From the NCBI RefSeq assembly GCF_026802175.1, contig NZ_CP113797.1, positions 1,589,026-1,653,025 on the forward strand: DNA of 64,000 nt, given 5' to 3'. The DNA comes from Thermocoleostomius sinensis A174 (GTDB lineage: Bacteria; Cyanobacteriota; Cyanobacteriia; Elainellales; Elainellaceae). A model generated the notes under the pieces. It had not been told where the DNA came from. It did not search any database and worked only from the letters and a program-made list of their open reading frames with translations. The position numbers and the translations under genes are program-made. Positions within the stretch are counted from its first letter, which is position 1; each line of letters opens with the position of its first letter. Shown here one piece after another: positions 1 to 64,000 of this stretch.

Positions 1-1
1 A

Positions 2-304
2 GAGAAATTTATTCATAAGTATAAGAACCAATTTAAGCACATCAAAATCTTCATGGCGATCGGAGCCACAATCGATTTTGAAGCAGGTAATGTTTCCCGT
101 GCTCCAAAATGGATTAGTGAAATGGGCTTGGAGTGGTTATACCGCCTGGTATCAGAACCACGGCGCTTGTGGAGACGTTACCTTCTCGAAGGCCCGACGT
201 TCTTCTGGTTTTTACTGATGCAGGCGATGAAGCTCTATGTCAATCCCTTTGATAGTACAGAGTCCGATCGTTCAAAATATAAAACAATTATCAAGGGAGC
301 ATAA
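2..304 (+). CDS. WecG/TagA/CpsF-type glycosyltransferase, C-terminal part (5' end outside window)
   Basis: The frame is open from the left edge of the window, so this is the 3' end of a longer gene. The visible 100 residues contain the family pattern FMAIGATIDFEAG followed by APKW, GLEWLYRL and EPRRLWRRYL, which is the conserved end of WecG/TagA/CpsF glycosyltransferases. These enzymes add N-acetylmannosaminuronic acid, N-acetylmannosamine or a related sugar to an undecaprenyl-linked acceptor on the cytoplasmic face of the membrane during surface polysaccharide synthesis. The ATG at 53 is an internal methionine, not the start. A strong hairpin lies about 70 bases downstream of the stop. The family is clear; the sugar transferred is not. 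Confidence 0.85.
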   Translation, partial: EKFIHKYKNQFKHIKIFMAIGATIDFEAGNVSRAPKWISEMGLEWLYRLVSEPRRLWRRYLLEGPTFFWFLLMQAMKLYVNPFDSTESDRSKYKTIIKGA

Positions 305-372
305 GCCCGTTGGTCATCTAACCCCCATTTAGACCCCATTGATTAAGCTTTGCTATTGCAGTGCTCATAGCT

Positions 373-412
373 GAACCTGAGTTGTACTTGACTGGTTCGT
401 CAACTCAGGTTC
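373..412 (+). terminator. Rho-independent terminator after the WecG-like gene
   Basis: A perfect 12-bp stem (373-384 with 401-412, arms GAACCTGAGTTG and its complement) with a 16-base loop is followed by TTTTATTA. It ends the transcript coming from the left edge. Confidence 0.75.
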
Positions 413-518
413 TTTTATTAGGGCAGGAGAGTAACGAGATTAAATCAACATTTTAGGGAATGCTAGATCAGGCTAGAACGGTTTTGTCAATATTCAAGCG
501 TTCTGCCCTGATTACTTC

Positions 519-1319
519 ATGTCAGTTCAAAGATTTTCGTTAGACGCACTCAAAAAAGTTAGACAGTATATTCAAACCACGCTGTCCCTAGCGGCGATCG
601 AACGACGCACTCAAACCTGGGCAACCTTGGCAGCCACAGAGGATTGGCCAGAGCCAGAATTGCTAGTGGATTTGAGTGAAGTATTCACTTTTGGCGGCTT
701 GTCGGTTGAGGAACGATCAAAAGCTTCAGGCAATAACACTTGGTTTATCAGTCCAATTAACCCAGGGGCTGCCCTGCTGAAGCTACCGAGCTTACGTTTA
801 AAAACAGATATGCGCTTGGTCAGTTTTTTGTATCGCTTAGCAGAGGACGGGGTGGGTGTTACATTCGCAATTCCTGAACGATCGAGTACAACAGCACACC
901 TAGAGAAGGCGATACAGATGAGCAATGGACTGAAGCATCCCCCCAAACCTAAAGAAGCGCTACCGCATGTAATGGAAGCGGTTGAAGGCGATCGATCGCC
1001 CGTTTCGTTTGTAGTGGCATCATTGCTATATCGCGAGTTTCAAGAATTTGGCGCGTTGGGGCAATACAGCCGTTGGCAACATCATCACCTGATTGAGGCA
1101 ATTCCAGTCCAAGCACGCTGTGACTGGCAAGTAGAACAACCGATCAAAGATTTAGCGGCAAAGGCTAGGATTTTAGCGAACGGACAAGCGGCCGTCGAAT
1201 TTTTTTCCTACCGAACGGGGAAAGCCACCGTCATCTATCGCCATTTTGATCACTACCCACCCGATCGCTACTGCCCCACAAGTGCGAACAAAGCGATTGC
1301 CATCATTCGTCCCTCCTAG
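519..1319 (+). CDS. Unknown protein, 266 aa
   Basis: I do not recognise a domain. The frame is long, starts at an ATG and runs cleanly to a TAG. The protein looks soluble: no signal peptide or membrane segment. It contains a His cluster near residue 190 (WQHHHLIEAIP) and ends in a basic and aromatic segment (YRHFDHYPPDRYC). GATCG-rich codon use matches its neighbours, so it is native. It stands alone between a terminator upstream and an SDR gene in the same direction about 90 bases downstream, with which it could be co-transcribed. Confidence 0.7.
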   Translation: MSVQRFSLDALKKVRQYIQTTLSLAAIERRTQTWATLAATEDWPEPELLVDLSEVFTFGGLSVEERSKASGNNTWFISPINPGAALLKLPSLRLKTDMRLVSFLYRLAEDGVGVTFAIPERSSTTAHLEKAIQMSNGLKHPPKPKEALPHVMEAVEGDRSPVSFVVASLLYREFQEFGALGQYSRWQHHHLIEAIPVQARCDWQVEQPIKDLAAKARILANGQAAVEFFSYRTGKATVIYRHFDHYPPDRYCPTSANKAIAIIRPS

Positions 1320-1410
1320 TTTGCACGATCGCTTGGATTGCTTGAATCACCACCTTGGAGAAGACAAGCAGGAACAGTAAGATAAAAGAGTTGTGTAAAG
1401 AAATGTAACA

Positions 1411-2127
1411 ATGCAAGATAAGGTGGTTGTGGTGGTAGGTGCGACCGGGGGGATTGGATCAACGGTAGTGCGAAAACTGGCACCGATGGGGGCACGTTTA
1501 GTGCTAGCCAGTCGAGACGCCGATCGGCTTACAGCTTTAGCCAATCAAGTAGCGGTTAGTATCCCCGATCGAATACTGATGGTGCCAACGGATATTACGC
1601 AACCCCAGTCTGTTGCAGCCCTCATGCAAGCCACTCTGGATGCCTTTGGCAGACTTGATGTTTTGGTGAATGCGGCTGGTATCGGCCTTCTGAAGCCGTA
1701 CAACAAGGTGGAAGCGTCTGACTTGGATGCCATGCTGGATGTCAATTTAAAGGGTAGCTTCTATACTTGCCAAGCGGCGGCAACTGCTATGAAAGAGCAG
1801 AAATCGGGTCACATTTGCAATGTGATTGGCATTCTTGGTAAACATCCCATGGCCATGGCTTCTGCCTACTGTGCCTCTAAATATGGAGTGGTGGGTTTCA
1901 GCAAGTGTATGGCCGATGAACTGAAGCGCTTTGGTATTAAATTTACCTTATTTTATTTGGGCGGCGTTGATACGCCGTTTTGGGACAACATCAGTTTGAA
2001 GGTCGATCGCCATAAGATGCTGCGTCCTGACACAGCCGCTGATGCCATTTTGTTTGCGCTGGCGGCCGATCCCCAAGCTGTTCCTTTAGAGGTGAATATT
2101 CAGCCAGAAAGCCACTTATTCTTCTAG
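1411..2127 (+). CDS. Short-chain dehydrogenase/reductase (SDR), 238 aa
   Basis: This is a classical SDR of normal length. The N-terminal cofactor motif GATGGIGST is followed by NAAGIGLL (the NAG motif), an LDVNLKGSF segment and the catalytic Y-x3-K in YCASKYGV. A DVAA-type acidic residue after strand 2 is not obvious; SRDADR suggests NADP(H) preference. The likely reaction is reduction of a ketone or 3-oxoacyl group, but the substrate cannot be named. The hpd gene lies 56 bases downstream in the same direction, so the two may share a transcript. Confidence 0.9.
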   Translation: MQDKVVVVVGATGGIGSTVVRKLAPMGARLVLASRDADRLTALANQVAVSIPDRILMVPTDITQPQSVAALMQATLDAFGRLDVLVNAAGIGLLKPYNKVEASDLDAMLDVNLKGSFYTCQAAATAMKEQKSGHICNVIGILGKHPMAMASAYCASKYGVVGFSKCMADELKRFGIKFTLFYLGGVDTPFWDNISLKVDRHKMLRPDTAADAILFALAADPQAVPLEVNIQPESHLFF

Positions 2128-2183
2128 GCTAGAGAAAGATTGGGATCTACGAGTTCCAACCGTACTTGCTCCCTAGAAACGAC

Positions 2184-3275
2184 ATGATGGCTTGCAATCA
2201 GCACAACTTAAACACGATTAATGCCATAAGCATTGATCATGTTCACTTCTATGTCGAAGATGCAGAAGCGTGGCGACGTTGGTTTGTTCAAGTGCTTGGC
2301 TTTCAATGGGTCGGTCGCTGGATGCGATCGGACACGCACACTGAAATTGTAGAGAGCGGCGACATTTCATTTCGGCTATCTGCCCCCTTGACAGCGAATA
2401 GTGCCGTTGCTAACTACTTGCAACAGCATCCCCCTGGTGTGGCAAATGTCGCCTTTCGAGTGGCTGACCTAAACACTGTCTTACAGGCAGCACAGGCGAT
2501 CGGAGCACTCGTGTCCTCTGTGTCCGATTCAGGTGGGCAAAGAAGTGTGCAAATTCGAGGCTGGGGAGATCTACTTCACACGGTGATTGAGGCAACCAGT
2601 GCTACCGCAGCTAGTCCCAATTCCAAGGCTGGAATGGTGCAACCCTTCACGACCATTGATCACGTTGTTTTGAATGTGGGGGTTGGCGAACTAGATGCCG
2701 CGTTAACGTATTATGAATCGCTCTTTGGGTTCCAGCGCCAGCAAAATTTCGCCATTCGTACCGATCGATCGGCCCTCTGTAGTCAAGTATTGGCCCACCC
2801 CAACGCTCGAATTCAATTTCCCATCAATGAACCAGGATCTCCCAGTTCGCAAATTCAGGAGTTTCTAGATTTAAATCAAGGGGCCGGAATACAGCACATT
2901 GCCCTACAAACTCAAAATATTTTGCAGACGATCGCGCAACTGCGAAATCAGGGGCTTTCCTGCTTATCTGTGCCAGTTAGCTATTACGAACAACTGCGTC
3001 AACGTCCCGGGTTCTCGCTTTCACCTGAAGAATGGCAGGCGGTAATGACTCAAGAAGTTCTGGTCGATTGGCCAGCCAATATTCCACAGGCATTGCTTCT
3101 GCAAACCTTTACCCAACCAATTTTTCAACAACCTACCTTCTTCTTTGAACTAATTGAGCGTCGCCTATATCGAGATCATGATCGCTATCAGCAGACCCAG
3201 GGGTTTGGTGAAGGGAATTTTCAAGCCTTGTTTGAAGCGATCGAGCGGGAGCAAATGAAACGGGGAAAGTTGTAG
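2184..3275 (+). CDS. hpd: 4-hydroxyphenylpyruvate dioxygenase
   Basis: This non-haem Fe(II) enzyme converts 4-hydroxyphenylpyruvate to homogentisate, which cyanobacteria use for tocopherol synthesis. The protein (363 aa from the ATG at 2184) has two vicinal-oxygen-chelate modules: one begins at about residue 15 (IDHVHFYVED), the other at about 158 (IDHVVLNVG). The expected iron ligands are present: His160 in IDHVV, His238 in IQHIALQT and Glu322 in FFELIER. An upstream TTG at 2166 would add six residues; the ATG is preferred. A hairpin just after the stop probably ends this transcript and that of the convergent psbY. Confidence 0.93.
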   Translation: MMACNQHNLNTINAISIDHVHFYVEDAEAWRRWFVQVLGFQWVGRWMRSDTHTEIVESGDISFRLSAPLTANSAVANYLQQHPPGVANVAFRVADLNTVLQAAQAIGALVSSVSDSGGQRSVQIRGWGDLLHTVIEATSATAASPNSKAGMVQPFTTIDHVVLNVGVGELDAALTYYESLFGFQRQQNFAIRTDRSALCSQVLAHPNARIQFPINEPGSPSSQIQEFLDLNQGAGIQHIALQTQNILQTIAQLRNQGLSCLSVPVSYYEQLRQRPGFSLSPEEWQAVMTQEVLVDWPANIPQALLLQTFTQPIFQQPTFFFELIERRLYRDHDRYQQTQGFGEGNFQALFEAIEREQMKRGKL

Positions 3276-3296
3276 GTGAGATTGACTCAGCCAAAA

Positions 3297-3332
3297 AACC
3301 GATCGCCTGCTGTTGGGACGGGACGATCGGTT
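3297..3332. terminator. Hairpin between convergent hpd and psbY
   Basis: The arms AACCGATCG (3297-3305) and CGATCGGTT (3324-3332) form a 9-bp stem. It lies 22 bases after the hpd stop and 72 bases beyond the psbY stop, so it may serve both directions. The six A residues just before it give a U-run for the minus-strand transcript. Confidence 0.5.
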
Positions 3333-3403
3333 GATTGCTTGTTGGTTAATCTGTAATCAGCTAGCTAGACAAAGACAGGCTCATCTCTGGTTCCAAGCTC
3401 TTC

Positions 3404-3520
3404 CTAGTTCTTGTTAAGAAACGCTTGGGCTTGTTTTAGAGCAATTTGACCAATGTTATAAAGCGCCCAGCCACCTGCTAAGAGCACAGGCAATAAGACA
3501 ATTAAGACTCTCCAATCCAT
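3404..3520 (-). CDS. psbY: Photosystem II protein Y
   Basis: This is a 38-residue single-pass membrane protein. It starts MDWRVLIVLLPVLLAGGW and ends QAFLNKN, which matches cyanobacterial PsbY throughout. PsbY sits at the edge of photosystem II next to cytochrome b559 in the thylakoid membrane; it is not essential in the species where it has been tested. The hydrophobic helix covers about residues 4-27. A purine-rich AGGTTCTTATCGCT stretch lies before the ATG. The gene is convergent with hpd and easily missed because of its size. Confidence 0.93.
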   Translation of the reverse strand: MDWRVLIVLLPVLLAGGWALYNIGQIALKQAQAFLNKN

Positions 3521-3600
3521 AGCGATAAGAACCTCCGAATAAAGATTTGTGAATTGCTCTCATATTTAATACTTATTTTGCGTCGAATTGGCTGAATTTT

Positions 3601-4554
3601 CTAGTCCCCTGCTACATTCCATTTCTCAGTATCGTTGCAAACCTGGCCAACTTGAAGCAACATTCCTTCCCGAGCCAGTTGAACCGTTGGAAAACAGGAC
3701 TGGACTTCAGCTTCAACCTGGTCGAGGAAATCATCCTCATGGGCAGGATCATGGTGGAACAATACAATTTGCTTTACCTTGGCTGCCATCGCCACTTCGA
3801 TTCCGGCATACCAAATTGCCGGCTGTTGGTTGGCGATCGATTTTGGATCGTAGTAGGCATAGTCGGCATAAGCAGCATCATAGATCAGCAAGTCTGCTTC
3901 ATGGGCCAAATATAACAACCCTTGATCGAGCGGATTCGGTAGGTGCTCGGTGTCAGTTGCATAAACCACCGAGTATCCGTTCCAGCTAACGCGATATCCC
4001 AGAGCGCGATTCGGGCGATTCAAAGAGATGGTTTCAATCACCACATCATCCAACGTAATGACCGTGCCAGGAGAAATATCATGAAATGCCAGAGTCGATC
4101 GCATCACTTGTAGCGGCACCGGAAAATTAGGACGCAACATCTGCTCACATAAGCGCTGCTTAATCGAGGCACCATTTTGCCCCGCGGCCCCGTAAATATG
4201 AAACTGGTTACCTTCAATAAACGCTGGAATGAAGAAAGGAAATCCTTGAATGCGATCCCAATGGGTATGGGTGAAGAAAAGATGGGCTTGAACGGGCATC
4301 TCATGTACTAAGTGCTGCCCCAATACTCGCAATCCGGTACCCCCATCAAAAATTAGCCGCTTACCTGCCACCTGTAATTCTACGCAAGCGGTATTCCCAC
4401 CATAGCGAGCCGTTTCTAGCCCAGGGGTGGGGATACTGCCTCGTACACCCCAAAACCGAACCGTAAACGGGGGAACGTTATTGCTAGCAGTAGACGGATG
4501 ACCCTTCGCGGGATTGCCCAACACGTTCATTTCAGAGGAGTCAAAACCTGGCAT
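3601..4554 (-). CDS. Metallo-beta-lactamase-fold hydrolase, 317 aa
   Basis: The N-terminal RFWGVRGSIPTPG and GGNTACVEL segments, FDGGTGLR and the metal-binding THTHWDRIQG (His96, His98, Asp100, with Arg where a His is common) place this in the RNase Z/PhnP-like branch of the MBL superfamily. Later ligand-type segments are YDAAY and VLFHHDPAHED. Such proteins are phosphodiesterases or related hydrolases. The same architecture is common in cyanobacteria and is sometimes found near two-component genes, but no partner is visible here. The substrate is unknown. A second possible start is the ATG nine codons in. Confidence 0.85.
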   Translation of the reverse strand: MPGFDSSEMNVLGNPAKGHPSTASNNVPPFTVRFWGVRGSIPTPGLETARYGGNTACVELQVAGKRLIFDGGTGLRVLGQHLVHEMPVQAHLFFTHTHWDRIQGFPFFIPAFIEGNQFHIYGAAGQNGASIKQRLCEQMLRPNFPVPLQVMRSTLAFHDISPGTVITLDDVVIETISLNRPNRALGYRVSWNGYSVVYATDTEHLPNPLDQGLLYLAHEADLLIYDAAYADYAYYDPKSIANQQPAIWYAGIEVAMAAKVKQIVLFHHDPAHEDDFLDQVEAEVQSCFPTVQLAREGMLLQVGQVCNDTEKWNVAGD

Positions 4555-4962
4555 TGCTGATGGATTGAACCCTTATTAATTGATTATTGTAGTTGTATTA
4601 ATAGAACTAATAAGATAATAAGATTTTTGCTGTAGGTTTAATGATGTGGTTGGGGGAGTCAGTCCATTGCTCGGCTCGTGCGCTAAACAATGAACTTAAT
4701 TGGTTAATTTTCGCTGAAAACTGACCTGAACCGGATGAAATAAGTAAAAAGTAGAGAATTTCAGCAGCAGTAAATGCTAGAACGCGATTTGGGGATTCCA
4801 TCGCTTCAACCCAGTCCAGAATTTTTTACTCGCTTAATGTATTTTTCCCAAAGTTTTGGCAAGTTAAACAAAGTGATGTTGCAAAAAAGAGCGAACCGAT
4901 CGTCCGCTCTCATCTTTGCATCTCAATGCCAATCATTGCGTGTTGTTTAACTCAAGCAACAA
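4555..4962. other. Intergenic stretch between pyrophosphatase and MBL genes
   Basis: The only clear element is the ppa terminator at 4888-4910. A 64-codon minus-strand frame at 4607-4801 has no recognisable content or ribosome site and I do not count it as a gene. The rest is AT-rich and may hold the end of the MBL transcript's control region; I see no other structure. Confidence 0.4.
4888..4910 (-). terminator. Rho-independent terminator of ppa
   Basis: On the minus strand AGAGCG (4905-4910) pairs with CGCTCT (4888-4893) around an 11-base loop and runs into TTTTTTGC. It lies about 50 bases past the ppa stop. Confidence 0.7.
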
Positions 4963-5475
4963 TTACTTTGTGGCAGCTTGAATACAGGCTTCTACCAGTG
5001 GTGTAACTTGATCTACGTCTTTCCACCCTAATATTTCAGTCACTTTCTTCTCTAGGTTCTTGTAAGTGCGGAAAAACTCGGCAATTTCTTCAAGGCGGTG
5101 GGGGGCAATATCCTTAAGCGATTTCACATCTGCATAGCGAGGATCTTTTGCAGGAACACAGAGAATTTTCTCGTCGCGATCGCCACTGTCTACCATTTCC
5201 AACATGCCAATTGGACGGGCTGCAATCACGCACCCTGGAAAGGTTGGTTGATCCATGATGACCATGCCATCGAGCGGGTCGCCATCATCTGCCAACGTGT
5301 TAGGAATAAATCCATAGTCATACGGATATTGCACAGACGCATAGAGCACCCGATCGAGCGCAAACGCTTGCATATCCTTGTCGAATTCATACTTATTCTT
5401 GCTTCCAGCCGGAATTTCAATTAAGACATTGACAACACCAGCTTTTGGCTGAGGGGGAATGAGCGATAAATCCAC
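4963..5475 (-). CDS. ppa: Inorganic pyrophosphatase, family I
   Basis: This soluble enzyme hydrolyses pyrophosphate to phosphate and pulls biosynthetic reactions forward. The 170-residue length fits the bacterial family. Visible motifs are [15 protein letters not shown], the DGDPLDGMV signature with its Asp triad, and a later [11 protein letters not shown] segment. I chose the GTG at 5475 ([13 protein letters not shown]), because GGAG lies seven bases upstream and the family starts here; the frame extends 20 codons further up but that extension is unlike the family. A terminator follows. Confidence 0.95.
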
Positions 5476-5643
5476 AGCGTTTCTCCAAATTGACAGTATG
5501 AGGATACAGCCCAAACTACAGCGTGATCTGAACACCAGGTCTGAACACCGATGCCGGTATCTTGCTCAGATTGAGGCCGTTCCCTCGACTAGCATTGTAA
5601 GAGAAGATGTGGAACAGTTTTCGTCACACTCACTCAGACCAAT

Positions 5644-6171
5644 CTATTCGACAGTAGCCGTTTCCTCAAAAATTGCGTGCAGAGTTGGTAGCCAGGGCAG
5701 ATCCGTCACGCCTGAATCATAGCCTAACTGGTTGAGCAATGTCGTTAGTTGTCCGCGATGGTGGATTTGGTGGTTAAACAGATGTGTCACCAGCAGCCAA
5801 GTTGGCAAGGTCCGAGGTTTTTTGTCTAGATTGCTGGTGTAGGTGAAAGGTTGTGCCAGCCATGCTGGAGAAAGCGATTTCGTCCAATTTGTGATTGTTT
5901 GATCCGTCAACTGTCGTTGATGGCGTAATTCATCAAAATCGCTGTAAAGTTCTTGCTTAATTGTGTAGGGTACCGGTTGTTGAGTGAAGCGACCCATCCA
6001 AATTCGATCGCCTACTAACAAATGATTCAATGTTCCATGAATTGATTTAAAAAATGCGCCGAGATCTTCTTTGCGTTTCTCATCTGGAATCTTTGCGCAA
6101 ATTTCGTATAACTTTTGATTCATCCAGGCGTTATACGCAGCCATAATTTCATAGTAGTTAGTCTCTAACAT
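5644..6171 (-). CDS. DinB-fold metalloprotein, 175 aa
   Basis: The four-helix DinB/YfiT-like fold is recognisable from the start (NYYEIMAAYNAWMNQKLY), the LNHLLVGDRIWMGRF helix and the HLFNHQIHHRGQ helix. The likely metal triad is His50, His134 and His138. Proteins of this superfamily include thiol-dependent transferases and hydrolases; many have no known role. DinB itself was named as damage-induced, but nothing here links this gene to DNA damage. It is monocistronic, with the terminator of the upstream small gene between them. Confidence 0.85.
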   Translation of the reverse strand: MLETNYYEIMAAYNAWMNQKLYEICAKIPDEKRKEDLGAFFKSIHGTLNHLLVGDRIWMGRFTQQPVPYTIKQELYSDFDELRHQRQLTDQTITNWTKSLSPAWLAQPFTYTSNLDKKPRTLPTWLLVTHLFNHQIHHRGQLTTLLNQLGYDSGVTDLPWLPTLHAIFEETATVE

Positions 6172-6224
6172 TGCTTGAACATCGCTGGGGTCGGTTTACT
6201 ATGGCTCAGCTAAGTTTAAACAAA

Positions 6225-6251
6225 AGATCGAGGGAGTATTGCCCTCGATCT
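6225..6251 (-). terminator. Rho-independent terminator of the 6263-6562 gene
   Basis: A perfect 10-bp stem with arms AGATCGAGGG and CCCTCGATCT and a 7-base loop is followed, on the minus strand, by TTTTGTTT. It lies 12 bases after the stop. Confidence 0.8.
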
Positions 6252-6262
6252 AGAGTAAAGAG

Positions 6263-6562
6263 TTATTGATAATAGCGTTGATCCAGCCACACTCGTACTT
6301 CCTGTTCAGTGGTTAGAATTTCAGTCTGATGCGTGACTGGATCATAGACCTTGAAATACACATTGCCATCCCGATCGTGCTTTTGATAGATCTTCGGCTC
6401 GGAAGACTCAGCAAATGCCGACAGTAGGAGGTTCCAGATGCGTTCAAACGATCGACGAAGGGAGAATTGACGTTGGCGAGCTTGAGTGTCCTCAATAAAT
6501 GTGTCCAGCTCTTTAGAAGAGATCAAAACATAATTCGATCGTGAATAATCATAGGATTTCAT
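6263..6562 (-). CDS. Small unknown protein, 99 aa
   Basis: I chose the ATG at 6562 because GGAG lies eight bases upstream. The protein is soluble and polar. Its C-terminal half (KIYQKHDRDGNVYFKVYDPVT and then EQEVRVWLDQRYYQ) looks like a small beta-rich fold of the kind seen in short conserved cyanobacterial proteins. No function can be assigned. A terminator follows directly, and a second small gene lies 80 bases upstream in the same direction. Confidence 0.7.
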   Translation of the reverse strand: MKSYDYSRSNYVLISSKELDTFIEDTQARQRQFSLRRSFERIWNLLLSAFAESSEPKIYQKHDRDGNVYFKVYDPVTHQTEILTTEQEVRVWLDQRYYQ

Positions 6563-6642
6563 GGAAGCAATCTCCTGCAAAAAAGGGCGGGGATAAATGG
6601 CAATGTTGAGAAGGGAACCGCTTGATCGATCGCTGCCATTGG

Positions 6643-6843
6643 TTACTTCGTTGAACGGATAGCAGATGCATCAATTGAATCAAGCTGGCTTACGAACTTG
6701 CGCCGTTGTGAGGGTGGCCGTGAGTTGTATTCTCCATAGAAATTGCTGAATTGCCAAAATAGTTTCAACACTTGTAGAATTCGAGCCGCCAGAGAGGACG
6801 GTTCATGACGATAGATTGGGGTTTGAGAAGAAGACTGAATCAT
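6643..6843 (-). CDS. Small unknown protein, 66 aa
   Basis: The start at 6843 is set by a strong AGGAGGA ribosome site seven bases upstream; the frame continues upstream of it but without such a signal. The protein has one moderately hydrophobic helix (SSLAARILQVLKLFWQFSNFYGEY) and a basic C-terminus. It may be co-transcribed with the 99-residue gene downstream. Function unknown. Confidence 0.6.
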   Translation of the reverse strand: MIQSSSQTPIYRHEPSSLAARILQVLKLFWQFSNFYGEYNSRPPSQRRKFVSQLDSIDASAIRSTK

Positions 6844-7141
6844 TTTTTCCTCCTGCTTGATTGCTGATACCTTCAATTTAAGAATTCCTTCATGGAAGAT
6901 CAAAAACTCTGATAGATACCTTCCATGAGCAAAATTGATGGAAATGAAGAATAGCAAGAACTCAATGCCTAGTGACTGTTCTGGGTGGATGTTTCTATTG
7001 TCTTGAAGAAGTCTTGAGCAGAACAGATGCAGTTGAGCTAAATTGTTATGAACACAGTTTTAATATTTGCAACTGTTATGGTCTTGATTGGGGGTAGCTG
7101 TATGGGTCATCTGCAAAATGAATTCACCGAGTGGGGGCAAG

Positions 7142-8587
7142 ATGAAAATTAAGCTAGTGGATGCTGTAGATCAGCCGCTTTATGAACAAGTCGCCAATCG
7201 GATGCGTGGCCTGATGGCAGAAGGAACTTTAAAAATGGGCGATCGATTGCCGTCGGTGCGGAAGCTACACCAACAGCTATCGGTCAGCATTTCGACAGTG
7301 CTGGAGGCCTACCGCATCTTGGAGGATGAAGGCTTGATTGAGGCGCGCCCACAGTCGGGATATTTTGTTAAGCGCATTCAATGGCAACGCCCAGAGGAGC
7401 CAAACCAGTTAGTGCTGCCTAAGTCAACCTATCCAATGGAAGTGTCACTGGCGTTTCGAGTGAGTCATGAGATGCGCGATCCAACAAAAATACAGTTGGG
7501 GGCGGCGGTTCCGGGTATAGAACTGTTGCCAATTGCGGGACTGAATCGGTTGATGAGTCAAGTGACACGGGCACAGGCAGCACTGGCGCACTCGTATCAC
7601 ATTTCTAAAGGCTATGAGCAGTTGCGCTACGAAGTGGCGAAGCGGTTGATGGATGCGGGATGTTCGATGAACCCGGAGGAAATTGTGATTACCAATGGCA
7701 CAGCCGAAGCTATTTTTCTGTGCTTGCGGGCGATTACTCAACCGGGGGATACGGTGGCGATCGAATCTCCGACCTATTACGGCTTTTTGGAAACGCTGGA
7801 ATCGTTGCATTTGAAAGCGCTAGAAATTCCTACTCATCCCAAGGACGGGATTGTTTTAGAGCATCTAGAGGTAGCCTTGGCTCAACGCCAGATCGCGGCT
7901 TGTTTGCTCGTCTCTAATTTCAGCAACCCGTTGGGCAGTTCTTTGAGTGATCTCAAAAAGAAGCAGCTTTTGCAACTGCTCGATCGCTATGATGTGCCCT
8001 TGGTGGAAGATGATATCTACGGTGAGTTGTATTTTGAGGGCACGCGCCCCAAAGCGGTTAAGGCATTTGATACTCGTGGCAGCGTGTTGTACTGTGCATC
8101 GGTCAGCAAAACATTGTCACCAGGGATACGAGTGGGTTGGTGTGTGCCGGGGCGACATCAAACCAAAGTCGAGACGTTGAAGATGGCCATGAATTGGACA
8201 ACGACGATGCCTTGTCAACTCACGGTTGCAGCGTTTCTGGGTACGGGCGGATATGATCGACATTTGCGACAGTTGCGGCGGGCGTATCAATCACAAATCA
8301 ACAACATGACGCAGGCTATCTATGAGTGGTTTCCAGCAGAAACGAAAGTATCGCGTCCGGCTGGAGGATATGTGCTGTGGTTACAGTTGCCCGATGAATT
8401 TGACTCAATGCAACTGTATGAAGCGGCATTACAGCATGGTATTAGTATTGCTCCTGGTATCATGTTTTCGCCCTCTGGAACCTACCGCAACTGTTTGCGA
8501 TTGAATGCGGGCATTGTCTGGACAGAGCAGGTACATCAAGCTGTAAAAACTGTCGGTTTTTTAGCAAAACAACAATTGGCTACTTAA
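7142..8587 (+). CDS. MocR-family transcription regulator (GntR HTH fused to class I aminotransferase), 481 aa
   Basis: The first 75 residues are a winged helix of the GntR type (LYEQVANRMRG, LPSVRKLHQQLSVSISTVLEAYRILEDEGLIEARPQSGYFV). The rest is a fold-type I PLP domain: TNGTAEAIFLCLRAI, SNFSNPLGSSLS, VEDDIYGELYFEG and the Schiff-base lysine in SVSKTLSPGIRVGW. MocR regulators sense PLP or an aminated ligand and activate or repress linked genes; PdxR, which controls PLP synthesis, is the best known. No obvious target gene adjoins it. The ATG at 7142 with GGGGG upstream fits the family start better than the earlier ATG at 7088 region, which adds 18 atypical residues. Confidence 0.88.
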   Translation: MKIKLVDAVDQPLYEQVANRMRGLMAEGTLKMGDRLPSVRKLHQQLSVSISTVLEAYRILEDEGLIEARPQSGYFVKRIQWQRPEEPNQLVLPKSTYPMEVSLAFRVSHEMRDPTKIQLGAAVPGIELLPIAGLNRLMSQVTRAQAALAHSYHISKGYEQLRYEVAKRLMDAGCSMNPEEIVITNGTAEAIFLCLRAITQPGDTVAIESPTYYGFLETLESLHLKALEIPTHPKDGIVLEHLEVALAQRQIAACLLVSNFSNPLGSSLSDLKKKQLLQLLDRYDVPLVEDDIYGELYFEGTRPKAVKAFDTRGSVLYCASVSKTLSPGIRVGWCVPGRHQTKVETLKMAMNWTTTMPCQLTVAAFLGTGGYDRHLRQLRRAYQSQINNMTQAIYEWFPAETKVSRPAGGYVLWLQLPDEFDSMQLYEAALQHGISIAPGIMFSPSGTYRNCLRLNAGIVWTEQVHQAVKTVGFLAKQQLAT

Positions 8588-8724
8588 CAACCTAGCACGG
8601 GTTGACTCAGCGTCGATACAGGCTTTGCTCTAGCGCGATCGTTGGGTGGTGAGAGTAGGGGTTGCAATGATCGTGACTAAGGCAAGGAACCCCTGTTTGA
8701 CAGAGATGGAAGAATATCCGGCAT

Positions 8725-8745
8725 TTCCCGACTCCCCATTCCCGC
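8725..8745. repeat. Heptanucleotide tandem repeat, three units
   Basis: Units TTCCCGA, CTCCCCA and TTCCCGC lie in tandem just past the stop of the 81-residue gene. They belong to the same degenerate CCCGAYT-type heptamer family found in several other places in the window. Confidence 0.6.
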
Positions 8746-8752
8746 TCACCTC

Positions 8753-8998
8753 TTACCGATCGACATAGCGTTTATAGATGCGCATAATCTCTCCGGGTTC
8801 TCGCACCGTGGCTTGCTGAATCTGGGCATAGGGCAAGGCCCGTGACCAGTTTTCCACCCGACAATAGCCACAGTGATACAGGTGGGCAATCTCGGCTTCT
8901 ACGTCTTCGGGTTGTCCAATCATCAGAATTTTGACGGCGCGGCGCTTGCTTCTGATCGATTGTGCGTCTCCCGATGAAATATCAATGAAGTCAGCCAT
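8753..8998 (-). CDS. Small unknown protein, 81 aa
   Basis: The protein is soluble, with a basic stretch (SKRRAVKILMIGQPEDVEAEIAH would begin a helix after a strand) and a HYCGY-like CGYCR segment with two cysteines. The frame is clean and bounded by an ATG next to AGGAGT. I recognise no family; it resembles short conserved cyanobacterial proteins. It is divergent from the structured intergenic region at 9092-9250. Confidence 0.6.
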   Translation of the reverse strand: MADFIDISSGDAQSIRSKRRAVKILMIGQPEDVEAEIAHLYHCGYCRVENWSRALPYAQIQQATVREPGEIMRIYKRYVDR

Positions 8999-9091
8999 AG
9001 TTCAGAACTCCTAGTTTCAGATGAGGAAACTAGAAGCCAAATTCGATTCACCATTGCAGCAAGATCTGTCAGCTAGATGAGATAATCTCTT

Positions 9092-9250
9092 CTAGCCTTA
9101 GACCGGTCACGCTCCGGTTTAAGGTTAGCTGGTTAGGGTTGTTGCTAGCTTCCCTAATCAGCGCTCCTAGAACTTAGCTTCTAGGTAGTTACGTTGTTGC
9201 TGAAGCTATTTTCTGTGAAGGAAAAGATAGCCTCGACTTCTGAGGCTATC
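9092..9250 (+). ncRNA. Candidate structured RNA: four hairpins in a row
   Basis: Four hairpins follow each other within the 527-base gap between 8998 and 9526. (1) 9092-9106 pairs with 9114-9128: 15 bp, 7-base loop. (2) 9131-9138 with 9152-9159: 8 bp. (3) 9166-9172 with 9179-9185: 7 bp. (4) 9226-9234 with 9242-9250: a perfect 9-bp stem after AAAA. The only non-Watson-Crick pairs in hairpins 1 and 2 are G-U if the plus strand is transcribed and would be C-A mismatches on the minus strand. That points to a plus-strand RNA, with hairpin 4 as a possible terminator. I do not recognise the family, and no promoter was assigned. Confidence 0.35.
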
Positions 9251-9525
9251 ACTTTGTCATTCAATAATCAAGTTATTTTTGAACGATTCGATCGAAGTTC
9301 TTCGAATCTGGTTAATCCATGATTCAGTTATTCTTCAAGGAATGGTCATTTTAATTTTTACTTCAATGGTCATTGAAAAGTCACCACAATCTTTACGGGC
9401 ATCCTAATTCATCAAGGAAGCCTAGATCCGCGTAGGATTATCTGGCGATCGACCAAGCTCATGTGCAGTTTGTTTTTCATCAGGACAATTGGCAACCTGT
9501 TCCGACAAGACCGATCGCCCTGACG
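9251..9525. promoter_or_regulatory. Intergenic region with a 16-bp palindrome and a direct repeat
   Basis: The sequence AATGGTCATT occurs at 9341-9350 and 9365-9374, 24 bases apart. The second copy sits in a palindrome at 9362-9377 (arms TTCAATG and CATTGAA around GT). This could be an operator, but both flanking protein genes end or start away from it: serC ends at 9526 on the minus strand. Nothing else is evident up to 9525. Confidence 0.25.
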
Positions 9526-10689
9526 CTAATCTGCTTTCATGATCTGTTTCACTTCAGCAAAGGCCCAGTCTAACCAGGGCAACAGTGCTTCAATGTCGGC
9601 GGTTTCTACGGTAGCTCCTCCCCAAATGCGAATTCCCGGAGGGGCATCGCGATAGGAGGCAATGTCGTAGGCGACCCCTTCGCTGTCCAACAGCCCAGTT
9701 AGTTTTTTAGCGCCTTTCGCCTGATCGTCTTTAGAGAGTTCTGTGTACCAAGGATCGACGATTTTTAAACAAATTGAGGTGTTGGAGCGAGTCTCCGGCA
9801 CTTCCGCTAGAAAATCGACCCAGGGGGTTTGCTCTACCCAGGCGGCGATCGCGTTGAAGTTGGCTTGCGATCGGTGCATCAAGGCCGACAGTCCGCCAAT
9901 GCTTTCAGCCCACTTCAGTCCATCTAGCGCATCTTCCACACACAACATCGAAGGGGTGTTGATTGTGTCGCCCTCAAAAATGCCGAGGTTCACCTGTCCT
10001 TTTTTAGTGAGTTGGAACAGTTTGGGAATCGGACGGGGCGGCACATATGTATTGAGGCGTTCGACGGCACGCGGACTGAGAACCAACATGCCGTGAGCCG
10101 CTTCGCCACCCATCACTTTTTGCCACGACCAGGTAATTACGTCCAGTTTGTGCCAGGGAATTTCCATGGCAAATACAGCCGACGTGGCATCAGCAATCAT
10201 TAGCCCTTGCCGATCGTCTTTGATCCACTCACTATGAGGAACCCGTACTCCAGACGTTGTACCATTCCAGGTAAAGACAACATCGCGATCGCAATCAATC
10301 TGCGACAGGTCAGGCAGTTTTCCATAGTCGGCGAGAAATGTGCGACAATCGGGCAATTTCAATTGCTTTTGGGCGTCTGTCACCCAGGCTTGGCCAAAGC
10401 TTTCCCAGGCCACCATGTCTACGCCCCGTGCCCCCAACAGCGACCACATCGCCATTTCCACTGCGCCCGTATCGGAAGCAGGCACAATGCCACAGAGGTA
10501 ATCTTCGGGAATGCCCAGCAGTTGTTTACTGCGCGTAATTACCTCCTGAATGCGGGCTTTTCCCACTTTGGAGCGATGGGAGCGACCCAAAAGCGCATTA
10601 CTTAAGACTTCAGGACTCCAGCCCGGTCGTTTGGCGCATGGCCCCGACGAAAAATGACTGGATTGGGGACGGTTTAACGGTTTTTCCAT
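9526..10689 (-). CDS. serC: Phosphoserine aminotransferase, class V (SerC, short archaeal/alphaproteobacterial type)
   Basis: This PLP enzyme transfers the amino group of glutamate to 3-phosphohydroxypyruvate in serine synthesis. The 387-residue protein starts with [12 protein letters not shown] and has [52 protein letters not shown] and the PLP lysine in [14 protein letters not shown]. The WSWQK context and RSHRSK belong to the second PSAT subfamily, not the E. coli type. The gene is monocistronic and divergent from the deaminase gene. Other class V substrates cannot be wholly excluded. Confidence 0.88.
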
Positions 10690-10761
10690 AGCGTTGGTAG
10701 AGTCAATAACTGAACGGTGAGCACAAAGACCGGATGATTAAACGAAACTAGAAAAGACTAG

Positions 10762-11799
<1,038 letters not shown>

Positions 11800-11871
11800 T
11801 TGAATCTAGTTAACACCAAACAGTCAACAATAAACAAAGTCAACAATGAATAAAGTGCGAGAGATGAGACA

Positions 11872-12465
11872 GTGAACAATTTCACATCTGTTTCTGCTGA
11901 TGAGAAAACCGAGTTACGCCGATCGTTGCTCTCCCTGCGTCGGAACCTATCGACCGAAGACTGGCAACAAAAAAGCCAAAAAATCTGTGAGCATTTGAGT
12001 TCCGCTAGCAGCTTCATGAAAGCTCAGACAGTATTAGCGTACTTTAGTATCTTCCGCGAAGCGGATCTAAGCCTGCTGTTTACCCTACCGAAACGCTGGG
12101 GCTTTCCTCGTTGTGTGGGTGAGACCCTTGATTGGCACTATTGGACAACCAATCAACCCTTACAGCCTGGAAGATTCGGGATTTTAGAGCCATTACCCAC
12201 CGCTCCAACAATTGACGTGGCTCACGTGGATCTGATTCTTGTTCCTGCGGTCGCTTGCGATCGGCGGGGGTATCGACTTGGGTATGGTGGCGGATTTTAC
12301 GATCGCTTACTAGTTAACCCAACTTGGGCAACCAAACCAACGATCGGCATCACGTTCGACTTTGCCTTTTTGCCCGCGTTGCCCATCAATAGCTGGGATC
12401 GCCCGTTAACAGCCGTCTGCACTGAAACAGGAATCATTCAAGCCGCCCCCGCTCCTCCCAACTAG
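11872..12465 (+). CDS. 5-formyltetrahydrofolate cyclo-ligase
   Basis: This enzyme uses ATP to close 5-formyl-THF to 5,10-methenyl-THF, returning a stored folate to one-carbon metabolism. The 197-residue protein has the N-terminal ELRRSLLSLRRNL helix and the family signature DRRGYRLGYGGGFYDR near residue 130. The start is a GTG at 11872 with GAGAGATGAGA upstream. It ends 45 bases from the convergent ABC transporter gene. Usual symbols for the family vary, so none is given. Confidence 0.92.
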   Translation: MNNFTSVSADEKTELRRSLLSLRRNLSTEDWQQKSQKICEHLSSASSFMKAQTVLAYFSIFREADLSLLFTLPKRWGFPRCVGETLDWHYWTTNQPLQPGRFGILEPLPTAPTIDVAHVDLILVPAVACDRRGYRLGYGGGFYDRLLVNPTWATKPTIGITFDFAFLPALPINSWDRPLTAVCTETGIIQAAPAPPN

Positions 12466-12509
12466 AAACGTCTCTGCTATTCCTAGGTTGAGAACACCGC
12501 CTTTTTGCA

Positions 12510-13271
12510 CTACGCTCTAGCAAACGACATCCGGCTCAAAAATGCTCTCAGTCGATCGCTTTGCGGATGATCTAACACTTGCCGGGCGGGGCCTTCTTCC
12601 TCAACCTGACCTTGATTGAGAAACAAAACCCGATCGGCTACCTCCCGCGCAAATTGCATTTCGTGCGTCACCACCACCATCGTCATTCCTTCTTCAGCCA
12701 GTTGTTGCATGACTGCCAACACTTCCCCAACCAGTTCCGGATCAAGGGCGCTGGTCGGCTCATCAAACAACATAATCTTTGGCTTCATGCATAGCGATCG
12801 GGCAATGGCAACTCGTTGTTTTTGTCCACCCGAGAGTTGATCGGGGTAGGCTTCCGCTTTTGGTAACAAACCAACCTTGTCGAGATAAAACCTGCCCAAC
12901 CGGGTGCTCTCCTTATCTGACTGTCCTAAAACTTTGCGAGGAGCCAAAGTCAAATTTTCCAGCACGGTCATATGCGGAAACAGGTTGAATTGCTGAAACA
13001 CCATCCCCACATTAGCCCGCAGTTGCCGCAATTGCTTTGGGGCTAGAGCCGGATGAGACAAATCGATGCCGTTCACCAAAAGTTGCCCACTGTTAATTGT
13101 TTCTAGGCGGTTAAAGCAGCGCAACAACGTACTTTTGCCACATCCAGACGAGCCAATAATGGCTACCACTTCACCAGAATTGACATGACCACTGATGCCT
13201 TTCAGTACTTGCAATGCCCCAAAGTTTTTGACTACTTGGTCAAACACAATTGCCGGAACCGGAATATCCAT
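12510..13271 (-). CDS. Polar amino-acid ABC transporter ATP-binding protein (GlnQ-like)
   Basis: The 253-residue protein has Walker [10 protein letters not shown] near residue 40, Q-loop [10 protein letters not shown], the signature LSGGQKQR, Walker [14 protein letters not shown] and the switch His in VVVTHEM. The [15 protein letters not shown] segment is typical of glutamine/polar amino-acid importers. No permease or binding-protein gene adjoins it, so it is an orphan ATPase that must work with subunits encoded elsewhere. The start is an ATG. Confidence 0.9.
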
Positions 13272-13395
13272 CGTCTAAGCTGCAATGCTGAGTTGATTCA
13301 TCTTAACGAGTTAATCATAAAAGTAAGCGATAGCTGCGCGATCGGCCAATACGATAGTTTACGCAATTCCCTACCAAACCATGACAAAGTTAAAG

Positions 13396-14091
13396 TTAGA
13401 TATTTCCGTAGACAGGCACAGCCGCCCCTCGGACATCTTTAGCGGTTTCTGAGGCCAAAAAGCAAATGACCTGCGCCAGCGACTCTGGTTTCACCCATTG
13501 ATCTGCCCCTTGATCACCCATGGCGGCCCGGTTTGCAGGGGTGTCAATCACGCTCGGCAGCACTACATTAGCAGTAATATTGGTGCCCTTCGTTTCATCT
13601 GCGATCGCCTGAGTCAAGGCCACAACACCTGCTTTGGAAGCGCAGTAGGCTGCCAGTTGGCCACCCGGTTGCACTGCCCCCCGAGAGCCGATGGTGACAA
13701 TCCGCCCATAGTCTTGCTCTAGCATCCGTCTGAGGCTGTGCTTACAGACCAAAAAGGTGGTGTTGAGATTCAGTTCAATATCGTTTTGCCACTGCTCGTA
13801 GCTGTATTCGTGGGTCTTGCCCATCGAAAAACCACCCACCAAATGAATTAATACGTCCACTCGCTCCATGCCATTTACTAAAGCTTCGATCGAGGCTTCA
13901 CGGGTCAAATCGGTTTCCACAAACCGCACCCTCGATAGCTGATGATAGGAAAGCGTTCCTTTCAGGCGATCAACGCTGCGAACATCAATGTACGGGAGGG
14001 TAACAGTGGCTCCCCGCTCTAATACCGCGGGTGTTACACCCAACCCCAATCCACCCGTACCTCCTGTCAGCAAAACCTGTTTACCGTTCAT
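13396..14091 (-). CDS. Short-chain dehydrogenase/reductase, 231 aa
   Basis: Classical SDR features are TGGTGGLGLGVTPAVLERG, the DLTREASIEAL cofactor segment, LIHLVGGFSMG, NLNTTFLVCK and YCASKAGV with the catalytic Tyr and Lys. The PSVIDTPANRAAMGD C-terminal half is like 3-oxoacyl-ACP reductase-type SDRs. NADP(H) use and substrate are not determined. The gene is divergent from a VOC-family gene that starts 77 bases away. Confidence 0.88.
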   Translation of the reverse strand: MNGKQVLLTGGTGGLGLGVTPAVLERGATVTLPYIDVRSVDRLKGTLSYHQLSRVRFVETDLTREASIEALVNGMERVDVLIHLVGGFSMGKTHEYSYEQWQNDIELNLNTTFLVCKHSLRRMLEQDYGRIVTIGSRGAVQPGGQLAAYCASKAGVVALTQAIADETKGTNITANVVLPSVIDTPANRAAMGDQGADQWVKPESLAQVICFLASETAKDVRGAAVPVYGNI

Positions 14092-14167
14092 GCATTCTCC
14101 CTGTATGGTTTTAATCTGTCCTCTGCCTATTAGGATAAAGGGGAAGCGTAAGGTTGGGTGTTGAGTG

Positions 14168-14530
14168 ATGCAAACGAGTCGCTATCTCCATACAGCCATT
14201 TTGGTCTCTAATTTAGAGCAAGCCGAGCAGTTCTATGGCGGGGTCTTGGGGTTATCTAAGGTCGATCGGTCTTTAAAATATCCTGGGGTATGGTATCAGC
14301 TTGGAGAGGTACAAGTGCATTTGATTGTACACAAGGGCTACCGCTGCGAGTTTTCCAACCCGGAAAAGTGGGGACGCAACCCCCATTTTGCGCTAGGCGT
14401 AACCGATTTAGAAGCAGCCAAAGCTCATTTAACTGCGCATGGGTATCCGGTACAGCTTAGTGCTTCAGGTCGCGCAGCTTTATTTACCCAAGATCCCGAT
14501 GGTAATGTGATTGAGATAACCCAGGTGTGA
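14168..14530 (+). CDS. VOC (glyoxalase/bleomycin-resistance fold) protein, 120 aa
   Basis: A single vicinal-oxygen-chelate module: LHTAILVSNLEQAEQFYGGVLGL at the start, then WYQLGEVQVHLIVHKG, HFALGVTDLEAAKAHL and FTQDPDGNVIEITQV at the end. Likely metal ligands are the His near residue 7, a His in the middle strand and the Glu in VIEI. The fold serves dioxygenases, isomerases and resistance proteins; the substrate is unknown. The ATG at 14168 is chosen over the overlapping GTG one codon earlier. Confidence 0.85.
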   Translation: MQTSRYLHTAILVSNLEQAEQFYGGVLGLSKVDRSLKYPGVWYQLGEVQVHLIVHKGYRCEFSNPEKWGRNPHFALGVTDLEAAKAHLTAHGYPVQLSASGRAALFTQDPDGNVIEITQV

Positions 14531-14658
14531 AACTGTTCATCCGGCACCCTTCTTCCAAACAGGGAGCAGGGGTTGGGGGTGAGGGCTAGACGGGCAACCG
14601 TTCCAGAGGCGAGTCAATGGTTAGAGCAGAGTCACTGACGGGTTTCAGTCCTTGTTAT

Positions 14659-16383
14659 TCACCCGATTGATCTACGATCGATCCACGACCGATCGTCATG
14701 TTGCAAACAGTCTGCATTCAGCAACGTTAAATCCTGAGTTGATAATACCGAACAGTGATCGATCGTTTGGATTAGTGCTGGAATTCTACCCTGTTCTAGT
14801 TCTGTGATGATCGTTTGAACAAGATCACGAACTGAGCTATGAATTAACCAGTCTTGCCATAGATATGCTGGTGAGAAAGATTGTGCTTCAATTAGCACAA
14901 AATCGATTCCGTGGGTTGTGATAATCTGTTGTAGCTCTGATAGATTACTGCTGTACTGTAAGCGAAGCATATCGGTCAGGCGTTGTTGAATTTGTTGATA
15001 ATAGATGGGATGATGGGGCAAAGCAAACTCGCGCCCTACAAAGACCGATCGTTGCGCAAAAGCAGGCAAATTATCGGCTTCAGGTGCTAACGATGCTATC
15101 AAGGTATCTTTTGGCTGCTGGGATAAATAGGCATACAGATCGGGGACATGCCCCCTGTGCCAACCCTGGAATTTGAAGAATAGCGGTGGAATGGCGGGTA
15201 CAACGGTTACAGCCATTATCAGCAATGCTGCAATGCCGATGAGTACTATCTCGCGGAGATTGAATTGCGATCGCCGGATGCGGTGCCGCCGCCACCAACG
15301 CCAACCTGAAGTCAACAGCACAGTTAAGACAATGCTAGTGGCAATCGGCAACAAAAAACGCCAAGTGTGATAAGTGTAGCGGCTGGGAAAATGCAGTTTC
15401 AGCAGTAGCAATGAAGCTAAACTGAACATCCCTAGGGATGCAATCAACACTTGCCACAGAATTTTGAAGTGGCTTGGGTATCGCATGACGAAAGACGATC
15501 GCCGCAGAAACGGTAGAGCAAATCCTAGCCAAACGATCGAAGGAAACAGGGGAAGTTCCAACCCACTAGAGCTATCAAATATCCATTGAAATAGAGTGAC
15601 GCCAAAGTATTGATTGCGCCCGCCTACGTTATATTCAGGCATCGATCGCATTTGGGCAGCGGTGATCACCGGGCCAACGTCAGATAACCGCAGAGCAAAG
15701 GACAGTAAGACGCTACCTGCAACCACCAGCCCACCACCCCAAATAAGATAGGATGCGCGAGTTTTAGTCAATCGAAGCGATCGATCTTGCCATTCAAACA
15801 ATCGTACTGTCAAAACAGCAAGTTCTAACAACACGAACTGCGGAAAGAATAGCCCCTGAAGCAAAATGGTAACTAGACAAGGAATGAATGAATCTCGCAG
15901 TAGATAATATAAAAAAGCAGCAAAGATAGGATAGACAAAAGCTCTAGGTGTGGCTGAAATTAGATCGTCGTTGAGCCAAAGCTGCTGATTAAATAACACA
16001 GTACTCAACCATGCGGCGAATGGAATTGGCAGAACTAACAACGAGAGATGGAAAAAGTAACTTGTGGCAATCAATCCCAGACCGATCGGTAAAAACTTAG
16101 CAAAGACGATCGGTTCAATGCCAAGCTGAGCCAATACCCAATAAACAAACTGATAACCACTTGGTGCAACGGTATGAAAGTAATTGGCAATTAAATCATT
16201 GGAGAATAGAGTTGGATCTAAAAATCGCTGAAGCCAAACCACATGTTGTCGAGCATCATCTTGAACAATATAAGGATAGCTAAGCGTATAATGTAGTGAA
16301 ATCAAGCCGAAATACAATGGACTCAGCAAACTCATGCCTAGCCACAGTTGCGATCGTAGTGGAGACTGTATCGAATCACACAC
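14659..16383 (-). CDS. Polytopic membrane protein with GT-C-like architecture, 574 aa
   Basis: About ten hydrophobic segments fill the first 400 residues (for example LGMSLLSPLYFGLISLHY, the FHLSLLVLPIPFAAWL region and IVLIGIAALLIMAVTVV), followed by a soluble tail of about 170 residues. An acidic pair in the first outer loop (IVQDDARQHV, about residues 37-46) is where lipid-linked-sugar-dependent GT-C glycosyltransferases keep their catalytic Asp. No known family signature is complete, so the glycosyltransferase idea is inference. It is the last gene of the PKS operon, three bases after the KDSR-like gene. Confidence 0.7.
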   Translation of the reverse strand: MCDSIQSPLRSQLWLGMSLLSPLYFGLISLHYTLSYPYIVQDDARQHVVWLQRFLDPTLFSNDLIANYFHTVAPSGYQFVYWVLAQLGIEPIVFAKFLPIGLGLIATSYFFHLSLLVLPIPFAAWLSTVLFNQQLWLNDDLISATPRAFVYPIFAAFLYYLLRDSFIPCLVTILLQGLFFPQFVLLELAVLTVRLFEWQDRSLRLTKTRASYLIWGGGLVVAGSVLLSFALRLSDVGPVITAAQMRSMPEYNVGGRNQYFGVTLFQWIFDSSSGLELPLFPSIVWLGFALPFLRRSSFVMRYPSHFKILWQVLIASLGMFSLASLLLLKLHFPSRYTYHTWRFLLPIATSIVLTVLLTSGWRWWRRHRIRRSQFNLREIVLIGIAALLIMAVTVVPAIPPLFFKFQGWHRGHVPDLYAYLSQQPKDTLIASLAPEADNLPAFAQRSVFVGREFALPHHPIYYQQIQQRLTDMLRLQYSSNLSELQQIITTHGIDFVLIEAQSFSPAYLWQDWLIHSSVRDLVQTIITELEQGRIPALIQTIDHCSVLSTQDLTLLNADCLQHDDRSWIDRRSIG

Positions 16384-16386
16384 AGT

Positions 16387-17196
16387 TTACCGACCTGATG
16401 TAACTTTAACAACGATGCGATCGAAATACCATTGCAACCCTGGTGCAATTAAGCTGTGAAAGCGTCCAAGAATTGACATTTCCAGTCCTGGTGTAATGGC
16501 AAACGCACCCTTTTCTATGCCAGCAAGAATTGCTCGTGCTACTGCATCTGCATTCCAAACTTCGGCAGTGGCGGTGATGGCTTTGGTTTCCGGTGGTTTG
16601 GTTTGGTTCTCTGCGGCTAGCTGTGGCGTATCGGTATCCGGTGGATAGACAATCGACACGCGAATATTCGATCGCTTCAGTTCTCCCCGCAATGACTCTG
16701 CCAGTCCGCGCAAGGCAAATTTACTCGGGCAGTAGGGCGTGTAGCCATAAATGCCAATCAGTCCGGCTCCCGACGATACTATGACCAAGTGCCCGTGGCG
16801 CTGATGTTCCATCAGCGGTAGCACTGCCCGAATGCAGTACAGGGACCCAAAATAATTCACTGCCATTGTGCGCTCAAAGATTTCGATCGGCAACTCCCGA
16901 AAGTAACCAGGATGAGCAATTCCGGCACAGGTAATCAGCAGATTGGGAGCACCCAATTGACCAATCGCTGCATGGATTGCCTGTTCTGCCTGAAGTCGAT
17001 CGGAGACATCTGCTGATAGTGCCACCACGTGTGCTCGTCCAGCTTGCTGAATTTCTGCCTTTGCTTGTTCCAACTTGGCACAATCGCGGGCAACGATCGA
17101 TACATTCATACCCTGTTGCACCAGAAGCTTAGCTGTGGCCTTGCCGATGCCGCTAGAACCGCCGGTAATGATTGCATGTCGCCGAGTATCATTCAT
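16387..17196 (-). CDS. SDR resembling 3-ketodihydrosphingosine reductase, 269 aa
   Basis: Cofactor motif TGGSSGIGKAT, then the NADP-type segment VARDCAKLEQAK, TCAGIAHPGYF, NYFGSLYCIRAVLP and the catalytic YCPSKFAL. The segment IVYPPDTDTPQLAAEN is close to the hallmark of 3-ketodihydrosphingosine reductases, which reduce the keto group of a long-chain base. A hydrophobic C-terminal region (residues about 225-260) could bind membrane. No serine palmitoyltransferase-like gene is near, so the substrate may be a 3-oxo long-chain product of the adjoining PKS. It follows the SRPBCC gene by one base. Confidence 0.85.
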   Translation of the reverse strand: MNDTRRHAIITGGSSGIGKATAKLLVQQGMNVSIVARDCAKLEQAKAEIQQAGRAHVVALSADVSDRLQAEQAIHAAIGQLGAPNLLITCAGIAHPGYFRELPIEIFERTMAVNYFGSLYCIRAVLPLMEHQRHGHLVIVSSGAGLIGIYGYTPYCPSKFALRGLAESLRGELKRSNIRVSIVYPPDTDTPQLAAENQTKPPETKAITATAEVWNADAVARAILAGIEKGAFAITPGLEMSILGRFHSLIAPGLQWYFDRIVVKVTSGR

Positions 17197-17197
17197 A

Positions 17198-17836
17198 TTA
17201 CCCGCCCGATCGCCGCGTAATTTCTTGCCCCAAGGCCGCCATTGTATCGTCTAGTGAATTTTTATAGATGTTGAAAAACAAATCTCGTGTAGGCGATGAA
17301 CCGGGATCGATCGACACGCGATGAGTAACTAAAACTTGATTAGAGCCGACAGACTCAAGTTGCCATACGCCTTGCAGCGACTCGACATCGCCCTCAATGA
17401 CATTAAAGGAAATTTGTTGAGGATAGCTTTCAGTAGCAGAAATGACCACGCGAGTGCGGCGAGTGAACGGAAACACGCGAACAACATTGACCTGTTCAAA
17501 TACTTTCTGATTACCATTGCTCTCTAGAAGCCGGCTTGTTTCCACGTCTGGAAAAAACGAGGCGAAATTATTATAGTCGGTCAAAGCAGCCCACGCCGCC
17601 TCCACCGACCCCGTTGCCAGCACTTGACCTACATACTGCCCAGATTCACCGCTAACCGACACTTCCCCTGGTTGCAAGGCCAGTAATTGTTCAGTGGGTT
17701 GATGAATGATTCGATCGCCCCCAACGGCTGAGGAAATTGGCGCAACGGTTAACCACACCATCACGGCTAAGCTGCTCATTCCTAGATAGATAGATTTCCG
17801 CAAGCGCATACCAGGCATAGAGTTTGACCAACCCAT
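17198..17836 (-). CDS. SRPBCC (START/polyketide-cyclase-like) protein with N-terminal export signal, 212 aa
   Basis: Residues about 11-38 (basic RLRK, a hydrophobic stretch, then PISSAVGG) look like a signal peptide or anchor. The rest is a lipid-cup SRPBCC domain: SVEAAWAALTDYNNFASFFPDVETSRLL, then FPFTRRTRVV and WQLESVGSNQVLVTHRVSI. Such domains bind hydrophobic ligands and include Coq10-like carriers and polyketide cyclases. Here it would act outside the cytoplasm or at the membrane. The ATG at 17836 is preferred over a TTG six codons earlier. It lies between PKS and SDR genes in one operon. Confidence 0.8.
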   Translation of the reverse strand: MGWSNSMPGMRLRKSIYLGMSSLAVMVWLTVAPISSAVGGDRIIHQPTEQLLALQPGEVSVSGESGQYVGQVLATGSVEAAWAALTDYNNFASFFPDVETSRLLESNGNQKVFEQVNVVRVFPFTRRTRVVISATESYPQQISFNVIEGDVESLQGVWQLESVGSNQVLVTHRVSIDPGSSPTRDLFFNIYKNSLDDTMAALGQEITRRSGG

Positions 17837-17884
17837 AGAATAATTTCCGCCCAATTGTATCAGATTGATTTCCGTTGATTTCGT

Positions 17885-19855
17885 TCAATTCGCCTCAATG
17901 CCATACCGCTGTCGCTGAAATGGATAGGTAGGCAGCACGACTTTACGACGCGAGTAGGGACGATCGAACGCAACCCAGTTCACCGATGCTCCCTGCACAT
18001 AATACTTTGCCACTTGATGCAAAACAGTCCGCCAATCTTCCAAACTTAAACATAACTCAGCTAACTGAGTGCCCAACTTGTCGGTCAGCGAGAGATACAA
18101 TGGTTTAGAACCATCCCCAGCCCTCAGATCTACCATCAGTTCAGAACTAGGAGGGTGAGATAGCGCCCGACCCAAAATCACTCCCTCGGTCGCCTCTCCA
18201 GCCATACAACTCGTCAATTTCTCACGTAATTCCTCCATAGAAGCCGCGACGATCGCCAGCCGATAGTTAAAGTGCGATCGCCCCGTATTCGCCGTAAAAC
18301 ACACATCCGCCACATCCAGATCGCCATGAGTTGCCAAGTGCTGGGCATAGCAGGATATCAACTGCTTCAGCGCCACCTCTGTTCGAGCCGACAGCGTCAA
18401 CACATGCGCCAACCGCTCCTTTCCGCCCGACTCCCAACTCCCGACTCCCGACTCCCGACTCCCTCCCTCTGCCACCACCACATGAGCATTGCTGCCATTA
18501 AATCCAAAAGCACTGACTCCGGCAATACGCGGCGCCTCTGCCGATTGCCAAACAACCCGACGGGTGGGAACGGCGATCGACAACTCGTTCCAGCGAATCT
18601 GAGGATTAGGCGTTTGGAAATGGAGATTCGCGGGAATTTCACCCTGTTGCAGCGACAGCACCACTTTGATCAAGCCAGCGATGCCAGCCGCCGCCTCGGT
18701 GTGCCCAATGTTCGTTTTCACCGAGCCAATCAGCAGAGGATGAGAGGACGATCGATTGCCAAACACCTCTCCCAACGCATTCACTTCAATCGGGTCGCCC
18801 AAGGACGTGCCTGTTCCGTGTGCTTCGACATAGCTGACTTGTGAGGGCTGAATCCGGCTCTGCTGTAAAGCTTGGCGAATGACCGCTTGTTGCGCCGGGC
18901 CATTGGGTACCGTTAAGCCGCTGCTGCGCCCATCGTGGTTGACAGCAGAACCGAGAATGGTGGCAAAAATGGGATCTCCTTGAGCAATCGCGTCGCTGAG
19001 CCGCTTCAGCACAACCATGCCACAGCCCTCCGATCGAACAAATCCATTGGCGTCTGCATCAAAACTTCGACAACGCCCCGCTGGAGAAAGCATCCGTGCC
19101 TTGGAAAAGTTGATTGTCGATTCGGGAGAAAGAATCCGGTTCACTCCTCCTGCCAACGCCAAATTACACTCTTGCTGCCGCAAACTTTGACATGCTAAAT
19201 GCACCGCCACCAGCGACGAGGAACAGGCCGTGTCTACCGATAGGCTTGGGCCAGTTAAACCGAGCAGGTATGATAGGCGACCTGCTGCGGTACTGTGGGT
19301 GTTGCCGATCGTCAGGTAAGCGTCAATTTCCGTTCGATCGCGACTGAGCAACCGCTGCCAGTAATCAATGCTGCAAATACCAACAAAGACCCCTGTCTGG
19401 GTATTGATCAGTCGATCGGGGGCAACCCCGCCGTGTTCCAGTGCTTCCCAACTCACCTCCAACAACAACCGCTGCTGTGGATCAAGGCTGACAGCTTCTC
19501 GCGGGGCAATGCGGAAGAAGGATGCATCAAAATCGTACAAATGGGGCAAAAATCCACCGGAGCGCGCCACCATTTTTCCAGGTGCATCCGGATCGGGACT
19601 GTAGTAGCGGTCAATGTCCCAGCGATCGATCGGAATATCCGTAATGGCATCTTGCCCATCGTGCAAAAGCTGCCAGAATTCAGCAGGATTGTCTGCCCCT
19701 GGAAATCGACAGCCTATACCGACAATGGCGATCGGTTCGTGTTTGGCTTGGTCTAATGCTTGTTCCAATGCCTCCACTTTTGCCTGGAGGTCTTTAATAG
19801 CCAGCAAGGCACGTTTCGTAGGAGATAACGCTTCGGCTTGGTCGGCAGTGTTCAT
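17885..19855 (-). CDS. PKS protein with a ketosynthase but no acyltransferase or ACP, 656 aa
   Basis: Residues 1-38 form a coiled-coil docking segment (SPTKRALLAIKDLQAKVEAL). The ketosynthase spans about 40-455: AIVGIGCRFPGAD, the nucleophile in DTACSSSL (about residue 212), EAHGTGTSLGDP (about 345) and KTNIGHTEAAAG (about 385). After it come the KS-to-AT linker (LTLSARTEVALKQL) and then directly the post-AT linker (PTYPFQRQRYGIE); the AT core with GHSxGE is absent. There is no ACP or thioesterase. It probably receives a chain from the PKS encoded 10 bases upstream. A heptamer repeat encodes the segment near residue 465. Confidence 0.9.
   Translation of the reverse strand: MNTADQAEALSPTKRALLAIKDLQAKVEALEQALDQAKHEPIAIVGIGCRFPGADNPAEFWQLLHDGQDAITDIPIDRWDIDRYYSPDPDAPGKMVARSGGFLPHLYDFDASFFRIAPREAVSLDPQQRLLLEVSWEALEHGGVAPDRLINTQTGVFVGICSIDYWQRLLSRDRTEIDAYLTIGNTHSTAAGRLSYLLGLTGPSLSVDTACSSSLVAVHLACQSLRQQECNLALAGGVNRILSPESTINFSKARMLSPAGRCRSFDADANGFVRSEGCGMVVLKRLSDAIAQGDPIFATILGSAVNHDGRSSGLTVPNGPAQQAVIRQALQQSRIQPSQVSYVEAHGTGTSLGDPIEVNALGEVFGNRSSSHPLLIGSVKTNIGHTEAAAGIAGLIKVVLSLQQGEIPANLHFQTPNPQIRWNELSIAVPTRRVVWQSAEAPRIAGVSAFGFNGSNAHVVVAEGGSRESGVGSWESGGKERLAHVLTLSARTEVALKQLISCYAQHLATHGDLDVADVCFTANTGRSHFNYRLAIVAASMEELREKLTSCMAGEATEGVILGRALSHPPSSELMVDLRAGDGSKPLYLSLTDKLGTQLAELCLSLEDWRTVLHQVAKYYVQGASVNWVAFDRPYSRRKVVLPTYPFQRQRYGIEAN
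18426..18460. repeat. Intragenic heptamer repeat, five units (KS protein linker)
   Basis: Five tandem units of CCCGACT or CCCAACT lie inside the reading frame of the 656-residue PKS protein, immediately after the ketosynthase domain. They are translated as a Gly/Ser/Glu-rich tract with a seven-residue period. Confidence 0.85.
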
Positions 19856-19865
19856 GTCGATCGAT

Positions 19866-22800
19866 CTAATCCTGCAAGCGATTCAACTCATGCAGCAACA
19901 GCGCTTCGGCTTCAGATTCCGAAAGTTGCTCCACATCTATCAAATCAGGGGTGGGTGGGGTGCGAGAAACGGAGGCATGATCCTTTGCAGATTGTCCCAG
20001 TCGATTGCTCAGATGCTCGGTCAGTGCTGCCAAGGTGGGATAGTCGAACAGCAACGTGGAAGATAATGAGCAACCGAGGCTGGTTTGTAAGCGGTTTCTC
20101 AGTTCCACCGAGGTTAATGAATCCATGCCCAACTCAGACAATCCTTGGTGAGGATCATCCAGCAGTGATGGTTCCAACCCCAACACTTTTGCCACTTGAA
20201 CGCGAACATGATCAAACAGCAATCGAGGGCGATCGTCCACCGAGGCGGCTTCCAGCATTTGCAGAAATGAAAGAGTAGTGGTTGATGGTGCAGTGATCAC
20301 GTCAGACAAAAACGCGGTCAGCGCTGCGGGAATACCCTCCGTGGCATCGAAAGATCGATCGATCGGCAAGACGCCCATTTGTCCCATTGGCTGTGATATT
20401 AGGTAATCCAGGATTTCTAGCCCTTGGGCAGGTGAAATTGATCCTATGTTTGAGAGCGTAGATCGTTGAGGAGGGGACGATCGCGCCGCCAGCCCAATCT
20501 CGCTCCATGCCCCCCAGTTGATGCTCAGCCCCGGTAACCCAATCGCCCGTCGTGCTTGTGCCAGCGCATCTAAAAAGGCATTTGCGGCGGCATAGTTGGC
20601 TTGTCCTGCTGCTCCTAGCAGCGATGCTGCCGAGGAAAACAACACAAAAAGATCGATCGGCTGATCTTGTGTCAAGCGATGCAAATTCCAAGCGCCCTGT
20701 ACTTTGGCAGCCATAACGCGCTCGAAATGATCCCAGGTTTGCTGTTGAAGGGTGCGATCGTCAATTAGTCCAGCGGCGTGGAGGATGCCTTTGAGGGAGT
20801 TGGGAGGGTTGAAGAGGTAAGGTTGGAGAATGGGCCGGAGTTGTTCTAGCTCTGCTACGTCAGCGTGGGCGATCGTAATGGTGGCTCCAGCGGCTTCTAG
20901 TTGACGAATCGTGGTTTGGGCCACAGTAGAGGGAGCATTGCGACCAATCAGTAACAAATGGGTAGCTCCCTTGTTTACAAGCCATTGCGCCACTCGCAAA
21001 CCCAGATCGCCCAGTCCGCCGGTAATTAAATAAGTTCCATTTTGACAAATTTGAATCGATTGGGTCTGAGTTGGTTGAGGCGGCGTGATTACCAGCTTAC
21101 CGATGTGTTTGGCTTGCTGCATAGTCCGAAATGCTTCGATCGCCTTTCCACTAGAAAAACTCGTTAAGGGCAGCGGGTGCAGGTGTTGAGCTTGAAATTG
21201 GTGCATTAACGAGTGGAGGCTCGATCGCACCCCATCTGGCTGTTGCTGCGCGACCTGCATGAGATCGACCAAAAAATAAGAAACATCCGGCCTACTCTGC
21301 GCAACCTGGGCGGCGCTCCAGACGCCGTGTTTGCCAATTTCCACAAAGCGCCCGTTGGCACGCAACACCGATAAACTTTTGGGAATGAACTTGTCCGACA
21401 AGCAGTTCAGCACCACGTCTACACCTTGTCCTTGAGTAGTCGCCATAAGGGTATCGGCAAAGTCCAGCGTGCGAGAATTCATCACGTGTTTGATACCGAT
21501 CGATCGAAGAAACGTCCATTTGCTGGGCGATGCTGTAGCAAAAATTTCTGCTCCAATCTGCTGGGCAATCTGAACTGCTGCTAATCCGACTCCACCCGCC
21601 GCTGCATGAATCAAGATGCGATCGCCAGGCGCTAGCTTTGCCAACTGTTTTAGCGTGTAATCAGCGGTTAGAAACGCAGTGGGAATCGTAGCTGCCGCCG
21701 CAAAACTGAGCAGCTTTGGTTTCAGCGCTACTAGCCGGGCATCCACTGTCACATACTGACTGAAGCTACCAGACGCGATCGCCACCACCGCATCACCAAC
21801 CTGAAAATGAGTGACATCCGAACCAACCGCGACAATTTCGCCCGCACATTCCAAACCCAGTTGTTCCGCACCCGGATACAGATCCAGCGCATTCAGAACA
21901 TCGCGAAAGTTCAATCCACTGGCATGAACCTGAATTTCCACTTCGCCTGCTTCGGGTGAACGTCGAGGACTCGATCGCCACATCAACGAATCGAGCGTGC
22001 CGCGATTAGTTATATCTAGTTTTAGAGAATCTATTTCAGAATTGTTTTGAGAATTTGATTGATGACTTGACTTGAATTGATGTTGAACTAATCGTGCTGC
22101 TAATCGATCGCCCTGACGAAAAGCAATTTGGCTTTCATAGTCATTGTTGTCGAGAATTTCATAAGCCAATCCAGTAACATCAATTGAATCTGGATCAAGA
22201 TCAACTTGTGTACAGTGTAATTCTGGGTGTTCCAGCGCGATCGTGCGTCCTAGTCCCCACAGCGGCGCTTGTCCAAGTGTACTGAACGGGCGATTGGTCG
22301 TTCCAATCATTTGAGCGCCACGAGTGATTAGCCATAAGCGCGGCGGCTGAGATAATTTGGCATTGATTAAAGCTTGCGTTAAATACAAAGCACTCTGACA
22401 ACTTCGTTGAACGGATTCGTTGAGCAAGTCCTCCTCACTATTAGGAACAATACTCCAAAGATGAACCACCCCCTGCAATGGTCGATCGCTCTCCGCCCCC
22501 CTTAAAACCACAGACAGCAAAGATTGAAACTCTTCTGGGTGGGCTGGATTAATAAAAAACGATCGATCAGTTTGCTGAAAGCTATCACCCGGGTATACAA
22601 CAACACAGATCTGCTGCTGAGCTTCCAGACACGCCTGTAATTTCTCCGCAATGCCCCCAGCATCCGCGAAAATCAGCCACGTACCAGAACATATCCGATC
22701 GTCTGCCCTCCATTCCCAACTCCCGATTCCCAATTCCCGATTCCCGATTCTCTGCCACTCCACCCCATACAGCCAATCCTGCCAAGCGGACGATGCAGTT

Positions 22801-25800
22801 CCCAACACAGCTTCGCGACGAGTGCACTGAGCGGTCAATCCTTCTACCTGTGCCACTCGATTGCCAGTTTCATCCCATATTGTGACATCGGCAATGACTG
22901 AAGAAGACCGATTGGCGATCGATCGAATCTGCGCATGACTCCAAAGGGTGGACGTGGGCGATTGATGCAGGTAAAACCGATCTAAACTAATCGGAATATA
23001 AGTTTCAGATTGAATCACTGGCGGTAATGCCGCTAATATCACCTGAAGACAAGCATCGAATAATGCTGGATGGAATTGATAGTTGACATGATCGAGACTT
23101 AACGTAGACGGAAGCTGTACTTGTCCCAACGCTTCACCATCTCGTCGCCACAGTTGTTTGATTCCTTGGAAATATGTGCCATACTCAAGCCCTTGCATCT
23201 GACACCGTTGGTAGTGTGTTTCAGACGATCGTGTTTCAGTAAATGATTGTTGTAATTCAGGCAGAACGGATTTTAGTGCTTCATGGTTAAGCGCAGGGTT
23301 TGTCTTAAATTCTATAATCCTTCCAGATGCATGTAATATCCAATCATCTGGTTGTTCTTCAGTGGCGAGGCTATAAATCTCAAATACTGCTTCATTTCCC
23401 TTTCTCGTTATGATGAATTGAAGCGTTTTTACTTGTGCATCTGCTAGTAACAATGCTTGTCGAATCGTTACCTGTTCCAGAAACACATCTGTCTTCAAGA
23501 TGGACTTCCCAGCCGCTAGCGCCATGTCCAAGTACGCTGTAGCAGGGACGATCGCCTGTCCATATACTCGATGATCAGCAAGCCAAGCGGGGGCGGTGGT
23601 ACAAAGGTGAGCCTGAAAGACAATCGACTTCAAGGCAGTGGGTAAGCGATGTCCCAATAATGGATGGATAGTTGGGGATTGGGGATTGGGGGTTAGGGAC
23701 TCTAACCAATAGCGTTGGCGTTGGAAGGGATAGGTGGGAAGTGACAGGCGTTGGTAGGAATCGCCTTGATAAACTTGTTGCCACTCGATTGTCAGTCCTC
23801 GCTGATAGAGGTGTGCAAGACTCTGCAAAAGCTGTTGCCAGTCAGAGCGATCCGGGTGCAAACTCGGCAGCCAGGAGATAGAGGGGGAATCGAACTGCGA
23901 TCGGGCCATGCCGATCAGCACGGGTTTGGGGCCACATTCAATCGCGATATCAAACCTCAGGGTTTGTAAGGTATTGAGGCTGGCAGCAAACTGTACAGGT
24001 TGGCAAATATGGTGCACCCAGTACTCTGGTGTGGCAATGGCTTCTGTGATTTTTTCGCCAGTTACATTCGAGATTAGATCAAGCTGCGGGGAAGTATATT
24101 GCACCGTCCGCGCTACCTGCTCAAACTCAGCCAACATCGGCCGCATCATCGGGGAATGAAAGGCGTGAGAGACATCAAGCGATCGGGTTTGGATATTTTG
24201 AGCTTGTAGATCCGCCACAATCGCCTGCAAGTCCTCGTTAGGGCCTGAAATCACCGTCTGTTCAGATCCGTTAATGGCAGCAACGGCAACGTTTTGGTAA
24301 GCCGCGATCGTCGCTCTCACATCGGCTGAATTGGCAAGCACAGATACCATACCGCCTGTTGGTAATGCCTGCATCAATCGTCCCCGTGCGGCCACTAACT
24401 TTAGTCCATCTTCCAGACTAAACACCCCTGCTACACAAGCTGCTACATATTCGCCCAGGCTATGACCCATAACAACTGTGGGTAGAATGCCCCACGATTG
24501 CCACAGTACTGCCAAGGCATATTCGATCGCAAACAAAGCAGGCTGTACAAAAGCCGTTTCTACAAGGGATGAAGCATGAGGGATGAGGGCTGAATACCCG
24601 ATCGCATCTTGCCGATCGGTTTCAGCATTAAGAACGGTAGTACAGCGATCGATCGCGGCTCGAAAGACGGGTTGGGTTTCGTACAACTCGCGGCCCATAT
24701 TGAGATACTGTGATCCTTGTCCCGTAAATAAGAAGGCGATTTTAGGACGAGATTGAGCAAGACCCGGTGCGATCGCCGGAATCTGGCCGGCACACCATTT
24801 AGAAAGTTGTTGACGTAGCGCTTGAACTGAATCAGCGACCACTGCCAAGCGATATTGAAAATGCGATCGACCCACATTTGCCGTAAAACACAAATCTGCC
24901 AACGAAACAGTGGAGTGCATCATCAAAAACCGCTCATATCGTGCTGCCAATTGCCGTAACGCCCCTTCATTCTTAGCCGACAACGCCAGTACCTGCCACG
25001 CTCCCCTCCTCTTCCGACTTCCGACTTCCGACTTCCGACTTCCGACTCCCTCAAACTCCTCCAACACCAAATGTACATTTGTGCCACCAATCCCCAATGA
25101 GTTTACACCTGCCCGTCGCGGATGTTCGATTGCCTGCCACTCCGATAGCACTGTATTGACGTAAAATGGACTGCTGGCAAAGTCGATTTGAGGATTGGGT
25201 ATCTCAAAATGCAGACTGGGCGGCAATTTTTTGTGGTGCAACGCCAACACGGTTTTGATAAACCCCACCACGCCAGAGGCAATGTTGAGATGCCCGACGT
25301 TGGTTTTCACCGACCCGATCGCACAAAACTGAGTCTGCTGAGTGCCAAGGCGAAAGGCTTGCGTGAGTCCGGCAATTTCGATTGGATCGCCCAACGCTGT
25401 GCCAGTGCCGTGTGCTTCCACATAGGTAACAGTAGCGGGATCAATGCCTGCGATCGACAAGGCTGTGGCGGTCACAGTGGCTTGTCCTTCAGCGCTGGGA
25501 GCCAGATACCCAACCTTGGTGCTGCCGTCGTTGCCGATCGCCGATCCTTTAATTACCGCATAGATTTGATCACCGTCCTCGATTGCGTCCGCCAGTCGTT
25601 TCAACACTACCAACCCTACACCACTGCCAAAAATTGTCCCCTGTGCCCGCGCATCAAACGCACGGCAATGTCCATCCGGTGACAAAATCAGCCCCTCTTG
25701 ATATAGATGTCCCACCTTCTGTGGCGTATGCACTGACACCCCACCCGCCAAAGCCATGTCGCACTCACCGTTTAGCAGGCTTTGTGTCGCCAAATGAATC

Positions 25801-28442
25801 GCCACCAATGACGTAGAACAAGCCGTTTGCACATTCACACTCGGACCCGTCAGGTTGAGTTTATAAGAAACGCGAGTAGTCAGGTAATCCTTATCATTGC
25901 CGATCGTCATCTGCAAGCCGCCCATTGAACTCAAGGTCACGACCTGTAGGGAATCGTTTTCATCGAAGCGCTGCCGATTGGGATAGACATGATTCAACAA
26001 ATAGGTATTCATCGACGCCCCGGCATAGAGACCGATCGCACCAGGATAGGTAAAGGGGTTGTAGCCCGCATCTTCCAGGCTTTGCCACGCACATTCCAGC
26101 AACAGCCGCTGCTGTGGATCTATGACCTCGGCTTCTTTGGCGCTATAGCCAAAAAACTCAGCATCAAAGCGTTCAATATCGGACAGAATTGGGCTAGCTT
26201 TAACGTAGTGGGGATGTTGAAGCAAGGCTGGATCAACCCCCGATGCTAGAATTTCCGCATCGCTGAACCAGGAAATGGACTCAATCCCCTCACACAGGTT
26301 TTGCCAAAACTGAGCGATCGAATCGGCTCCAGGAAATCGTCCTGCCATGCCGATCACGGCAACGTCTGTATCAATGCCCATAGTTTCCGTTTGACGCTGA
26401 CGGAATGGACGCTTCAGTCGAGGTTGCAGCGGTTCAGTTTGGGACGATTGGCTCATGTAACTTGCCAAGGTGGCGATCGTAGGATGTTGAAACAGATCGA
26501 TTGCCAACAACGCATAACCCGCCTGCTGCAAGTGATGCAGCACCTGCATCAACCGCAGCGAATTACCACCCAGTTCAAAAAAATTGTCTTGCGTCCCAAC
26601 TTGCTCTAATTCCAATACATCTTGCCAGATCTCCACAAGCTGCTGTTCTAATTCAGTTTGCGGCAGAGCCGCCGGGGTCGATCGCGCCTTCACCAATCCT
26701 TCGATCTCATTCAGAATTGAATCGAACTCGCCCGCCTGAAACCGCTGGACTAATTGGCTGCGCTGAATTTTGCCGATCGTCGTTTTGGGAATCTCGTGGG
26801 GATTCACCGGAATCAGATAATCCGGACTGACACCAAGCCGAGTCATTACCGTGCGGCGAATCGATCTCACCAAGTCACCAATCGCTTGATCTGAATCCGC
26901 AGGGCTGAAGAAGATCACCAGTCGATCGGTGGTATCATCTGCTCGGCGCACAGCACAGGCGGCTGTATAGGAAGTCACGACTGGTAGTTCTTCCACGATC
27001 GCTTCAATCTCGTGGTTATAGTAATTGGCGCCGTTGATAACGATGACTTCCTTTTGCCGACCTGTAATTGTCAAGCGACCGTGACGCAGAACCCCCAAAT
27101 CTCCCGTAATAAACCAGCCGTCTTCTGTAAAAATTTCATCGTTGAGATCAGGGCGATGATAATAACCACTTGTCACTGTTGCTCCCCGCACTTGCAACAG
27201 CCCGATCGTGCCTTCTGACACCAATTGATTCTGTTCATCGACAATACGAATGGCTACACCCGGAATTGGGTTGCCCACTTCCACAAAGGTATCGCTGTCT
27301 GAGGTGGTTGCCAGTGAGAAATTATGGGAATGAACAATACCTGAACAGGTTTCCGACATCCCATAGCCCGGACTCACAGCCGTTTGGCTTAACCCATACG
27401 GCAGTAGTAGTTCCAAAAATTGGCGTGTCGTTTTGCCCACCACCGCTTCGGCCCCGTTGCCCATCCACTGTACACACGACAAATCCCACGATCGATTGGC
27501 AATTTCATCAGCCCGATCGTTCACCAGCCCATAGGCAAAATTAGGGGCCCATGTGGCTGTCACCCGATAGCGATCGATCAACTCCAGCCAGTGCAACGGT
27601 TCTTGCAAAATGCGTTCAATCGGCACATGAATTTGTTGACAGCCCACAAACACTTCGGTTAAGTGAAACATCACCAAACTGGCCACATGTTCCAGTGGCA
27701 TCCAGTTCAGCGTAATGGAATTGCCCGATAGTCCATTTACTGTCGCCATGCCATAGACGCTTGCCAGCAAATTTCGCGCCGTCAGCATCACGCCCTTGGG
27801 ATTACCCGTACTGCCCGAAGTCAACAGAATCAGCGCCAATTGGTCGAGATCAGCCTGGTAAGGCTGCTTGTCCGGTTCGTTACACAGGAGAGAGTCGATC
27901 GCCACAATTTTAGATAAAGCGTTCAACTCAGACTTTGACCTCAACCCATCACCGATCGCTCCCTCTAAATTTTGGCTCGTCAGCACCGTTGCCCGCTCCA
28001 ACAACTGTGTTGCATAGTGCACCGGATGAGCCTTGTCTTGATCAAGGGTATAGGTAGGCGGTACAGCAATCGGCACAGGCACAAACCCACCCAACACACA
28101 GCCCCAAAACCCTGCTAGAAATTCCTGCGGTTGTGCAAGTTGCAGAATAACAGGATCGCGTGGCTGCAACCCCGATTTCCTCAATCCTGTCAGCACTCGC
28201 TGGGATCGATCGAGCAACGTTGAATAAGCCTGAAACTGTTCGGTTCCATCTGGTTGAAGACAAAGAATCCCCATATCAGACTGGGCCGCCCGTTGCAACA
28301 CATCAGGCAGCGTCAATTTCCACAACTCCTCTGAAATCGTGGCTCCTTCACATATCGATTGCCTAAGCATCGTTGCATCCAGATGCTGGCTCATCTGGGC
28401 ACACGGTTGATAACGATCGATCGATTCAGGATGATTTCCCAT
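19866..28442 (-). CDS. Type I polyketide synthase with acyl-ligase loading module and one fully reducing module, 2858 aa
   Basis: Domain order (approximate residues): AMP-dependent acyl ligase 30-590 (LLTSGSTGNPKG, YGMSETCSG, TGDLG), ACP 598-665 (LGGNSL), KS 690-1125 (TACSTSL, EAHGTGT, KTNVGHL), AT 1230-1515 (GHSLGE, and AFHS, which indicates malonyl-CoA), DH 1595-1880 (LADHRVYGQ), KR structural part 1890-2150, ER 2150-2460 (AAAGGVGLAA), KR 2470-2650 (TGGLGDLG), ACP 2740-2810 (LGMDSL). It ends in a docking tail (SESEAEALLLHEL). It should load an acid, extend it by two carbons and reduce it fully. The ligase NWMPLEHVASLV motif differs from classical FAAL enzymes, so the starter is uncertain. 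First gene of a five-gene operon. Confidence 0.95.
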   Translation of the reverse strand: MGNHPESIDRYQPCAQMSQHLDATMLRQSICEGATISEELWKLTLPDVLQRAAQSDMGILCLQPDGTEQFQAYSTLLDRSQRVLTGLRKSGLQPRDPVILQLAQPQEFLAGFWGCVLGGFVPVPIAVPPTYTLDQDKAHPVHYATQLLERATVLTSQNLEGAIGDGLRSKSELNALSKIVAIDSLLCNEPDKQPYQADLDQLALILLTSGSTGNPKGVMLTARNLLASVYGMATVNGLSGNSITLNWMPLEHVASLVMFHLTEVFVGCQQIHVPIERILQEPLHWLELIDRYRVTATWAPNFAYGLVNDRADEIANRSWDLSCVQWMGNGAEAVVGKTTRQFLELLLPYGLSQTAVSPGYGMSETCSGIVHSHNFSLATTSDSDTFVEVGNPIPGVAIRIVDEQNQLVSEGTIGLLQVRGATVTSGYYHRPDLNDEIFTEDGWFITGDLGVLRHGRLTITGRQKEVIVINGANYYNHEIEAIVEELPVVTSYTAACAVRRADDTTDRLVIFFSPADSDQAIGDLVRSIRRTVMTRLGVSPDYLIPVNPHEIPKTTIGKIQRSQLVQRFQAGEFDSILNEIEGLVKARSTPAALPQTELEQQLVEIWQDVLELEQVGTQDNFFELGGNSLRLMQVLHHLQQAGYALLAIDLFQHPTIATLASYMSQSSQTEPLQPRLKRPFRQRQTETMGIDTDVAVIGMAGRFPGADSIAQFWQNLCEGIESISWFSDAEILASGVDPALLQHPHYVKASPILSDIERFDAEFFGYSAKEAEVIDPQQRLLLECAWQSLEDAGYNPFTYPGAIGLYAGASMNTYLLNHVYPNRQRFDENDSLQVVTLSSMGGLQMTIGNDKDYLTTRVSYKLNLTGPSVNVQTACSTSLVAIHLATQSLLNGECDMALAGGVSVHTPQKVGHLYQEGLILSPDGHCRAFDARAQGTIFGSGVGLVVLKRLADAIEDGDQIYAVIKGSAIGNDGSTKVGYLAPSAEGQATVTATALSIAGIDPATVTYVEAHGTGTALGDPIEIAGLTQAFRLGTQQTQFCAIGSVKTNVGHLNIASGVVGFIKTVLALHHKKLPPSLHFEIPNPQIDFASSPFYVNTVLSEWQAIEHPRRAGVNSLGIGGTNVHLVLEEFEGVGSRKSEVGSRKRRGAWQVLALSAKNEGALRQLAARYERFLMMHSTVSLADLCFTANVGRSHFQYRLAVVADSVQALRQQLSKWCAGQIPAIAPGLAQSRPKIAFLFTGQGSQYLNMGRELYETQPVFRAAIDRCTTVLNAETDRQDAIGYSALIPHASSLVETAFVQPALFAIEYALAVLWQSWGILPTVVMGHSLGEYVAACVAGVFSLEDGLKLVAARGRLMQALPTGGMVSVLANSADVRATIAAYQNVAVAAINGSEQTVISGPNEDLQAIVADLQAQNIQTRSLDVSHAFHSPMMRPMLAEFEQVARTVQYTSPQLDLISNVTGEKITEAIATPEYWVHHICQPVQFAASLNTLQTLRFDIAIECGPKPVLIGMARSQFDSPSISWLPSLHPDRSDWQQLLQSLAHLYQRGLTIEWQQVYQGDSYQRLSLPTYPFQRQRYWLESLTPNPQSPTIHPLLGHRLPTALKSIVFQAHLCTTAPAWLADHRVYGQAIVPATAYLDMALAAGKSILKTDVFLEQVTIRQALLLADAQVKTLQFIITRKGNEAVFEIYSLATEEQPDDWILHASGRIIEFKTNPALNHEALKSVLPELQQSFTETRSSETHYQRCQMQGLEYGTYFQGIKQLWRRDGEALGQVQLPSTLSLDHVNYQFHPALFDACLQVILAALPPVIQSETYIPISLDRFYLHQSPTSTLWSHAQIRSIANRSSSVIADVTIWDETGNRVAQVEGLTAQCTRREAVLGTASSAWQDWLYGVEWQRIGNRELGIGSWEWRADDRICSGTWLIFADAGGIAEKLQACLEAQQQICVVVYPGDSFQQTDRSFFINPAHPEEFQSLLSVVLRGAESDRPLQGVVHLWSIVPNSEEDLLNESVQRSCQSALYLTQALINAKLSQPPRLWLITRGAQMIGTTNRPFSTLGQAPLWGLGRTIALEHPELHCTQVDLDPDSIDVTGLAYEILDNNDYESQIAFRQGDRLAARLVQHQFKSSHQSNSQNNSEIDSLKLDITNRGTLDSLMWRSSPRRSPEAGEVEIQVHASGLNFRDVLNALDLYPGAEQLGLECAGEIVAVGSDVTHFQVGDAVVAIASGSFSQYVTVDARLVALKPKLLSFAAAATIPTAFLTADYTLKQLAKLAPGDRILIHAAAGGVGLAAVQIAQQIGAEIFATASPSKWTFLRSIGIKHVMNSRTLDFADTLMATTQGQGVDVVLNCLSDKFIPKSLSVLRANGRFVEIGKHGVWSAAQVAQSRPDVSYFLVDLMQVAQQQPDGVRSSLHSLMHQFQAQHLHPLPLTSFSSGKAIEAFRTMQQAKHIGKLVITPPQPTQTQSIQICQNGTYLITGGLGDLGLRVAQWLVNKGATHLLLIGRNAPSTVAQTTIRQLEAAGATITIAHADVAELEQLRPILQPYLFNPPNSLKGILHAAGLIDDRTLQQQTWDHFERVMAAKVQGAWNLHRLTQDQPIDLFVLFSSAASLLGAAGQANYAAANAFLDALAQARRAIGLPGLSINWGAWSEIGLAARSSPPQRSTLSNIGSISPAQGLEILDYLISQPMGQMGVLPIDRSFDATEGIPAALTAFLSDVITAPSTTTLSFLQMLEAASVDDRPRLLFDHVRVQVAKVLGLEPSLLDDPHQGLSELGMDSLTSVELRNRLQTSLGCSLSSTLLFDYPTLAALTEHLSNRLGQSAKDHASVSRTPPTPDLIDVEQLSESEAEALLLHELNRLQD
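22711..22752. repeat. Intragenic heptamer repeat, six units (DH to KR/ER linker)
   Basis: Six tandem heptamers (CATTCCC, AACTCCC, GATTCCC, AATTCCC, GATTCCC, GATTCTC) lie in the PKS frame between the DH domain and the KR structural region. Confidence 0.85.
23674..23701. repeat. Intragenic heptamer repeat, about four units (AT to DH linker)
   Basis: GGGGATT twice, GGGGGTT and AGGGACT in tandem, in the opposite orientation to the other PKS repeats. It is translated as the TPNPQSP stretch just before the DH domain. Confidence 0.75.
25011..25045. repeat. Intragenic heptamer repeat, five perfect units (KS to AT linker)
   Basis: CTTCCGA is repeated five times without error, then a related CTCCCTC. 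It encodes the Gly-Ser-Arg-Lys-rich tract straight after the KS domain. Confidence 0.9.
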
Positions 28443-28613
28443 GGCTTCCCCTCACACCTGACGTACCTGACGCTACGCTCCTTGATAAGCTTCAGTATGT
28501 TATACCAACAATTCCGATGAAATACCGAAATCTGCCAAATTCAAGGCATCTAGTATACTAGCGACTTTAGGCTAGAGGATGAAGGATAAGAAGAAAAGGC
28601 TACAGGATAAACC

Positions 28614-28748
28614 ATGAAGAGAGCAGACAAAAAGAAGAGAGCAGACAAAAAGGAAACAACGGGTAGTTCTCGTGTCTCAGTTTATAGTTGGGGCTACAGT
28701 GCGATCGATACCTTGATCGATACCTTCAGACAAAACCACCGAAACTAG
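28614..28748 (+). CDS. Possible small protein, 44 aa, with a duplicated basic start
   Basis: The frame starts ATG with AGGA six bases upstream and encodes a Lys-rich N-terminus that is a tandem duplication (RADKKK then RADKKE), followed by a Ser/Thr and aromatic region ending in FRQNHRN. The duplication comes from an 18-base direct repeat. No family is recognised, and length and composition alone do not prove it is expressed. Confidence 0.25.
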   Translation: MKRADKKKRADKKETTGSSRVSVYSWGYSAIDTLIDTFRQNHRN

Positions 28749-28774
28749 ACAAATTCAAGCTTAAATAGTTTTTC

Positions 28775-28816
28775 CATTCCCACTCCCGACTCCCGATTCC
28801 CCATTCCCGACTCCCT
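28775..28816. repeat. Heptanucleotide tandem repeat, six units
   Basis: Six tandem degenerate heptamers of the CCCGACT/CCCATTC type lie 20-60 bases upstream of the DRE-TIM gene start. Confidence 0.8.
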
Positions 28817-28842
28817 ATCTTCTGCCATTATTCTGATTGAAC

Positions 28843-30045
28843 ATGGAGACGATCACACTAACTATTTCCGATGAAACGTTACGAGATGGCGAGCAGCAAG
28901 TTGGGTTGTTATTTACCCCTGAAATGAAATACAACTTAGCGCATCAAATTGCCAAAACAGGAGTGCATCAAATTGCCCTGATGCCTGCCGTTCATGCGAC
29001 AGAAGAACAGCTTGTTGAAACGCTGGTAATGCAAGGGCTTGAAAAACGTATTGCCGCTTCTACCATGATGACGCGATCGTTCATTGATCTATCTAAATCT
29101 TGTGGCGTCAAGCAAATTATTTTGTTTCATGCTGTGTCCGATCGGCTGTTGTTCTTACGTGATGTTGAAATCAGTCAGCAGCCCCTATATCAGGGGAAAA
29201 CCATTGATGATTCAATACCTAACGCTGTAATCGATCGGCTTCGCCAAACAATGTTACAAAAAGTAGTTGAGCATTTGCGATACGCTGCTAGTCAAGGATT
29301 GAAAATCTATTTCGCCGCTGAAGATGCCAGTCGGGCTGATTTTGATTTTCTAGTCGAGTGCATTCGCGTCTTTATGCCATACCTGCAACAGTTTTTGTTG
29401 TGTGATACTGTAGGCGTTCTAACCCCTGAAAAAACGTTTGTCTGGATGCGCGATCTGTTGGAATATACCAATCATCCGTCTTTGTCGGTACATTTTCACA
29501 ACGATATGGGACTAGCGCTGGAAAACACGATTCAAGCCGTTGTTGCAGGCGCGGTGGGAATTTCCGGTACATTTGGCGGTATTGGCGAACGATCGGGGAA
29601 TGTCGCTCTAGATCAGGTTTTAAACGGGCTACGGCTGCGGTTTGGCTGGGAAGTGGACGGCATTGATTATGATGCGGTGGCTGCCCTCAGCGACTACTTC
29701 GCGCAACACAATATTCGTGCCCATCCTCCCTATTCTCCACAATCCCAACGCCACGAAGCGGGAATTCATGTTCACTCTCTTCTGCGCGATCGCCACAGCT
29801 ATGCCATTTTTCCCTATGGACAACCGGAGATCTGGTTTGGCAAATGTAGCGGCGTCAGCAACGTGCAATACTTGTTTGAGCGCCACTTATGCCACCCCCT
29901 GACCCGCGACCACTATGAACGCTTGAGCCTTGCCATCAAGACCCTAGCTATTCAGGAAAATCGATCGTTTTCAGTTGCAGAGGTGGTGCAGATGCTCCAG
30001 TCAGGAAAACTAGGGACAGATTTATCCCCGCTTGATCCTCCCTAA
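28843..30045 (+). CDS. DRE-TIM synthase of the isopropylmalate/homocitrate synthase type, 400 aa
   Basis: The fold condenses acetyl-CoA with a 2-oxoacid. Visible signatures are SDETLRDGEQQVGLLF at the start and VHFHNDMGLALENTIQAVVAGAVGISGTFGGIGERSG-type segments with the metal-binding HxHND. The C-terminal leucine-sensing domain of LeuA is absent, and the active-site loop differs from both LeuA and NifV, so the 2-oxoacid is unknown. The ATG at 28843 is close to the family start; an ATG two codons earlier is equally possible. It is divergent from the PKS operon, whose starter it might influence, but that link is inference only. Confidence 0.8.
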   Translation: METITLTISDETLRDGEQQVGLLFTPEMKYNLAHQIAKTGVHQIALMPAVHATEEQLVETLVMQGLEKRIAASTMMTRSFIDLSKSCGVKQIILFHAVSDRLLFLRDVEISQQPLYQGKTIDDSIPNAVIDRLRQTMLQKVVEHLRYAASQGLKIYFAAEDASRADFDFLVECIRVFMPYLQQFLLCDTVGVLTPEKTFVWMRDLLEYTNHPSLSVHFHNDMGLALENTIQAVVAGAVGISGTFGGIGERSGNVALDQVLNGLRLRFGWEVDGIDYDAVAALSDYFAQHNIRAHPPYSPQSQRHEAGIHVHSLLRDRHSYAIFPYGQPEIWFGKCSGVSNVQYLFERHLCHPLTRDHYERLSLAIKTLAIQENRSFSVAEVVQMLQSGKLGTDLSPLDPP

Positions 30046-30068
30046 CCCTTAAAGCAGGATTATCAGAA

Positions 30069-30974
30069 TTATCCTTCTTGCTCTGTGCCAACAACAGCAG
30101 GGGTCAATAAAACGGCTCGACGACTATCAACGAGAATCGCCGTAAATCCTCGTTCATTCAAAGCTTGCAGTAGCGCTGCCGCCACCGTCGGGTCGGTCGT
30201 ATGCGTAGCCAGCAAGAAAGGCCGTTGCTCATAGGACACCAACCCCACAGGTTGAGCCGTTAGCTGCTTCACATCCGCTGCTACTTCTGGACGATTGAAA
30301 TAGTGAACGAGCACCGCATACCCCGCACCCAATGGTTGTGGATTAAACATCTCCGTGGAACCAACACGATCGACAGTAGGTGCAGCCGCATTGACAGCAG
30401 GCTGGGGCGCTGATTCGGGTACAGGTTCTGGCGTTGCTGAAACGTCAGTTGGTGTCGGGAAGGCAGGAGAAGCACTCTCAACAGACGGTGGTTGGCTGGT
30501 TGTTTCGGAAACCGTAGCATTGGTTTCGCCAGAGACCGACGGCTGAGTTGAACTGGGCAAATTAGAAGAACTTGCTGGCTCGGTTGGGGGTGTGGATGCT
30601 TCCGGAGAAGGGGACGGGGCGGTGGATGGGCGAGCCACAAACGCTTGCAAGCCTGTCATGTCTGCAAGGTACTGGGCCCATGCATTAGCAATTTCGGCAG
30701 TTGCAAACCCACCCACACGTACCACCGGATCATTGAGGTATTGACAGTTAGTGAGCACCGCATTTTCTGGTAGTAGCTGGCGCAATTGCTCTTCTGTGTC
30801 GGCTTGTTGACGAACGACCAGCAACAAATGTTCATTCGTTTGAGGCGGAGCGCAGGTAGGCAATGTTTGGGCCCAACTTCGAGTCTCCAGCCCTTGCAGT
30901 GTAAGAACTGTAGCACTAAACAAGAGTACCGATCGCACAAAAACAGCATCGTGCCGGGTTAAAAACAACCGCAT
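30069..30974 (-). CDS. Unknown exported protein with two similar terminal domains and a Pro/Ser/Thr linker, 301 aa
   Basis: Residues about 12-34 form a hydrophobic signal segment ending near SWA. A first small domain (about 38-120) has the pattern of an SPOR-like unit: LLLVVRQQADTEEQLRQLL, then VVRVGGFATAEIANAWAQYLA. A long Pro/Ser/Thr/Glu-rich linker (about 120-215) leads to a second unit with the same rhythm (YAVLVHYFNRPEVAADVKQL, then FLLATHTTDPTVAAALLQAL). The protein is probably periplasmic or envelope-bound. The function is unknown; peptidoglycan binding would be a guess. The gene is convergent with the DRE-TIM gene. Confidence 0.7.
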   Translation of the reverse strand: MRLFLTRHDAVFVRSVLLFSATVLTLQGLETRSWAQTLPTCAPPQTNEHLLLVVRQQADTEEQLRQLLPENAVLTNCQYLNDPVVRVGGFATAEIANAWAQYLADMTGLQAFVARPSTAPSPSPEASTPPTEPASSSNLPSSTQPSVSGETNATVSETTSQPPSVESASPAFPTPTDVSATPEPVPESAPQPAVNAAAPTVDRVGSTEMFNPQPLGAGYAVLVHYFNRPEVAADVKQLTAQPVGLVSYEQRPFLLATHTTDPTVAAALLQALNERGFTAILVDSRRAVLLTPAVVGTEQEG

Positions 30975-31063
30975 AACAAACCTCAGGCCAACGTTAGAAC
31001 AGCATTAGACAGCATATCCAGCTAAGCTTAAGCAGGATTGGAAAACGTAGAGGTTCAGCCTAC

Positions 31064-31393
31064 TTAAGAAACCGAAACCAACGACGCCAGCGGATCAGGA
31101 ATCGTCTCCGAAGGTGCTAGAAATTGACCAACCACAACAAATTCTAGACGCAGCTTCAGCCAGGTGATGAACGATTGATTGGTCGAAATTACCGCCGCCG
31201 CGGGTTGGGGGCATTTAGCCTTTACCTCCGCCATTTCAGGAGCCTCCAAAAACGCTGGCTGCTGCACCAACCAAAAATCGATCGGTTTTTCCTGCTCTTG
31301 ATAGTAGCGAGTCCGCTCTTTGAGCACTTCTTCCAGCGGTTCCTCATCGATCAAGAACGACTGGCTGGCTAAAACATAGTAATAGGTTTGCAT
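31064..31393 (-). CDS. ycf54: Ycf54, accessory factor of Mg-protoporphyrin IX monomethyl ester cyclase
   Basis: The 109-residue protein matches the Ycf54 family along its length: MQTYYYVLASQSFLIDEEPLEEVLKER at the start, then PIDFWLVQQPAFLEAPEMAE, AAVISTNQSFITWLKLRLE and the ending PSETIPDPLASL. Ycf54 binds the aerobic cyclase AcsF and is needed for normal accumulation of the isocyclic-ring-forming enzyme in chlorophyll synthesis. No other chlorophyll gene adjoins it; bciB is 7 kb away. Confidence 0.95.
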   Translation of the reverse strand: MQTYYYVLASQSFLIDEEPLEEVLKERTRYYQEQEKPIDFWLVQQPAFLEAPEMAEVKAKCPQPAAAVISTNQSFITWLKLRLEFVVVGQFLAPSETIPDPLASLVSVS

Positions 31394-31470
31394 GAGTTTG
31401 AACCTGATTTGAACTTGATTTGAACTTTAAGTTTTATCTAGAAGTTAAGTGAGAGGCTGTTGAGAATTCG

Positions 31471-31587
31471 GTAGTGGGTAATGGGTGATAGGAAATAGGT
31501 AATGGAGATAAATGCTAAAGGCTGAAGTTTCAAATCCAGATCCTGCTTTCTGCTCCCGATTCCCGATTGCCCATTCCCCACTCCCGC
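31471..31587. repeat. Two heptanucleotide repeat tracts upstream of ycf54 and after pdxJ
   Basis: At 31471-31505 five degenerate G-rich heptamers (GTAGTGG, GTAATGG and variants) stand in tandem. At 31553-31587 five units of the CTCCCGA/TTCCCGA type follow. Both lie in the gap between pdxJ and ycf54. Confidence 0.7.
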
Positions 31588-31596
31588 CTTTGTTTC

Positions 31597-32322
31597 TTAT
31601 TCCCCAACTCCCCCGATCGCTTGTTTCATTTCGCGCACGGCTCGTTCCATCCCCACCAGCACAGCCCGACTAATAATTGTATGACCAATATTCAATTCTT
31701 CCATGCCAGGTAAGGCGGCAATGGGATGGACATTCCAATAGGTGAGACCATGCCCTGCGTTAATGCGCAACCCATGAGACAGAGCTTGTTCGCAGCCCGA
31801 TCGCAGCATCTCCAATTCCTTGGCGCGATTAGGCTCGCTAGAGGCGTCTGCATATGACCCTGTGTGCAGTTCAATAAATTGAGCCTGAATGGTGGCAGCC
31901 GCCTGAATTTGCCGCTCGTCTGCGTCAATAAACAAGCTGACGGGAATGCCAGCCGCTTGCAGCGTGCTAACCACCTGTTGCATTCGCTCCAGTTGTCCTG
32001 CCACGTCCAATCCGCCTTCGGTGGTGACTTCTTCTCGCCGCTCTGGTACCAAGGTGACATAGTCAGGGTGAATGTCTAGGGCGATCGCTACCATTTCATC
32101 GGTAGCGGCCATCTCTAAATTTAAGTGAGTTCGTACTATTTGTCGCAATAGGCGCACATCGCGATCTTGAATATGTCGTCGATCTTCGCGTAGATGCACG
32201 GTAATGCCGTCAGCCCCGGCCAGTTCTGCTAAAACGGCGGCGGCGATCGGATCAGGTTCTACAGTCCGGCGAGCTTGTCGAATTGTTGCCACATGATCGA
32301 TATTGACACCCAAAGTCGGCAA
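31597..32322 (-). CDS. pdxJ: Pyridoxine 5'-phosphate synthase
   Basis: PdxJ condenses 1-deoxyxylulose 5-phosphate with 3-amino-2-oxopropyl phosphate to form pyridoxine 5'-phosphate. The 241-residue TIM barrel shows [16 protein letters not shown] at the start, [37 protein letters not shown] and IELHTGSYA, and the ending [17 protein letters not shown], all diagnostic. The gene appears monocistronic. The presence of the DXP-dependent vitamin B6 route is established in cyanobacteria. Confidence 0.97.
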
Positions 32323-32822
32323 TCTTGTTCTCTCCTTCTACCATGCGTATTTCCAAAAACATCTTACCTGATGTCTAGCAGTTCAAAAGTTCTGAAACGT
32401 AAGTTTTAAGCTTCACTGCGATAATGTGCTACACAGGAATTGTTTGTAGTGATAGTAAAAAAACTCACCAATCAGCGGGTTCATGCTTTATTGTCTAAGT
32501 AACGTTGTCTTGGTTGAGGAGGTTGCTCCCGATTCTATTCTTGCTTTTCCTACGACTGGCACAAAACAGGGCGCTCACCTGAATTTCTTGCCGTAGCTAG
32601 ATAAGCAAGGAACCGATTGTGAATCATTGAAGCAAGTAATTTCCTAAACGTGATGTTAGCCCTCTACCTAGAAGAGCAAAATTCTGGTTAGTTGGTATGT
32701 ATTGATTATGACTCGGCTTGCGAGGGTTAATCAGGGACATTCGGCTGTGAAACGATCGTCCTCCTGAGCGATTGTCTTCTCATTAATTGTCTGAAGGGAA
32801 CCGTTAATCCATTGGGGCAGCT
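32323..32822. other. Intergenic stretch before the GGDEF-EAL gene
   Basis: This 500-base divergent region should carry the promoters of pdxJ and of the GGDEF-EAL gene. I see no hairpin, repeat or known riboswitch. A 37-codon plus-strand frame near 32484 has no ribosome site or recognisable content. Confidence 0.35.
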
Positions 32823-35096
32823 ATGAATGATGAAGGTTTCAGCCATGTATCTTCTCGCCGTTCCGGGTTTTGTTCCATGAAAATGCTATCTACTCATTCA
32901 GAAACTTTGCAGCAGAAGTTTCTAGAACAGAGTTATCGCCAACTATCTGCTTCTCGCTGGTGGCAGTGCTTTCTGCCAAATGTTGTGGCAACAGGAATTG
33001 TACTCGGCTTTCTTCTGCTCGGACTTTGTCAACGCTTGGAAGCCTCCTTATATCAATGCTTGCTGATGCAACCGTCGATCGTACCAGCGAATTGGCTCAA
33101 CGTCAGCATGGTGGTCTTGCTTTTGGGATTGGGGTTAGGAGGAGGCTTGGCACGACTGCGGTTTCGCTATCGGTTTGGAACCTGGGTGGCATTGGGCTGG
33201 GGCTGGCTCGGCTTCAGCCTTGGGCTGGGAGGGCTGGGGCATCCACTCCCCATTTTCACCCTGGCGCTTTTGTTTGGCGTCAATGCCGTCACGGTTGCTT
33301 CAGCCGAATGGATGCGCACGTATTTGAGTTTGCGTCGCAGCGAAGAACGTTATGCGTTGGCGGCTCATGGTTCCCACGAGGGAGTGTGGGATTGGAATCT
33401 GCAAACGAACCGCATCTATTTTTCTCAGCGTTGGCGGCAAATGTTGGGCGATCCGATCGCCACCGATCGCAAATCTGATCATTGGGTAGGAGGAGGGCAA
33501 ATTGGTTTAGTAGACAGCCCAGAATTGTGGTTTACCCGCGTTCATCCGCTAGATTTAATTCCACTGAAAGCGGCGATCGCTGCTCATCTTAACCATAAAA
33601 CGGATTATTTTGAGCAGGAATACCGATTGCTGCATTATGACGGAACCTATCGCTGGATGTTGGCTCGCGGACTGGCGGTTTGCAATCGCGATGGACGCCC
33701 CGAACGCTTAGTTGGAACCCAAACTGATATCACCCAGCGCAAACAAACCGAAGAGGAACTGTGGCGCAGTGCTTTTTTTGATAAGCTCACAGACTTACCC
33801 AACCGCACTGGATTCACCAAGCAGGTGCAACAAGCGCTCGAGCGCACCCATCATCAGTTGGAATCATTTGCCGTGCTGTGGGTGGATATTGACTGTTTCG
33901 AGCTAATTAATAACAGCTTTGGTGGTAACGTTGGCGATCAACTACTGATCTCCGTATCGCAGCGGCTTCGGGCGACCCTTCCCTCGACTGATGTGGTGGC
34001 TCGAATGGGCGGTGACGAATTTGCAATTCTGCTAGATCAAACTCAAACAGTTGATGAAGCCATTCGTGTTGCTAAACAATTGCAAGAGGTGCTGTCCTTA
34101 CCGTTCCAGATTGGTGTCCAGGAAATTTTTATTACCGTCAGCATTGGCATTGCCTTCAGTTCTAACCAATATCGCAATCCAGAACATATTTTGCGCGACG
34201 CTGATACGGCCATGCACCGTGCCAAAGCCTTCGGACGATCGCGCTATCAAGTGTTTGACCAAACCATGCGGACCCGAATGGTGGTTCGATTGCTGCTAGA
34301 AAATGATCTGCGTCGGGTAGTGTCCTCAGAACCCTGTGAGCGTTGCCAAGAGCTACAGCTTTTATATCAACCGATCGTCCAGTTAGAGACGGGAGCACTG
34401 GCTGGATTTGAGGCGCTGGTTCGCTGGCAACATCCAGAAAAGGGATTACTGTCCCCTAAGAAGTTTATTTCGGTGGCCGAAGACACCGGGTTAATTATTC
34501 CCATGAGCGGCTGGATTTTGCGATCGGCGTGTTTACAGATGCGGCAATGGCAGCTTTTATTTCCTGATCAGTTTCCCCTCACCATGAGCGTGAATTTATC
34601 CAGCCAGCAGTTTTCGATGCCTAATTTACCGAAGTACATCGAGCAAATTTTGCAGGAAACCGATCTGAATCCGGTGCATCTGAAGTTGGAGATCACCGAA
34701 AGTATGTTGATGGAGAATGCTGCCTCGATCGTCTCCGTTCTTCGTCAAATTCGGGCGCTGGGCATTCAGCTAGCCATCGATGATTTTGGTACAGGTTATT
34801 CTTCCTTAAGCTACTTGGCTCGGTTTCCCATCAATACCCTCAAAATCGATCGATCATTTATTCATAACATCGACCTTAACAGCGACAGTCGCGAAATAGT
34901 CAAAACCGTGCACGCCTTGGCTCACAATTTGGGCATGGACGTGACGGCGGAAGGGGTTGAAACGATCGACCAAGTGCAGCACCTGCAAACAATGAACTGT
35001 GAGTATGGACAGGGATATTTTTTCTCGCCACCGTTGCACACCGAGGCGGTCACACAGCTATTGCGACAGCAATCCTGTAATCGTTCTAGTATCTAG
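32823..35096 (+). CDS. Membrane-bound PAS-GGDEF-EAL c-di-GMP signalling protein, 757 aa
   Basis: Three or four hydrophobic segments (about residues 50-70, 90-108, 125-160) are followed by a PAS domain with PAC motif (about 175-305, ending GTQTDITQRKQ), a GGDEF domain with intact MGGDEF at about 395, and an EAL domain with GFEALVRWQHP at about 528, DDFGTGYSSLSYL at about 653 and EGVET near the end. Both catalytic signatures are intact, so the protein could make or degrade cyclic di-GMP in response to a signal sensed at the membrane. A start at the ATG near 32877 is also possible. It stands alone. Confidence 0.92.
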   Translation: MNDEGFSHVSSRRSGFCSMKMLSTHSETLQQKFLEQSYRQLSASRWWQCFLPNVVATGIVLGFLLLGLCQRLEASLYQCLLMQPSIVPANWLNVSMVVLLLGLGLGGGLARLRFRYRFGTWVALGWGWLGFSLGLGGLGHPLPIFTLALLFGVNAVTVASAEWMRTYLSLRRSEERYALAAHGSHEGVWDWNLQTNRIYFSQRWRQMLGDPIATDRKSDHWVGGGQIGLVDSPELWFTRVHPLDLIPLKAAIAAHLNHKTDYFEQEYRLLHYDGTYRWMLARGLAVCNRDGRPERLVGTQTDITQRKQTEEELWRSAFFDKLTDLPNRTGFTKQVQQALERTHHQLESFAVLWVDIDCFELINNSFGGNVGDQLLISVSQRLRATLPSTDVVARMGGDEFAILLDQTQTVDEAIRVAKQLQEVLSLPFQIGVQEIFITVSIGIAFSSNQYRNPEHILRDADTAMHRAKAFGRSRYQVFDQTMRTRMVVRLLLENDLRRVVSSEPCERCQELQLLYQPIVQLETGALAGFEALVRWQHPEKGLLSPKKFISVAEDTGLIIPMSGWILRSACLQMRQWQLLFPDQFPLTMSVNLSSQQFSMPNLPKYIEQILQETDLNPVHLKLEITESMLMENAASIVSVLRQIRALGIQLAIDDFGTGYSSLSYLARFPINTLKIDRSFIHNIDLNSDSREIVKTVHALAHNLGMDVTAEGVETIDQVQHLQTMNCEYGQGYFFSPPLHTEAVTQLLRQQSCNRSSI

Positions 35097-35412
35097 TTGG
35101 ATCAAGGTAAGATAATGGTTTCAACGGCGATCGACCTTTTAGGCGCTATGGCATTCGGCTCTTCGACTGAACATATTAACCCGGCAACTATTGTCACGAC
35201 ATCTGTCACGACATCTGCCCTCACCCTCAATCCCTCACCCTCTAGGAGAGGGACTTCCGAACTGGCTCCCCTTCTCTTTTTCTGGGAGTAGGGGCTAGGG
35301 GATGAGGAGGATTCGGGATGCAAGATCAAATATGGCCGGGTTAATAACAGAACAAATTTTTCAGCTATGCTTTGATACCGCCATGAAGATGTAACTGTAC
35401 AGCTTAAAGGTC
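35097..35412. repeat. Intergenic palindromic repeat element
   Basis: The 316-base gap contains a C-rich, hairpin-forming element at about 35215-35310: repeated CCCTCA units, a CCCTCT-AGG-AGAGGG hairpin at 35238-35252 and then a CCCCTTCTC...GAGTAGGGG hairpin. It resembles dispersed palindromic repeats that are common between cyanobacterial genes. It encodes no protein I can support. Confidence 0.6.
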
Positions 35413-36114
35413 ATGGTCACTGTTTGGTTTATTCGTCACGCTGAAAGCGAGTCTAATGCTGGATTACCTACTCGCGATCCAGCTTCAACGCGCATCACCC
35501 CCACGGGAGAAGAACAAGCCCAGCAAATTGCCGACTGTCTTCCCGATGCCCCGTCATTAATTGTGACATCGCCCTATCTTCGCACCAAACAGACCGCCCA
35601 GCCTACAATTCAACGCTTTGCCAGCGTACCCCAAGCCGAATGGCCCATTCAGGAATTTACGTTTCTTGCACCTCGAAACTATTACAACACCACACGTCTA
35701 CAGCGCTACCCCATGGTACAAGCCTATTGGCAACATGCTGATCCCTTTTACGTGGAAGACGAAGGGGCAGAATCGTTTGCAGATTTAGTCGGGCGGGTAG
35801 AGTGGGTGCGATCGCACATCTTGCAGCTTAGCGAGACAGCCACCCAGCGGGACAAGCATCCCGATTCCTTCATTGTTGCCTTCAGTCACGGGCGGTTCAT
35901 TCGAGCGGTTGCTTGGGTACTGCTTGTGCGTCCGCAGACGATCGATCGCACAACGATGCAGCAATTTCAGGCTTTTTCCGAGTCTGTCCTAGTTCCTAAT
36001 GGCACAATCTTGAAGGTGCAGGCCCAAGCTAGTGAAGTTTGGTTAAGCGGTTTACAAACAGAGCATATGCAGAAACCCCAGCAGATGATTTCTGATCCGC
36101 AAGTCAAACCATAG
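35413..36114 (+). CDS. Histidine phosphatase family protein, 233 aa
   Basis: The catalytic motif FIRHAESESN is at the start (His9), with TSPYLRTKQTA near residue 55 and the second catalytic His in FSHGRFIRAVAW near residue 157. The superfamily contains phosphoglycerate mutases and many phosphatases; the extended middle and variable tail do not identify a substrate. It is cytoplasmic and monocistronic, convergent with the lectin-like gene. Confidence 0.88.
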   Translation: MVTVWFIRHAESESNAGLPTRDPASTRITPTGEEQAQQIADCLPDAPSLIVTSPYLRTKQTAQPTIQRFASVPQAEWPIQEFTFLAPRNYYNTTRLQRYPMVQAYWQHADPFYVEDEGAESFADLVGRVEWVRSHILQLSETATQRDKHPDSFIVAFSHGRFIRAVAWVLLVRPQTIDRTTMQQFQAFSESVLVPNGTILKVQAQASEVWLSGLQTEHMQKPQQMISDPQVKP

Positions 36115-36183
36115 CCGAAGAGAACCACTGCACTCAATCCCCTAGACTGAGGACTGAGCGCAGTTGGAACTGGATCTTTATCT

Positions 36184-37485
36184 TTAAAGCACGGGCGTAG
36201 TCGCAAAATAGTCGCCAACTGCCAATGCACCTTTGTTCAAGTCACCAGGTTTGAACTGAATGCCGGTCACATCCACCAGCAAGTCATTTGATGGCGAGAA
36301 GCCCCGCTTGCTGTCATTCACCGCCAGATATGTTCTGTTACGTGCTCGGAAAAACACAGCTTCGTCGGGTCTCAACCGTTGGTTGCCCGGCTTTTTGAAG
36401 TTCTTATCGTTGAAAGCCGCTTCTGCTGCTTTGCGCAGATTAGTCCTAAATCGACCTGCATTGAATAACCTTCTGGGTAGTTCGATCGTCCCCAAATTAT
36501 CATCGAAATCTAGCTGAATTCGATCGCCTTCTGCAAAGTTGAAGTCAGTAATGCGATCGAGGCGACGCAATGTCGATTTTCGGAGAGCTTCACGCTTGGT
36601 TCGACCCGAGAAGACAAATCGATCGGCTCCGAGATTGCCTGTAAGGATATCACGACGGCCAGTACTCAGCAGACTTTCGTCTTGATCGTCCCCAATCACC
36701 ACATCTCCGCCGTCAGGGGTGGTATTGCCACCCCCAACTACAACACTGCTAAAGCTTCCGGAAATCGGAACACCATCAGCCTGAATGGCCACATTACCCA
36801 CTTCGTGAACGTTGGTAGCGCCTCCAGTAGAAGCTGCAAAGGCAAACTTGAAGGTGCTTGGTAGGGGGCCATTGCCAGCCTCAATAACATTGAACTCCAG
36901 TACTTTTTCACCCGGATCATTAAAGTCCCCGTCCAGATTAATGTCAAGGGAAACAGCTAGTTTGCCCGTGTTGTCTAGGTCAATTTTGGCGCGTCGTCTG
37001 GAATTCTCTCGTGTTGCCCCGGTTCCAGGATTGTCTAACTGGATAGGTAGATTGAAAGCACCATTCAAGAACCGATAATTCGTTGCTTCACTGCCGCGAA
37101 CTCCGATCGAGTTTGGGCGTCTGTGAGGGAATCCGTCTGTTCGTCCCTCTGTAGAGTTGGAGAAAAAACCAAATTCATCAAAGCCAACGCCCAAATAGCC
37201 ACCGCTAATACCGGGTATGGATCTGTTTCCAAATATGTACGGTGCATAGCCCAAGGAACCGCCAAACCCACCTGGTTGAGTTGGGGACTTGGAACCATCG
37301 ATAAACATGAAACTAATGCCATCCCCGCCGCCCGTTGCACCTGTAGTTCCACCCGAGCCACCATATGCATAAAAATCAAACGTGATGGAAACGTTGCGGG
37401 TAAACGATACCGATCGATTAAAAGGAAGGTACTTGGCTTGAAACGGTTCAGCAGAGGTGAGTGGATAAATTGTAGGGTCTACCAT
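36184..37485 (-). CDS. Putative surface protein: L-type-lectin-like domain plus cyanobacterial C-terminal tail domain, 433 aa
   Basis: Residues about 20-240 look like an L-type lectin beta sandwich: GGDGISFMFIDGSK, GGFGGSLGYAP, GGYLGVGFDEFG and a later DLNLDGDFNDPGEKVLEF Ca-binding-like loop. The C-terminal part has TGNLGADRFVFSG (one RTX-like turn), ITDFNFAEGDRIQLDF and TYLAVNDSKRGFSPSNDLLVDVTGI, a pattern seen at the end of secreted cyanobacterial proteins (called bluetail in some annotations). There is no signal peptide, so type I secretion is likely. Ligand unknown. Confidence 0.75.
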   Translation of the reverse strand: MVDPTIYPLTSAEPFQAKYLPFNRSVSFTRNVSITFDFYAYGGSGGTTGATGGGDGISFMFIDGSKSPTQPGGFGGSLGYAPYIFGNRSIPGISGGYLGVGFDEFGFFSNSTEGRTDGFPHRRPNSIGVRGSEATNYRFLNGAFNLPIQLDNPGTGATRENSRRRAKIDLDNTGKLAVSLDINLDGDFNDPGEKVLEFNVIEAGNGPLPSTFKFAFAASTGGATNVHEVGNVAIQADGVPISGSFSSVVVGGGNTTPDGGDVVIGDDQDESLLSTGRRDILTGNLGADRFVFSGRTKREALRKSTLRRLDRITDFNFAEGDRIQLDFDDNLGTIELPRRLFNAGRFRTNLRKAAEAAFNDKNFKKPGNQRLRPDEAVFFRARNRTYLAVNDSKRGFSPSNDLLVDVTGIQFKPGDLNKGALAVGDYFATTPVL

Positions 37486-38068
37486 ACGTCAGATGCGATT
37501 ACAAACTCAAGAAAATGGTCTAAAAAACAAAGCAAAGAAATGCTCAAAAACTCAAATTGCTGTGAAAAGCACAAATAGTCGATCGAGGATAGTCTTTCAG
37601 AGCAGTGCGTATCCCCGTAATCATCAACCAATGGCTAGATGTTTTACTACAAAAACTCCGCAAATTTACGCAGCACTTACTAGAAATCAAGTTTTATAAA
37701 TTTTTAATAAAACTCTCTTTGATCTCTCTGAATGAGTCAATTTTTGGGAAACTTCGTTGATTTTTGCTCGTCGGCTTTTTGCTTCAATTAAATCCGTTCA
37801 AACTTTCTAGTTTTGCCCTATACCGATCATTGAATTCGATCGTTCTTAGGTACGGATCGATTTCATTCCATCACACCCACTATCACACCCACCAAGAGCG
37901 ATCGTTCGAGAAACTTGCCCAGAGGGAGCTTTAAACCCGTATCCTAGTAGGAAGCTGCATTATTGATCCCTGACCAGTTGAGCGGCCCCTGCTAAACACG
38001 GTTCCGTCTCATTCGCTTGTTTTGATTCACTCTGATTAACATTTCTGCTTATTCCCCTTTTGATTCCT
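37486..38068. other. Intergenic stretch between the surface protein and bciB
   Basis: This 583-base AT-rich divergent region must hold the promoters of both genes. Short open frames in it have no ribosome site or family resemblance. CACACCCACTATCACACCCACC near 37873 is a local repeat. I see nothing else. Confidence 0.35.
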
Positions 38069-39262
38069 ATGACTTCGGTGCAATCCCATAAGAAAGCCAA
38101 AGCCTTGAAACCCAGCAGTCGTCGCCCTGCCAAGGAATTGTGTAGCGAATGCGGATTATGCGACACCTATTACATTCACTATGTAAAAGAGGCTTGTGCG
38201 TTTCTGAATCAGCAAATTCCGCAATTAGAACAGCAAACCCACGGTCGCAGCCGCGATTTAAGCACACCGGATGATTGGTATTTTGGCGTTCATCAAGACA
38301 TGATGGCGGCCCGCAAACAGCAGCCGATTGCAGGGGCACAATGGACGGGTATCGTCAGCACGATCGCTATTGAGATGCTGAAACGCGGGTGGGTCGAAGG
38401 TGTTGTCTGTGTACAAAATACCGATGCTGATCGATTCCAACCCCAGCCAGTGATTGCCCGTACCGCCGAGGAAATTTTGGCAGCCCGCGTCAACAAACCT
38501 ACCTTGTCGCCTAATCTGTCTGTGTTAGAGCAAATTGAACAGTCGGGGCTGAAGCGACTGCTGGTGATTGGAGTCGGCTGCCAAATTCAAGCCCTGCGAG
38601 CGGTGGAACAACAGTTGGGGTTAGAAAAGCTGTATGTGTTAGGAACGCCGTGTGTCGATAATGTTACCCGGGCTGGGTTGCAAAAATTTCTGGAAACCAC
38701 CAGCCGATCCCCGGAAACCGTAGTGCACTACGAATTCATGCAAGATTTTCGGGTGCACTTTAAACATGAAGACGGATCGATCGAGACGGTTCCGTTTTTT
38801 GGATTGAAAACCAATCAACTCAAGGACGTGTTTGCTCCTTCATGTATGAGTTGCTTTGACTATGTTAATTCCCTTGCCGATCTGGTGGTGGGCTATATGG
38901 GTGCACCGTTTGGCTGGCAGTGGATTGTGGTGCGCAACGATCGCGGACAAGCCATGCTGGATTTGGTCATGGATCAACTAGATACGCAACCTGTGATGTC
39001 GCAAGGCAATCGACAGCAGGCAGTGCAGCAAAGTATTCCTGCCTACGATAAGGGCGTGACGTTGCCGATGTGGGCGGCCAAACTGATGGGAATTGTGATC
39101 GAAAAAATTGGGCCCAAGGGGTTAGAATATGCGCGCTTTTCGATCGACTCTCACTTCACCCGCAATTATTTGTATGTGAAGCGGCATCATCCCGAAAAGC
39201 TGGACGCCCATGTGCCAGAGTATGCCAAGCGGATTGTGGGGCAGTATCAATTGCCAGATTAA
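38069..39262 (+). CDS. bciB: Divinyl chlorophyllide a 8-vinyl reductase, ferredoxin-dependent (BciB type)
   Basis: The protein belongs to the F420 hydrogenase/dehydrogenase beta-subunit family and matches the cyanobacterial Slr1923-type 8-vinyl reductase, which reduces the C8 vinyl group in chlorophyll synthesis with electrons from ferredoxin. Iron-sulphur cysteines are seen in ELCSECGLCD (Cys25, 28, 31), GTPCVDNVTRAG and APSCMSCFDYVN. The close paralogue, 7-hydroxymethyl chlorophyll a reductase, is the main alternative, but chlorophyll b is not expected here. The ATG at 38069 is preferred over a TTG three codons upstream. 397 aa. Confidence 0.88.
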   Translation: MTSVQSHKKAKALKPSSRRPAKELCSECGLCDTYYIHYVKEACAFLNQQIPQLEQQTHGRSRDLSTPDDWYFGVHQDMMAARKQQPIAGAQWTGIVSTIAIEMLKRGWVEGVVCVQNTDADRFQPQPVIARTAEEILAARVNKPTLSPNLSVLEQIEQSGLKRLLVIGVGCQIQALRAVEQQLGLEKLYVLGTPCVDNVTRAGLQKFLETTSRSPETVVHYEFMQDFRVHFKHEDGSIETVPFFGLKTNQLKDVFAPSCMSCFDYVNSLADLVVGYMGAPFGWQWIVVRNDRGQAMLDLVMDQLDTQPVMSQGNRQQAVQQSIPAYDKGVTLPMWAAKLMGIVIEKIGPKGLEYARFSIDSHFTRNYLYVKRHHPEKLDAHVPEYAKRIVGQYQLPD

Positions 39263-39476
39263 ATTGAGAACGTGGCAGATGGGGTAGGGGCGAATCGCGA
39301 TTTGCCCTGACGAGTGGTTCGTTCGTCGCGAAGATTGTTGAATGTGGCATTAGATAGGCAGTTTGGCTGCTTTTGCATCTTTAAGCGAAAACAAGTTTTT
39401 GCCAGATTTGACAACATCCTGATAGACTCCAACCATTCAGAACCGTATGATGCTCTAGAAATCTGCCTGTCAAACC

Positions 39477-40676
39477 ATGAGTATTTTTTCTCCCGATTCG
39501 TCGATCGGCAAGCGGGTGCAATCGTTTCCTGTCAAACTAACCTTGTTGCTAGTTAGTACTCTGACGGTAATGGCAGGAGCAACAATCGCTCCCGCTTTGC
39601 CTGCTATGCGCGCCCAGTTTGCCACTGTAGACAATGCAGACTATTTGGTGCGGTTAGCGTTGACTATGCCTGCAATCTTTATTGCCGTCGGCGCTCCGTT
39701 TGTGGGGGTGGCGATCGATCGAGTGGGACGGAAGCCGTTGCTGCTGTGGTCGCTGCTGATGTATGGAGCCGCTGGAAGCTCTGGACTGTGGCTTGATTCA
39801 CTGGGACTAATTTTAGTCGGGCGGGCGTTTTTGGGGTTCAGTGTGGGCGGCATTATGACCACCGCCACCACCCTCATTGCTGATTACTATGTGGGCATCA
39901 CTCGCGGTCAGTTTTTGGGCCTGCAAGCGGCGTTTATGGCGTTGGGAGGCGTGATATTCCTCACGGTGGGCGGTTTTCTAGCAGACATTGGCTGGCGGCT
40001 GCCTTTCGCCATTTACTTGCTGTCCTTGGCGCTGGTTCCGTGCGCGTTATGGCTGCTGCCAGAACCCGATCGGCGAGTGCCGTTGGTGACATCTGTAGCT
40101 GGCGAAGTGGTCTCGGAACGTGCTCCTTGGTTGTTGATCGTATTAACCTACGGCATCGCCCTATTGACGCAGATAGTGTTTTATCTGATTCCGGTGCAAT
40201 TGCCCTTTTATTTGCAAGCCCTAGTAGGGGCTAGTGCTAGCCAAAGCGGATTGGCGATCGCTCTATCAACCTTCCTGGCCGCCATTAGCTCGATTTTGTA
40301 TCGGCGTGTGAAAACACGATTCAATTTCATGACTATTTATGCCGTTGCGTTTCTCAACATGGGATTAGGGTATGTGCTGATTGGGCTAGCGGCAAACTTT
40401 CTACAGATTCTGCTAGGGTTGGCAGTTGCCGGCTCAGGGCTAGGACTATTAATGCCCAATATGAATTTTTGTCTCACGTCTATTACTCCTGAAGCGTTGC
40501 GAGGTCGAGTTTTAAGCGGCATTACCACTTTCTTCTTCCTAGGACAATTTTTGTCGCCGTTGGTCAGTCAACCTTTAAGTCAGTGGATAGGGCTAGGAGC
40601 AACGTATGGTCTGGCAGGATTGCTAATGTTGATGCTGTCTGGAACGACGATGATTGTGGCGGCAAAATGGCGGTGA
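39477..40676 (+). CDS. Major facilitator superfamily transporter, 399 aa
   Basis: Twelve hydrophobic helices are expected. The MFS loop 2-3 motif is visible as GVAIDRVGRKPLLLW (about residues 76-92), GRAFLGFSVGGIMTT follows in helix 4, and a second half starts near residue 215. This is a DHA1-like drug or metabolite exporter by shape; the substrate cannot be named. It overlaps by a few bases the start of a decayed second MFS gene, so a tandem pair once existed. Confidence 0.9.
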   Translation: MSIFSPDSSIGKRVQSFPVKLTLLLVSTLTVMAGATIAPALPAMRAQFATVDNADYLVRLALTMPAIFIAVGAPFVGVAIDRVGRKPLLLWSLLMYGAAGSSGLWLDSLGLILVGRAFLGFSVGGIMTTATTLIADYYVGITRGQFLGLQAAFMALGGVIFLTVGGFLADIGWRLPFAIYLLSLALVPCALWLLPEPDRRVPLVTSVAGEVVSERAPWLLIVLTYGIALLTQIVFYLIPVQLPFYLQALVGASASQSGLAIALSTFLAAISSILYRRVKTRFNFMTIYAVAFLNMGLGYVLIGLAANFLQILLGLAVAGSGLGLLMPNMNFCLTSITPEALRGRVLSGITTFFFLGQFLSPLVSQPLSQWIGLGATYGLAGLLMLMLSGTTMIVAAKWR

Positions 40677-41332
40677 TGTCGGCGACATTCGATGATTTTC
40701 AAGCTAGCTTATTGGTAACAAGCTATGCGGTTTTGCAGTTCATCGCCACTCTCATCTTAGGACGTTTGTCTGATGTCATGGGGCGTAAGCCACTGTTGTT
40801 GATTAGCTTGTTTGGAACCTACGTTTATAATCTTCACGTTTGCCTTTCAGCCATTCTTCTTGAATGTCTGACAACAAGACACTCAAACGCTGGCGATCGT
40901 GTTTATTGTGGTCGGTGCGGTGGGGGCATCACGCAAATTTTTGGGTGGAGCCATTGACGAATCGCTTTAACTTAGCTGATGTGTTGACCGGTGCGATCGT
41001 CGGTCGTACTTTGATCTTTTTTCTGATTCTCCTACTTCCTAACTTTATTACCTTTATCATTCTGGCATCGTTGCTTGGTATCACGAATTCTTTCCCGATG
41101 CCGTTAATTAGTGCCATCTTGTCCGTCAATACCGATCAGCGTGAACAAGGAGAAATTTAAGGTATCAACTCGTCTTATCTCAGTATCTCTAAGGCGTTTG
41201 GCTCGGCTACGGCTGGCTTGCTCGTTAGCATTAATTAAACGCTCCATTTTGGGTAACAGGACTATTCACATTGTGTACGGCTGGCTTTGCGTTAAGCTTG
41301 AAGTCGATCGTTTGTTGTCAGAGGTCGGGTGA
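40667..41332 (+). pseudogene. Decayed MFS (TetA-like) transporter gene
   Basis: Three frames together give a broken MFS protein. Frame 1 from 40667: SDVMGRKPLLLISLFGT, the loop 2-3 motif. A shift near 40825 leads to FTFAFQPFFLNV, stop, then TLAIVFIVVGAVGAS; another shift near 40940 gives NRFNLADVLTGAIVGRTL and SILSVNTDQREQGEI, a stop at 41158, then INSSYLSISKAFGSATAG, and finally PFWVTGLFTLCTAGFALSL in yet another frame. At least three frameshifts and two stops are present, and the first helix is missing. Confidence 0.88.
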
Positions 41333-41655
41333 GTTTGGGGAAGTGGGAGATTGGGAATCGGCAGTAGCGCGATATGTAACCCAAAGTAAACCTAAACACA
41401 AGGCTAGGGAACTTTTTTATGGGCGAGTCGGGTAAGAGAAAACAATCGTCTATAGAGCTATTCTTGCTTTAAGCGATCGGTTGCCGGTTTAATTTCTGCC
41501 TGACGCATCAAGTTGCGGATAACGATAGCCCTGCTTTGATAAAGCTTTCAGATAAGCAGCAATAAATGTTATGAAGAACACGGTGAAACTTACTTAGGTT
41601 TGATATATCTGAAGACTGTTTAGAATGCTAATGTTTCCCGCGATCGGAGGTCAGG
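41333..41655. other. Intergenic stretch before the transglutaminase gene
   Basis: It contains a short degenerate heptamer tract near 41340-41375 and, on the minus strand near 41490-41570, an open segment ending in QGYRYPQLDASGRN that could be the tail of a lost gene. There is no start codon or supporting context for it. The rest is featureless. Confidence 0.3.
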
Positions 41656-42441
41656 ATGCGGCTTGATGCAGGGTGTCAAATTTTCTTTGAAGCGACGACG
41701 CCAACCCCAGTCGTGTTTATGCTTAGACCTCGTAGTGGATACGGGCAATGGATCATTCGCGAGGAATATTTGCTACAACCTAGTGTTCCTGTGGTGGAAT
41801 ACACTGATAGTTATGGCAATTTGTGCCAGCGTTTAGTGGTGCCGCCGGGTTCCTTTCAAGTTCATACAGCCGCAATGGTGGAAACCGCTGATACAATTGA
41901 TGTTGATACGACAGCTTCCTATGTTCCCGTGGAGCAGTTGCCAGAACAGGTGTTGCAATTCTTGCTGCCTAGTCGGTATTGTGAATCTGACAAGTTGGGC
42001 AGCTTAGCGTTAGATATTGTAGGAGAGGCAACCCCTGGTTATGCTCAAGTAGAGGCAATCCGCCAGTGGATTCAGTCTAATGTGACGTATGAGTACGGAA
42101 CTAGTAATGCATCCACTTCTGCCGCAGATACGGCAAAAAGCAAAATCGGAGTTTGCCGCGATTTTACCCATCTAGGAATGGCCCTCTGCCGTAGTCTCAA
42201 CATTCCGGCACGGATGGTAGTCGGATACTTGTACCAGTTAGAGCCAATGGACTTACACGCTTGGTTTGAAGCCTATGTCGGCGATCGTTGGTATACCTTT
42301 GATGCTACCCAAGTAGAACCAAAAGGGAATCGTGTGACGATCGCCTATGGGCGTGATGCGGCCGATGTGGCTCTGTCCACCCAGTTTGGAGCGATGCAGT
42401 TGCTGGAGATGAAAGTGTGGGTAAATGCTAAATCGGTTTAA
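41656..42441 (+). CDS. Transglutaminase-like cysteine protease-fold protein, 261 aa
   Basis: The catalytic triad is visible: Cys167 in GVCRDFTHLG, His201 in DLHAWFEAYV and Asp216 in YTFDATQ. The N-terminal half is a beta-rich domain typical of bacterial transglutaminase-like proteins (YEYG and the RIWRWIQ-like IRQWIQSNVTYEY lie just before the core). Proteins of this group are peptidases or amidases more often than cross-linking enzymes. The substrate is unknown. Its stop codon overlaps the stop of the convergent TspO-like gene by four bases. Confidence 0.9.
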   Translation: MRLDAGCQIFFEATTPTPVVFMLRPRSGYGQWIIREEYLLQPSVPVVEYTDSYGNLCQRLVVPPGSFQVHTAAMVETADTIDVDTTASYVPVEQLPEQVLQFLLPSRYCESDKLGSLALDIVGEATPGYAQVEAIRQWIQSNVTYEYGTSNASTSAADTAKSKIGVCRDFTHLGMALCRSLNIPARMVVGYLYQLEPMDLHAWFEAYVGDRWYTFDATQVEPKGNRVTIAYGRDAADVALSTQFGAMQLLEMKVWVNAKSV

Positions 42442-42911
42442 GCGGCTTCTGGGTTTAAATCAATCATCCGCCTCGTTGTTAAAGTACCGATCGGACTCCA
42501 GATTAGATAGGGTAACAACAGCAACGCTGCTTGCTGGGAAATGTCCCAAACCATTAGTGCCAGTATTGCTCCCAGAGCAAAACCGAGTCCTCCTAAGATG
42601 GTTCCAACAGCTAAGCTGCGTAACCGTAACGTAGCAGGGATGTAGGCGACTGTAACAATTTCTACCAAAAGATAGATACCCATCAATAGCCAAGTCCGCA
42701 AATTGCCAGGGTTTTGTTGCCAGACTAACCCCGCTGACCAAGCACCACAAGCAAAAATAGTTGTCCAGATTAGTGGAATAGCAGGTTCAAAAAATAACCA
42801 TTTAGGACGATCGAGCTTCGTAGCCCAAGGAATGTCACGAGGCCGGATCAAAAAACTGCCGAACGCAACGAGCAAGGTTATTCCACCAATCACAATCCAG
42901 GGGATAAACAT
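42438..42911 (-). CDS. TspO/MBR-family membrane protein, 157 aa
   Basis: Five hydrophobic helices fit the TspO fold. The region RPKWLFFEPAIPLIWTTIF corresponds to the family's helix 1-2 Pro/Trp-rich loop, and LLLLPYLIWSPIGTL to the helix 5 W-x-x-(Y/F)-x-x-x-(L/N) part. TspO proteins bind tetrapyrroles and cholesterol-like ligands and modulate stress responses. The sequence is divergent: the usual Trp-rich WxPPGWxFGxVW is only partly kept, so the family call is moderate. The gene is convergent with the transglutaminase gene. Confidence 0.65.
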   Translation of the reverse strand: MFIPWIVIGGITLLVAFGSFLIRPRDIPWATKLDRPKWLFFEPAIPLIWTTIFACGAWSAGLVWQQNPGNLRTWLLMGIYLLVEIVTVAYIPATLRLRSLAVGTILGGLGFALGAILALMVWDISQQAALLLLPYLIWSPIGTLTTRRMIDLNPEAA

Positions 42912-43277
42912 CTGTTAGTCCTCCTATTCACTTGCCAATAACATAGTAGCCAGAATCAACTACAACTCCTCAAAAGGATGAATGGTGTTCGTTTTTATTG
43001 ACAATCAATTCCTCAATCGTATTTCAGTTGCAACTCCAAGTTTACAATTCTCACCTTTACTATCTTGCATGTGCTGCAAATTGAAGTCTAGAAAAAGGGA
43101 TATTTTCTTTCTCTCTTATGACCTTTTAAGGGCACTTGAATACATCGTTAAGTTCGTATGTGTTGACCGCATCACAACTGATTCTATGGGTTTGTAGCTA
43201 GCGAAAGATGTTGCTAGTCAAGAAACCTTCTAAGCTACTGTTCACTATCTTAATGTTGTTTAGCTAAGAGTACGTAT
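42912..43277. promoter_or_regulatory. Divergent intergenic region upstream of psaL
   Basis: This 366-base region holds the psaL promoter. A TTGACC at 43163-43168 and TATGGG at 43185-43190 with 16-base spacing are a possible -35/-10 pair. I found no convincing pair of high-light-regulatory (HLR1-type) half sites, nor a psaI gene, which often adjoins psaL. The 71-codon plus frame near 42982 has no family signal. Confidence 0.3.
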
Positions 43278-43808
43278 ATGGGACCTGCTGAAACAGTAGA
43301 TCGCTCAAAAGATCGTCCGGGTGACATCAGAAATCGGGAAGTTGTGCATTCTGCGCCAGATCCGCAAGTTGGTAATTTAGAAACTCCTATCAACTATTCT
43401 GGCTTTACCCGAGTCCTAATCAACAACCTGCCAGCGTATCGCCGCGGCTTGTCGCCTCAGCGTCGCGGGTTAGAAGTGGGATTGGCTCATGGTTATTGGT
43501 TGGTCGGGCCCTTCTTTGAGTTCAATCCTTTGCGATACAGTGAAGTTGGTAGTTTAGCCGCGCTATTTGCTACGATCGGCCTTATTTTAATCTCAACATT
43601 AGCCATTTCATTGTACGCCGCGAGTGATCCTCCGAAACCTGTCGCTACTATCACAACTCCCAACCCACCAGCGGCATTCGATTCCCAAGATGGCTGGAAC
43701 GAATACGCCAGTGGATTCTTTATGGGCGGTGTTGGCGGTGCAATTGTTGCGTACTTTATTTTGGCTAACATAGACGTATTTGGTAACTTCTTGAACATTG
43801 TGTCTTAA
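43278..43808 (+). CDS. psaL: Photosystem I reaction centre subunit XI
   Basis: PsaL holds photosystem I monomers together in trimers or tetramers in the thylakoid membrane and binds chlorophyll. The 176-residue protein has the family start PETPINYSGFTR-like NLETPINYSGFTRVLIN, then LSPQRRGLEVGLAHGYWLVGPFF, and hydrophobic helices at about 95-115 and 145-170 (GGVGGAIVAYFILANID). The extended loop after the second helix (PKPVATITTPNPP) is normal for filamentous cyanobacteria. A terminator follows. Confidence 0.96.
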   Translation: MGPAETVDRSKDRPGDIRNREVVHSAPDPQVGNLETPINYSGFTRVLINNLPAYRRGLSPQRRGLEVGLAHGYWLVGPFFEFNPLRYSEVGSLAALFATIGLILISTLAISLYAASDPPKPVATITTPNPPAAFDSQDGWNEYASGFFMGGVGGAIVAYFILANIDVFGNFLNIVS

Positions 43809-43857
43809 ATACTGGTTCGGTTCAGAAGTTGTTAACAGATGATTCATATGGGGGTTT

Positions 43858-43897
43858 CAAAGACGTTGCACGGGGTTAGCTCGTTGTAGCGTCTTTG
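43858..43897 (+). terminator. Candidate terminator after psaL
   Basis: CAAAGACG (43858-43865) pairs with CGTCTTTG (43890-43897), a perfect 8-bp stem with a 24-base loop, 50 bases after the psaL stop. The U-run afterwards is weak, so this is a moderate call. Confidence 0.45.
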
Positions 43898-44040
43898 CAA
43901 TATCTGATAAATGTTTTTTCTAGTTGTACGGTTTTTGCGGCTATTTGTGTAGTGTCCATTCCCGAATCTGGAACTGCATTGCTGACTATGCAATTGATTG
44001 CTTCCCCTCGAGAGGCAACATCCTCACAGAGGAGAGATTC

Positions 44041-44091
44041 ATGTCAGAACGAATTGGTCTAATCTACTCAAGTCGTTATAGAGGTAAATAA
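44041..44091 (+). CDS. Possible 16-residue leader peptide coupled to the SDR gene
   Basis: GAGGAGAG lies five bases before ATG at 44041, the best ribosome site in this area. The frame encodes 16 residues starting MSERIGLIYSS and its stop TAA overlaps the SDR start in TAATG (44089-44093). That arrangement is typical of translational coupling. No attenuation hairpin is obvious, so function is open. Confidence 0.35.
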   Translation: MSERIGLIYSSRYRGK

Positions 44092-44903
44092 TGTCTCCTA
44101 CTGTTTTAATTACTGGTGCGTCTGAGGGCATTGGTAAAGCAACAGCCTTAGTGTTTGCACATCGCGGTTATGATGTAATTTTAGCGGCTCGTCATTCTGA
44201 GCAATTGGCAACTGTAGCCAATGAAATTCAAGCTTTAGGACGATCGGCATTGGCAGTGCCCACAGATGTACGGTTGTTTGAACAGGTAAGTACTTTGATT
44301 AATACAGCACTGGATAAATATGGCTCGATCGATGTTTTAGTAAATAATGCTGGAATTTATATTTCAGGCCCCGTTGCCCGGTTTTCGTTAGATGATTGGC
44401 GTCAAACGATTGATACCAACTTATGGGGATACATCCATACAGTTCATGCACTACTGCCCCATCTTTTGCAACAAGGTAGTGGCACGATTGTCAATGTCTG
44501 TTCGATTGGCGGCAAAACGGCAATTCCCTATTTAACACCTTACACAACGAGCAAATTTGCCATCACAGGTTTCACAGAAGCACTTCATGCAGAATTGGCT
44601 CCTAAGGGCATCCATGTTTGTGGCGTTTATCCAAATTTGATCAAAAGCGATTTTTTAGACCGCGCTATTTTTCGCGGCAATGACACTCAAGATGTTGTCG
44701 ATCGTAAACAGCAAATTGAACAAGTTCTGCGGATACCAGTTGTTGAAAAGCCAGACGATGTAGCGAATGCCATCTGGAATGGAGTAAAGCATCAACGTGC
44801 TGAAGTGATAGTTGGGTCTGCGAAGTTATCAATTGTCGCAGACGCAATTTTGCCGGGTATGATGCAGCGTTTTATGCGGCTCATATTTAGGAATAGAGAT
44901 TGA
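44091..44903 (+). CDS. Short-chain dehydrogenase/reductase, 270 aa
   Basis: Classical SDR: TGASEGIGKAT, the NADP-type ARHSEQLATVANEI segment, LVNNAGIYISG, NLWGYIHTVHALLPHL, catalytic YTTSKFAI and a long C-terminal part ending in a basic/hydrophobic tail (GMMQRFMRLIFRNRD). The C-terminal region is like short SDRs acting on hydrophobic substrates. There is no operon partner except the possible leader peptide. A small terminator follows. Confidence 0.88.
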   Translation: MSPTVLITGASEGIGKATALVFAHRGYDVILAARHSEQLATVANEIQALGRSALAVPTDVRLFEQVSTLINTALDKYGSIDVLVNNAGIYISGPVARFSLDDWRQTIDTNLWGYIHTVHALLPHLLQQGSGTIVNVCSIGGKTAIPYLTPYTTSKFAITGFTEALHAELAPKGIHVCGVYPNLIKSDFLDRAIFRGNDTQDVVDRKQQIEQVLRIPVVEKPDDVANAIWNGVKHQRAEVIVGSAKLSIVADAILPGMMQRFMRLIFRNRD

Positions 44904-44948
44904 AATCTGTCATATATTCACCTAGCAACCGTTGCAAAAACTCCTCTG

Positions 44949-44971
44949 CCCTCACCTAAAATGTGTGAGGG
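44949..44971 (+). terminator. Candidate terminator after the SDR gene
   Basis: CCCTCAC (44949-44955) pairs with GTGAGGG (44965-44971); ATTTCT follows. The position, 46 bases after the stop, fits termination of the SDR transcript. Confidence 0.5.
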
Positions 44972-45058
44972 ATTTCTGATCTGACCTCCCTGCTCCTGTC
45001 TATGGAAGTAGAGTGAACTGCTCCTGTAAGGGACGATTGGTTAGTTGCTTCTCATGAA

Positions 45059-45253
45059 TTACTCGACTTTTCCTACTGCTTTACTAACATCTGCTGGAGT
45101 TTCATACTCTTCGTCGGGCAATTGCTCAAGAGCAGAACAAACATTTTCATCTGCTCCATTCTCTTTAGCATACTGAACTAACTCTTCTTTACTAGCAGGA
45201 TAGTTCATACCTTTAAGATGTATTTGTAACTGAATTGGGTTAATTTTAGTCAT
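45059..45253 (-). CDS. DUF2795 domain protein, 64 aa
   Basis: The small acidic protein matches the DUF2795 pattern: a start PIQLQIHLKGMNYPASKEELVQYAKENG, then ALEQLPDEEYETPADVSKAVG. The domain is widespread in bacteria, probably a small helical fold; its role is unknown. It starts at an ATG and stands alone. Confidence 0.85.
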   Translation of the reverse strand: MTKINPIQLQIHLKGMNYPASKEELVQYAKENGADENVCSALEQLPDEEYETPADVSKAVGKVE

Positions 45254-45440
45254 GACTATGTTGTTCTCAATTTGCAGTGAAATTATAAATCTTATATCTA
45301 ACTAGGTGAGTCGTTCTAAAGGTTTGTTTTTTGGGTAGTAGAAATCTATCAGGATGTTGACCTCAGCATGCATCGCAGTTGTGATGTTCGAGACAACTAG
45401 AATCTTCACGACTGCTTGCTAGATCTTTTAATGATAAAAA

Positions 45441-45465
45441 GAGGAACGATCGTCAATCATTCCTC
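45441..45465 (-). terminator. Rho-independent terminator of the lipoprotein gene
   Basis: On the minus strand a 10-bp stem with one G-U pair (arms 45456-45465 and 45441-45450) and a 5-base loop runs into TTTTTATC. It lies about 40 bases after the lipoprotein stop. Confidence 0.75.
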
Positions 45466-45506
45466 ATAAACCTAGTGATGTTTGTTACAGATTCTATCGG
45501 CTAAGA

Positions 45507-45758
45507 CTAGCTGCCTTGGTGCACATTTGCATCATTGATCCTGGGATCAGTAGATGACTTGTACTGAGTATAGCCATCGCCACCTTGTTTATAAGGGTTG
45601 TTTTGTCCACCCATTTGTACTGGTGGCACATCAGGGCGTGCACCACGAATGTCACCCGTATTACAAGCAGTTGATAAAAATAAGACAACTCCTACTACCA
45701 AAATTGTTACTAAGCGAGTTAACTGTAGCGATCGAGCAAAGTCAATTAGTTTTTCCAT
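45507..45758 (-). CDS. Small lipoprotein, 83 aa
   Basis: The start at 45758 has GGAGAAATC just upstream. A short basic/aromatic N-terminus and hydrophobic stretch (LTRLVTILVVGVVLFL) lead to a lipobox LSTAC; the mature part is small, Gly/Asn/Pro-rich (GARPDVPPVQMGGQNNPYKQGGDGYTQYK). This ordering of a lipobox and a short Tyr/Gly-rich tail is seen in small cyanobacterial lipoproteins. Function unknown. A terminator follows. Confidence 0.8.
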   Translation of the reverse strand: MEKLIDFARSLQLTRLVTILVVGVVLFLSTACNTGDIRGARPDVPPVQMGGQNNPYKQGGDGYTQYKSSTDPRINDANVHQGS

Positions 45759-45876
45759 GATTTCTCCTATTCTATTCATGAGTAATATTCAATGAGCTTA
45801 CCGATTGATGGTTGATGGTACTTCTCGCTAAGGTCAGATTTGCAATCCAATCTAAAATTCGGATTTCTGCAAGATA

Positions 45877-46986
45877 TTAATCTTTGGGACGAGATACATA
45901 AAGGCGAGGAGTTGGTGGGCGCGATCGAACATGATGCCAAAGTTGCTCATACTGGGTTGTCATGGTTTCTACGGTGTACTGGTGGAGCGCCATCTTTCGT
46001 GCAGTTTCTCCAAGGTACAGACGTTTGACTGGACTGTCGCGTAAATCACGCAACGCCTTTACAAGCCCATCAACATCATTCTTCTCAATCAATAATCCTG
46101 TTTGCTGATCGAGGATGGCTTCTGGCATACTGCCTACCCGTGTAGCGATAACTGGACGGGCTGCTAACATTGCTTCTACCATTGCCAAGGGAAATCCTTC
46201 CGAGCGAGAGGGCATCACTATCACGTCAAATCGAGGTAAATAGATGCGCGGATTCTCGACCCAACCGGGTAGTTCTACTCGATCGCCGATGCCTAAATCG
46301 TTGATCAAAGTTTCCAGCGTCGATCGATATTTACCTTCGCCCAAAATAATGGCACGCACTTGGTCTACTTGGGCGATTGCTCGCAGCAAAATATCATGCC
46401 CTTTCATTGCGTCTAACCGTCCTACACTACCCACAATCATGGGGCTGTGGCAAGCAGGGGGCGGCGTAGGCTGATCAGGAACACCATTGGCAATAGAAAT
46501 GACGCTATCACGTCCCAGTGCATAAAAATCTTCCATCCGACGCGCACTGGCTTGACCTACCGCTACATGGGCATCAACGCGCAGACATAGCCAGCGAGTT
46601 CGCCACAGCGTCCAAGCATCCGTTGTGCGTAGGGGTAATTGATCGACGCGCACGATTCTTGCCTGTGGCACCAACAAAGCAGCTGCAAGTCCGATTGCCC
46701 CTGCCCAAGGGGTGCAAAGATTGAAATGAATAACATCTGGGCACAGTTGCCAAAAAGTTTTGAGATGCGATAAGAACGATACAATACCAACCTTAGGTAA
46801 AACAATCCGATTTGCCTGTGGACAGCGATCAGCGATGGTGTTGACTACTACATGGGACACGCCAACAACAATTAGTTCAATTTCTGGGGAAACCGTCGAT
46901 ACCAAATGTCCTAAACTGAGTTCTGCACCACCAATGCCAGCAGAATCCGTATAAACAATAACGCGCAAGGGGCGATCGGAGTTCAT
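45877..46986 (-). CDS. Glycosyltransferase family 4, 369 aa
   Basis: GT-B fold enzyme with IGGAELSLGHLV at the N-terminal acceptor domain, VGSVGRLDAMKGHDILLRAI in the donor domain, and the conserved EGFPLAMVEAMLAARPVIATRVGSMPE segment. Likely transfers a nucleotide-activated sugar to a surface glycan on the cytoplasmic side. The ATG at 46986 overlaps the stop of the upstream gene (ATGA) with GAGGAGAG nine bases upstream; an open extension to 47091 lies within that gene and is not used. Confidence 0.9.
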   Translation of the reverse strand: MNSDRPLRVIVYTDSAGIGGAELSLGHLVSTVSPEIELIVVGVSHVVVNTIADRCPQANRIVLPKVGIVSFLSHLKTFWQLCPDVIHFNLCTPWAGAIGLAAALLVPQARIVRVDQLPLRTTDAWTLWRTRWLCLRVDAHVAVGQASARRMEDFYALGRDSVISIANGVPDQPTPPPACHSPMIVGSVGRLDAMKGHDILLRAIAQVDQVRAIILGEGKYRSTLETLINDLGIGDRVELPGWVENPRIYLPRFDVIVMPSRSEGFPLAMVEAMLAARPVIATRVGSMPEAILDQQTGLLIEKNDVDGLVKALRDLRDSPVKRLYLGETARKMALHQYTVETMTTQYEQLWHHVRSRPPTPRLYVSRPKD

Positions 46987-48266
46987 CGATGACTCTCCTC
47001 GGCGACACCAGATAGAGGCTGTAGGGCAGATTTTGAAGTCTGTAACACTGATTGATATATCTGCCAATGAGCGGCTGTAATCGCTTGCCAACTGAACTGA
47101 CAGCTAAAGGAATAGCCTGCTTCCGCAAGCTGTTGACATCGAGCCGGATCAGAAATCAAAGCAAGCATGGCGCTGGCAAGTTCATTAACGTGACGGGGCG
47201 GAATGGGTTGAATGATTTCAGGATTAAGTTCTGCATCGCTTGTTTCAATGTGGGTTGCAATAACAGGCAGGTGATGAGACAGCAGAGTCAGGAGTGAGCC
47301 GCTCTTGAGTGTGACGCCATGATGGAACGGCAGAACCCCAATATCGGCTCCTGATAAATAACGAGAAGCTGTCTCAGTCGCCAAGTATCCTGTCATGTGA
47401 ATGATCGAGGTTAGTCCCAACTCAGCTACTTTGGTGTGTAGCTGCTGCCAATAGCGAGTTGCTTGCTCTCCGGGTAATGCCAGCGTTTCCACCCCACCTA
47501 CCAAAAGCAGACGAGCTTGCGGTTGGTATTGATGAACTTGCTGAAAGGCAGACAGGAGCGTTTCGAGTCCTTTGACTGGATGCAGAAACCCGAAAAAGGC
47601 TACTATGGTAGTCGCTTGGACCCAACCGCAGTGTCGTCGCAATTGCTGTCGAGCTTTGCTCCGATCGATCGGAGTCACGCCTACGTTTGCTGCAATGGGA
47701 ATACGATGCACTCTTGATTTGAGATGGGGTAAACGATCAAACAGGGCTGCTTCTGCTTCATGGTTGGTTGTAAGAATGGCATGGCTTTGAGTCAGCAAAA
47801 AGCCGTCTTCTCGATCCCACCAACCGCGTTTCTGCCCCCATTGCTTCAAGGCTTCTAGCCAAGCCGGAGGGATACCTTGGGGCTGCCATTCCCACCAACC
47901 ATACTCGTGCACTGTTGTGACAATCGGTCGTCGCCAACCACTGGCGCGCAGCAATAGCGGAAATAGAAAAATCGATCGATCAAAGCCATAGGTTCCAGCC
48001 GCATGTTGAATATGCAGAATATCGGCGTTCGATCGACGTACTGCTCGTACAAGGGCTTGTAACTCAGACAATCGCCAGTTTTGTAGCGCCCCTATCACAC
48101 TAGCATCTTGGACAGACTGAGCGGCCGCCTGCGTTGTCAATACCTCGGTTGTCACCTGATGTTGTGCAAGGGCGTTTCTTAGACGGGCTGTGTAATGGGC
48201 AACCCCACAACGTTGAGGCTGATAAGTACCAGCGATGAACACAATCTTTGGCCTAACTTTCTGCAT
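46983..48266 (-). CDS. Glycosyltransferase family 4, 427 aa
   Basis: The GT-B protein starts KIVFIAGTYQPQRCGVAHYTARL, the pattern of glycosyltransferases that begin with a GxAxYT turn. It has VHEYGWWEW, a donor-domain FFGFLHPVKGLETLLSAF, VGGVET and ADIGVLPFHHGVTLKSGSLLTLLSH. This HxG...SGSLLxLL group differs from the EGFPL type. The start at 48266 is the first ATG; a TTG at 48284 overlaps the upstream gene. Its end is translationally coupled to the next GT4 gene. Confidence 0.88.
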   Translation of the reverse strand: MQKVRPKIVFIAGTYQPQRCGVAHYTARLRNALAQHQVTTEVLTTQAAAQSVQDASVIGALQNWRLSELQALVRAVRRSNADILHIQHAAGTYGFDRSIFLFPLLLRASGWRRPIVTTVHEYGWWEWQPQGIPPAWLEALKQWGQKRGWWDREDGFLLTQSHAILTTNHEAEAALFDRLPHLKSRVHRIPIAANVGVTPIDRSKARQQLRRHCGWVQATTIVAFFGFLHPVKGLETLLSAFQQVHQYQPQARLLLVGGVETLALPGEQATRYWQQLHTKVAELGLTSIIHMTGYLATETASRYLSGADIGVLPFHHGVTLKSGSLLTLLSHHLPVIATHIETSDAELNPEIIQPIPPRHVNELASAMLALISDPARCQQLAEAGYSFSCQFSWQAITAAHWQIYQSVLQTSKSALQPLSGVAEESHR

Positions 48267-48276
48267 ACACGAAACC

Positions 48277-49617
48277 TTATTCAAACAATTCCTCAGCAGA
48301 GGTAGGATGAATGCCGATTGTATGCTTCATTTCCTGTTTTGTGACACCTTGCTGTATCGCTAATGTAATTCCTTGAATAATTTCGGCCGCATGGTCGCAG
48401 ACTAAGTGAACTCCTAAAATGCGATCGGTTTCGCGATGAATTACGCGCTTGAATAAGGCTGATTGATTAGAACCACTTAGACGGTTATAGAGCGGCGTAA
48501 ATTCGGTACGATCGCATTCAATAGCATCTTCTCCATAGATTTCGCACGCCCTGGATTCAGTCATGCCAATGCTGGCAGCTTCTGGACGGGCAAATACTGC
48601 CGACGGAATGCGCTCGTAATCAAGTTTGCGCGGATGATGACCAAACACCGTATCAGCAAACGCATGACCTTCTGTACGGGCTACAGGGGTTAAAGGAAGG
48701 CGATCGGTACAATCTCCTACCGCAAAGATATTGTCTTGAGTGGTGCGACTATATTCATCGACCGCAATCGCTTTATCCTTCAGTGCGACGCCCGCTTTGT
48801 CTAAGTTTAAAGACTCTAGATTGGGTGTTCGCCCAGTCGCGCAAAGAATGGTATCAACAGTAATCGTTTCTGAGGTCTTTCCGTCAGTTGTTAGCTGTAA
48901 TCGATTAGCAACAGGTTTGATTTCCCTTGCTTTCGCTTGATGAATAATTTGAATACCGCGCTGTTCCAATCCTTGTTGCACAATTTTCTGTATATCATGA
49001 TCGAAACCCGAGAGAATATATTCACTCGTTTCTATTAGCGTAATATTTACACCGAGTGATCGTAGTGTGCTACCAAATTCCACGCCAATGTATCCACCCC
49101 CAATAATGGCTAGGTGAGAAGGTAATTCCTGAAGCTGGAACATTTCACGAGACGTAATAGTATATTCAATGCCAGAAATCGGTGGTTTGTTGGGCTTTCC
49201 CCCCACAGCAATCAAAATCTTATCGGCGGTGATGGGGCGATCGTCTATTGCAACCGTATGGGCGTCTAAAAACGCTGCATGACCTCGAATCAGCTCAACG
49301 CCTGCTTTAGACAATGAATCTTGCTGAGATTGATGAATCCGAGCAAGCTCTCGATCGCGAACGTGGATAAACTGCTGCCAGTCAAAAGTACCTTTAGAAA
49401 CCGACCAGCCGTATTGCTTAGCATCATCGATTGCAGTAGCAAAATCAGCCGCATAAACCATTAATTTCTTGGGAATGCAGCCTCGATTAGTGCAGACGCC
49501 CCCTAATTGTTCTTGTTCCACGATCGCGACTTGTACCCCATAGCTGGCCGCCCGCTTAGCCGCTGCCAATCCGGCGGAACCTGCGCCAATGATTAGTAAC
49601 TCGTAGTTATATGTCAT
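48277..49617 (-). CDS. gor: Glutathione-disulphide reductase
   Basis: FAD/NADPH flavoprotein that keeps glutathione reduced. The 446-residue protein shows the FAD motif IIGAGSAGLAAA, the redox pair in GGVCTNRGCIPKK (Cys42, Cys47), the NAD(P)H motif IGGGYIGVEFG, CATGRTPN, VGDCTDRLPLTPVA and the C-terminal HPTSAEE with the catalytic His-Glu. These are glutathione-reductase rather than lipoamide-dehydrogenase signatures. Its location within a glycosyltransferase operon is unusual; it overlaps or abuts the start of the next gene. Confidence 0.93.
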   Translation of the reverse strand: MTYNYELLIIGAGSAGLAAAKRAASYGVQVAIVEQEQLGGVCTNRGCIPKKLMVYAADFATAIDDAKQYGWSVSKGTFDWQQFIHVRDRELARIHQSQQDSLSKAGVELIRGHAAFLDAHTVAIDDRPITADKILIAVGGKPNKPPISGIEYTITSREMFQLQELPSHLAIIGGGYIGVEFGSTLRSLGVNITLIETSEYILSGFDHDIQKIVQQGLEQRGIQIIHQAKAREIKPVANRLQLTTDGKTSETITVDTILCATGRTPNLESLNLDKAGVALKDKAIAVDEYSRTTQDNIFAVGDCTDRLPLTPVARTEGHAFADTVFGHHPRKLDYERIPSAVFARPEAASIGMTESRACEIYGEDAIECDRTEFTPLYNRLSGSNQSALFKRVIHRETDRILGVHLVCDHAAEIIQGITLAIQQGVTKQEMKHTIGIHPTSAEELFE

Positions 49618-49692
49618 GATGTGACGAATTTAGTTGATGATGGGTCAGAAATACTCTATAGTTGGCATTCGTTGAATTACCACTGTCCCAAG

Positions 49693-51927
49693 TCAGAACT
49701 TGACGCAAGACGGAACGGATGGATGAATAAGCGGATTCTTCATTTCCACCCCATGACCCCTGCCCATCACCTCCATTGCCGCCTCTTGCAATAAGTCGAG
49801 TCCAGCCGCCACAACGGTTTCAGGTGTGATGTCTAAACATTGCAAGTCGTAAGGACAACTGAAGGCATAGCAGGGACTACACACTGTAGGACGACGGAGT
49901 AGTCGAGATTGGCTGTGTCGGGGACGCCACTGCTGTTCCTGTTCTGTGCCCGCAAACAACACCACGCTAGGAGTTTGGGTTGCATCAGCGATGTGCATAG
50001 TTGAGGTGTTATTGGTTAGTACAAGCTGAGCGTTGGCAATCAGGGCTACTAAGTCGGATAACGTAGTGGCTCCAATTAAATCAATCGCCCAATTTCCCAA
50101 AATGGACAGCAGCGGTGCGGCTCGCTCGCGGTCTTTTTCCATGCCGGTTACAACTGTCGGCCAGCCTGTTTTCTGACTGAGTTGTTGTGCCGCCATAGCA
50201 AACCGTTGAGGGTTATAGTTACGAGATTGGCATGTTGTCCAAGGATTTAATAAAAGATAGCGATCGGGAAGCGAAAATGAACGAAAAAGGGATGGAATCT
50301 GTAGCGTTAGACGACGATCGACAATAGAAAAGTCAATAAATTCTAATAGCCGTAAGTTACGATCGACTTGATGAATAGAATCTGGAGCCGTAGGAACCGC
50401 ATCAGTTAAGGTTTGGGTATCCTGCTCTTTAGATTCACCTAACCGTAGTGGGATACCTGCCAACGCGCAAATGAATCCGGCTGGATGGGGGCTTTGGCTA
50501 AAACTGGTAAAGATAATGGCTGCATCAAACTGACGGTCGGTTAAGGTTTTAATCAGTGACCATTCGCGATCGGGATCAAATGGCAATCGCCCCAAATCTT
50601 GCCAAACAACTCGCCACGGCAGCACCTCGTCGATCCAGGGCAGTAATGGAGCCGTCAATGCCCCGGCGGGGCTAGCCATTAACGTCAACTTAGTGTGGGG
50701 CAAATTCTGCCGCAATGCCCGCAATGCTGGACTGGTCATCAGCACATCGCCAATGTTGTCGAGGCGCATGATCAAGACATTCTGTACCGTTTTCCAAGCG
50801 GCGACTGAGGCAGGTGTAGCGATCGGTACTGTCTGCGATAAGCAATCTTCCGGCTGGGTTGCTTTTTCCTGTGCTTGAGGTTGTCGCTGCAAAACTGCCG
50901 CCGCTGCCTTCAGGACACGATCGGGTGAAATATCCTCTAGGCAGGTCCTCCAAGCAAACGGACATTCGCCACTATACCAGCACTGTTGTTCCGTGAAGTT
51001 ATGGATAACTCGCTCTGAACACGTTAAACCACCCTGTACATTGATGTGAGGATCAGGCTGCCCATAGCGACCGTGCCATGACGGGCCAAATAGGGTAATG
51101 GTAGGAACCTGTAGTGCCGCCGCAATACGAGCCGGCCCTGTGTCAGCTGCAATCATCAAATCGGCAGCAGCTAGCATCGCCGCAAACTGACGCAATGAAC
51201 CTCTCGACCACACTTGGGCTGTTCCTCCGATCGCCTGCACCACTTGCTCAGTTTGGTTGAAATCTGCTCCCTCCGGAATGATCACCGTTGCACCATAGTG
51301 TTGCTGCAAAGCACGACCGACTATGATAAAGTGCTCGATCGGCCATTGTTTAATAGGCATTCCTGCATCTATACACAGCACGACCAACGGACGATACAGT
51401 GCACCTAACGCCTGTTGTACAGCAATTCGTTCAGTTGAAGTCAAGTGAATATCCGCTTTAGTTCGATCAATCACTTCAGAGATAATTAATTTATCATTCT
51501 CAAGTAGTGTCAGAAATCGATCGCCAACTCGTTCATCTGGAGGTGGAGATCGCCATAGATTAGTGATTGCAACGACAGGATGATGGAATACTTCGTAAGC
51601 TATTGTGCAATAAGTCTGAATTACATCTGTGATGCCGTCATAATTAGTATCTGAGACAATCAAATCAAATAAATTTTGTGTTCCTGCTAGCGATTCTGGA
51701 GCTAATAGTTGCTCAATCGCGCGTCTAGCTTGCCCTTTAGCTGCATAAATCACCTGATGAATCAATGGATCAGCCGTTAGCAACTCGCCGCCGGGGGCAA
51801 AAGTGAGAACAGTTACATGAGCATGAGGATGCGATCGAGCTAGCGCATGAATGGCAGGCAATGCAATAACTACATCGCCAATACCACCTAGCAATTCAAC
51901 AAATAAAATCCGCTGAATGTTTGGCAT
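49693..51927 (-). CDS. Fusion of two glycosyltransferase family 9 (heptosyltransferase-like) domains, 744 aa
   Basis: Each half has a full GT9 unit. First: ILFVELLGGIGDVVIALPAIHAL at the start, then PLVVLCIDAGMPIKQWP, AAADLMIAADTGPARIAAAL. Second, from about residue 405: VLIMRLDNIGDVLMTSPALRALR, YLLLNPWTTCQSRNYN, ANAQLVLTNNTSTMHIADA. Both donor-site motifs are intact, so both may work, adding two heptose-like sugars in succession. The ATG at 51927 has GAGAGGATAG upstream; the 80-residue upstream extension belongs to the overlapping GT2 gene region. It lies four bases after the GT2 stop. Confidence 0.9.
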   Translation of the reverse strand: MPNIQRILFVELLGGIGDVVIALPAIHALARSHPHAHVTVLTFAPGGELLTADPLIHQVIYAAKGQARRAIEQLLAPESLAGTQNLFDLIVSDTNYDGITDVIQTYCTIAYEVFHHPVVAITNLWRSPPPDERVGDRFLTLLENDKLIISEVIDRTKADIHLTSTERIAVQQALGALYRPLVVLCIDAGMPIKQWPIEHFIIVGRALQQHYGATVIIPEGADFNQTEQVVQAIGGTAQVWSRGSLRQFAAMLAAADLMIAADTGPARIAAALQVPTITLFGPSWHGRYGQPDPHINVQGGLTCSERVIHNFTEQQCWYSGECPFAWRTCLEDISPDRVLKAAAAVLQRQPQAQEKATQPEDCLSQTVPIATPASVAAWKTVQNVLIMRLDNIGDVLMTSPALRALRQNLPHTKLTLMASPAGALTAPLLPWIDEVLPWRVVWQDLGRLPFDPDREWSLIKTLTDRQFDAAIIFTSFSQSPHPAGFICALAGIPLRLGESKEQDTQTLTDAVPTAPDSIHQVDRNLRLLEFIDFSIVDRRLTLQIPSLFRSFSLPDRYLLLNPWTTCQSRNYNPQRFAMAAQQLSQKTGWPTVVTGMEKDRERAAPLLSILGNWAIDLIGATTLSDLVALIANAQLVLTNNTSTMHIADATQTPSVVLFAGTEQEQQWRPRHSQSRLLRRPTVCSPCYAFSCPYDLQCLDITPETVVAAGLDLLQEAAMEVMGRGHGVEMKNPLIHPSVPSCVKF

Positions 51928-51931
51928 GGTG

Positions 51932-52750
51932 CTATCCTCTCTGCAATCCCAACAATTGGGGAGCGTCCATACTGCGATCGGGAATGGTAGTAGGCAACTC
52001 TTGATGATAAACTCCGGAGGGCAAAATGCCACAGCCGCCATACTCAGCCATGACGCGCAACTGAGCCAACACATCTTCACCACAGTGATTTGGGGGTAGT
52101 TCTCGCCAAAACTCAAACCCCCCAACTTGGCGTAATTTGCTGGCATCATATAGAACGCAGCCAGCAATCCAAGCTACGCGATATTTGCGCATGGTTTCTG
52201 GCGTGAGTTTGAGGTGCTGCTGCACATGGTAGACATTAGCCGCATTGTGGAGCTTGTAGCGCTCCCACGCAGGTGTCCCCGATCGCACAATTTCCGGTTG
52301 CACAGGTCCGTGCCAAAATTCAATGATTTGTTGATGAGGGCGTACATCATCTTGAAAGCTTAGTCCGATCGGAGCCGACCCCACAAAACCACACTGTTCT
52401 GCTTGCATGGCTGTCATCAATCGATCGAGTACCCAAGGTTCTAACAACAGATCGTCATCGAGGCACAAAACATAGGGAGCAGTAGCTTGATCGAGTAAAA
52501 ACTGTCGCTGTTCTGCGATGCCGCGCCGGGGTAGGTGAGTGTACGTTGTAATGGAATGCCCATGGGCTTGCAGCACTCGTAAAACCGTTTGTACTTCGCC
52601 AGATTGCAGTGACGTTTGCTCTCGGTCGGACTGATCGGAAATCACAACACGAAAATCTTGATAGGTTTGCGCACAAAGACTGGTCAAGGTGACAGCCAAT
52701 GCCGCTGGACGACAATAAGTGGGAATGAGGATATCAACCGTAGTGGTCAT
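51932..52750 (-). CDS. Glycosyltransferase family 2, 272 aa
   Basis: GT-A fold: ILIPTYCRPAALAVTLTSLCAQTYQDFRVVISDQS at the start, then LCLDDDLLLEPWVLDRLMTAM with the metal-binding DDD, and AGCVLYDASKLRQVGGFEFW with the acceptor-side glycine motif, and GEDVLAQL with the catalytic ED. It is an inverting transferase for a surface glycan. The ATG overlaps the upstream gene stop by four bases, so the two are translationally coupled. Confidence 0.92.
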   Translation of the reverse strand: MTTTVDILIPTYCRPAALAVTLTSLCAQTYQDFRVVISDQSDREQTSLQSGEVQTVLRVLQAHGHSITTYTHLPRRGIAEQRQFLLDQATAPYVLCLDDDLLLEPWVLDRLMTAMQAEQCGFVGSAPIGLSFQDDVRPHQQIIEFWHGPVQPEIVRSGTPAWERYKLHNAANVYHVQQHLKLTPETMRKYRVAWIAGCVLYDASKLRQVGGFEFWRELPPNHCGEDVLAQLRVMAEYGGCGILPSGVYHQELPTTIPDRSMDAPQLLGLQRG

Positions 52751-53949
52751 GGAATAGGAATGGGTAAACGGAAGGATGGAGAGATAGAAGAATGCAACTC
52801 AGCGATTGAGTTTTGTTGAGTTTCAGTATTAGCAGGAATTGCTAAACCACTCATTTGCGGTGATATTGAGCAAGTCTCATTTAACAAATCTAAAGCCGCT
52901 TTTACAACAGTATTTGGTTCAACTAGACGCAAGCAATGATGATGTGTCTCGGGACAAATGCTCTTATAGCAAAGACGACAGGGAACGTCATGAAATAGAA
53001 CCCGATGGGAAACGTTCCAAGGAGTGTGCTGCAAATTTGTCAGAGCATAAAGATCAACAACGGGAGTTCCGATAGCAGAGGCAATATGTACTGGTCCGGT
53101 GTTATTAGAGATCAATAAGGGAGATAAAGATAGTAAAGCGGTTAACTCTGCGAGTGATAGCCGATCGACTAAAGAATGGGAAGGAACTTGCATATTGTCT
53201 TGAATTGCCTGAACCAGTTCTGCTTCCGGTTGCGTACCTGTAAAAACAATTTGTATTCCTGCCTGTACTAAAGCGCAGGCTACGATCGCAAAGTTTTCGG
53301 GTGGATATCGACGAGACGGTGCGGTGGCTCCAGGATGAATCACAATCCACGGTTGCGATAGTTTGATGCCTACCTGAATTAGCAAGGTACGGACGCGATG
53401 TTGAGCAGTTTCAGAAATCTGGAGAAACGGTCGATCGCCTTGTTCTGTCTCGGTTTCTGCCACGCAGCCAATACTAGCCACTAAATCAAGTTGTCGGCGT
53501 ACTTCGTGACGAATCATCTGTTCGGGTTCCGGATCTTTGATCCAATGGGTCAACAGTTGATAAGGGTTTTCGTGGCAGTGGGCCAAGCGCAACGGAATAT
53601 CGGCTAAATAAGCAAGAAAGGCGGCAGGCAGCGGATTTTGGCTGTACACAGTGAAAATAACGGCCGCATCAAACTGAAACTGCCGCAGTTTCTCGATCAT
53701 GGTAAATTCTGGTGTGCTGTTCGATCGTGGTTCGGTTGCTTTGAGCCAGGGCGCATCATACACAATCACATCATCCACGTCTGGAATCAGCGGAGTAACT
53801 CTTGCGCCCGCCGCCGAGGTCATCAGTGTCAGGCGTCGATCGGGCATAGCACGTTTCAGCATGCGCAACGCTGGCACTGTCATGATCACATCTCCAATTG
53901 TATCTAAGCGAATGCAGAGAATATTTTTAGCAGAATCCCAGGAAACCAT
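52747..53949 (-). CDS. Glycosyltransferase family 9 (heptosyltransferase-like), 400 aa
   Basis: GT9 motifs: ILCIRLDTIGDVIMTVPALRML at the start, PWIVIHPGATAPSRRYPPENF, FTGTQPEAELV, and the donor-site LLISNNTGPVHIASAIGTPVV. The Cys-rich tail (CRLCYKSICPETHHHC) is typical of this GT9 group. It probably uses ADP-heptose made by the adjoining HldE/GmhB genes. The ATG at 53949 is preferred over the TTG at 53964. A low-complexity tail follows the Cys cluster. Confidence 0.93.
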   Translation of the reverse strand: MVSWDSAKNILCIRLDTIGDVIMTVPALRMLKRAMPDRRLTLMTSAAGARVTPLIPDVDDVIVYDAPWLKATEPRSNSTPEFTMIEKLRQFQFDAAVIFTVYSQNPLPAAFLAYLADIPLRLAHCHENPYQLLTHWIKDPEPEQMIRHEVRRQLDLVASIGCVAETETEQGDRPFLQISETAQHRVRTLLIQVGIKLSQPWIVIHPGATAPSRRYPPENFAIVACALVQAGIQIVFTGTQPEAELVQAIQDNMQVPSHSLVDRLSLAELTALLSLSPLLISNNTGPVHIASAIGTPVVDLYALTNLQHTPWNVSHRVLFHDVPCRLCYKSICPETHHHCLRLVEPNTVVKAALDLLNETCSISPQMSGLAIPANTETQQNSIAELHSSISPSFRLPIPIP

Positions 53950-54004
53950 AATGATAAAAACCAATAAGAACTGAGTGTGATGCTATCTCTGACTGAACCG
54001 TGAT

Positions 54005-55471
54005 TTAAACATGCAACGTGCGAATTTGATGAATCAGACGAGTGGTAGAACGATTATCTACATAGGGCAAAATTCGTACATCTCCTCCCAATTCCTCAAC
54101 CAATTCCGCTTCGGGCAAGGTTTCTCGCGTGTAGTCGCCGCCCTTGACATAAATATCTGGGCAAACAATGCGAATCAAATTCTTTGGCGTTAATTCGGCA
54201 AACGGAACAACGTGATCTACACAACTTAATGCTGATAGAACGATTAATCGATCGCTAAGAGGATTAATAGGGCGTCCTATGCCTTTTAACTGCCGAATGC
54301 TTTCGTCGGTGTTGACACCAATAATCAACACATCGCCCAAGGCTTTTGCTTGCGTGAGGTAGGTCACGTGTCCCGGATGCAAAATATCAAAGCAGCCGTT
54401 GGTGAAAACAATCCGCTGCCCGGCGGCTCGATATTGCTGAATATAGGTGGCCAAATCCGACTGATCGAGAATTAACTTGCTGCGGCTGGTAGCGTCAATC
54501 ACCGCTTGGCACAGTTCTTCGGCTTTACAGGCGGTTGTTCCAGGCTGTTGCACCACGATCGCGGTGGCTGAAGTGGCTAGGTTAGTAGCGGTTGTGGTTG
54601 AGGCTCCTGTTGCCAGTGCTAGAGTCAGAGCGCTGATAAACGTATCTCCTGCTCCAGAGGTTTGATTTTGCGGCACAGGGCGGGCATACGTGCGCAAGGG
54701 AGGCTGTCCTGCTTCAAAGATGATGGCTCCTTCCAAATCCAGCGTTACAGCCACGATAGCGGCTCCCGTGATTGCCAACAAGCGATCGCCATGAGGTGCA
54801 ATTTGCTCGGCTCGATTCTGTAGCTGCTTGGGTAATCCTAATAGTTGAATCGCTTCCTCATAATTGGGTTTTACTGCGGTTACCCCTACGGTGCGATAGT
54901 TCTCTAACCGTCGAGAATCAATCACCACCGTGCGCGGAAAACGGGCTTGCAAATCAGCAAGAACTTGAATGATGCGCGGTGTTAGCACGCCATAGCTATA
55001 GTCGGAAACAATCACTGCATCACAAAGCGGAAACTGAGCGATTAACTGATCAATGAATGTTCTTTCTAAATCACCAGCGATCGCCTCGGTACTACCTTGA
55101 TCTAAGCGCACCAAAACTTGTGAACCTGCCATAATTCGCTGCTTTGCCAGCGTTGCTCGGTCAGACTGCAAAAGATGAGCCAGAGACAGCCCACGTTGTT
55201 CTAATGCAGTCCGCAGTCGATCGCCCTCATGGTCGGTCCCAGTAACAGATAACAACAGTGGTTTACTGCCTAAACTGATCAAATTGGCGGCTGTATTGGC
55301 GGCTCCACCTGGAATATCTTGCCGTTGATGAATGGCAACGACTGGGGCAGGTGCTTCTCGGCAGAGGCGATCGGAACTACCCGTCAGGTAACAGTCCAAC
55401 ATGGCGTCTCCAATGACAAGAACCGTCAGAGATTTCCAACGATCGATTAGATCAAGTAGGTCAGAACTCAT
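54005..55471 (-). CDS. hldE: Bifunctional D-glycero-beta-D-manno-heptose 7-phosphate kinase / heptose 1-phosphate adenylyltransferase
   Basis: The N-terminal ribokinase-fold part (about 1-320: VIGDAMLDCYLTGSSDR, GGAANTAANLISLG, GAGDTFISALTLAL) phosphorylates heptose 7-phosphate at C1. The C-terminal nucleotidyltransferase (about 345-488: FTNGCFDILHPGHVTYLTQA, then YVKGGDYT) makes ADP-heptose after GmhB removes the 7-phosphate. The two domains are in one chain, as in E. coli HldE. Overlaps gmhB by four bases (ATGA), so kinase and phosphatase are coupled. Confidence 0.96.
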   Translation of the reverse strand: MSSDLLDLIDRWKSLTVLVIGDAMLDCYLTGSSDRLCREAPAPVVAIHQRQDIPGGAANTAANLISLGSKPLLLSVTGTDHEGDRLRTALEQRGLSLAHLLQSDRATLAKQRIMAGSQVLVRLDQGSTEAIAGDLERTFIDQLIAQFPLCDAVIVSDYSYGVLTPRIIQVLADLQARFPRTVVIDSRRLENYRTVGVTAVKPNYEEAIQLLGLPKQLQNRAEQIAPHGDRLLAITGAAIVAVTLDLEGAIIFEAGQPPLRTYARPVPQNQTSGAGDTFISALTLALATGASTTTATNLATSATAIVVQQPGTTACKAEELCQAVIDATSRSKLILDQSDLATYIQQYRAAGQRIVFTNGCFDILHPGHVTYLTQAKALGDVLIIGVNTDESIRQLKGIGRPINPLSDRLIVLSALSCVDHVVPFAELTPKNLIRIVCPDIYVKGGDYTRETLPEAELVEELGGDVRILPYVDNRSTTRLIHQIRTLHV

Positions 55472-56094
55472 AGGATATTGAGTGAGGTAGAGAGTGAATC
55501 AATCGGGTGAATCTGTTTCATGCTGTTGTGGATGCGATCGATGGTCAAGATAATTTGTGCCGCTTCCGCAAAATCAGCAACAATATGATGCGGCAGTCGA
55601 GCGGGGGATAGGTGCCATTCTGTTTCGTTGCCATTATCAATCAGGATAGTACGACAACCCGCCGCACGCCCCGCTTCCACATCATGTAAGATATCGCCAA
55701 CAAACCAAGAGCAGGATAGATCGATCGCGTGATCACGGGCAGCTTGTTGCAGGAGACCTGGACGAGGTTTACGGCAATCACACTCGATCGCATAGGCAGA
55801 AATACAACCGTCTGGCAGGTGGGGGCAATAATAGAAGCCGTTCAGCGCAACTTCGCTGGGTGCTAACTGGGATTGTAAACAGTCTTCAACCGCTATCAAA
55901 TCTGCTTCCGAAAAATATCCTCTAGCAATTCCAGATTGATTGCTAATCACAAACAAGGGATAGTTGGCTTTGGAGAGTAGACTTAATCCAGCTAAAACAC
56001 CAGAACAAAGTCGAATACGAGTGATATCAACGTTATAAGGAACGTTCTCAATCAAAGTTCCATCTTTATCTAAGAAAACAGCAGATTGGCTCAT
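55468..56094 (-). CDS. gmhB: D-glycero-beta-D-manno-heptose 1,7-bisphosphate 7-phosphatase
   Basis: HAD-fold phosphatase: VFLDKDGTLIE at the start (Asp9 and Asp11), VISNQSGIARGYF, the GmhB zinc loop with CPH...C...CDCRKPRPG and WFVGDILHDVEAGRAAGC. It removes the 7-phosphate between the two HldE reactions. The sequence of genes GT4-GmhA, SDR, gmhB, hldE gives nearly the whole heptose pathway in one operon. 208 aa. Confidence 0.95.
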   Translation of the reverse strand: MSQSAVFLDKDGTLIENVPYNVDITRIRLCSGVLAGLSLLSKANYPLFVISNQSGIARGYFSEADLIAVEDCLQSQLAPSEVALNGFYYCPHLPDGCISAYAIECDCRKPRPGLLQQAARDHAIDLSCSWFVGDILHDVEAGRAAGCRTILIDNGNETEWHLSPARLPHHIVADFAEAAQIILTIDRIHNSMKQIHPIDSLSTSLNIL

Positions 56095-56133
56095 CGTTCT
56101 ATGCCAAATTTCATGACCAATTCACAACTTGAT

Positions 56134-56859
56134 TTAGGGCCAAGACGTTTCTCGCATGGGAATTACCATTACCTCAGGAATCACCGTTTCAGATGGCTGC
56201 ATCAGGACATAGCGCACGGTGTCTGCCACATTTTTCGGATCTTGCAACACAGCCGGATCAATATCAGGAAACCGATCGAGCAAGAAAGGTGTGCGCATTC
56301 CTCCGGCGACAACGGCTGTGACTTTAACTCCGTGTGGACGTCCTTCCACGTGCAGTGTGTGGCTTAGCCCCATCAATCCCCACTTACTAGCATGGTAGGC
56401 AGAGGCATTGGCCCAAGCCCGTTTAGCGGCAGTTGAGGCAATGTTAACAATGTGCCCACTGCCCTGCTGTTTCATCAATGGCAGTATGAACTTAGAGAGT
56501 ATAAAGGGAGCACGCAAATTGACATTCATCACACGATCCCAGTCCTCGATCGATAATTCTTCAACCGGCAAGGTGACATCCGTTCCCGCATTGTTCACTA
56601 ATATATCTACTTTGCCGTGCTGATCTAGAATTTTTTGGATAGCAGACTCAATCTGCTGTTCGTTGGTAATATCGAGCGATAGGGCGATCGCTTCCATTCC
56701 TTTAGCCTGAAGGTTTTTGGCTGCCTGCTCTGCCAAGTCTATGCGAATGTCCGCCAAGATCACGATCGCACCCACTTCGGCTAGAGCTTCACCAATGGCA
56801 ACCCCTAACCCTCTAGCTCCTCCAGTGACAAGAGCCACTTTTCCACGTAATGTTTCCAT
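56134..56859 (-). CDS. Short-chain dehydrogenase/reductase in the heptose operon, 241 aa
   Basis: Classical SDR: ALVTGGARGLGVAIGEAL, ILADIRIDLAEQAAKNL (NADP-binding side uncertain), LVNNAGTDVTLPVE, NLRAPFILSKFILPLM, catalytic YHASKWGL. It is not HldD: HldD is an extended SDR with a different N-terminal sequence and length of about 310-330. It may modify the sugar or lipid made in this operon. The ATG at 56859 with GGAGTGA upstream is preferred over an ATG eight codons earlier. Confidence 0.88.
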   Translation of the reverse strand: METLRGKVALVTGGARGLGVAIGEALAEVGAIVILADIRIDLAEQAAKNLQAKGMEAIALSLDITNEQQIESAIQKILDQHGKVDILVNNAGTDVTLPVEELSIEDWDRVMNVNLRAPFILSKFILPLMKQQGSGHIVNIASTAAKRAWANASAYHASKWGLMGLSHTLHVEGRPHGVKVTAVVAGGMRTPFLLDRFPDIDPAVLQDPKNVADTVRYVLMQPSETVIPEVMVIPMRETSWP

Positions 56860-56921
56860 GTAATTCACTCCGTACAAATACAATAGAACAAGCTCGTGAA
56901 CGATAAAATTAACTAAAATGG

Positions 56922-58943
56922 CTATGGATTTTGAATGACTAACGTTTTAGAACTGTGAGCGGCAGTAGATGTCATGGGAGACGCCACAGATTGAGGCGAA
57001 TTGCCAGAATAGGCAGGGTCTTTAGGTTGGGACGTGTTTTCTAAGCACGGTTCTACCGAAAATCCATAGCCGTCTTTCTCCCACTGGGTTTGTTGCAAAG
57101 TACAATCGTGCATTGCCAACAGATGTTCCTCAACTAGTTCGCACAATAAATGAATCACCAGTAGATGAACTTCTTGAATCCGCTGGGTTTCTAACGTAGG
57201 TACCACGATTGCAATATCGGCTTTTGCTCGAAGTTCGCCGCCATCCCCCCCCAACAGCGCGATTGTCTTTAGATTGAGCCGTCGGGCTGCCTCGAACGCC
57301 GCAATCACGTTTTGCGATCGGCCACTGGTGCTGATCCCAAGCAATAAATCATGCGGTTGGGCAAACGTTTCCACCTGCCGAGCAAAAATGTTGTCATAGT
57401 TCACATCATTGGCCCAAGCAGTCAGAAACGCCGAATCTGCCGTCAGTGCTAAGGCGGGAAGTCCCGCCCGCTGAGGACAGCAAAAGCGCCCCACCAACTC
57501 GGCTGCAAAATGTTGAGAATCGGCTGCGCTGCCGCCATTCCCGCAAAGCAAAAGTTTTCCCCCTTGAGCGAATGCAGCACTCATGGCTTGGGCAGCGGCT
57601 TGGATGTCCGATCGTAAAAGGCGCTGAGACCGCTGAACCGTTTGCAGCATCGAGTCAAACCCACGATCGAGAATTGCCAATTGATTTGCCTCAATTCCTG
57701 CCGTGGCACAGCCATCTGCAAGGACTTCCTCATACAAGGCAGCAACTGCACTGGTCACCTTTGACCAAGTAAAGTGGTCATGGCAGCGACGAACAGCTTG
57801 TCGTCCTAAGAGGTTGGTTAACTGCGGATGGTCATAAAGATACATCAAGCGATCGGCCAACAACTCTGGGGTGTTGGGAGGAATTAGAAAGCCCGTTTCG
57901 CCATCTTTGACGGTGAACTTGATGCCACCTACATCTGAACCAATCACAGGCGTGCCGCAAGCCATCGATTCGAGTGGCGTAATGCCAAACGGCTCGTACC
58001 AAGGCGTAGTGACAAACACATCTGCTGCACTATAATAGTATTTCAATACTTCGCGCCCCTTTCGCCCCACAAACGTAACGCGAGATGCGATTCCGAGTTC
58101 TTGAGCAATAGCCCTTAACCGCCCAATTTCAGGTGTCAGTTTTGGGTCAATCGTTTCGGATTCTCCACCCACGATCAATAATCGTGCGGCAATCGTTTTT
58201 TGCTTGAGCAAATGGGCAAACCCTCGGATAGCAGTATCAACACCCTTGCGGGGAACCATTCGCCCCAGTTGCAGAATGATGAACTCATCGGGCGATAATC
58301 CTAACGTCAACCGAGCATGAGTTCTGTTGATCGACCAAAACTCAGTCGTATCAAACCCACAAGGAATAATCGTAATTCGATCGACGTTGGCTTGATAAAG
58401 CTGCACCAAATCTTCGCGATCTTGCGGACATTCAGCAATAATAAAATCTGCTTCCTGAACAATTCGATCTTCAATAGCAAACCGTTCATCTGGAAACTGA
58501 TCGGCCGAGCCTTGGTGCAATCGCCGCACTCGCCCTAGGGCATGAAATGTCACAACAAAGGGAATTCCAGTAGACTGCTTGATATTAGCGGCAACAAGTC
58601 CTGACATCCAAAAATTGGCATGAATAAGATCATATGAGGAATAATGACGACACCAATCTAAGACAAAAGCTGTAAATTCATCCATGTAAACCAGTAGATT
58701 TTCCTTGGGAAGCGGAACTGGTGGACCAGCTGGAACATGAATGACTCGAACTCCTTGGTGCCATTCCACAATATCTGGTAAATGTTCACCATCGCGGCGT
58801 GTGAAAACGTCAACATGATAGCCGATCGCCGCCAAATGTTTAGCTAACTGACCCACATAGACATTCTGTCCGCCGCTGTCTACACCGCCAAAAATACCGA
58901 GTGGTGTCGCATGTTCGCTTATCAGCGCAATACGTTTGGTCAT
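56922..58943 (-). CDS. Fusion: family 4 glycosyltransferase and phosphoheptose isomerase (GmhA-like SIS domain), 673 aa
   Basis: The first 420 residues are a sucrose-phosphate-synthase-like GT4: FGGVDSGGQNVYVGQLA, the catalytic donor segment LQLGRMVPRKGVDTAI and EPFGITPLESMACGTPVIGSDVGG. From about 440 a SIS domain follows: LLLCGNGGSAADSQHFAAELVGR, LTAWANDVNYDNIF and GISTSGRSQNVIAAFEAA, with the active-site Glu/His of GmhA (EVHLLVIHLLCELVE). Sedoheptulose 7-phosphate isomerisation starts ADP-heptose synthesis, so the chain ties sugar supply to transfer. A polar tail follows. Confidence 0.9.
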   Translation of the reverse strand: MTKRIALISEHATPLGIFGGVDSGGQNVYVGQLAKHLAAIGYHVDVFTRRDGEHLPDIVEWHQGVRVIHVPAGPPVPLPKENLLVYMDEFTAFVLDWCRHYSSYDLIHANFWMSGLVAANIKQSTGIPFVVTFHALGRVRRLHQGSADQFPDERFAIEDRIVQEADFIIAECPQDREDLVQLYQANVDRITIIPCGFDTTEFWSINRTHARLTLGLSPDEFIILQLGRMVPRKGVDTAIRGFAHLLKQKTIAARLLIVGGESETIDPKLTPEIGRLRAIAQELGIASRVTFVGRKGREVLKYYYSAADVFVTTPWYEPFGITPLESMACGTPVIGSDVGGIKFTVKDGETGFLIPPNTPELLADRLMYLYDHPQLTNLLGRQAVRRCHDHFTWSKVTSAVAALYEEVLADGCATAGIEANQLAILDRGFDSMLQTVQRSQRLLRSDIQAAAQAMSAAFAQGGKLLLCGNGGSAADSQHFAAELVGRFCCPQRAGLPALALTADSAFLTAWANDVNYDNIFARQVETFAQPHDLLLGISTSGRSQNVIAAFEAARRLNLKTIALLGGDGGELRAKADIAIVVPTLETQRIQEVHLLVIHLLCELVEEHLLAMHDCTLQQTQWEKDGYGFSVEPCLENTSQPKDPAYSGNSPQSVASPMTSTAAHSSKTLVIQNP

Positions 58944-58986
58944 AGATTTTATCCTTTGATTCCCAACTTAGTTCCTAAGTTAATTC

Positions 58987-59949
58987 TTAAATTAAGGACA
59001 GTCTTTGCTGACTGATGGCTCGTTCAAACACTTGATTCCAATCGTGAATAAATCGCTGAATGTGAAACCGCGATCGCGCCTGTTCTTGAGCAGCTTGTCC
59101 AAGACGACGGGCCAGCGAAACATCCCCAATCAGTGCCTGCATTCGTTCAACTAAATGATCAATGTCGGTGGAAATATAACCGGAGACCTGATTCTCAACA
59201 ACCGTTACAAGTTCTGTTGTCGCGAGTCCCACGATCGGTAAACCTAACATCATTGCTTCGCACACAGCTAATCCCAGACTGGTATAACGCACCGGATGAA
59301 AAAAGAACCGATAGCGAGCTTGAAAGGCTGGCAGTTGCGCATGTGGAATTTCTCCCAATCCTCCCAACGATTCAGCATTCATTCCAACTAAATCCAGCGG
59401 CACAGACTGCCGTACCTGTTGAAAGATATCGGCTCCAAGTCGTCTGCCTCGCGATCGTAAGCCATTTGTTACCACTAGACCTCGGTCAATTTCGCCGCTG
59501 TAGCGGATGGTATCTGGTACCAAAACACCGTGTTCTACAACGCAAGTAGGGGTGCTGTTGTTATCCCACATTAAGCGATTGAAGTGTGTGACATGAACTA
59601 ACAACATCGTGGGATCATCTACCACATGTTTTGTATCGGTGGGGTGTTCGCGCGGCGGATCGTGCTCAAGATACAGGCGTGGCAATCGGCGTTGAGCCTC
59701 CGACAAAATCTCGTACTGATCGTGTTGATAGTTGCGACGGGATTGAAAGAGAATGCAGTCAAACTCTTGCGTTGCTACTGCTTCTGCGGCAATATCGTGA
59801 ACATTATCGCCCCATGCAAAGCCGCCTAAACGTCCGCCGTATCCTTCTGGTTTTCCGGGTTTAACTGGTAAATAAAACTCATGGGGAGCTTGGGTCAAAT
59901 AGTAAAGATAGCTGCCGTGAACATGCCAGGTTAAAATTCGGAGCCGCAT
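58987..59949 (-). CDS. Glycosyltransferase family 4, 320 aa
   Basis: The N-terminal part (RILTWHVHGSYLYYLTQAPHEFYLP) is typical of a group of GT4 proteins with a WHVHGSY start found in glycan islands. The donor domain shows VVTNGLRSRGRRLGAD, HPVRYTSLGLAVCEAMMLGLPIVGLATTE and VENQVSGYIS. The ATG at 59949 is chosen; the frame continues to a TTG at 59985. It lies between a GT9 remnant and the GT4-GmhA fusion in the same direction. Confidence 0.87.
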   Translation of the reverse strand: MRLRILTWHVHGSYLYYLTQAPHEFYLPVKPGKPEGYGGRLGGFAWGDNVHDIAAEAVATQEFDCILFQSRRNYQHDQYEILSEAQRRLPRLYLEHDPPREHPTDTKHVVDDPTMLLVHVTHFNRLMWDNNSTPTCVVEHGVLVPDTIRYSGEIDRGLVVTNGLRSRGRRLGADIFQQVRQSVPLDLVGMNAESLGGLGEIPHAQLPAFQARYRFFFHPVRYTSLGLAVCEAMMLGLPIVGLATTELVTVVENQVSGYISTDIDHLVERMQALIGDVSLARRLGQAAQEQARSRFHIQRFIHDWNQVFERAISQQRLSLI

Positions 59950-60461
59950 AGAATTGGAATGGATGAATGGAGCAGATGCCAACAAAAATCACCGATCGAG
60001 TCCGTATCGCAAGGAGTAACGCAAATTGACAGAACGCCACCCCCAAATTCGCAGGACTGTCCAACACGAATGGGAATTCCCGCTAAGTAACAGGCATAGG
60101 CCATTGCATAGGGCGATCGAGTCGGTGGTGTAAAAATTAGGGCTGCATCAAATGAGTGTTGACGCAACCAATCAACAGTTTGGTGAAACGTCCAGGTTAC
60201 AGTTGATACCTCTTGAACTACTAGATTTTCACAAATCAGATTATTCCATGAGGTTAGTAGCGTTAGTTGAGAATTCGGCAAAACGTTACGCAGTTTTTCT
60301 ATTAATTGTATTAATAGGTTCTTATCTGATGTGTCAATTGCTTGAGAAAAATGCGACTTGTTGTAATATTTATACTTCTTGGTTTCATGTTGAAATTCCT
60401 CCTTATTTGGCTCTGTCCAGCAAATTAATAGATGTTCTATGGCAACGCTATTGATGGACAT
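59931..60461 (-). pseudogene. Half-length glycosyltransferase family 9 remnant, 176 aa
   Basis: The open frame keeps the middle of a GT9 N-terminal domain (KLRNVLPNSQLTLLTSW, FDAALIFTPPTRSPYAMAYACYLAGIPIRVGQSCEF) but lacks the usual RLDNIGD start and the whole donor-binding C-terminal domain. It overlaps the neighbours at both ends: 14 bases with the upstream GT9 and 19 bases with the downstream GT4. No internal stop is present, so translation is possible, but the protein could not be a complete transferase. Confidence 0.65.
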
Positions 60462-61485
60462 AAGCCATCTCCCAACGGTCTATCTCAGTTAGAACTTGAT
60501 CAATTTCTTGCTGAACGCAATGCTGAGTTGCTATCACCATGCGATGTCGCGATCGATCGAGCGGGGCCCAACGCTGGGGATCAGAGCTTATGAAGATGAC
60601 AACACTGTTGACTTGTAGAGCAGCAGCTAAGTGAGAAATGCCCGTGTCATTGCAAATTAAACCCCGCGATTGTTTGAGCAAAAGTGCCAGCGCCCCTAAA
60701 CTGGTTTTGCCAGCTAAGTTAATGCTGGGAAACTGCATAGCTTCCGCCACTGCTTGCGTGAGAGAATGTTCTGCATCGGTTCCAGTCAACACAATGTGTT
60801 GTCCTTGAGTTGCCAACGCATCAGCCACTTGAGCAAACGCTGCAACAGACCAACGTCGATCGGGTGTGCTAGCTCCAGGATGAATGCAAACAAACGGGCT
60901 ATTCAAGCTAGGATACGTCGCAACGAGTGCTGCCCACTCTTTCCAATCAGCCGATCGCAGCGGAAATTCTAACTGGTCGCCTTGTAGCGGTATTCCTAAA
61001 AACTCCATCAACCGCAGATTTCGCCATATCTCGGACTCGTGCTCTGGATAGGGCAAAAACCATCCTGCTTCAGGACATCGTTCTTTGGGAAAAAAACCGA
61101 CACTATGAGTTGCGCCGAGTAACAACGTAAAGCTGTTAATACATGATCCGTCGCCATGCAATTGTAGTGCTAGGTCAGCCGGATTCAATTGCATTTGCGA
61201 TAGAAATGTTACAGTGCGTTCCGCGAAAAAAGGCACTTCTGGAATGCCAGGATAGCCTGGAAACTCTAACCATCGATCGACATAGCACTGAAATCGTGGC
61301 AACCACTGATTTACCTGCTTTAAGCCAATTAACGTGATCTCTGCATTGGGTAAAGCAGTTCGCAGCGCTCTCAACGCTGGAATCACACATAACCAATCAC
61401 CCAACCCAGGTAGCGATCGGACAATAACAATACTTTGTGGTAGGAATTGCTCCAAACGACGATGGGCATTGATATAGATACTCAT
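60448..61485 (-). CDS. Glycosyltransferase family 9 (heptosyltransferase-like), 345 aa
   Basis: GT9 signs: VIVRSLPGLGDWLCVIPALRALR near the start, FVCIHPGASTPDRRWSVAAFAQVADAL, VLTGTDAEHSLT and the donor-site GLICNDTGISHLAAAL. It is the first gene of the heptose/glycan operon in transcription order; its promoter should lie above 61485, where direct repeats are present. It overlaps the GT9 remnant by 14 bases. Confidence 0.92.
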   Translation of the reverse strand: MSIYINAHRRLEQFLPQSIVIVRSLPGLGDWLCVIPALRALRTALPNAEITLIGLKQVNQWLPRFQCYVDRWLEFPGYPGIPEVPFFAERTVTFLSQMQLNPADLALQLHGDGSCINSFTLLLGATHSVGFFPKERCPEAGWFLPYPEHESEIWRNLRLMEFLGIPLQGDQLEFPLRSADWKEWAALVATYPSLNSPFVCIHPGASTPDRRWSVAAFAQVADALATQGQHIVLTGTDAEHSLTQAVAEAMQFPSINLAGKTSLGALALLLKQSRGLICNDTGISHLAAALQVNSVVIFISSDPQRWAPLDRSRHRMVIATQHCVQQEIDQVLTEIDRWEMAYVHQ

Positions 61486-61873
61486 CTCTGGTTAGGAATT
61501 GTTAGATGAATAATCATTTGATAGTTAAGAGACTGTACCAGAGACCTAATTAGTGGTGACTCAGGTTTGATGATTGACTACTAGGTAATCTAGCCATTTC
61601 TATGCGTATCTTAATCAGTCTACTTCCTCACGTGCATTGGGCAATTGCACGAATAATTTAGTAATTTTGTTCTAGTGATTGGGCAAACGCACAAATGTAA
61701 TGATAGTTTGCTAAATCATTTGATTCATGAATAAATGAAAAGAAAATTGATTGAACAGGACTGCGCCAGTGCAAACTGTATAGTGCTGAGTTGAAGGCTT
61801 CTTTGCCTAATACTTGAGCCAGTTCTTCTAATTGCTTTTTCCAAGCTAGGGGAGGTCAAGGATGATTTAAAAC
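61486..61873. promoter_or_regulatory. Region upstream of the glycan operon with a 42-bp-spaced direct repeat
   Basis: The motif ATTGGGCAA-NN-GCAC-N-AA occurs at 61636 and 61678, 42 bases apart (about four helix turns) and 150-195 bases before the GT9 start. This is a candidate operator. A minus-strand open segment without start codon (61658-61852, ending ICAFAQSLEQNY) may be a lost gene's tail; I do not recognise it. Confidence 0.35.
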
Positions 61874-62157
61874 AATCGTCCACCCAGCAGTAGTTTAAGA
61901 TTATCTAAAGGGTCACTTGATCTTGAACATAAAGCCCCAGAGAATCTGTCAAGGCAGCCCTATCACTTTCTTCTATGATTTCGCCTGTCAAGTCGCCATA
62001 AATTGGATCAAACAATCCAGTGGTGCACCTTCTCGATATAGAGCAGTGAACGTATAGTTGTCTCGTCGGTAGAAATCAACACCAAGCAGAAGTTGATGCT
62101 GGATCAAACGAGCCTTTTCACTAACAACTTGCCCTTTCAAAAATTCTTTGAGTAGGT
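61874..62157 (-). pseudogene. Remnant of a TonB-dependent siderophore receptor
   Basis: Three pieces in different frames, read on the minus strand, rebuild part of a TonB-dependent receptor barrel. They are HQLLLGVDFYRRDNYTFTALY with APLD, then LFDPIYGDLTGEIIEESDR and ALTDSLGLYVQDQVTL, then DNLKLLLGGRLF. At least two frameshifts and two stops are present. The plug domain, signal peptide and most of the barrel are missing. The fragment begins inside the last codons of the CdaR-like gene in another frame, which marks a deletion or fusion junction. Confidence 0.8.
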
Positions 62158-63345
62158 TGCTTGAAACGATCGTAGTAAAATAGAGAGCCGCATCTGCACG
62201 GCATCATCGAACTTACGGGGTTCTAGTCCTGTGAGCGATGTAATTTTATCGAGACGATAACTGAGTGTGTTGCGATGAATCGAAAGTTTTTTGGCGGTGG
62301 AAGATGGGCAACAATTTTCTGTAAAAAAGGTATTGAGGGTCGTCAACAATTCCGGCTCTCGATCGAGAGGACTCAGCAAATATTTAGCTAAATCAATTTT
62401 GGTGGACTCATCAGCAATGCCCACAAAAGCTGCAATCCCTAACTCTGCTAAGCAATGTACCTGATTTTGCCCTTGCAGGCGATTGCCTAATGATAGGGCT
62501 GCTTGGGCGTCCTTGTACGATTGAGCCAATCCTTGCAGTCCAGGATGGTAGCGACCAATTCCAATATTAACAGAAGTGCCCAAATCACTACACAAACGCT
62601 GAAGCAAGGCGTGAGCCGCTCGTTTCAAGGCTGTTAAGTTTGCCCAAGACGGGTTTGCCCCCTCGGGTACGTCTTTTGAACGTGCCCAAGGATCTAAGTT
62701 TTTGCTGTTACTGGCCTTGAGTACACAGATATTTCCGCTACCCAAATCCGCACAGATTGTGTCGTTTGGCAGGTGAAAAAAACTGACGATGCTACCAATA
62801 ACGACTTGTGCTCGTCGCTTACGGGCTAGCTCTAAATCTCGGTAGGTAGAATAAGCGGTGTTCCGTAGAATGTAATCAGCAGCATCAATCAATATAACAG
62901 CTCTAGGCTGGGTTAAATCCATTCCCAACTGCCGAGCCTGCCCCAATGTCTCCAATTCATCGTTCACCCGTCCGTGAACTAAATCATAGATTAACTGATT
63001 CTTGAGATCATGACGTCCAATAGTTTCGTTCTTTGTCACTGTTTGATTAATGACTAGTTCCACTAAGGCATGAGCAAGGCGGGGAGGCACGGTTTCTTGG
63101 TTCTGCGACTGACCGACAATGACTTCTCCTGTTTCGGTCTCATGCTGAAGCGGAATTCGAAGCAGTTGACCAAGAGGTGACAGCGAGCGTTCGCTTTGCA
63201 ATAATTGTCCGATGTGATGAGGTTCACTGCTGGTAATGACAATACCCTTGCGATCGGTGACGAAGACAGGCGCGCACAAAAGTTCCGCAAGCCGCTCCGT
63301 AACAGCACTAGCAACATGGACAAACCCAATCGGCATGTCTAGCAT
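62137..63345 (-). CDS. CdaR/PucR-family transcription regulator, 402 aa
   Basis: The N-terminal 130 residues resemble the putative sugar-diacid recognition domain (ERLAELLCAPVFVTDRKGIVITSS). A middle GGDEF-like domain follows (about 130-320: LGMDLTQPRAVILIDAADY, NIGIGRYHPGLQGLAQSYKDAQAAL). The C-terminal PucR-type helix-turn-helix is at about 335-395 (NCCPSSTAKKLSIHRNTLSYRLDKI). Such proteins activate sugar-acid or purine use genes; no such gene adjoins. The ATG at 63345 is preferred over a TTG at 63375. Confidence 0.88.
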   Translation of the reverse strand: MLDMPIGFVHVASAVTERLAELLCAPVFVTDRKGIVITSSEPHHIGQLLQSERSLSPLGQLLRIPLQHETETGEVIVGQSQNQETVPPRLAHALVELVINQTVTKNETIGRHDLKNQLIYDLVHGRVNDELETLGQARQLGMDLTQPRAVILIDAADYILRNTAYSTYRDLELARKRRAQVVIGSIVSFFHLPNDTICADLGSGNICVLKASNSKNLDPWARSKDVPEGANPSWANLTALKRAAHALLQRLCSDLGTSVNIGIGRYHPGLQGLAQSYKDAQAALSLGNRLQGQNQVHCLAELGIAAFVGIADESTKIDLAKYLLSPLDREPELLTTLNTFFTENCCPSSTAKKLSIHRNTLSYRLDKITSLTGLEPRKFDDAVQMRLSILLRSFQATYSKNF

Positions 63346-63375
63346 AAAGTTCAATTCTTTGTTGTTAAGCAGCAA

Positions 63376-63876
63376 CAGTTCGTAGGTGGTGAAAATTCAA
63401 TGAGCTACTCTCATTACACCAATTAGTACGGACACAGTGTAATTGAGGGATGGTATCAAAAGACTACTAGTTTCTTTGTCTAGCTAGAGGGATAACGTTT
63501 GATACAAATGTTCGTTAGCAATAACACGCGATCGCTTAATGTATAGTCATTACAGTTGATATACATCACTAGTATATTTGTTGACCCAGTATATTTGTTG
63601 ACCCGTGCTTGTCTTCCTTTCTATTCATCACTAAAAACGCTCGCCGTTTTGAAGCATCCTCCAATAGACAGAAGATCCGCTTCTCTCAACTCAATTGAAA
63701 GAACCTGGAAGTATACAGCGTCGAAGTTAAAATTAAGTCAGTTCGCGTATTTCGTTAGATCGATCGGCTCTAGCTTCATTGTTACACCTTGAGATAGTTA
63801 ATTTTGCTACTTTATGTAATGCAAAATAGAAGAGGTTAACTACTGCACATTTAATCTGTTTCTGCTTAGTGGGGTC
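63376..63876. other. Divergent intergenic region between CdaR-like regulator and response regulator
   Basis: The 501-base gap is AT-rich. A 17-base unit is tandemly repeated without error at 63571-63587 and 63588-63604 (AGTATATTTGTTGACCC). A GCGATCGC-like octamer lies near 63530. No gene is supported; a 78-codon plus frame near 63556 carries no family signal. Confidence 0.45.
63571..63604. repeat. Perfect 17-bp tandem duplication
   Basis: AGTATATTTGTTGACCC occurs twice head to tail. Each copy includes TTGACC, a consensus-like -35 hexamer, so the duplication also doubles a possible promoter element about 270-300 bases upstream of the response-regulator start. Confidence 0.9.
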
Positions 63877-64000
63877 ATGTATAATATCGCGATTGTTGAT
63901 GATAACGAAGCTTGGTGCTTTACTCTGGAGTTCTTCTTGCGCCAGCATGGATTTTTGGTTTCTAGTTTTAATACACCTGATATCTTTCTTAAGCAAGCTC
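63877..64000 (+). CDS. Response-regulator receiver domain, N-terminal part (3' end outside window)
   Basis: The frame runs from ATG at 63877 to the window edge. The 41 visible residues start MYNIAIVDDNEAWCF, with the acidic pair of a CheY-like receiver at residues 8-9, then a helix 1 (LEFFLRQHGF) and strand 2 (VSSF). The phospho-acceptor Asp and any output domain lie outside. GGGG is just before the start. It is divergent from the CdaR-like regulator. Confidence 0.75.
   Translation, partial: MYNIAIVDDNEAWCFTLEFFLRQHGFLVSSFNTPDIFLKQA

What the first reader, a model, noticed from the sequence alone, without database searches (positions are those of the whole stretch)
17885..19855. KS-only PKS protein with the acyltransferase cleanly missing but docking partner present
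Seen: the KS domain has all three catalytic motifs. The KS-AT linker runs straight into the post-AT linker, with no GHSxGE or AFHS/YASH core, no ACP and no releasing domain. Its N-terminal coiled coil and the SESEAEALLLHEL tail of the upstream PKS look like a matching docking pair. So the chain is likely handed to a KS that has no built-in extender. Inference: it may use the upstream AT, act on a free acceptor, or release the chain by condensation.
Basis: partly seen in the sequence, partly recalled or inferred. Interest (0 to 1): 0.65.

Follow-up and report, generated by a model that had tools for sequence, protein, structure and literature searches.

The report
Acyltransferase-less ketosynthase in lipid pathway
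A cyanobacterial enzyme that joins carbon chains has cleanly and anciently lost its usual building-block loading domain but is kept under strong selection beside a fatty-acid-loading partner, apparently as part of an undescribed pathway that builds sphingolipid-like amino lipids.

Summary
ORF 17885-19855(-) is an intact ketosynthase (Cys211, His346, His385) with docking helix, KS-AT linker and post-AT linker, but no AT, ACP or releasing domain. Against CurL the AT is excised between residues 584 and 590.

It is neither a recent deletion nor decay. Thirteen KS sequences from 13 genomes form one clade, all with the catalytic triad, dN/dS about 0.1. A fourteenth copy runs off a contig end. The nearest sister (one more genome) carries a half-deleted AT with its nucleophile lost.

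All these genomes carry the FAAL-ACP-KS-AT-DH-ER-KR-ACP protein that sits upstream here, and the docking motifs persist even where the two genes are unlinked. They also carry an SDR closest to 3-ketodihydrosphingosine reductase and, elsewhere in the chromosome, a PKS ending in an alpha-oxoamine synthase closest to serine palmitoyltransferase.

Best reading: a docked, split-off condensing subunit that borrows malonyl-ACP made by its partner's AT, in a PKS-built sphingoid-base-like lipid pathway. Architecture, ancestry, selection and co-occurrence are shown; malonyl source, product and physical docking are inferred. The pathway context is the more interesting result.

The parts
17885..19855 (-). 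AT-less ketosynthase, 656 aa, whole ORF
19742..19855 (-). N-terminal docking helix (aa 1-38), class 2-like
   Evidence: conserved in 13 of 13 orthologues; weak matches to CurK/L and CurG/H docking structures (E 0.18 and 0.45)
18467..19738 (-). KS domain (aa 40-463) with Cys211, His346, His385
   Evidence: dN/dS 0.05-0.08
18176..18406 (-). KS-AT linker (aa 484-560)
   Evidence: PF22621 and PF22336
18086..18106 (-). deletion junction (aa 584-590) where about 281 AT residues are missing
   Evidence: alignment to CurL 4mz0
17888..18025 (-). post-AT linker (aa 611-656, LPTYPFQRQRY)
19866..28442 (-). partner FAAL-ACP-KS-AT-DH-ER-KR-ACP, 2858 aa, with malonyl-type AT motifs (GHSLGE, HAFH)
   Evidence: motifs; orthologue in every genome with the AT-less KS
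19869..19925 (-). C-terminal docking tail of the partner (LSESEAEALLLHELNRLQD)
   Evidence: conserved in 11 of 11 orthologues examined
17198..17854 (-). SRPBCC (Polyketide_cyc) protein with an N-terminal hydrophobic segment; putative lipid carrier
16387..17196 (-). SDR, closest solved relative 3-ketodihydrosphingosine reductase TSC10
   Evidence: co-occurrence with the AOS
14659..16383 (-). 574-aa multi-membrane-span protein without a known family; conserved QDDxRQH near the N-terminus; GT-C glycosyltransferase-like only by inference
28837..30045 (+). HMGL/homocitrate-synthase-like enzyme, divergent neighbour of the FAAL-PKS wherever that end was seen

Best explanation
The protein is a functional condensing subunit split off from, and docked to, the FAAL-PKS encoded directly upstream. 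A free fatty acid is adenylated by the FAAL, loaded on the first ACP and extended with malonyl by the FAAL-PKS, which fully reduces the new unit. The chain on the last ACP is passed, through the C-terminal tail and N-terminal helix docking pair, to the cysteine of the AT-less KS. The KS needs no AT of its own because it condenses the chain with malonyl-ACP charged by the partner's AT, most simply on that same last ACP, giving one or more further elongations. The lengthened chain is finished by a second PKS elsewhere in the genome (KS-AT-DH-ER-KR-ACP) whose C-terminal alpha-oxoamine synthase releases it onto an amino acid. The TSC10-like SDR then reduces the 3-keto group, giving a sphingoid-base-like amino lipid. 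Shown: architecture, intact triad, ancestry, purifying selection, co-occurrence. Inferred: physical docking, which malonyl-ACP is used, order of the proteins, product.
For: Clean AT excision with both linkers kept. Catalytic Cys-His-His in 13 of 13 orthologues, dN/dS about 0.1 and 0.05-0.08 in the KS. One clade 100/96 nested in AT-bearing modular KSs. Orthologue of the FAAL-PKS in all genomes with the KS and in none of 14 same-family genomes without it. Docking motifs conserved on both proteins even where the genes are unlinked. PKS-AOS also occurs without this KS, so the strict partner is the FAAL-PKS. In the window genome the only ATs are those of FAAL-PKS, PKS-AOS and FabD. AOS closest to serine palmitoyltransferase, SDR closest to TSC10; the two co-occur in 31 genomes where 3.4 are expected and are adjacent in 14. 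G007 carries the whole set in one cluster. AT loss also in the PKS-AOS of G018 and G027, with only FabD left as an AT in G018.
Against: No biochemical data. Class 2 docking motifs are common in cyanobacterial PKSs, so motif conservation does not prove this pairing. Co-occurrence counts are not corrected for relatedness. The NCBIfam score of the AOS domain is higher for BioF than for SPT and reaches no cut-off. The FAAL-PKS of G140 and G216 lacks a detected AT-less KS, though both contigs break there. The AlphaFold model was unusable.
Confidence: 0.5

Rival explanations
1. Bridging KS: it takes the chain from the FAAL-PKS and condenses it directly onto malonyl held by the ACP of the PKS-AOS, so the chain enters that protein past its own KS.
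For: All genomes with the AT-less KS also have the PKS-AOS, truncated in fragmented assemblies; the PKS-AOS has no N-terminal docking helix of its own.
Against: The PKS-AOS has its own KS with an intact triad and occurs without the AT-less KS in G009, G018, G027 and G110.
Confidence: 0.2
2. Free-acceptor KS: it extends the docked chain with malonyl on the housekeeping AcpP charged by FabD, like a fatty-acid condensing enzyme.
For: FabD is present in every genome checked; in G018 an AT-less PKS-AOS exists with FabD as the only AT of the genome.
Against: KS ancestry lies among modular PKS KSs, not FabF; a retained docking helix and post-AT linker suggest a type I PKS partner.
Confidence: 0.12
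3. Release or head-to-head condensation: the KS joins two acyl chains or releases the chain by condensation, loosely like Pks13.
For: The KS protein has no ACP or thioesterase; an FAAL-loaded chain is available upstream.
Against: A dedicated alpha-oxoamine synthase exists for release; no carboxyacyl-ACP and thioesterase of the Pks13 type are in the protein.
Confidence: 0.08
4. Non-condensing transfer subunit that only moves the chain between the two PKSs.
For: No AT and no ACP of its own.
Against: Both histidines needed for condensation are kept in all orthologues; non-elongating KSs usually lose one of them (general knowledge).
Confidence: 0.07
5. Remnant of a broken PKS without function.
For: The AT region is deleted.
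Against: Purifying selection and triad conservation over a deep clade; presence in further cyanobacterial families.
Confidence: 0.02

Closest known systems
CurL KS-AT (curacin PKS, PDB 4mz0) with class 2 docking domains CurK/L and CurG/H
   Same: Same KS type, linkers and N-terminal helix; aligns over its full length apart from the AT
   Different: CurL keeps its AT in cis; here the AT and all later domains are gone
trans-AT PKS KS domains (for example PksJ, PksL, PDB 7zma)
   Same: KS followed by KS-AT linker and post-AT linker without an AT
   Different: KS of cis-AT ancestry, no dedicated trans-AT in the genome, partners keep their own ATs
Caulobacter AasR-AcpR-SPT sphingolipid route (PMC9386255)
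   Same: Fatty acid loaded on a dedicated ACP, then released by an alpha-oxoamine synthase onto an amino acid, followed by a dehydrogenase step
   Different: Here the chain is elongated by type I PKSs before the alpha-oxoamine synthase, which is fused to a PKS
Fungal sphinganine-analogue pathways (fumonisin, sphingofungin; general knowledge)
   Same: PKS chain released by an alpha-oxoamine synthase, then a ketone reduced
   Different: Bacterial, FAAL-primed, AOS fused to the PKS, extra AT-less KS
Olefin synthase (OLS) of cyanobacteria
   Same: FAAL-ACP-primed type I PKS acting on a fatty acid
   Different: DH and ER present, no sulfotransferase or thioesterase; the chain is passed on instead of being decarboxylated

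Membership tests
trans-AT PKS | modules of the system lack an AT | tested here: not met
   True for this KS only; FAAL-PKS and PKS-AOS of the window genome have ATs
trans-AT PKS | a dedicated free-standing AT besides FabD | tested here: not met
   Three PF00698 matches in the genome: two PKS ATs and a 313-aa FabD-sized frame
trans-AT PKS | KS belongs to trans-AT KS clades | tested here: not met
   Nested among KSs of AT-bearing cyanobacterial modules; nearest single-domain structure match CurL, 702 bits against 393 for 7zma. No curated trans-AT reference set was used
class 2 docking domains | helical C-terminal tail after the ACP and N-terminal coiled coil before the KS, at the subunit junction | tested here: inconclusive
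   Motifs conserved on both sides; PDB matches weak, E 0.18 and 0.45; tail alone none; binding not tested
alpha-oxoamine synthase (C-terminus of the third PKS) | fold-type I PLP domain with the PLP lysine and active-site histidine | tested here: met
   PF00155; TLSKSFAS and DALSHNS aligned with serine palmitoyltransferase 3a2b
serine palmitoyltransferase | reaches a curated SPT profile cut-off | tested here: not met
   NF047600 333 of 640 bits; bioF scores higher at 368.5 of 426
serine palmitoyltransferase | uses L-serine and a long acyl chain | not testable with these tools
   needs an enzyme assay
3-ketodihydrosphingosine reductase | closest characterised relative is a KDS reductase and it reduces 3-ketosphinganine | tested here: inconclusive
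   TSC10 is the best solved relative, 128 against 103 bits for the next; generic SDR in NCBIfam; activity not tested
Pks13-type condensing PKS | ACP-KS-AT-ACP-TE in one protein | tested here: not met
   Only the KS is present; 556 bits against a cut-off of 2100
olefin synthase | C-terminal sulfotransferase and thioesterase on the FAAL-PKS | tested here: not met
   The FAAL-PKS ends with an ACP and a docking tail

The most novel reading that the evidence does not exclude
A cyanobacterial sphingoid-base pathway in which FAAL-loaded fatty acids are elongated on type I PKSs before an alpha-oxoamine synthase releases them, and in which the AT-less KS is an outboard condensing subunit that lets a one-module PKS elongate repeatedly by sharing one AT and one ACP between two KSs.
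Probability: 0.33. Interest if true: 0.8.

Novelty: new variant of a known kind. Interest (0 to 1): 0.58.

Why it matters
It is an example of AT loss in the cis-AT lineage with a surviving intermediate: nucleophile lost and AT half-deleted in one genome, AT fully excised in its sister clade, KS kept throughout. It offers a two-protein system in which one AT could serve two KSs. It also points to a candidate genetic basis for sphingoid-like lipids in cyanobacteria; a 2022 study states that no cyanobacterial sphingolipid enzyme had been characterised and no genetic basis reported (PMC8895605). A 2025 review of FAALs does not mention sphingoid or alpha-oxoamine partners (PMC11837247).

Tried and rejected
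Recent deletion or assembly artefact: rejected. Decay: rejected. Membership in trans-AT PKSs: rejected on three features. Derivation from the PKS-AOS KS: rejected, separate clades. AlphaFold of the KS (6 sequences, pLDDT 41.8) and of the 574-aa protein (3 sequences, pLDDT 47.5) were too poor, so no fold search was run. The docking tail alone found nothing in the PDB. PDB codes 7ZMA/7ZSK/7ZMD were not found in the held papers. Literature searches for a PKS-built sphingolipid pathway in cyanobacteria gave nothing relevant. One query had a wrong frame.

Full report
OBSERVATION. ORF 17885-19855(-) (656 aa) contains a complete KS, the KS-AT linker and the post-AT linker, and no AT, ACP or release domain. 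The CurL structure (4mz0) gives the edges: residues 5-584 align with CurL 8-591, residues 590-654 with CurL 873-937. The AT has been cut out almost exactly. The gene lies 10 bp from the upstream PKS and 30 bp from the next gene, and the further downstream genes are 1-3 bp apart, so it looks like part of an operon.

NOT RECENT, NOT DECAYING. Twelve of 36 same-family genomes (the window's included) have a stand-alone KS ORF of this kind. A scan of 388 cyanobacterial genomes added G164, from another family, and later work added G234, where the gene runs off a contig end. All 13 full KS sequences lack the AT and have the Cys-His-His triad. All 11 with a complete 3' end keep the post-AT motif LPTYPFQR or a close variant. 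dN/dS is about 0.1 overall and 0.05-0.08 in the KS for the closer pairs; only the scar region (aa 561-610) is relaxed. The 13 form one clade (bootstrap/SH-aLRT 100/96) inside AT-bearing module KSs of cyanobacteria (same). The nearest sister (92/91) is a 733-aa protein of G330 (L161:660-2861). It keeps an intact KS triad and about half an AT, in which GHSxGE has become AHGVGE and the core is deleted. SRPBCC and SDR genes follow it just as in the window. The simplest reading is that AT loss went through a decayed-AT stage and was completed once, in the ancestor of this clade.

PARTNER. The upstream 2858-aa protein is FAAL-ACP-KS-AT-DH-ER-KR-ACP. Of 26 same-family genomes tested, its orthologue is in all 12 that have the KS and in none of the 14 that do not (Fisher P 1e-7, not corrected for relatedness; the G019 match is a different PKS without a FAAL). 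It is also in G164, G234 and G330. The genes are adjacent in G000, G004, G007, G023, G024, G164 and G234, and unlinked in G002, G003, G021, G022, G030, G033, G035 and G330. The C-terminal LSExEAEALLLxEL tail and the N-terminal SPTKRALLAIKxLQAKL helix persist in both situations. This fits class 2 docking domains, the type reported for cyanobacterial ACP/KS junctions (PMC9113145). In the window genome these are the only such tail and helix on a PKS, because the third PKS starts at its KS and ends in an AOS.

PATHWAY. The third PKS (G000:C1, about 1,178.7-1,186.7 kb; L108) is KS-AT-DH-ER-KR-ACP plus a C-terminal alpha-oxoamine synthase, AOS. The closest solved structure of that domain is Sphingobacterium serine palmitoyltransferase (1e-71; PLP lysine and histidine aligned). 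NCBIfam scores BioF above SPT, both below cut-off, so the amino-acid substrate is open. The SDR two genes downstream of the KS has TSC10 3-ketodihydrosphingosine reductase as its closest solved relative. Across 388 genomes AOS and SDR co-occur in 31 (3.4 expected, P 1e-34, not corrected for phylogeny) and are adjacent in 14. G104 has a FAAL-ACP-AOS fusion beside the SDR, a version without PKS elongation. The complete genome G007 holds PKS-AOS, HMGL-like gene, FAAL-PKS, AT-less KS, SRPBCC, SDR and the 574-aa membrane protein in one cluster. Together this indicates that the KS belongs to a PKS-built, sphingoid-base-like amino-lipid pathway, spread over two loci in the window genome and over more in some relatives.

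AT SHARING. In G018 and G027 the PKS-AOS itself lacks an AT, and in G009 it carries only a fragment. In G018 the only AT of the genome is a 298-aa FabD. The KS of these proteins falls in the PKS-AOS clade, not in this one, so AT loss happened independently in this pathway. Malonyl supply in trans is therefore plausible for this pathway in general.

MECHANISM. I favour a docked outboard KS that takes the reduced chain from the last ACP of the FAAL-PKS and condenses it with malonyl supplied by the FAAL-PKS AT. This accounts for the missing AT and ACP, the docking pair, the intact triad and the dependence on FAAL-PKS rather than on PKS-AOS, since PKS-AOS also occurs without this KS in G009, G018, G027 and G110. 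The ACP that carries the extender, the number of rounds and the product are inferred. Rivals are listed separately.

COMPARISON AND NOVELTY. The KS-plus-linkers architecture resembles that of trans-AT PKS modules, but the KS is of cis-AT ancestry and no dedicated trans-AT exists in the genome, so it may work like, and is not a member of, that group. Activation, ACP loading, alpha-oxoamine synthase and a dehydrogenase step resemble the Caulobacter route (PMC9386255). PKS elongation before the AOS resembles fungal sphinganine-analogue pathways (general knowledge). A 2022 study stated that no cyanobacterial sphingolipid enzymes had been characterised (PMC8895605); searches of the held papers found no later account, but most subscription journals are not held. 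I rate it a new variant of a known kind.

Noticed in passing
L161:660-2861 (G330:C209): Sister of the AT-less KS with a half-deleted AT (GHSxGE changed to AHGVGE), followed by SRPBCC and SDR genes: a transitional form of AT loss.
   Followed up: yes
L109:7879-14598, L110:3157-11409, L111: PKS-AOS proteins of G018, G009 and G027 have lost or nearly lost their own AT independently, with a P450 gene upstream; G018 has FabD as the only AT in the genome.
   Followed up: partly
L150:7156-10461 (G104): FAAL-ACP-AOS fusion (1101 aa) next to the TSC10-like SDR: a candidate minimal sphingoid-base synthase without PKS elongation.
   Followed up: partly
window 28837-30045 (+): HMGL/homocitrate-synthase-like gene is the divergent neighbour of the FAAL-PKS in every genome where that end was seen; its role in a lipid pathway is unexplained.
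   Followed up: partly
L103 (G048:C1 2059000-2078900): A different cluster with two AT-less KS proteins (620 aa stand-alone; KS-ACP-TE), P450, fatty acid desaturase, CMAS-type and carboxyl methyltransferase, and a FAAL-like AMP ligase.
   Followed up: partly
L132:702-3536, L114:15820-18564, L035:12269-15211: KS-truncated AT-ACP proteins in other cyanobacterial PKS clusters, with AT matches limited to about positions 2-117 of 319 of the Pfam profile.
   Followed up: partly
L035: A contig filed under Candidatus Gracilibacteria carries a typical cyanobacterial modular PKS; probably a binning error.
   Followed up: no
window 17885-19855, aa 464-477, and the equivalent linker of the upstream PKS: Low-complexity insert (GGSRESGVGSWESG; GVGSRKSEVGSRKRR upstream) in the KS-AT linker, possibly a short repeat inserted in frame.
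   Followed up: no
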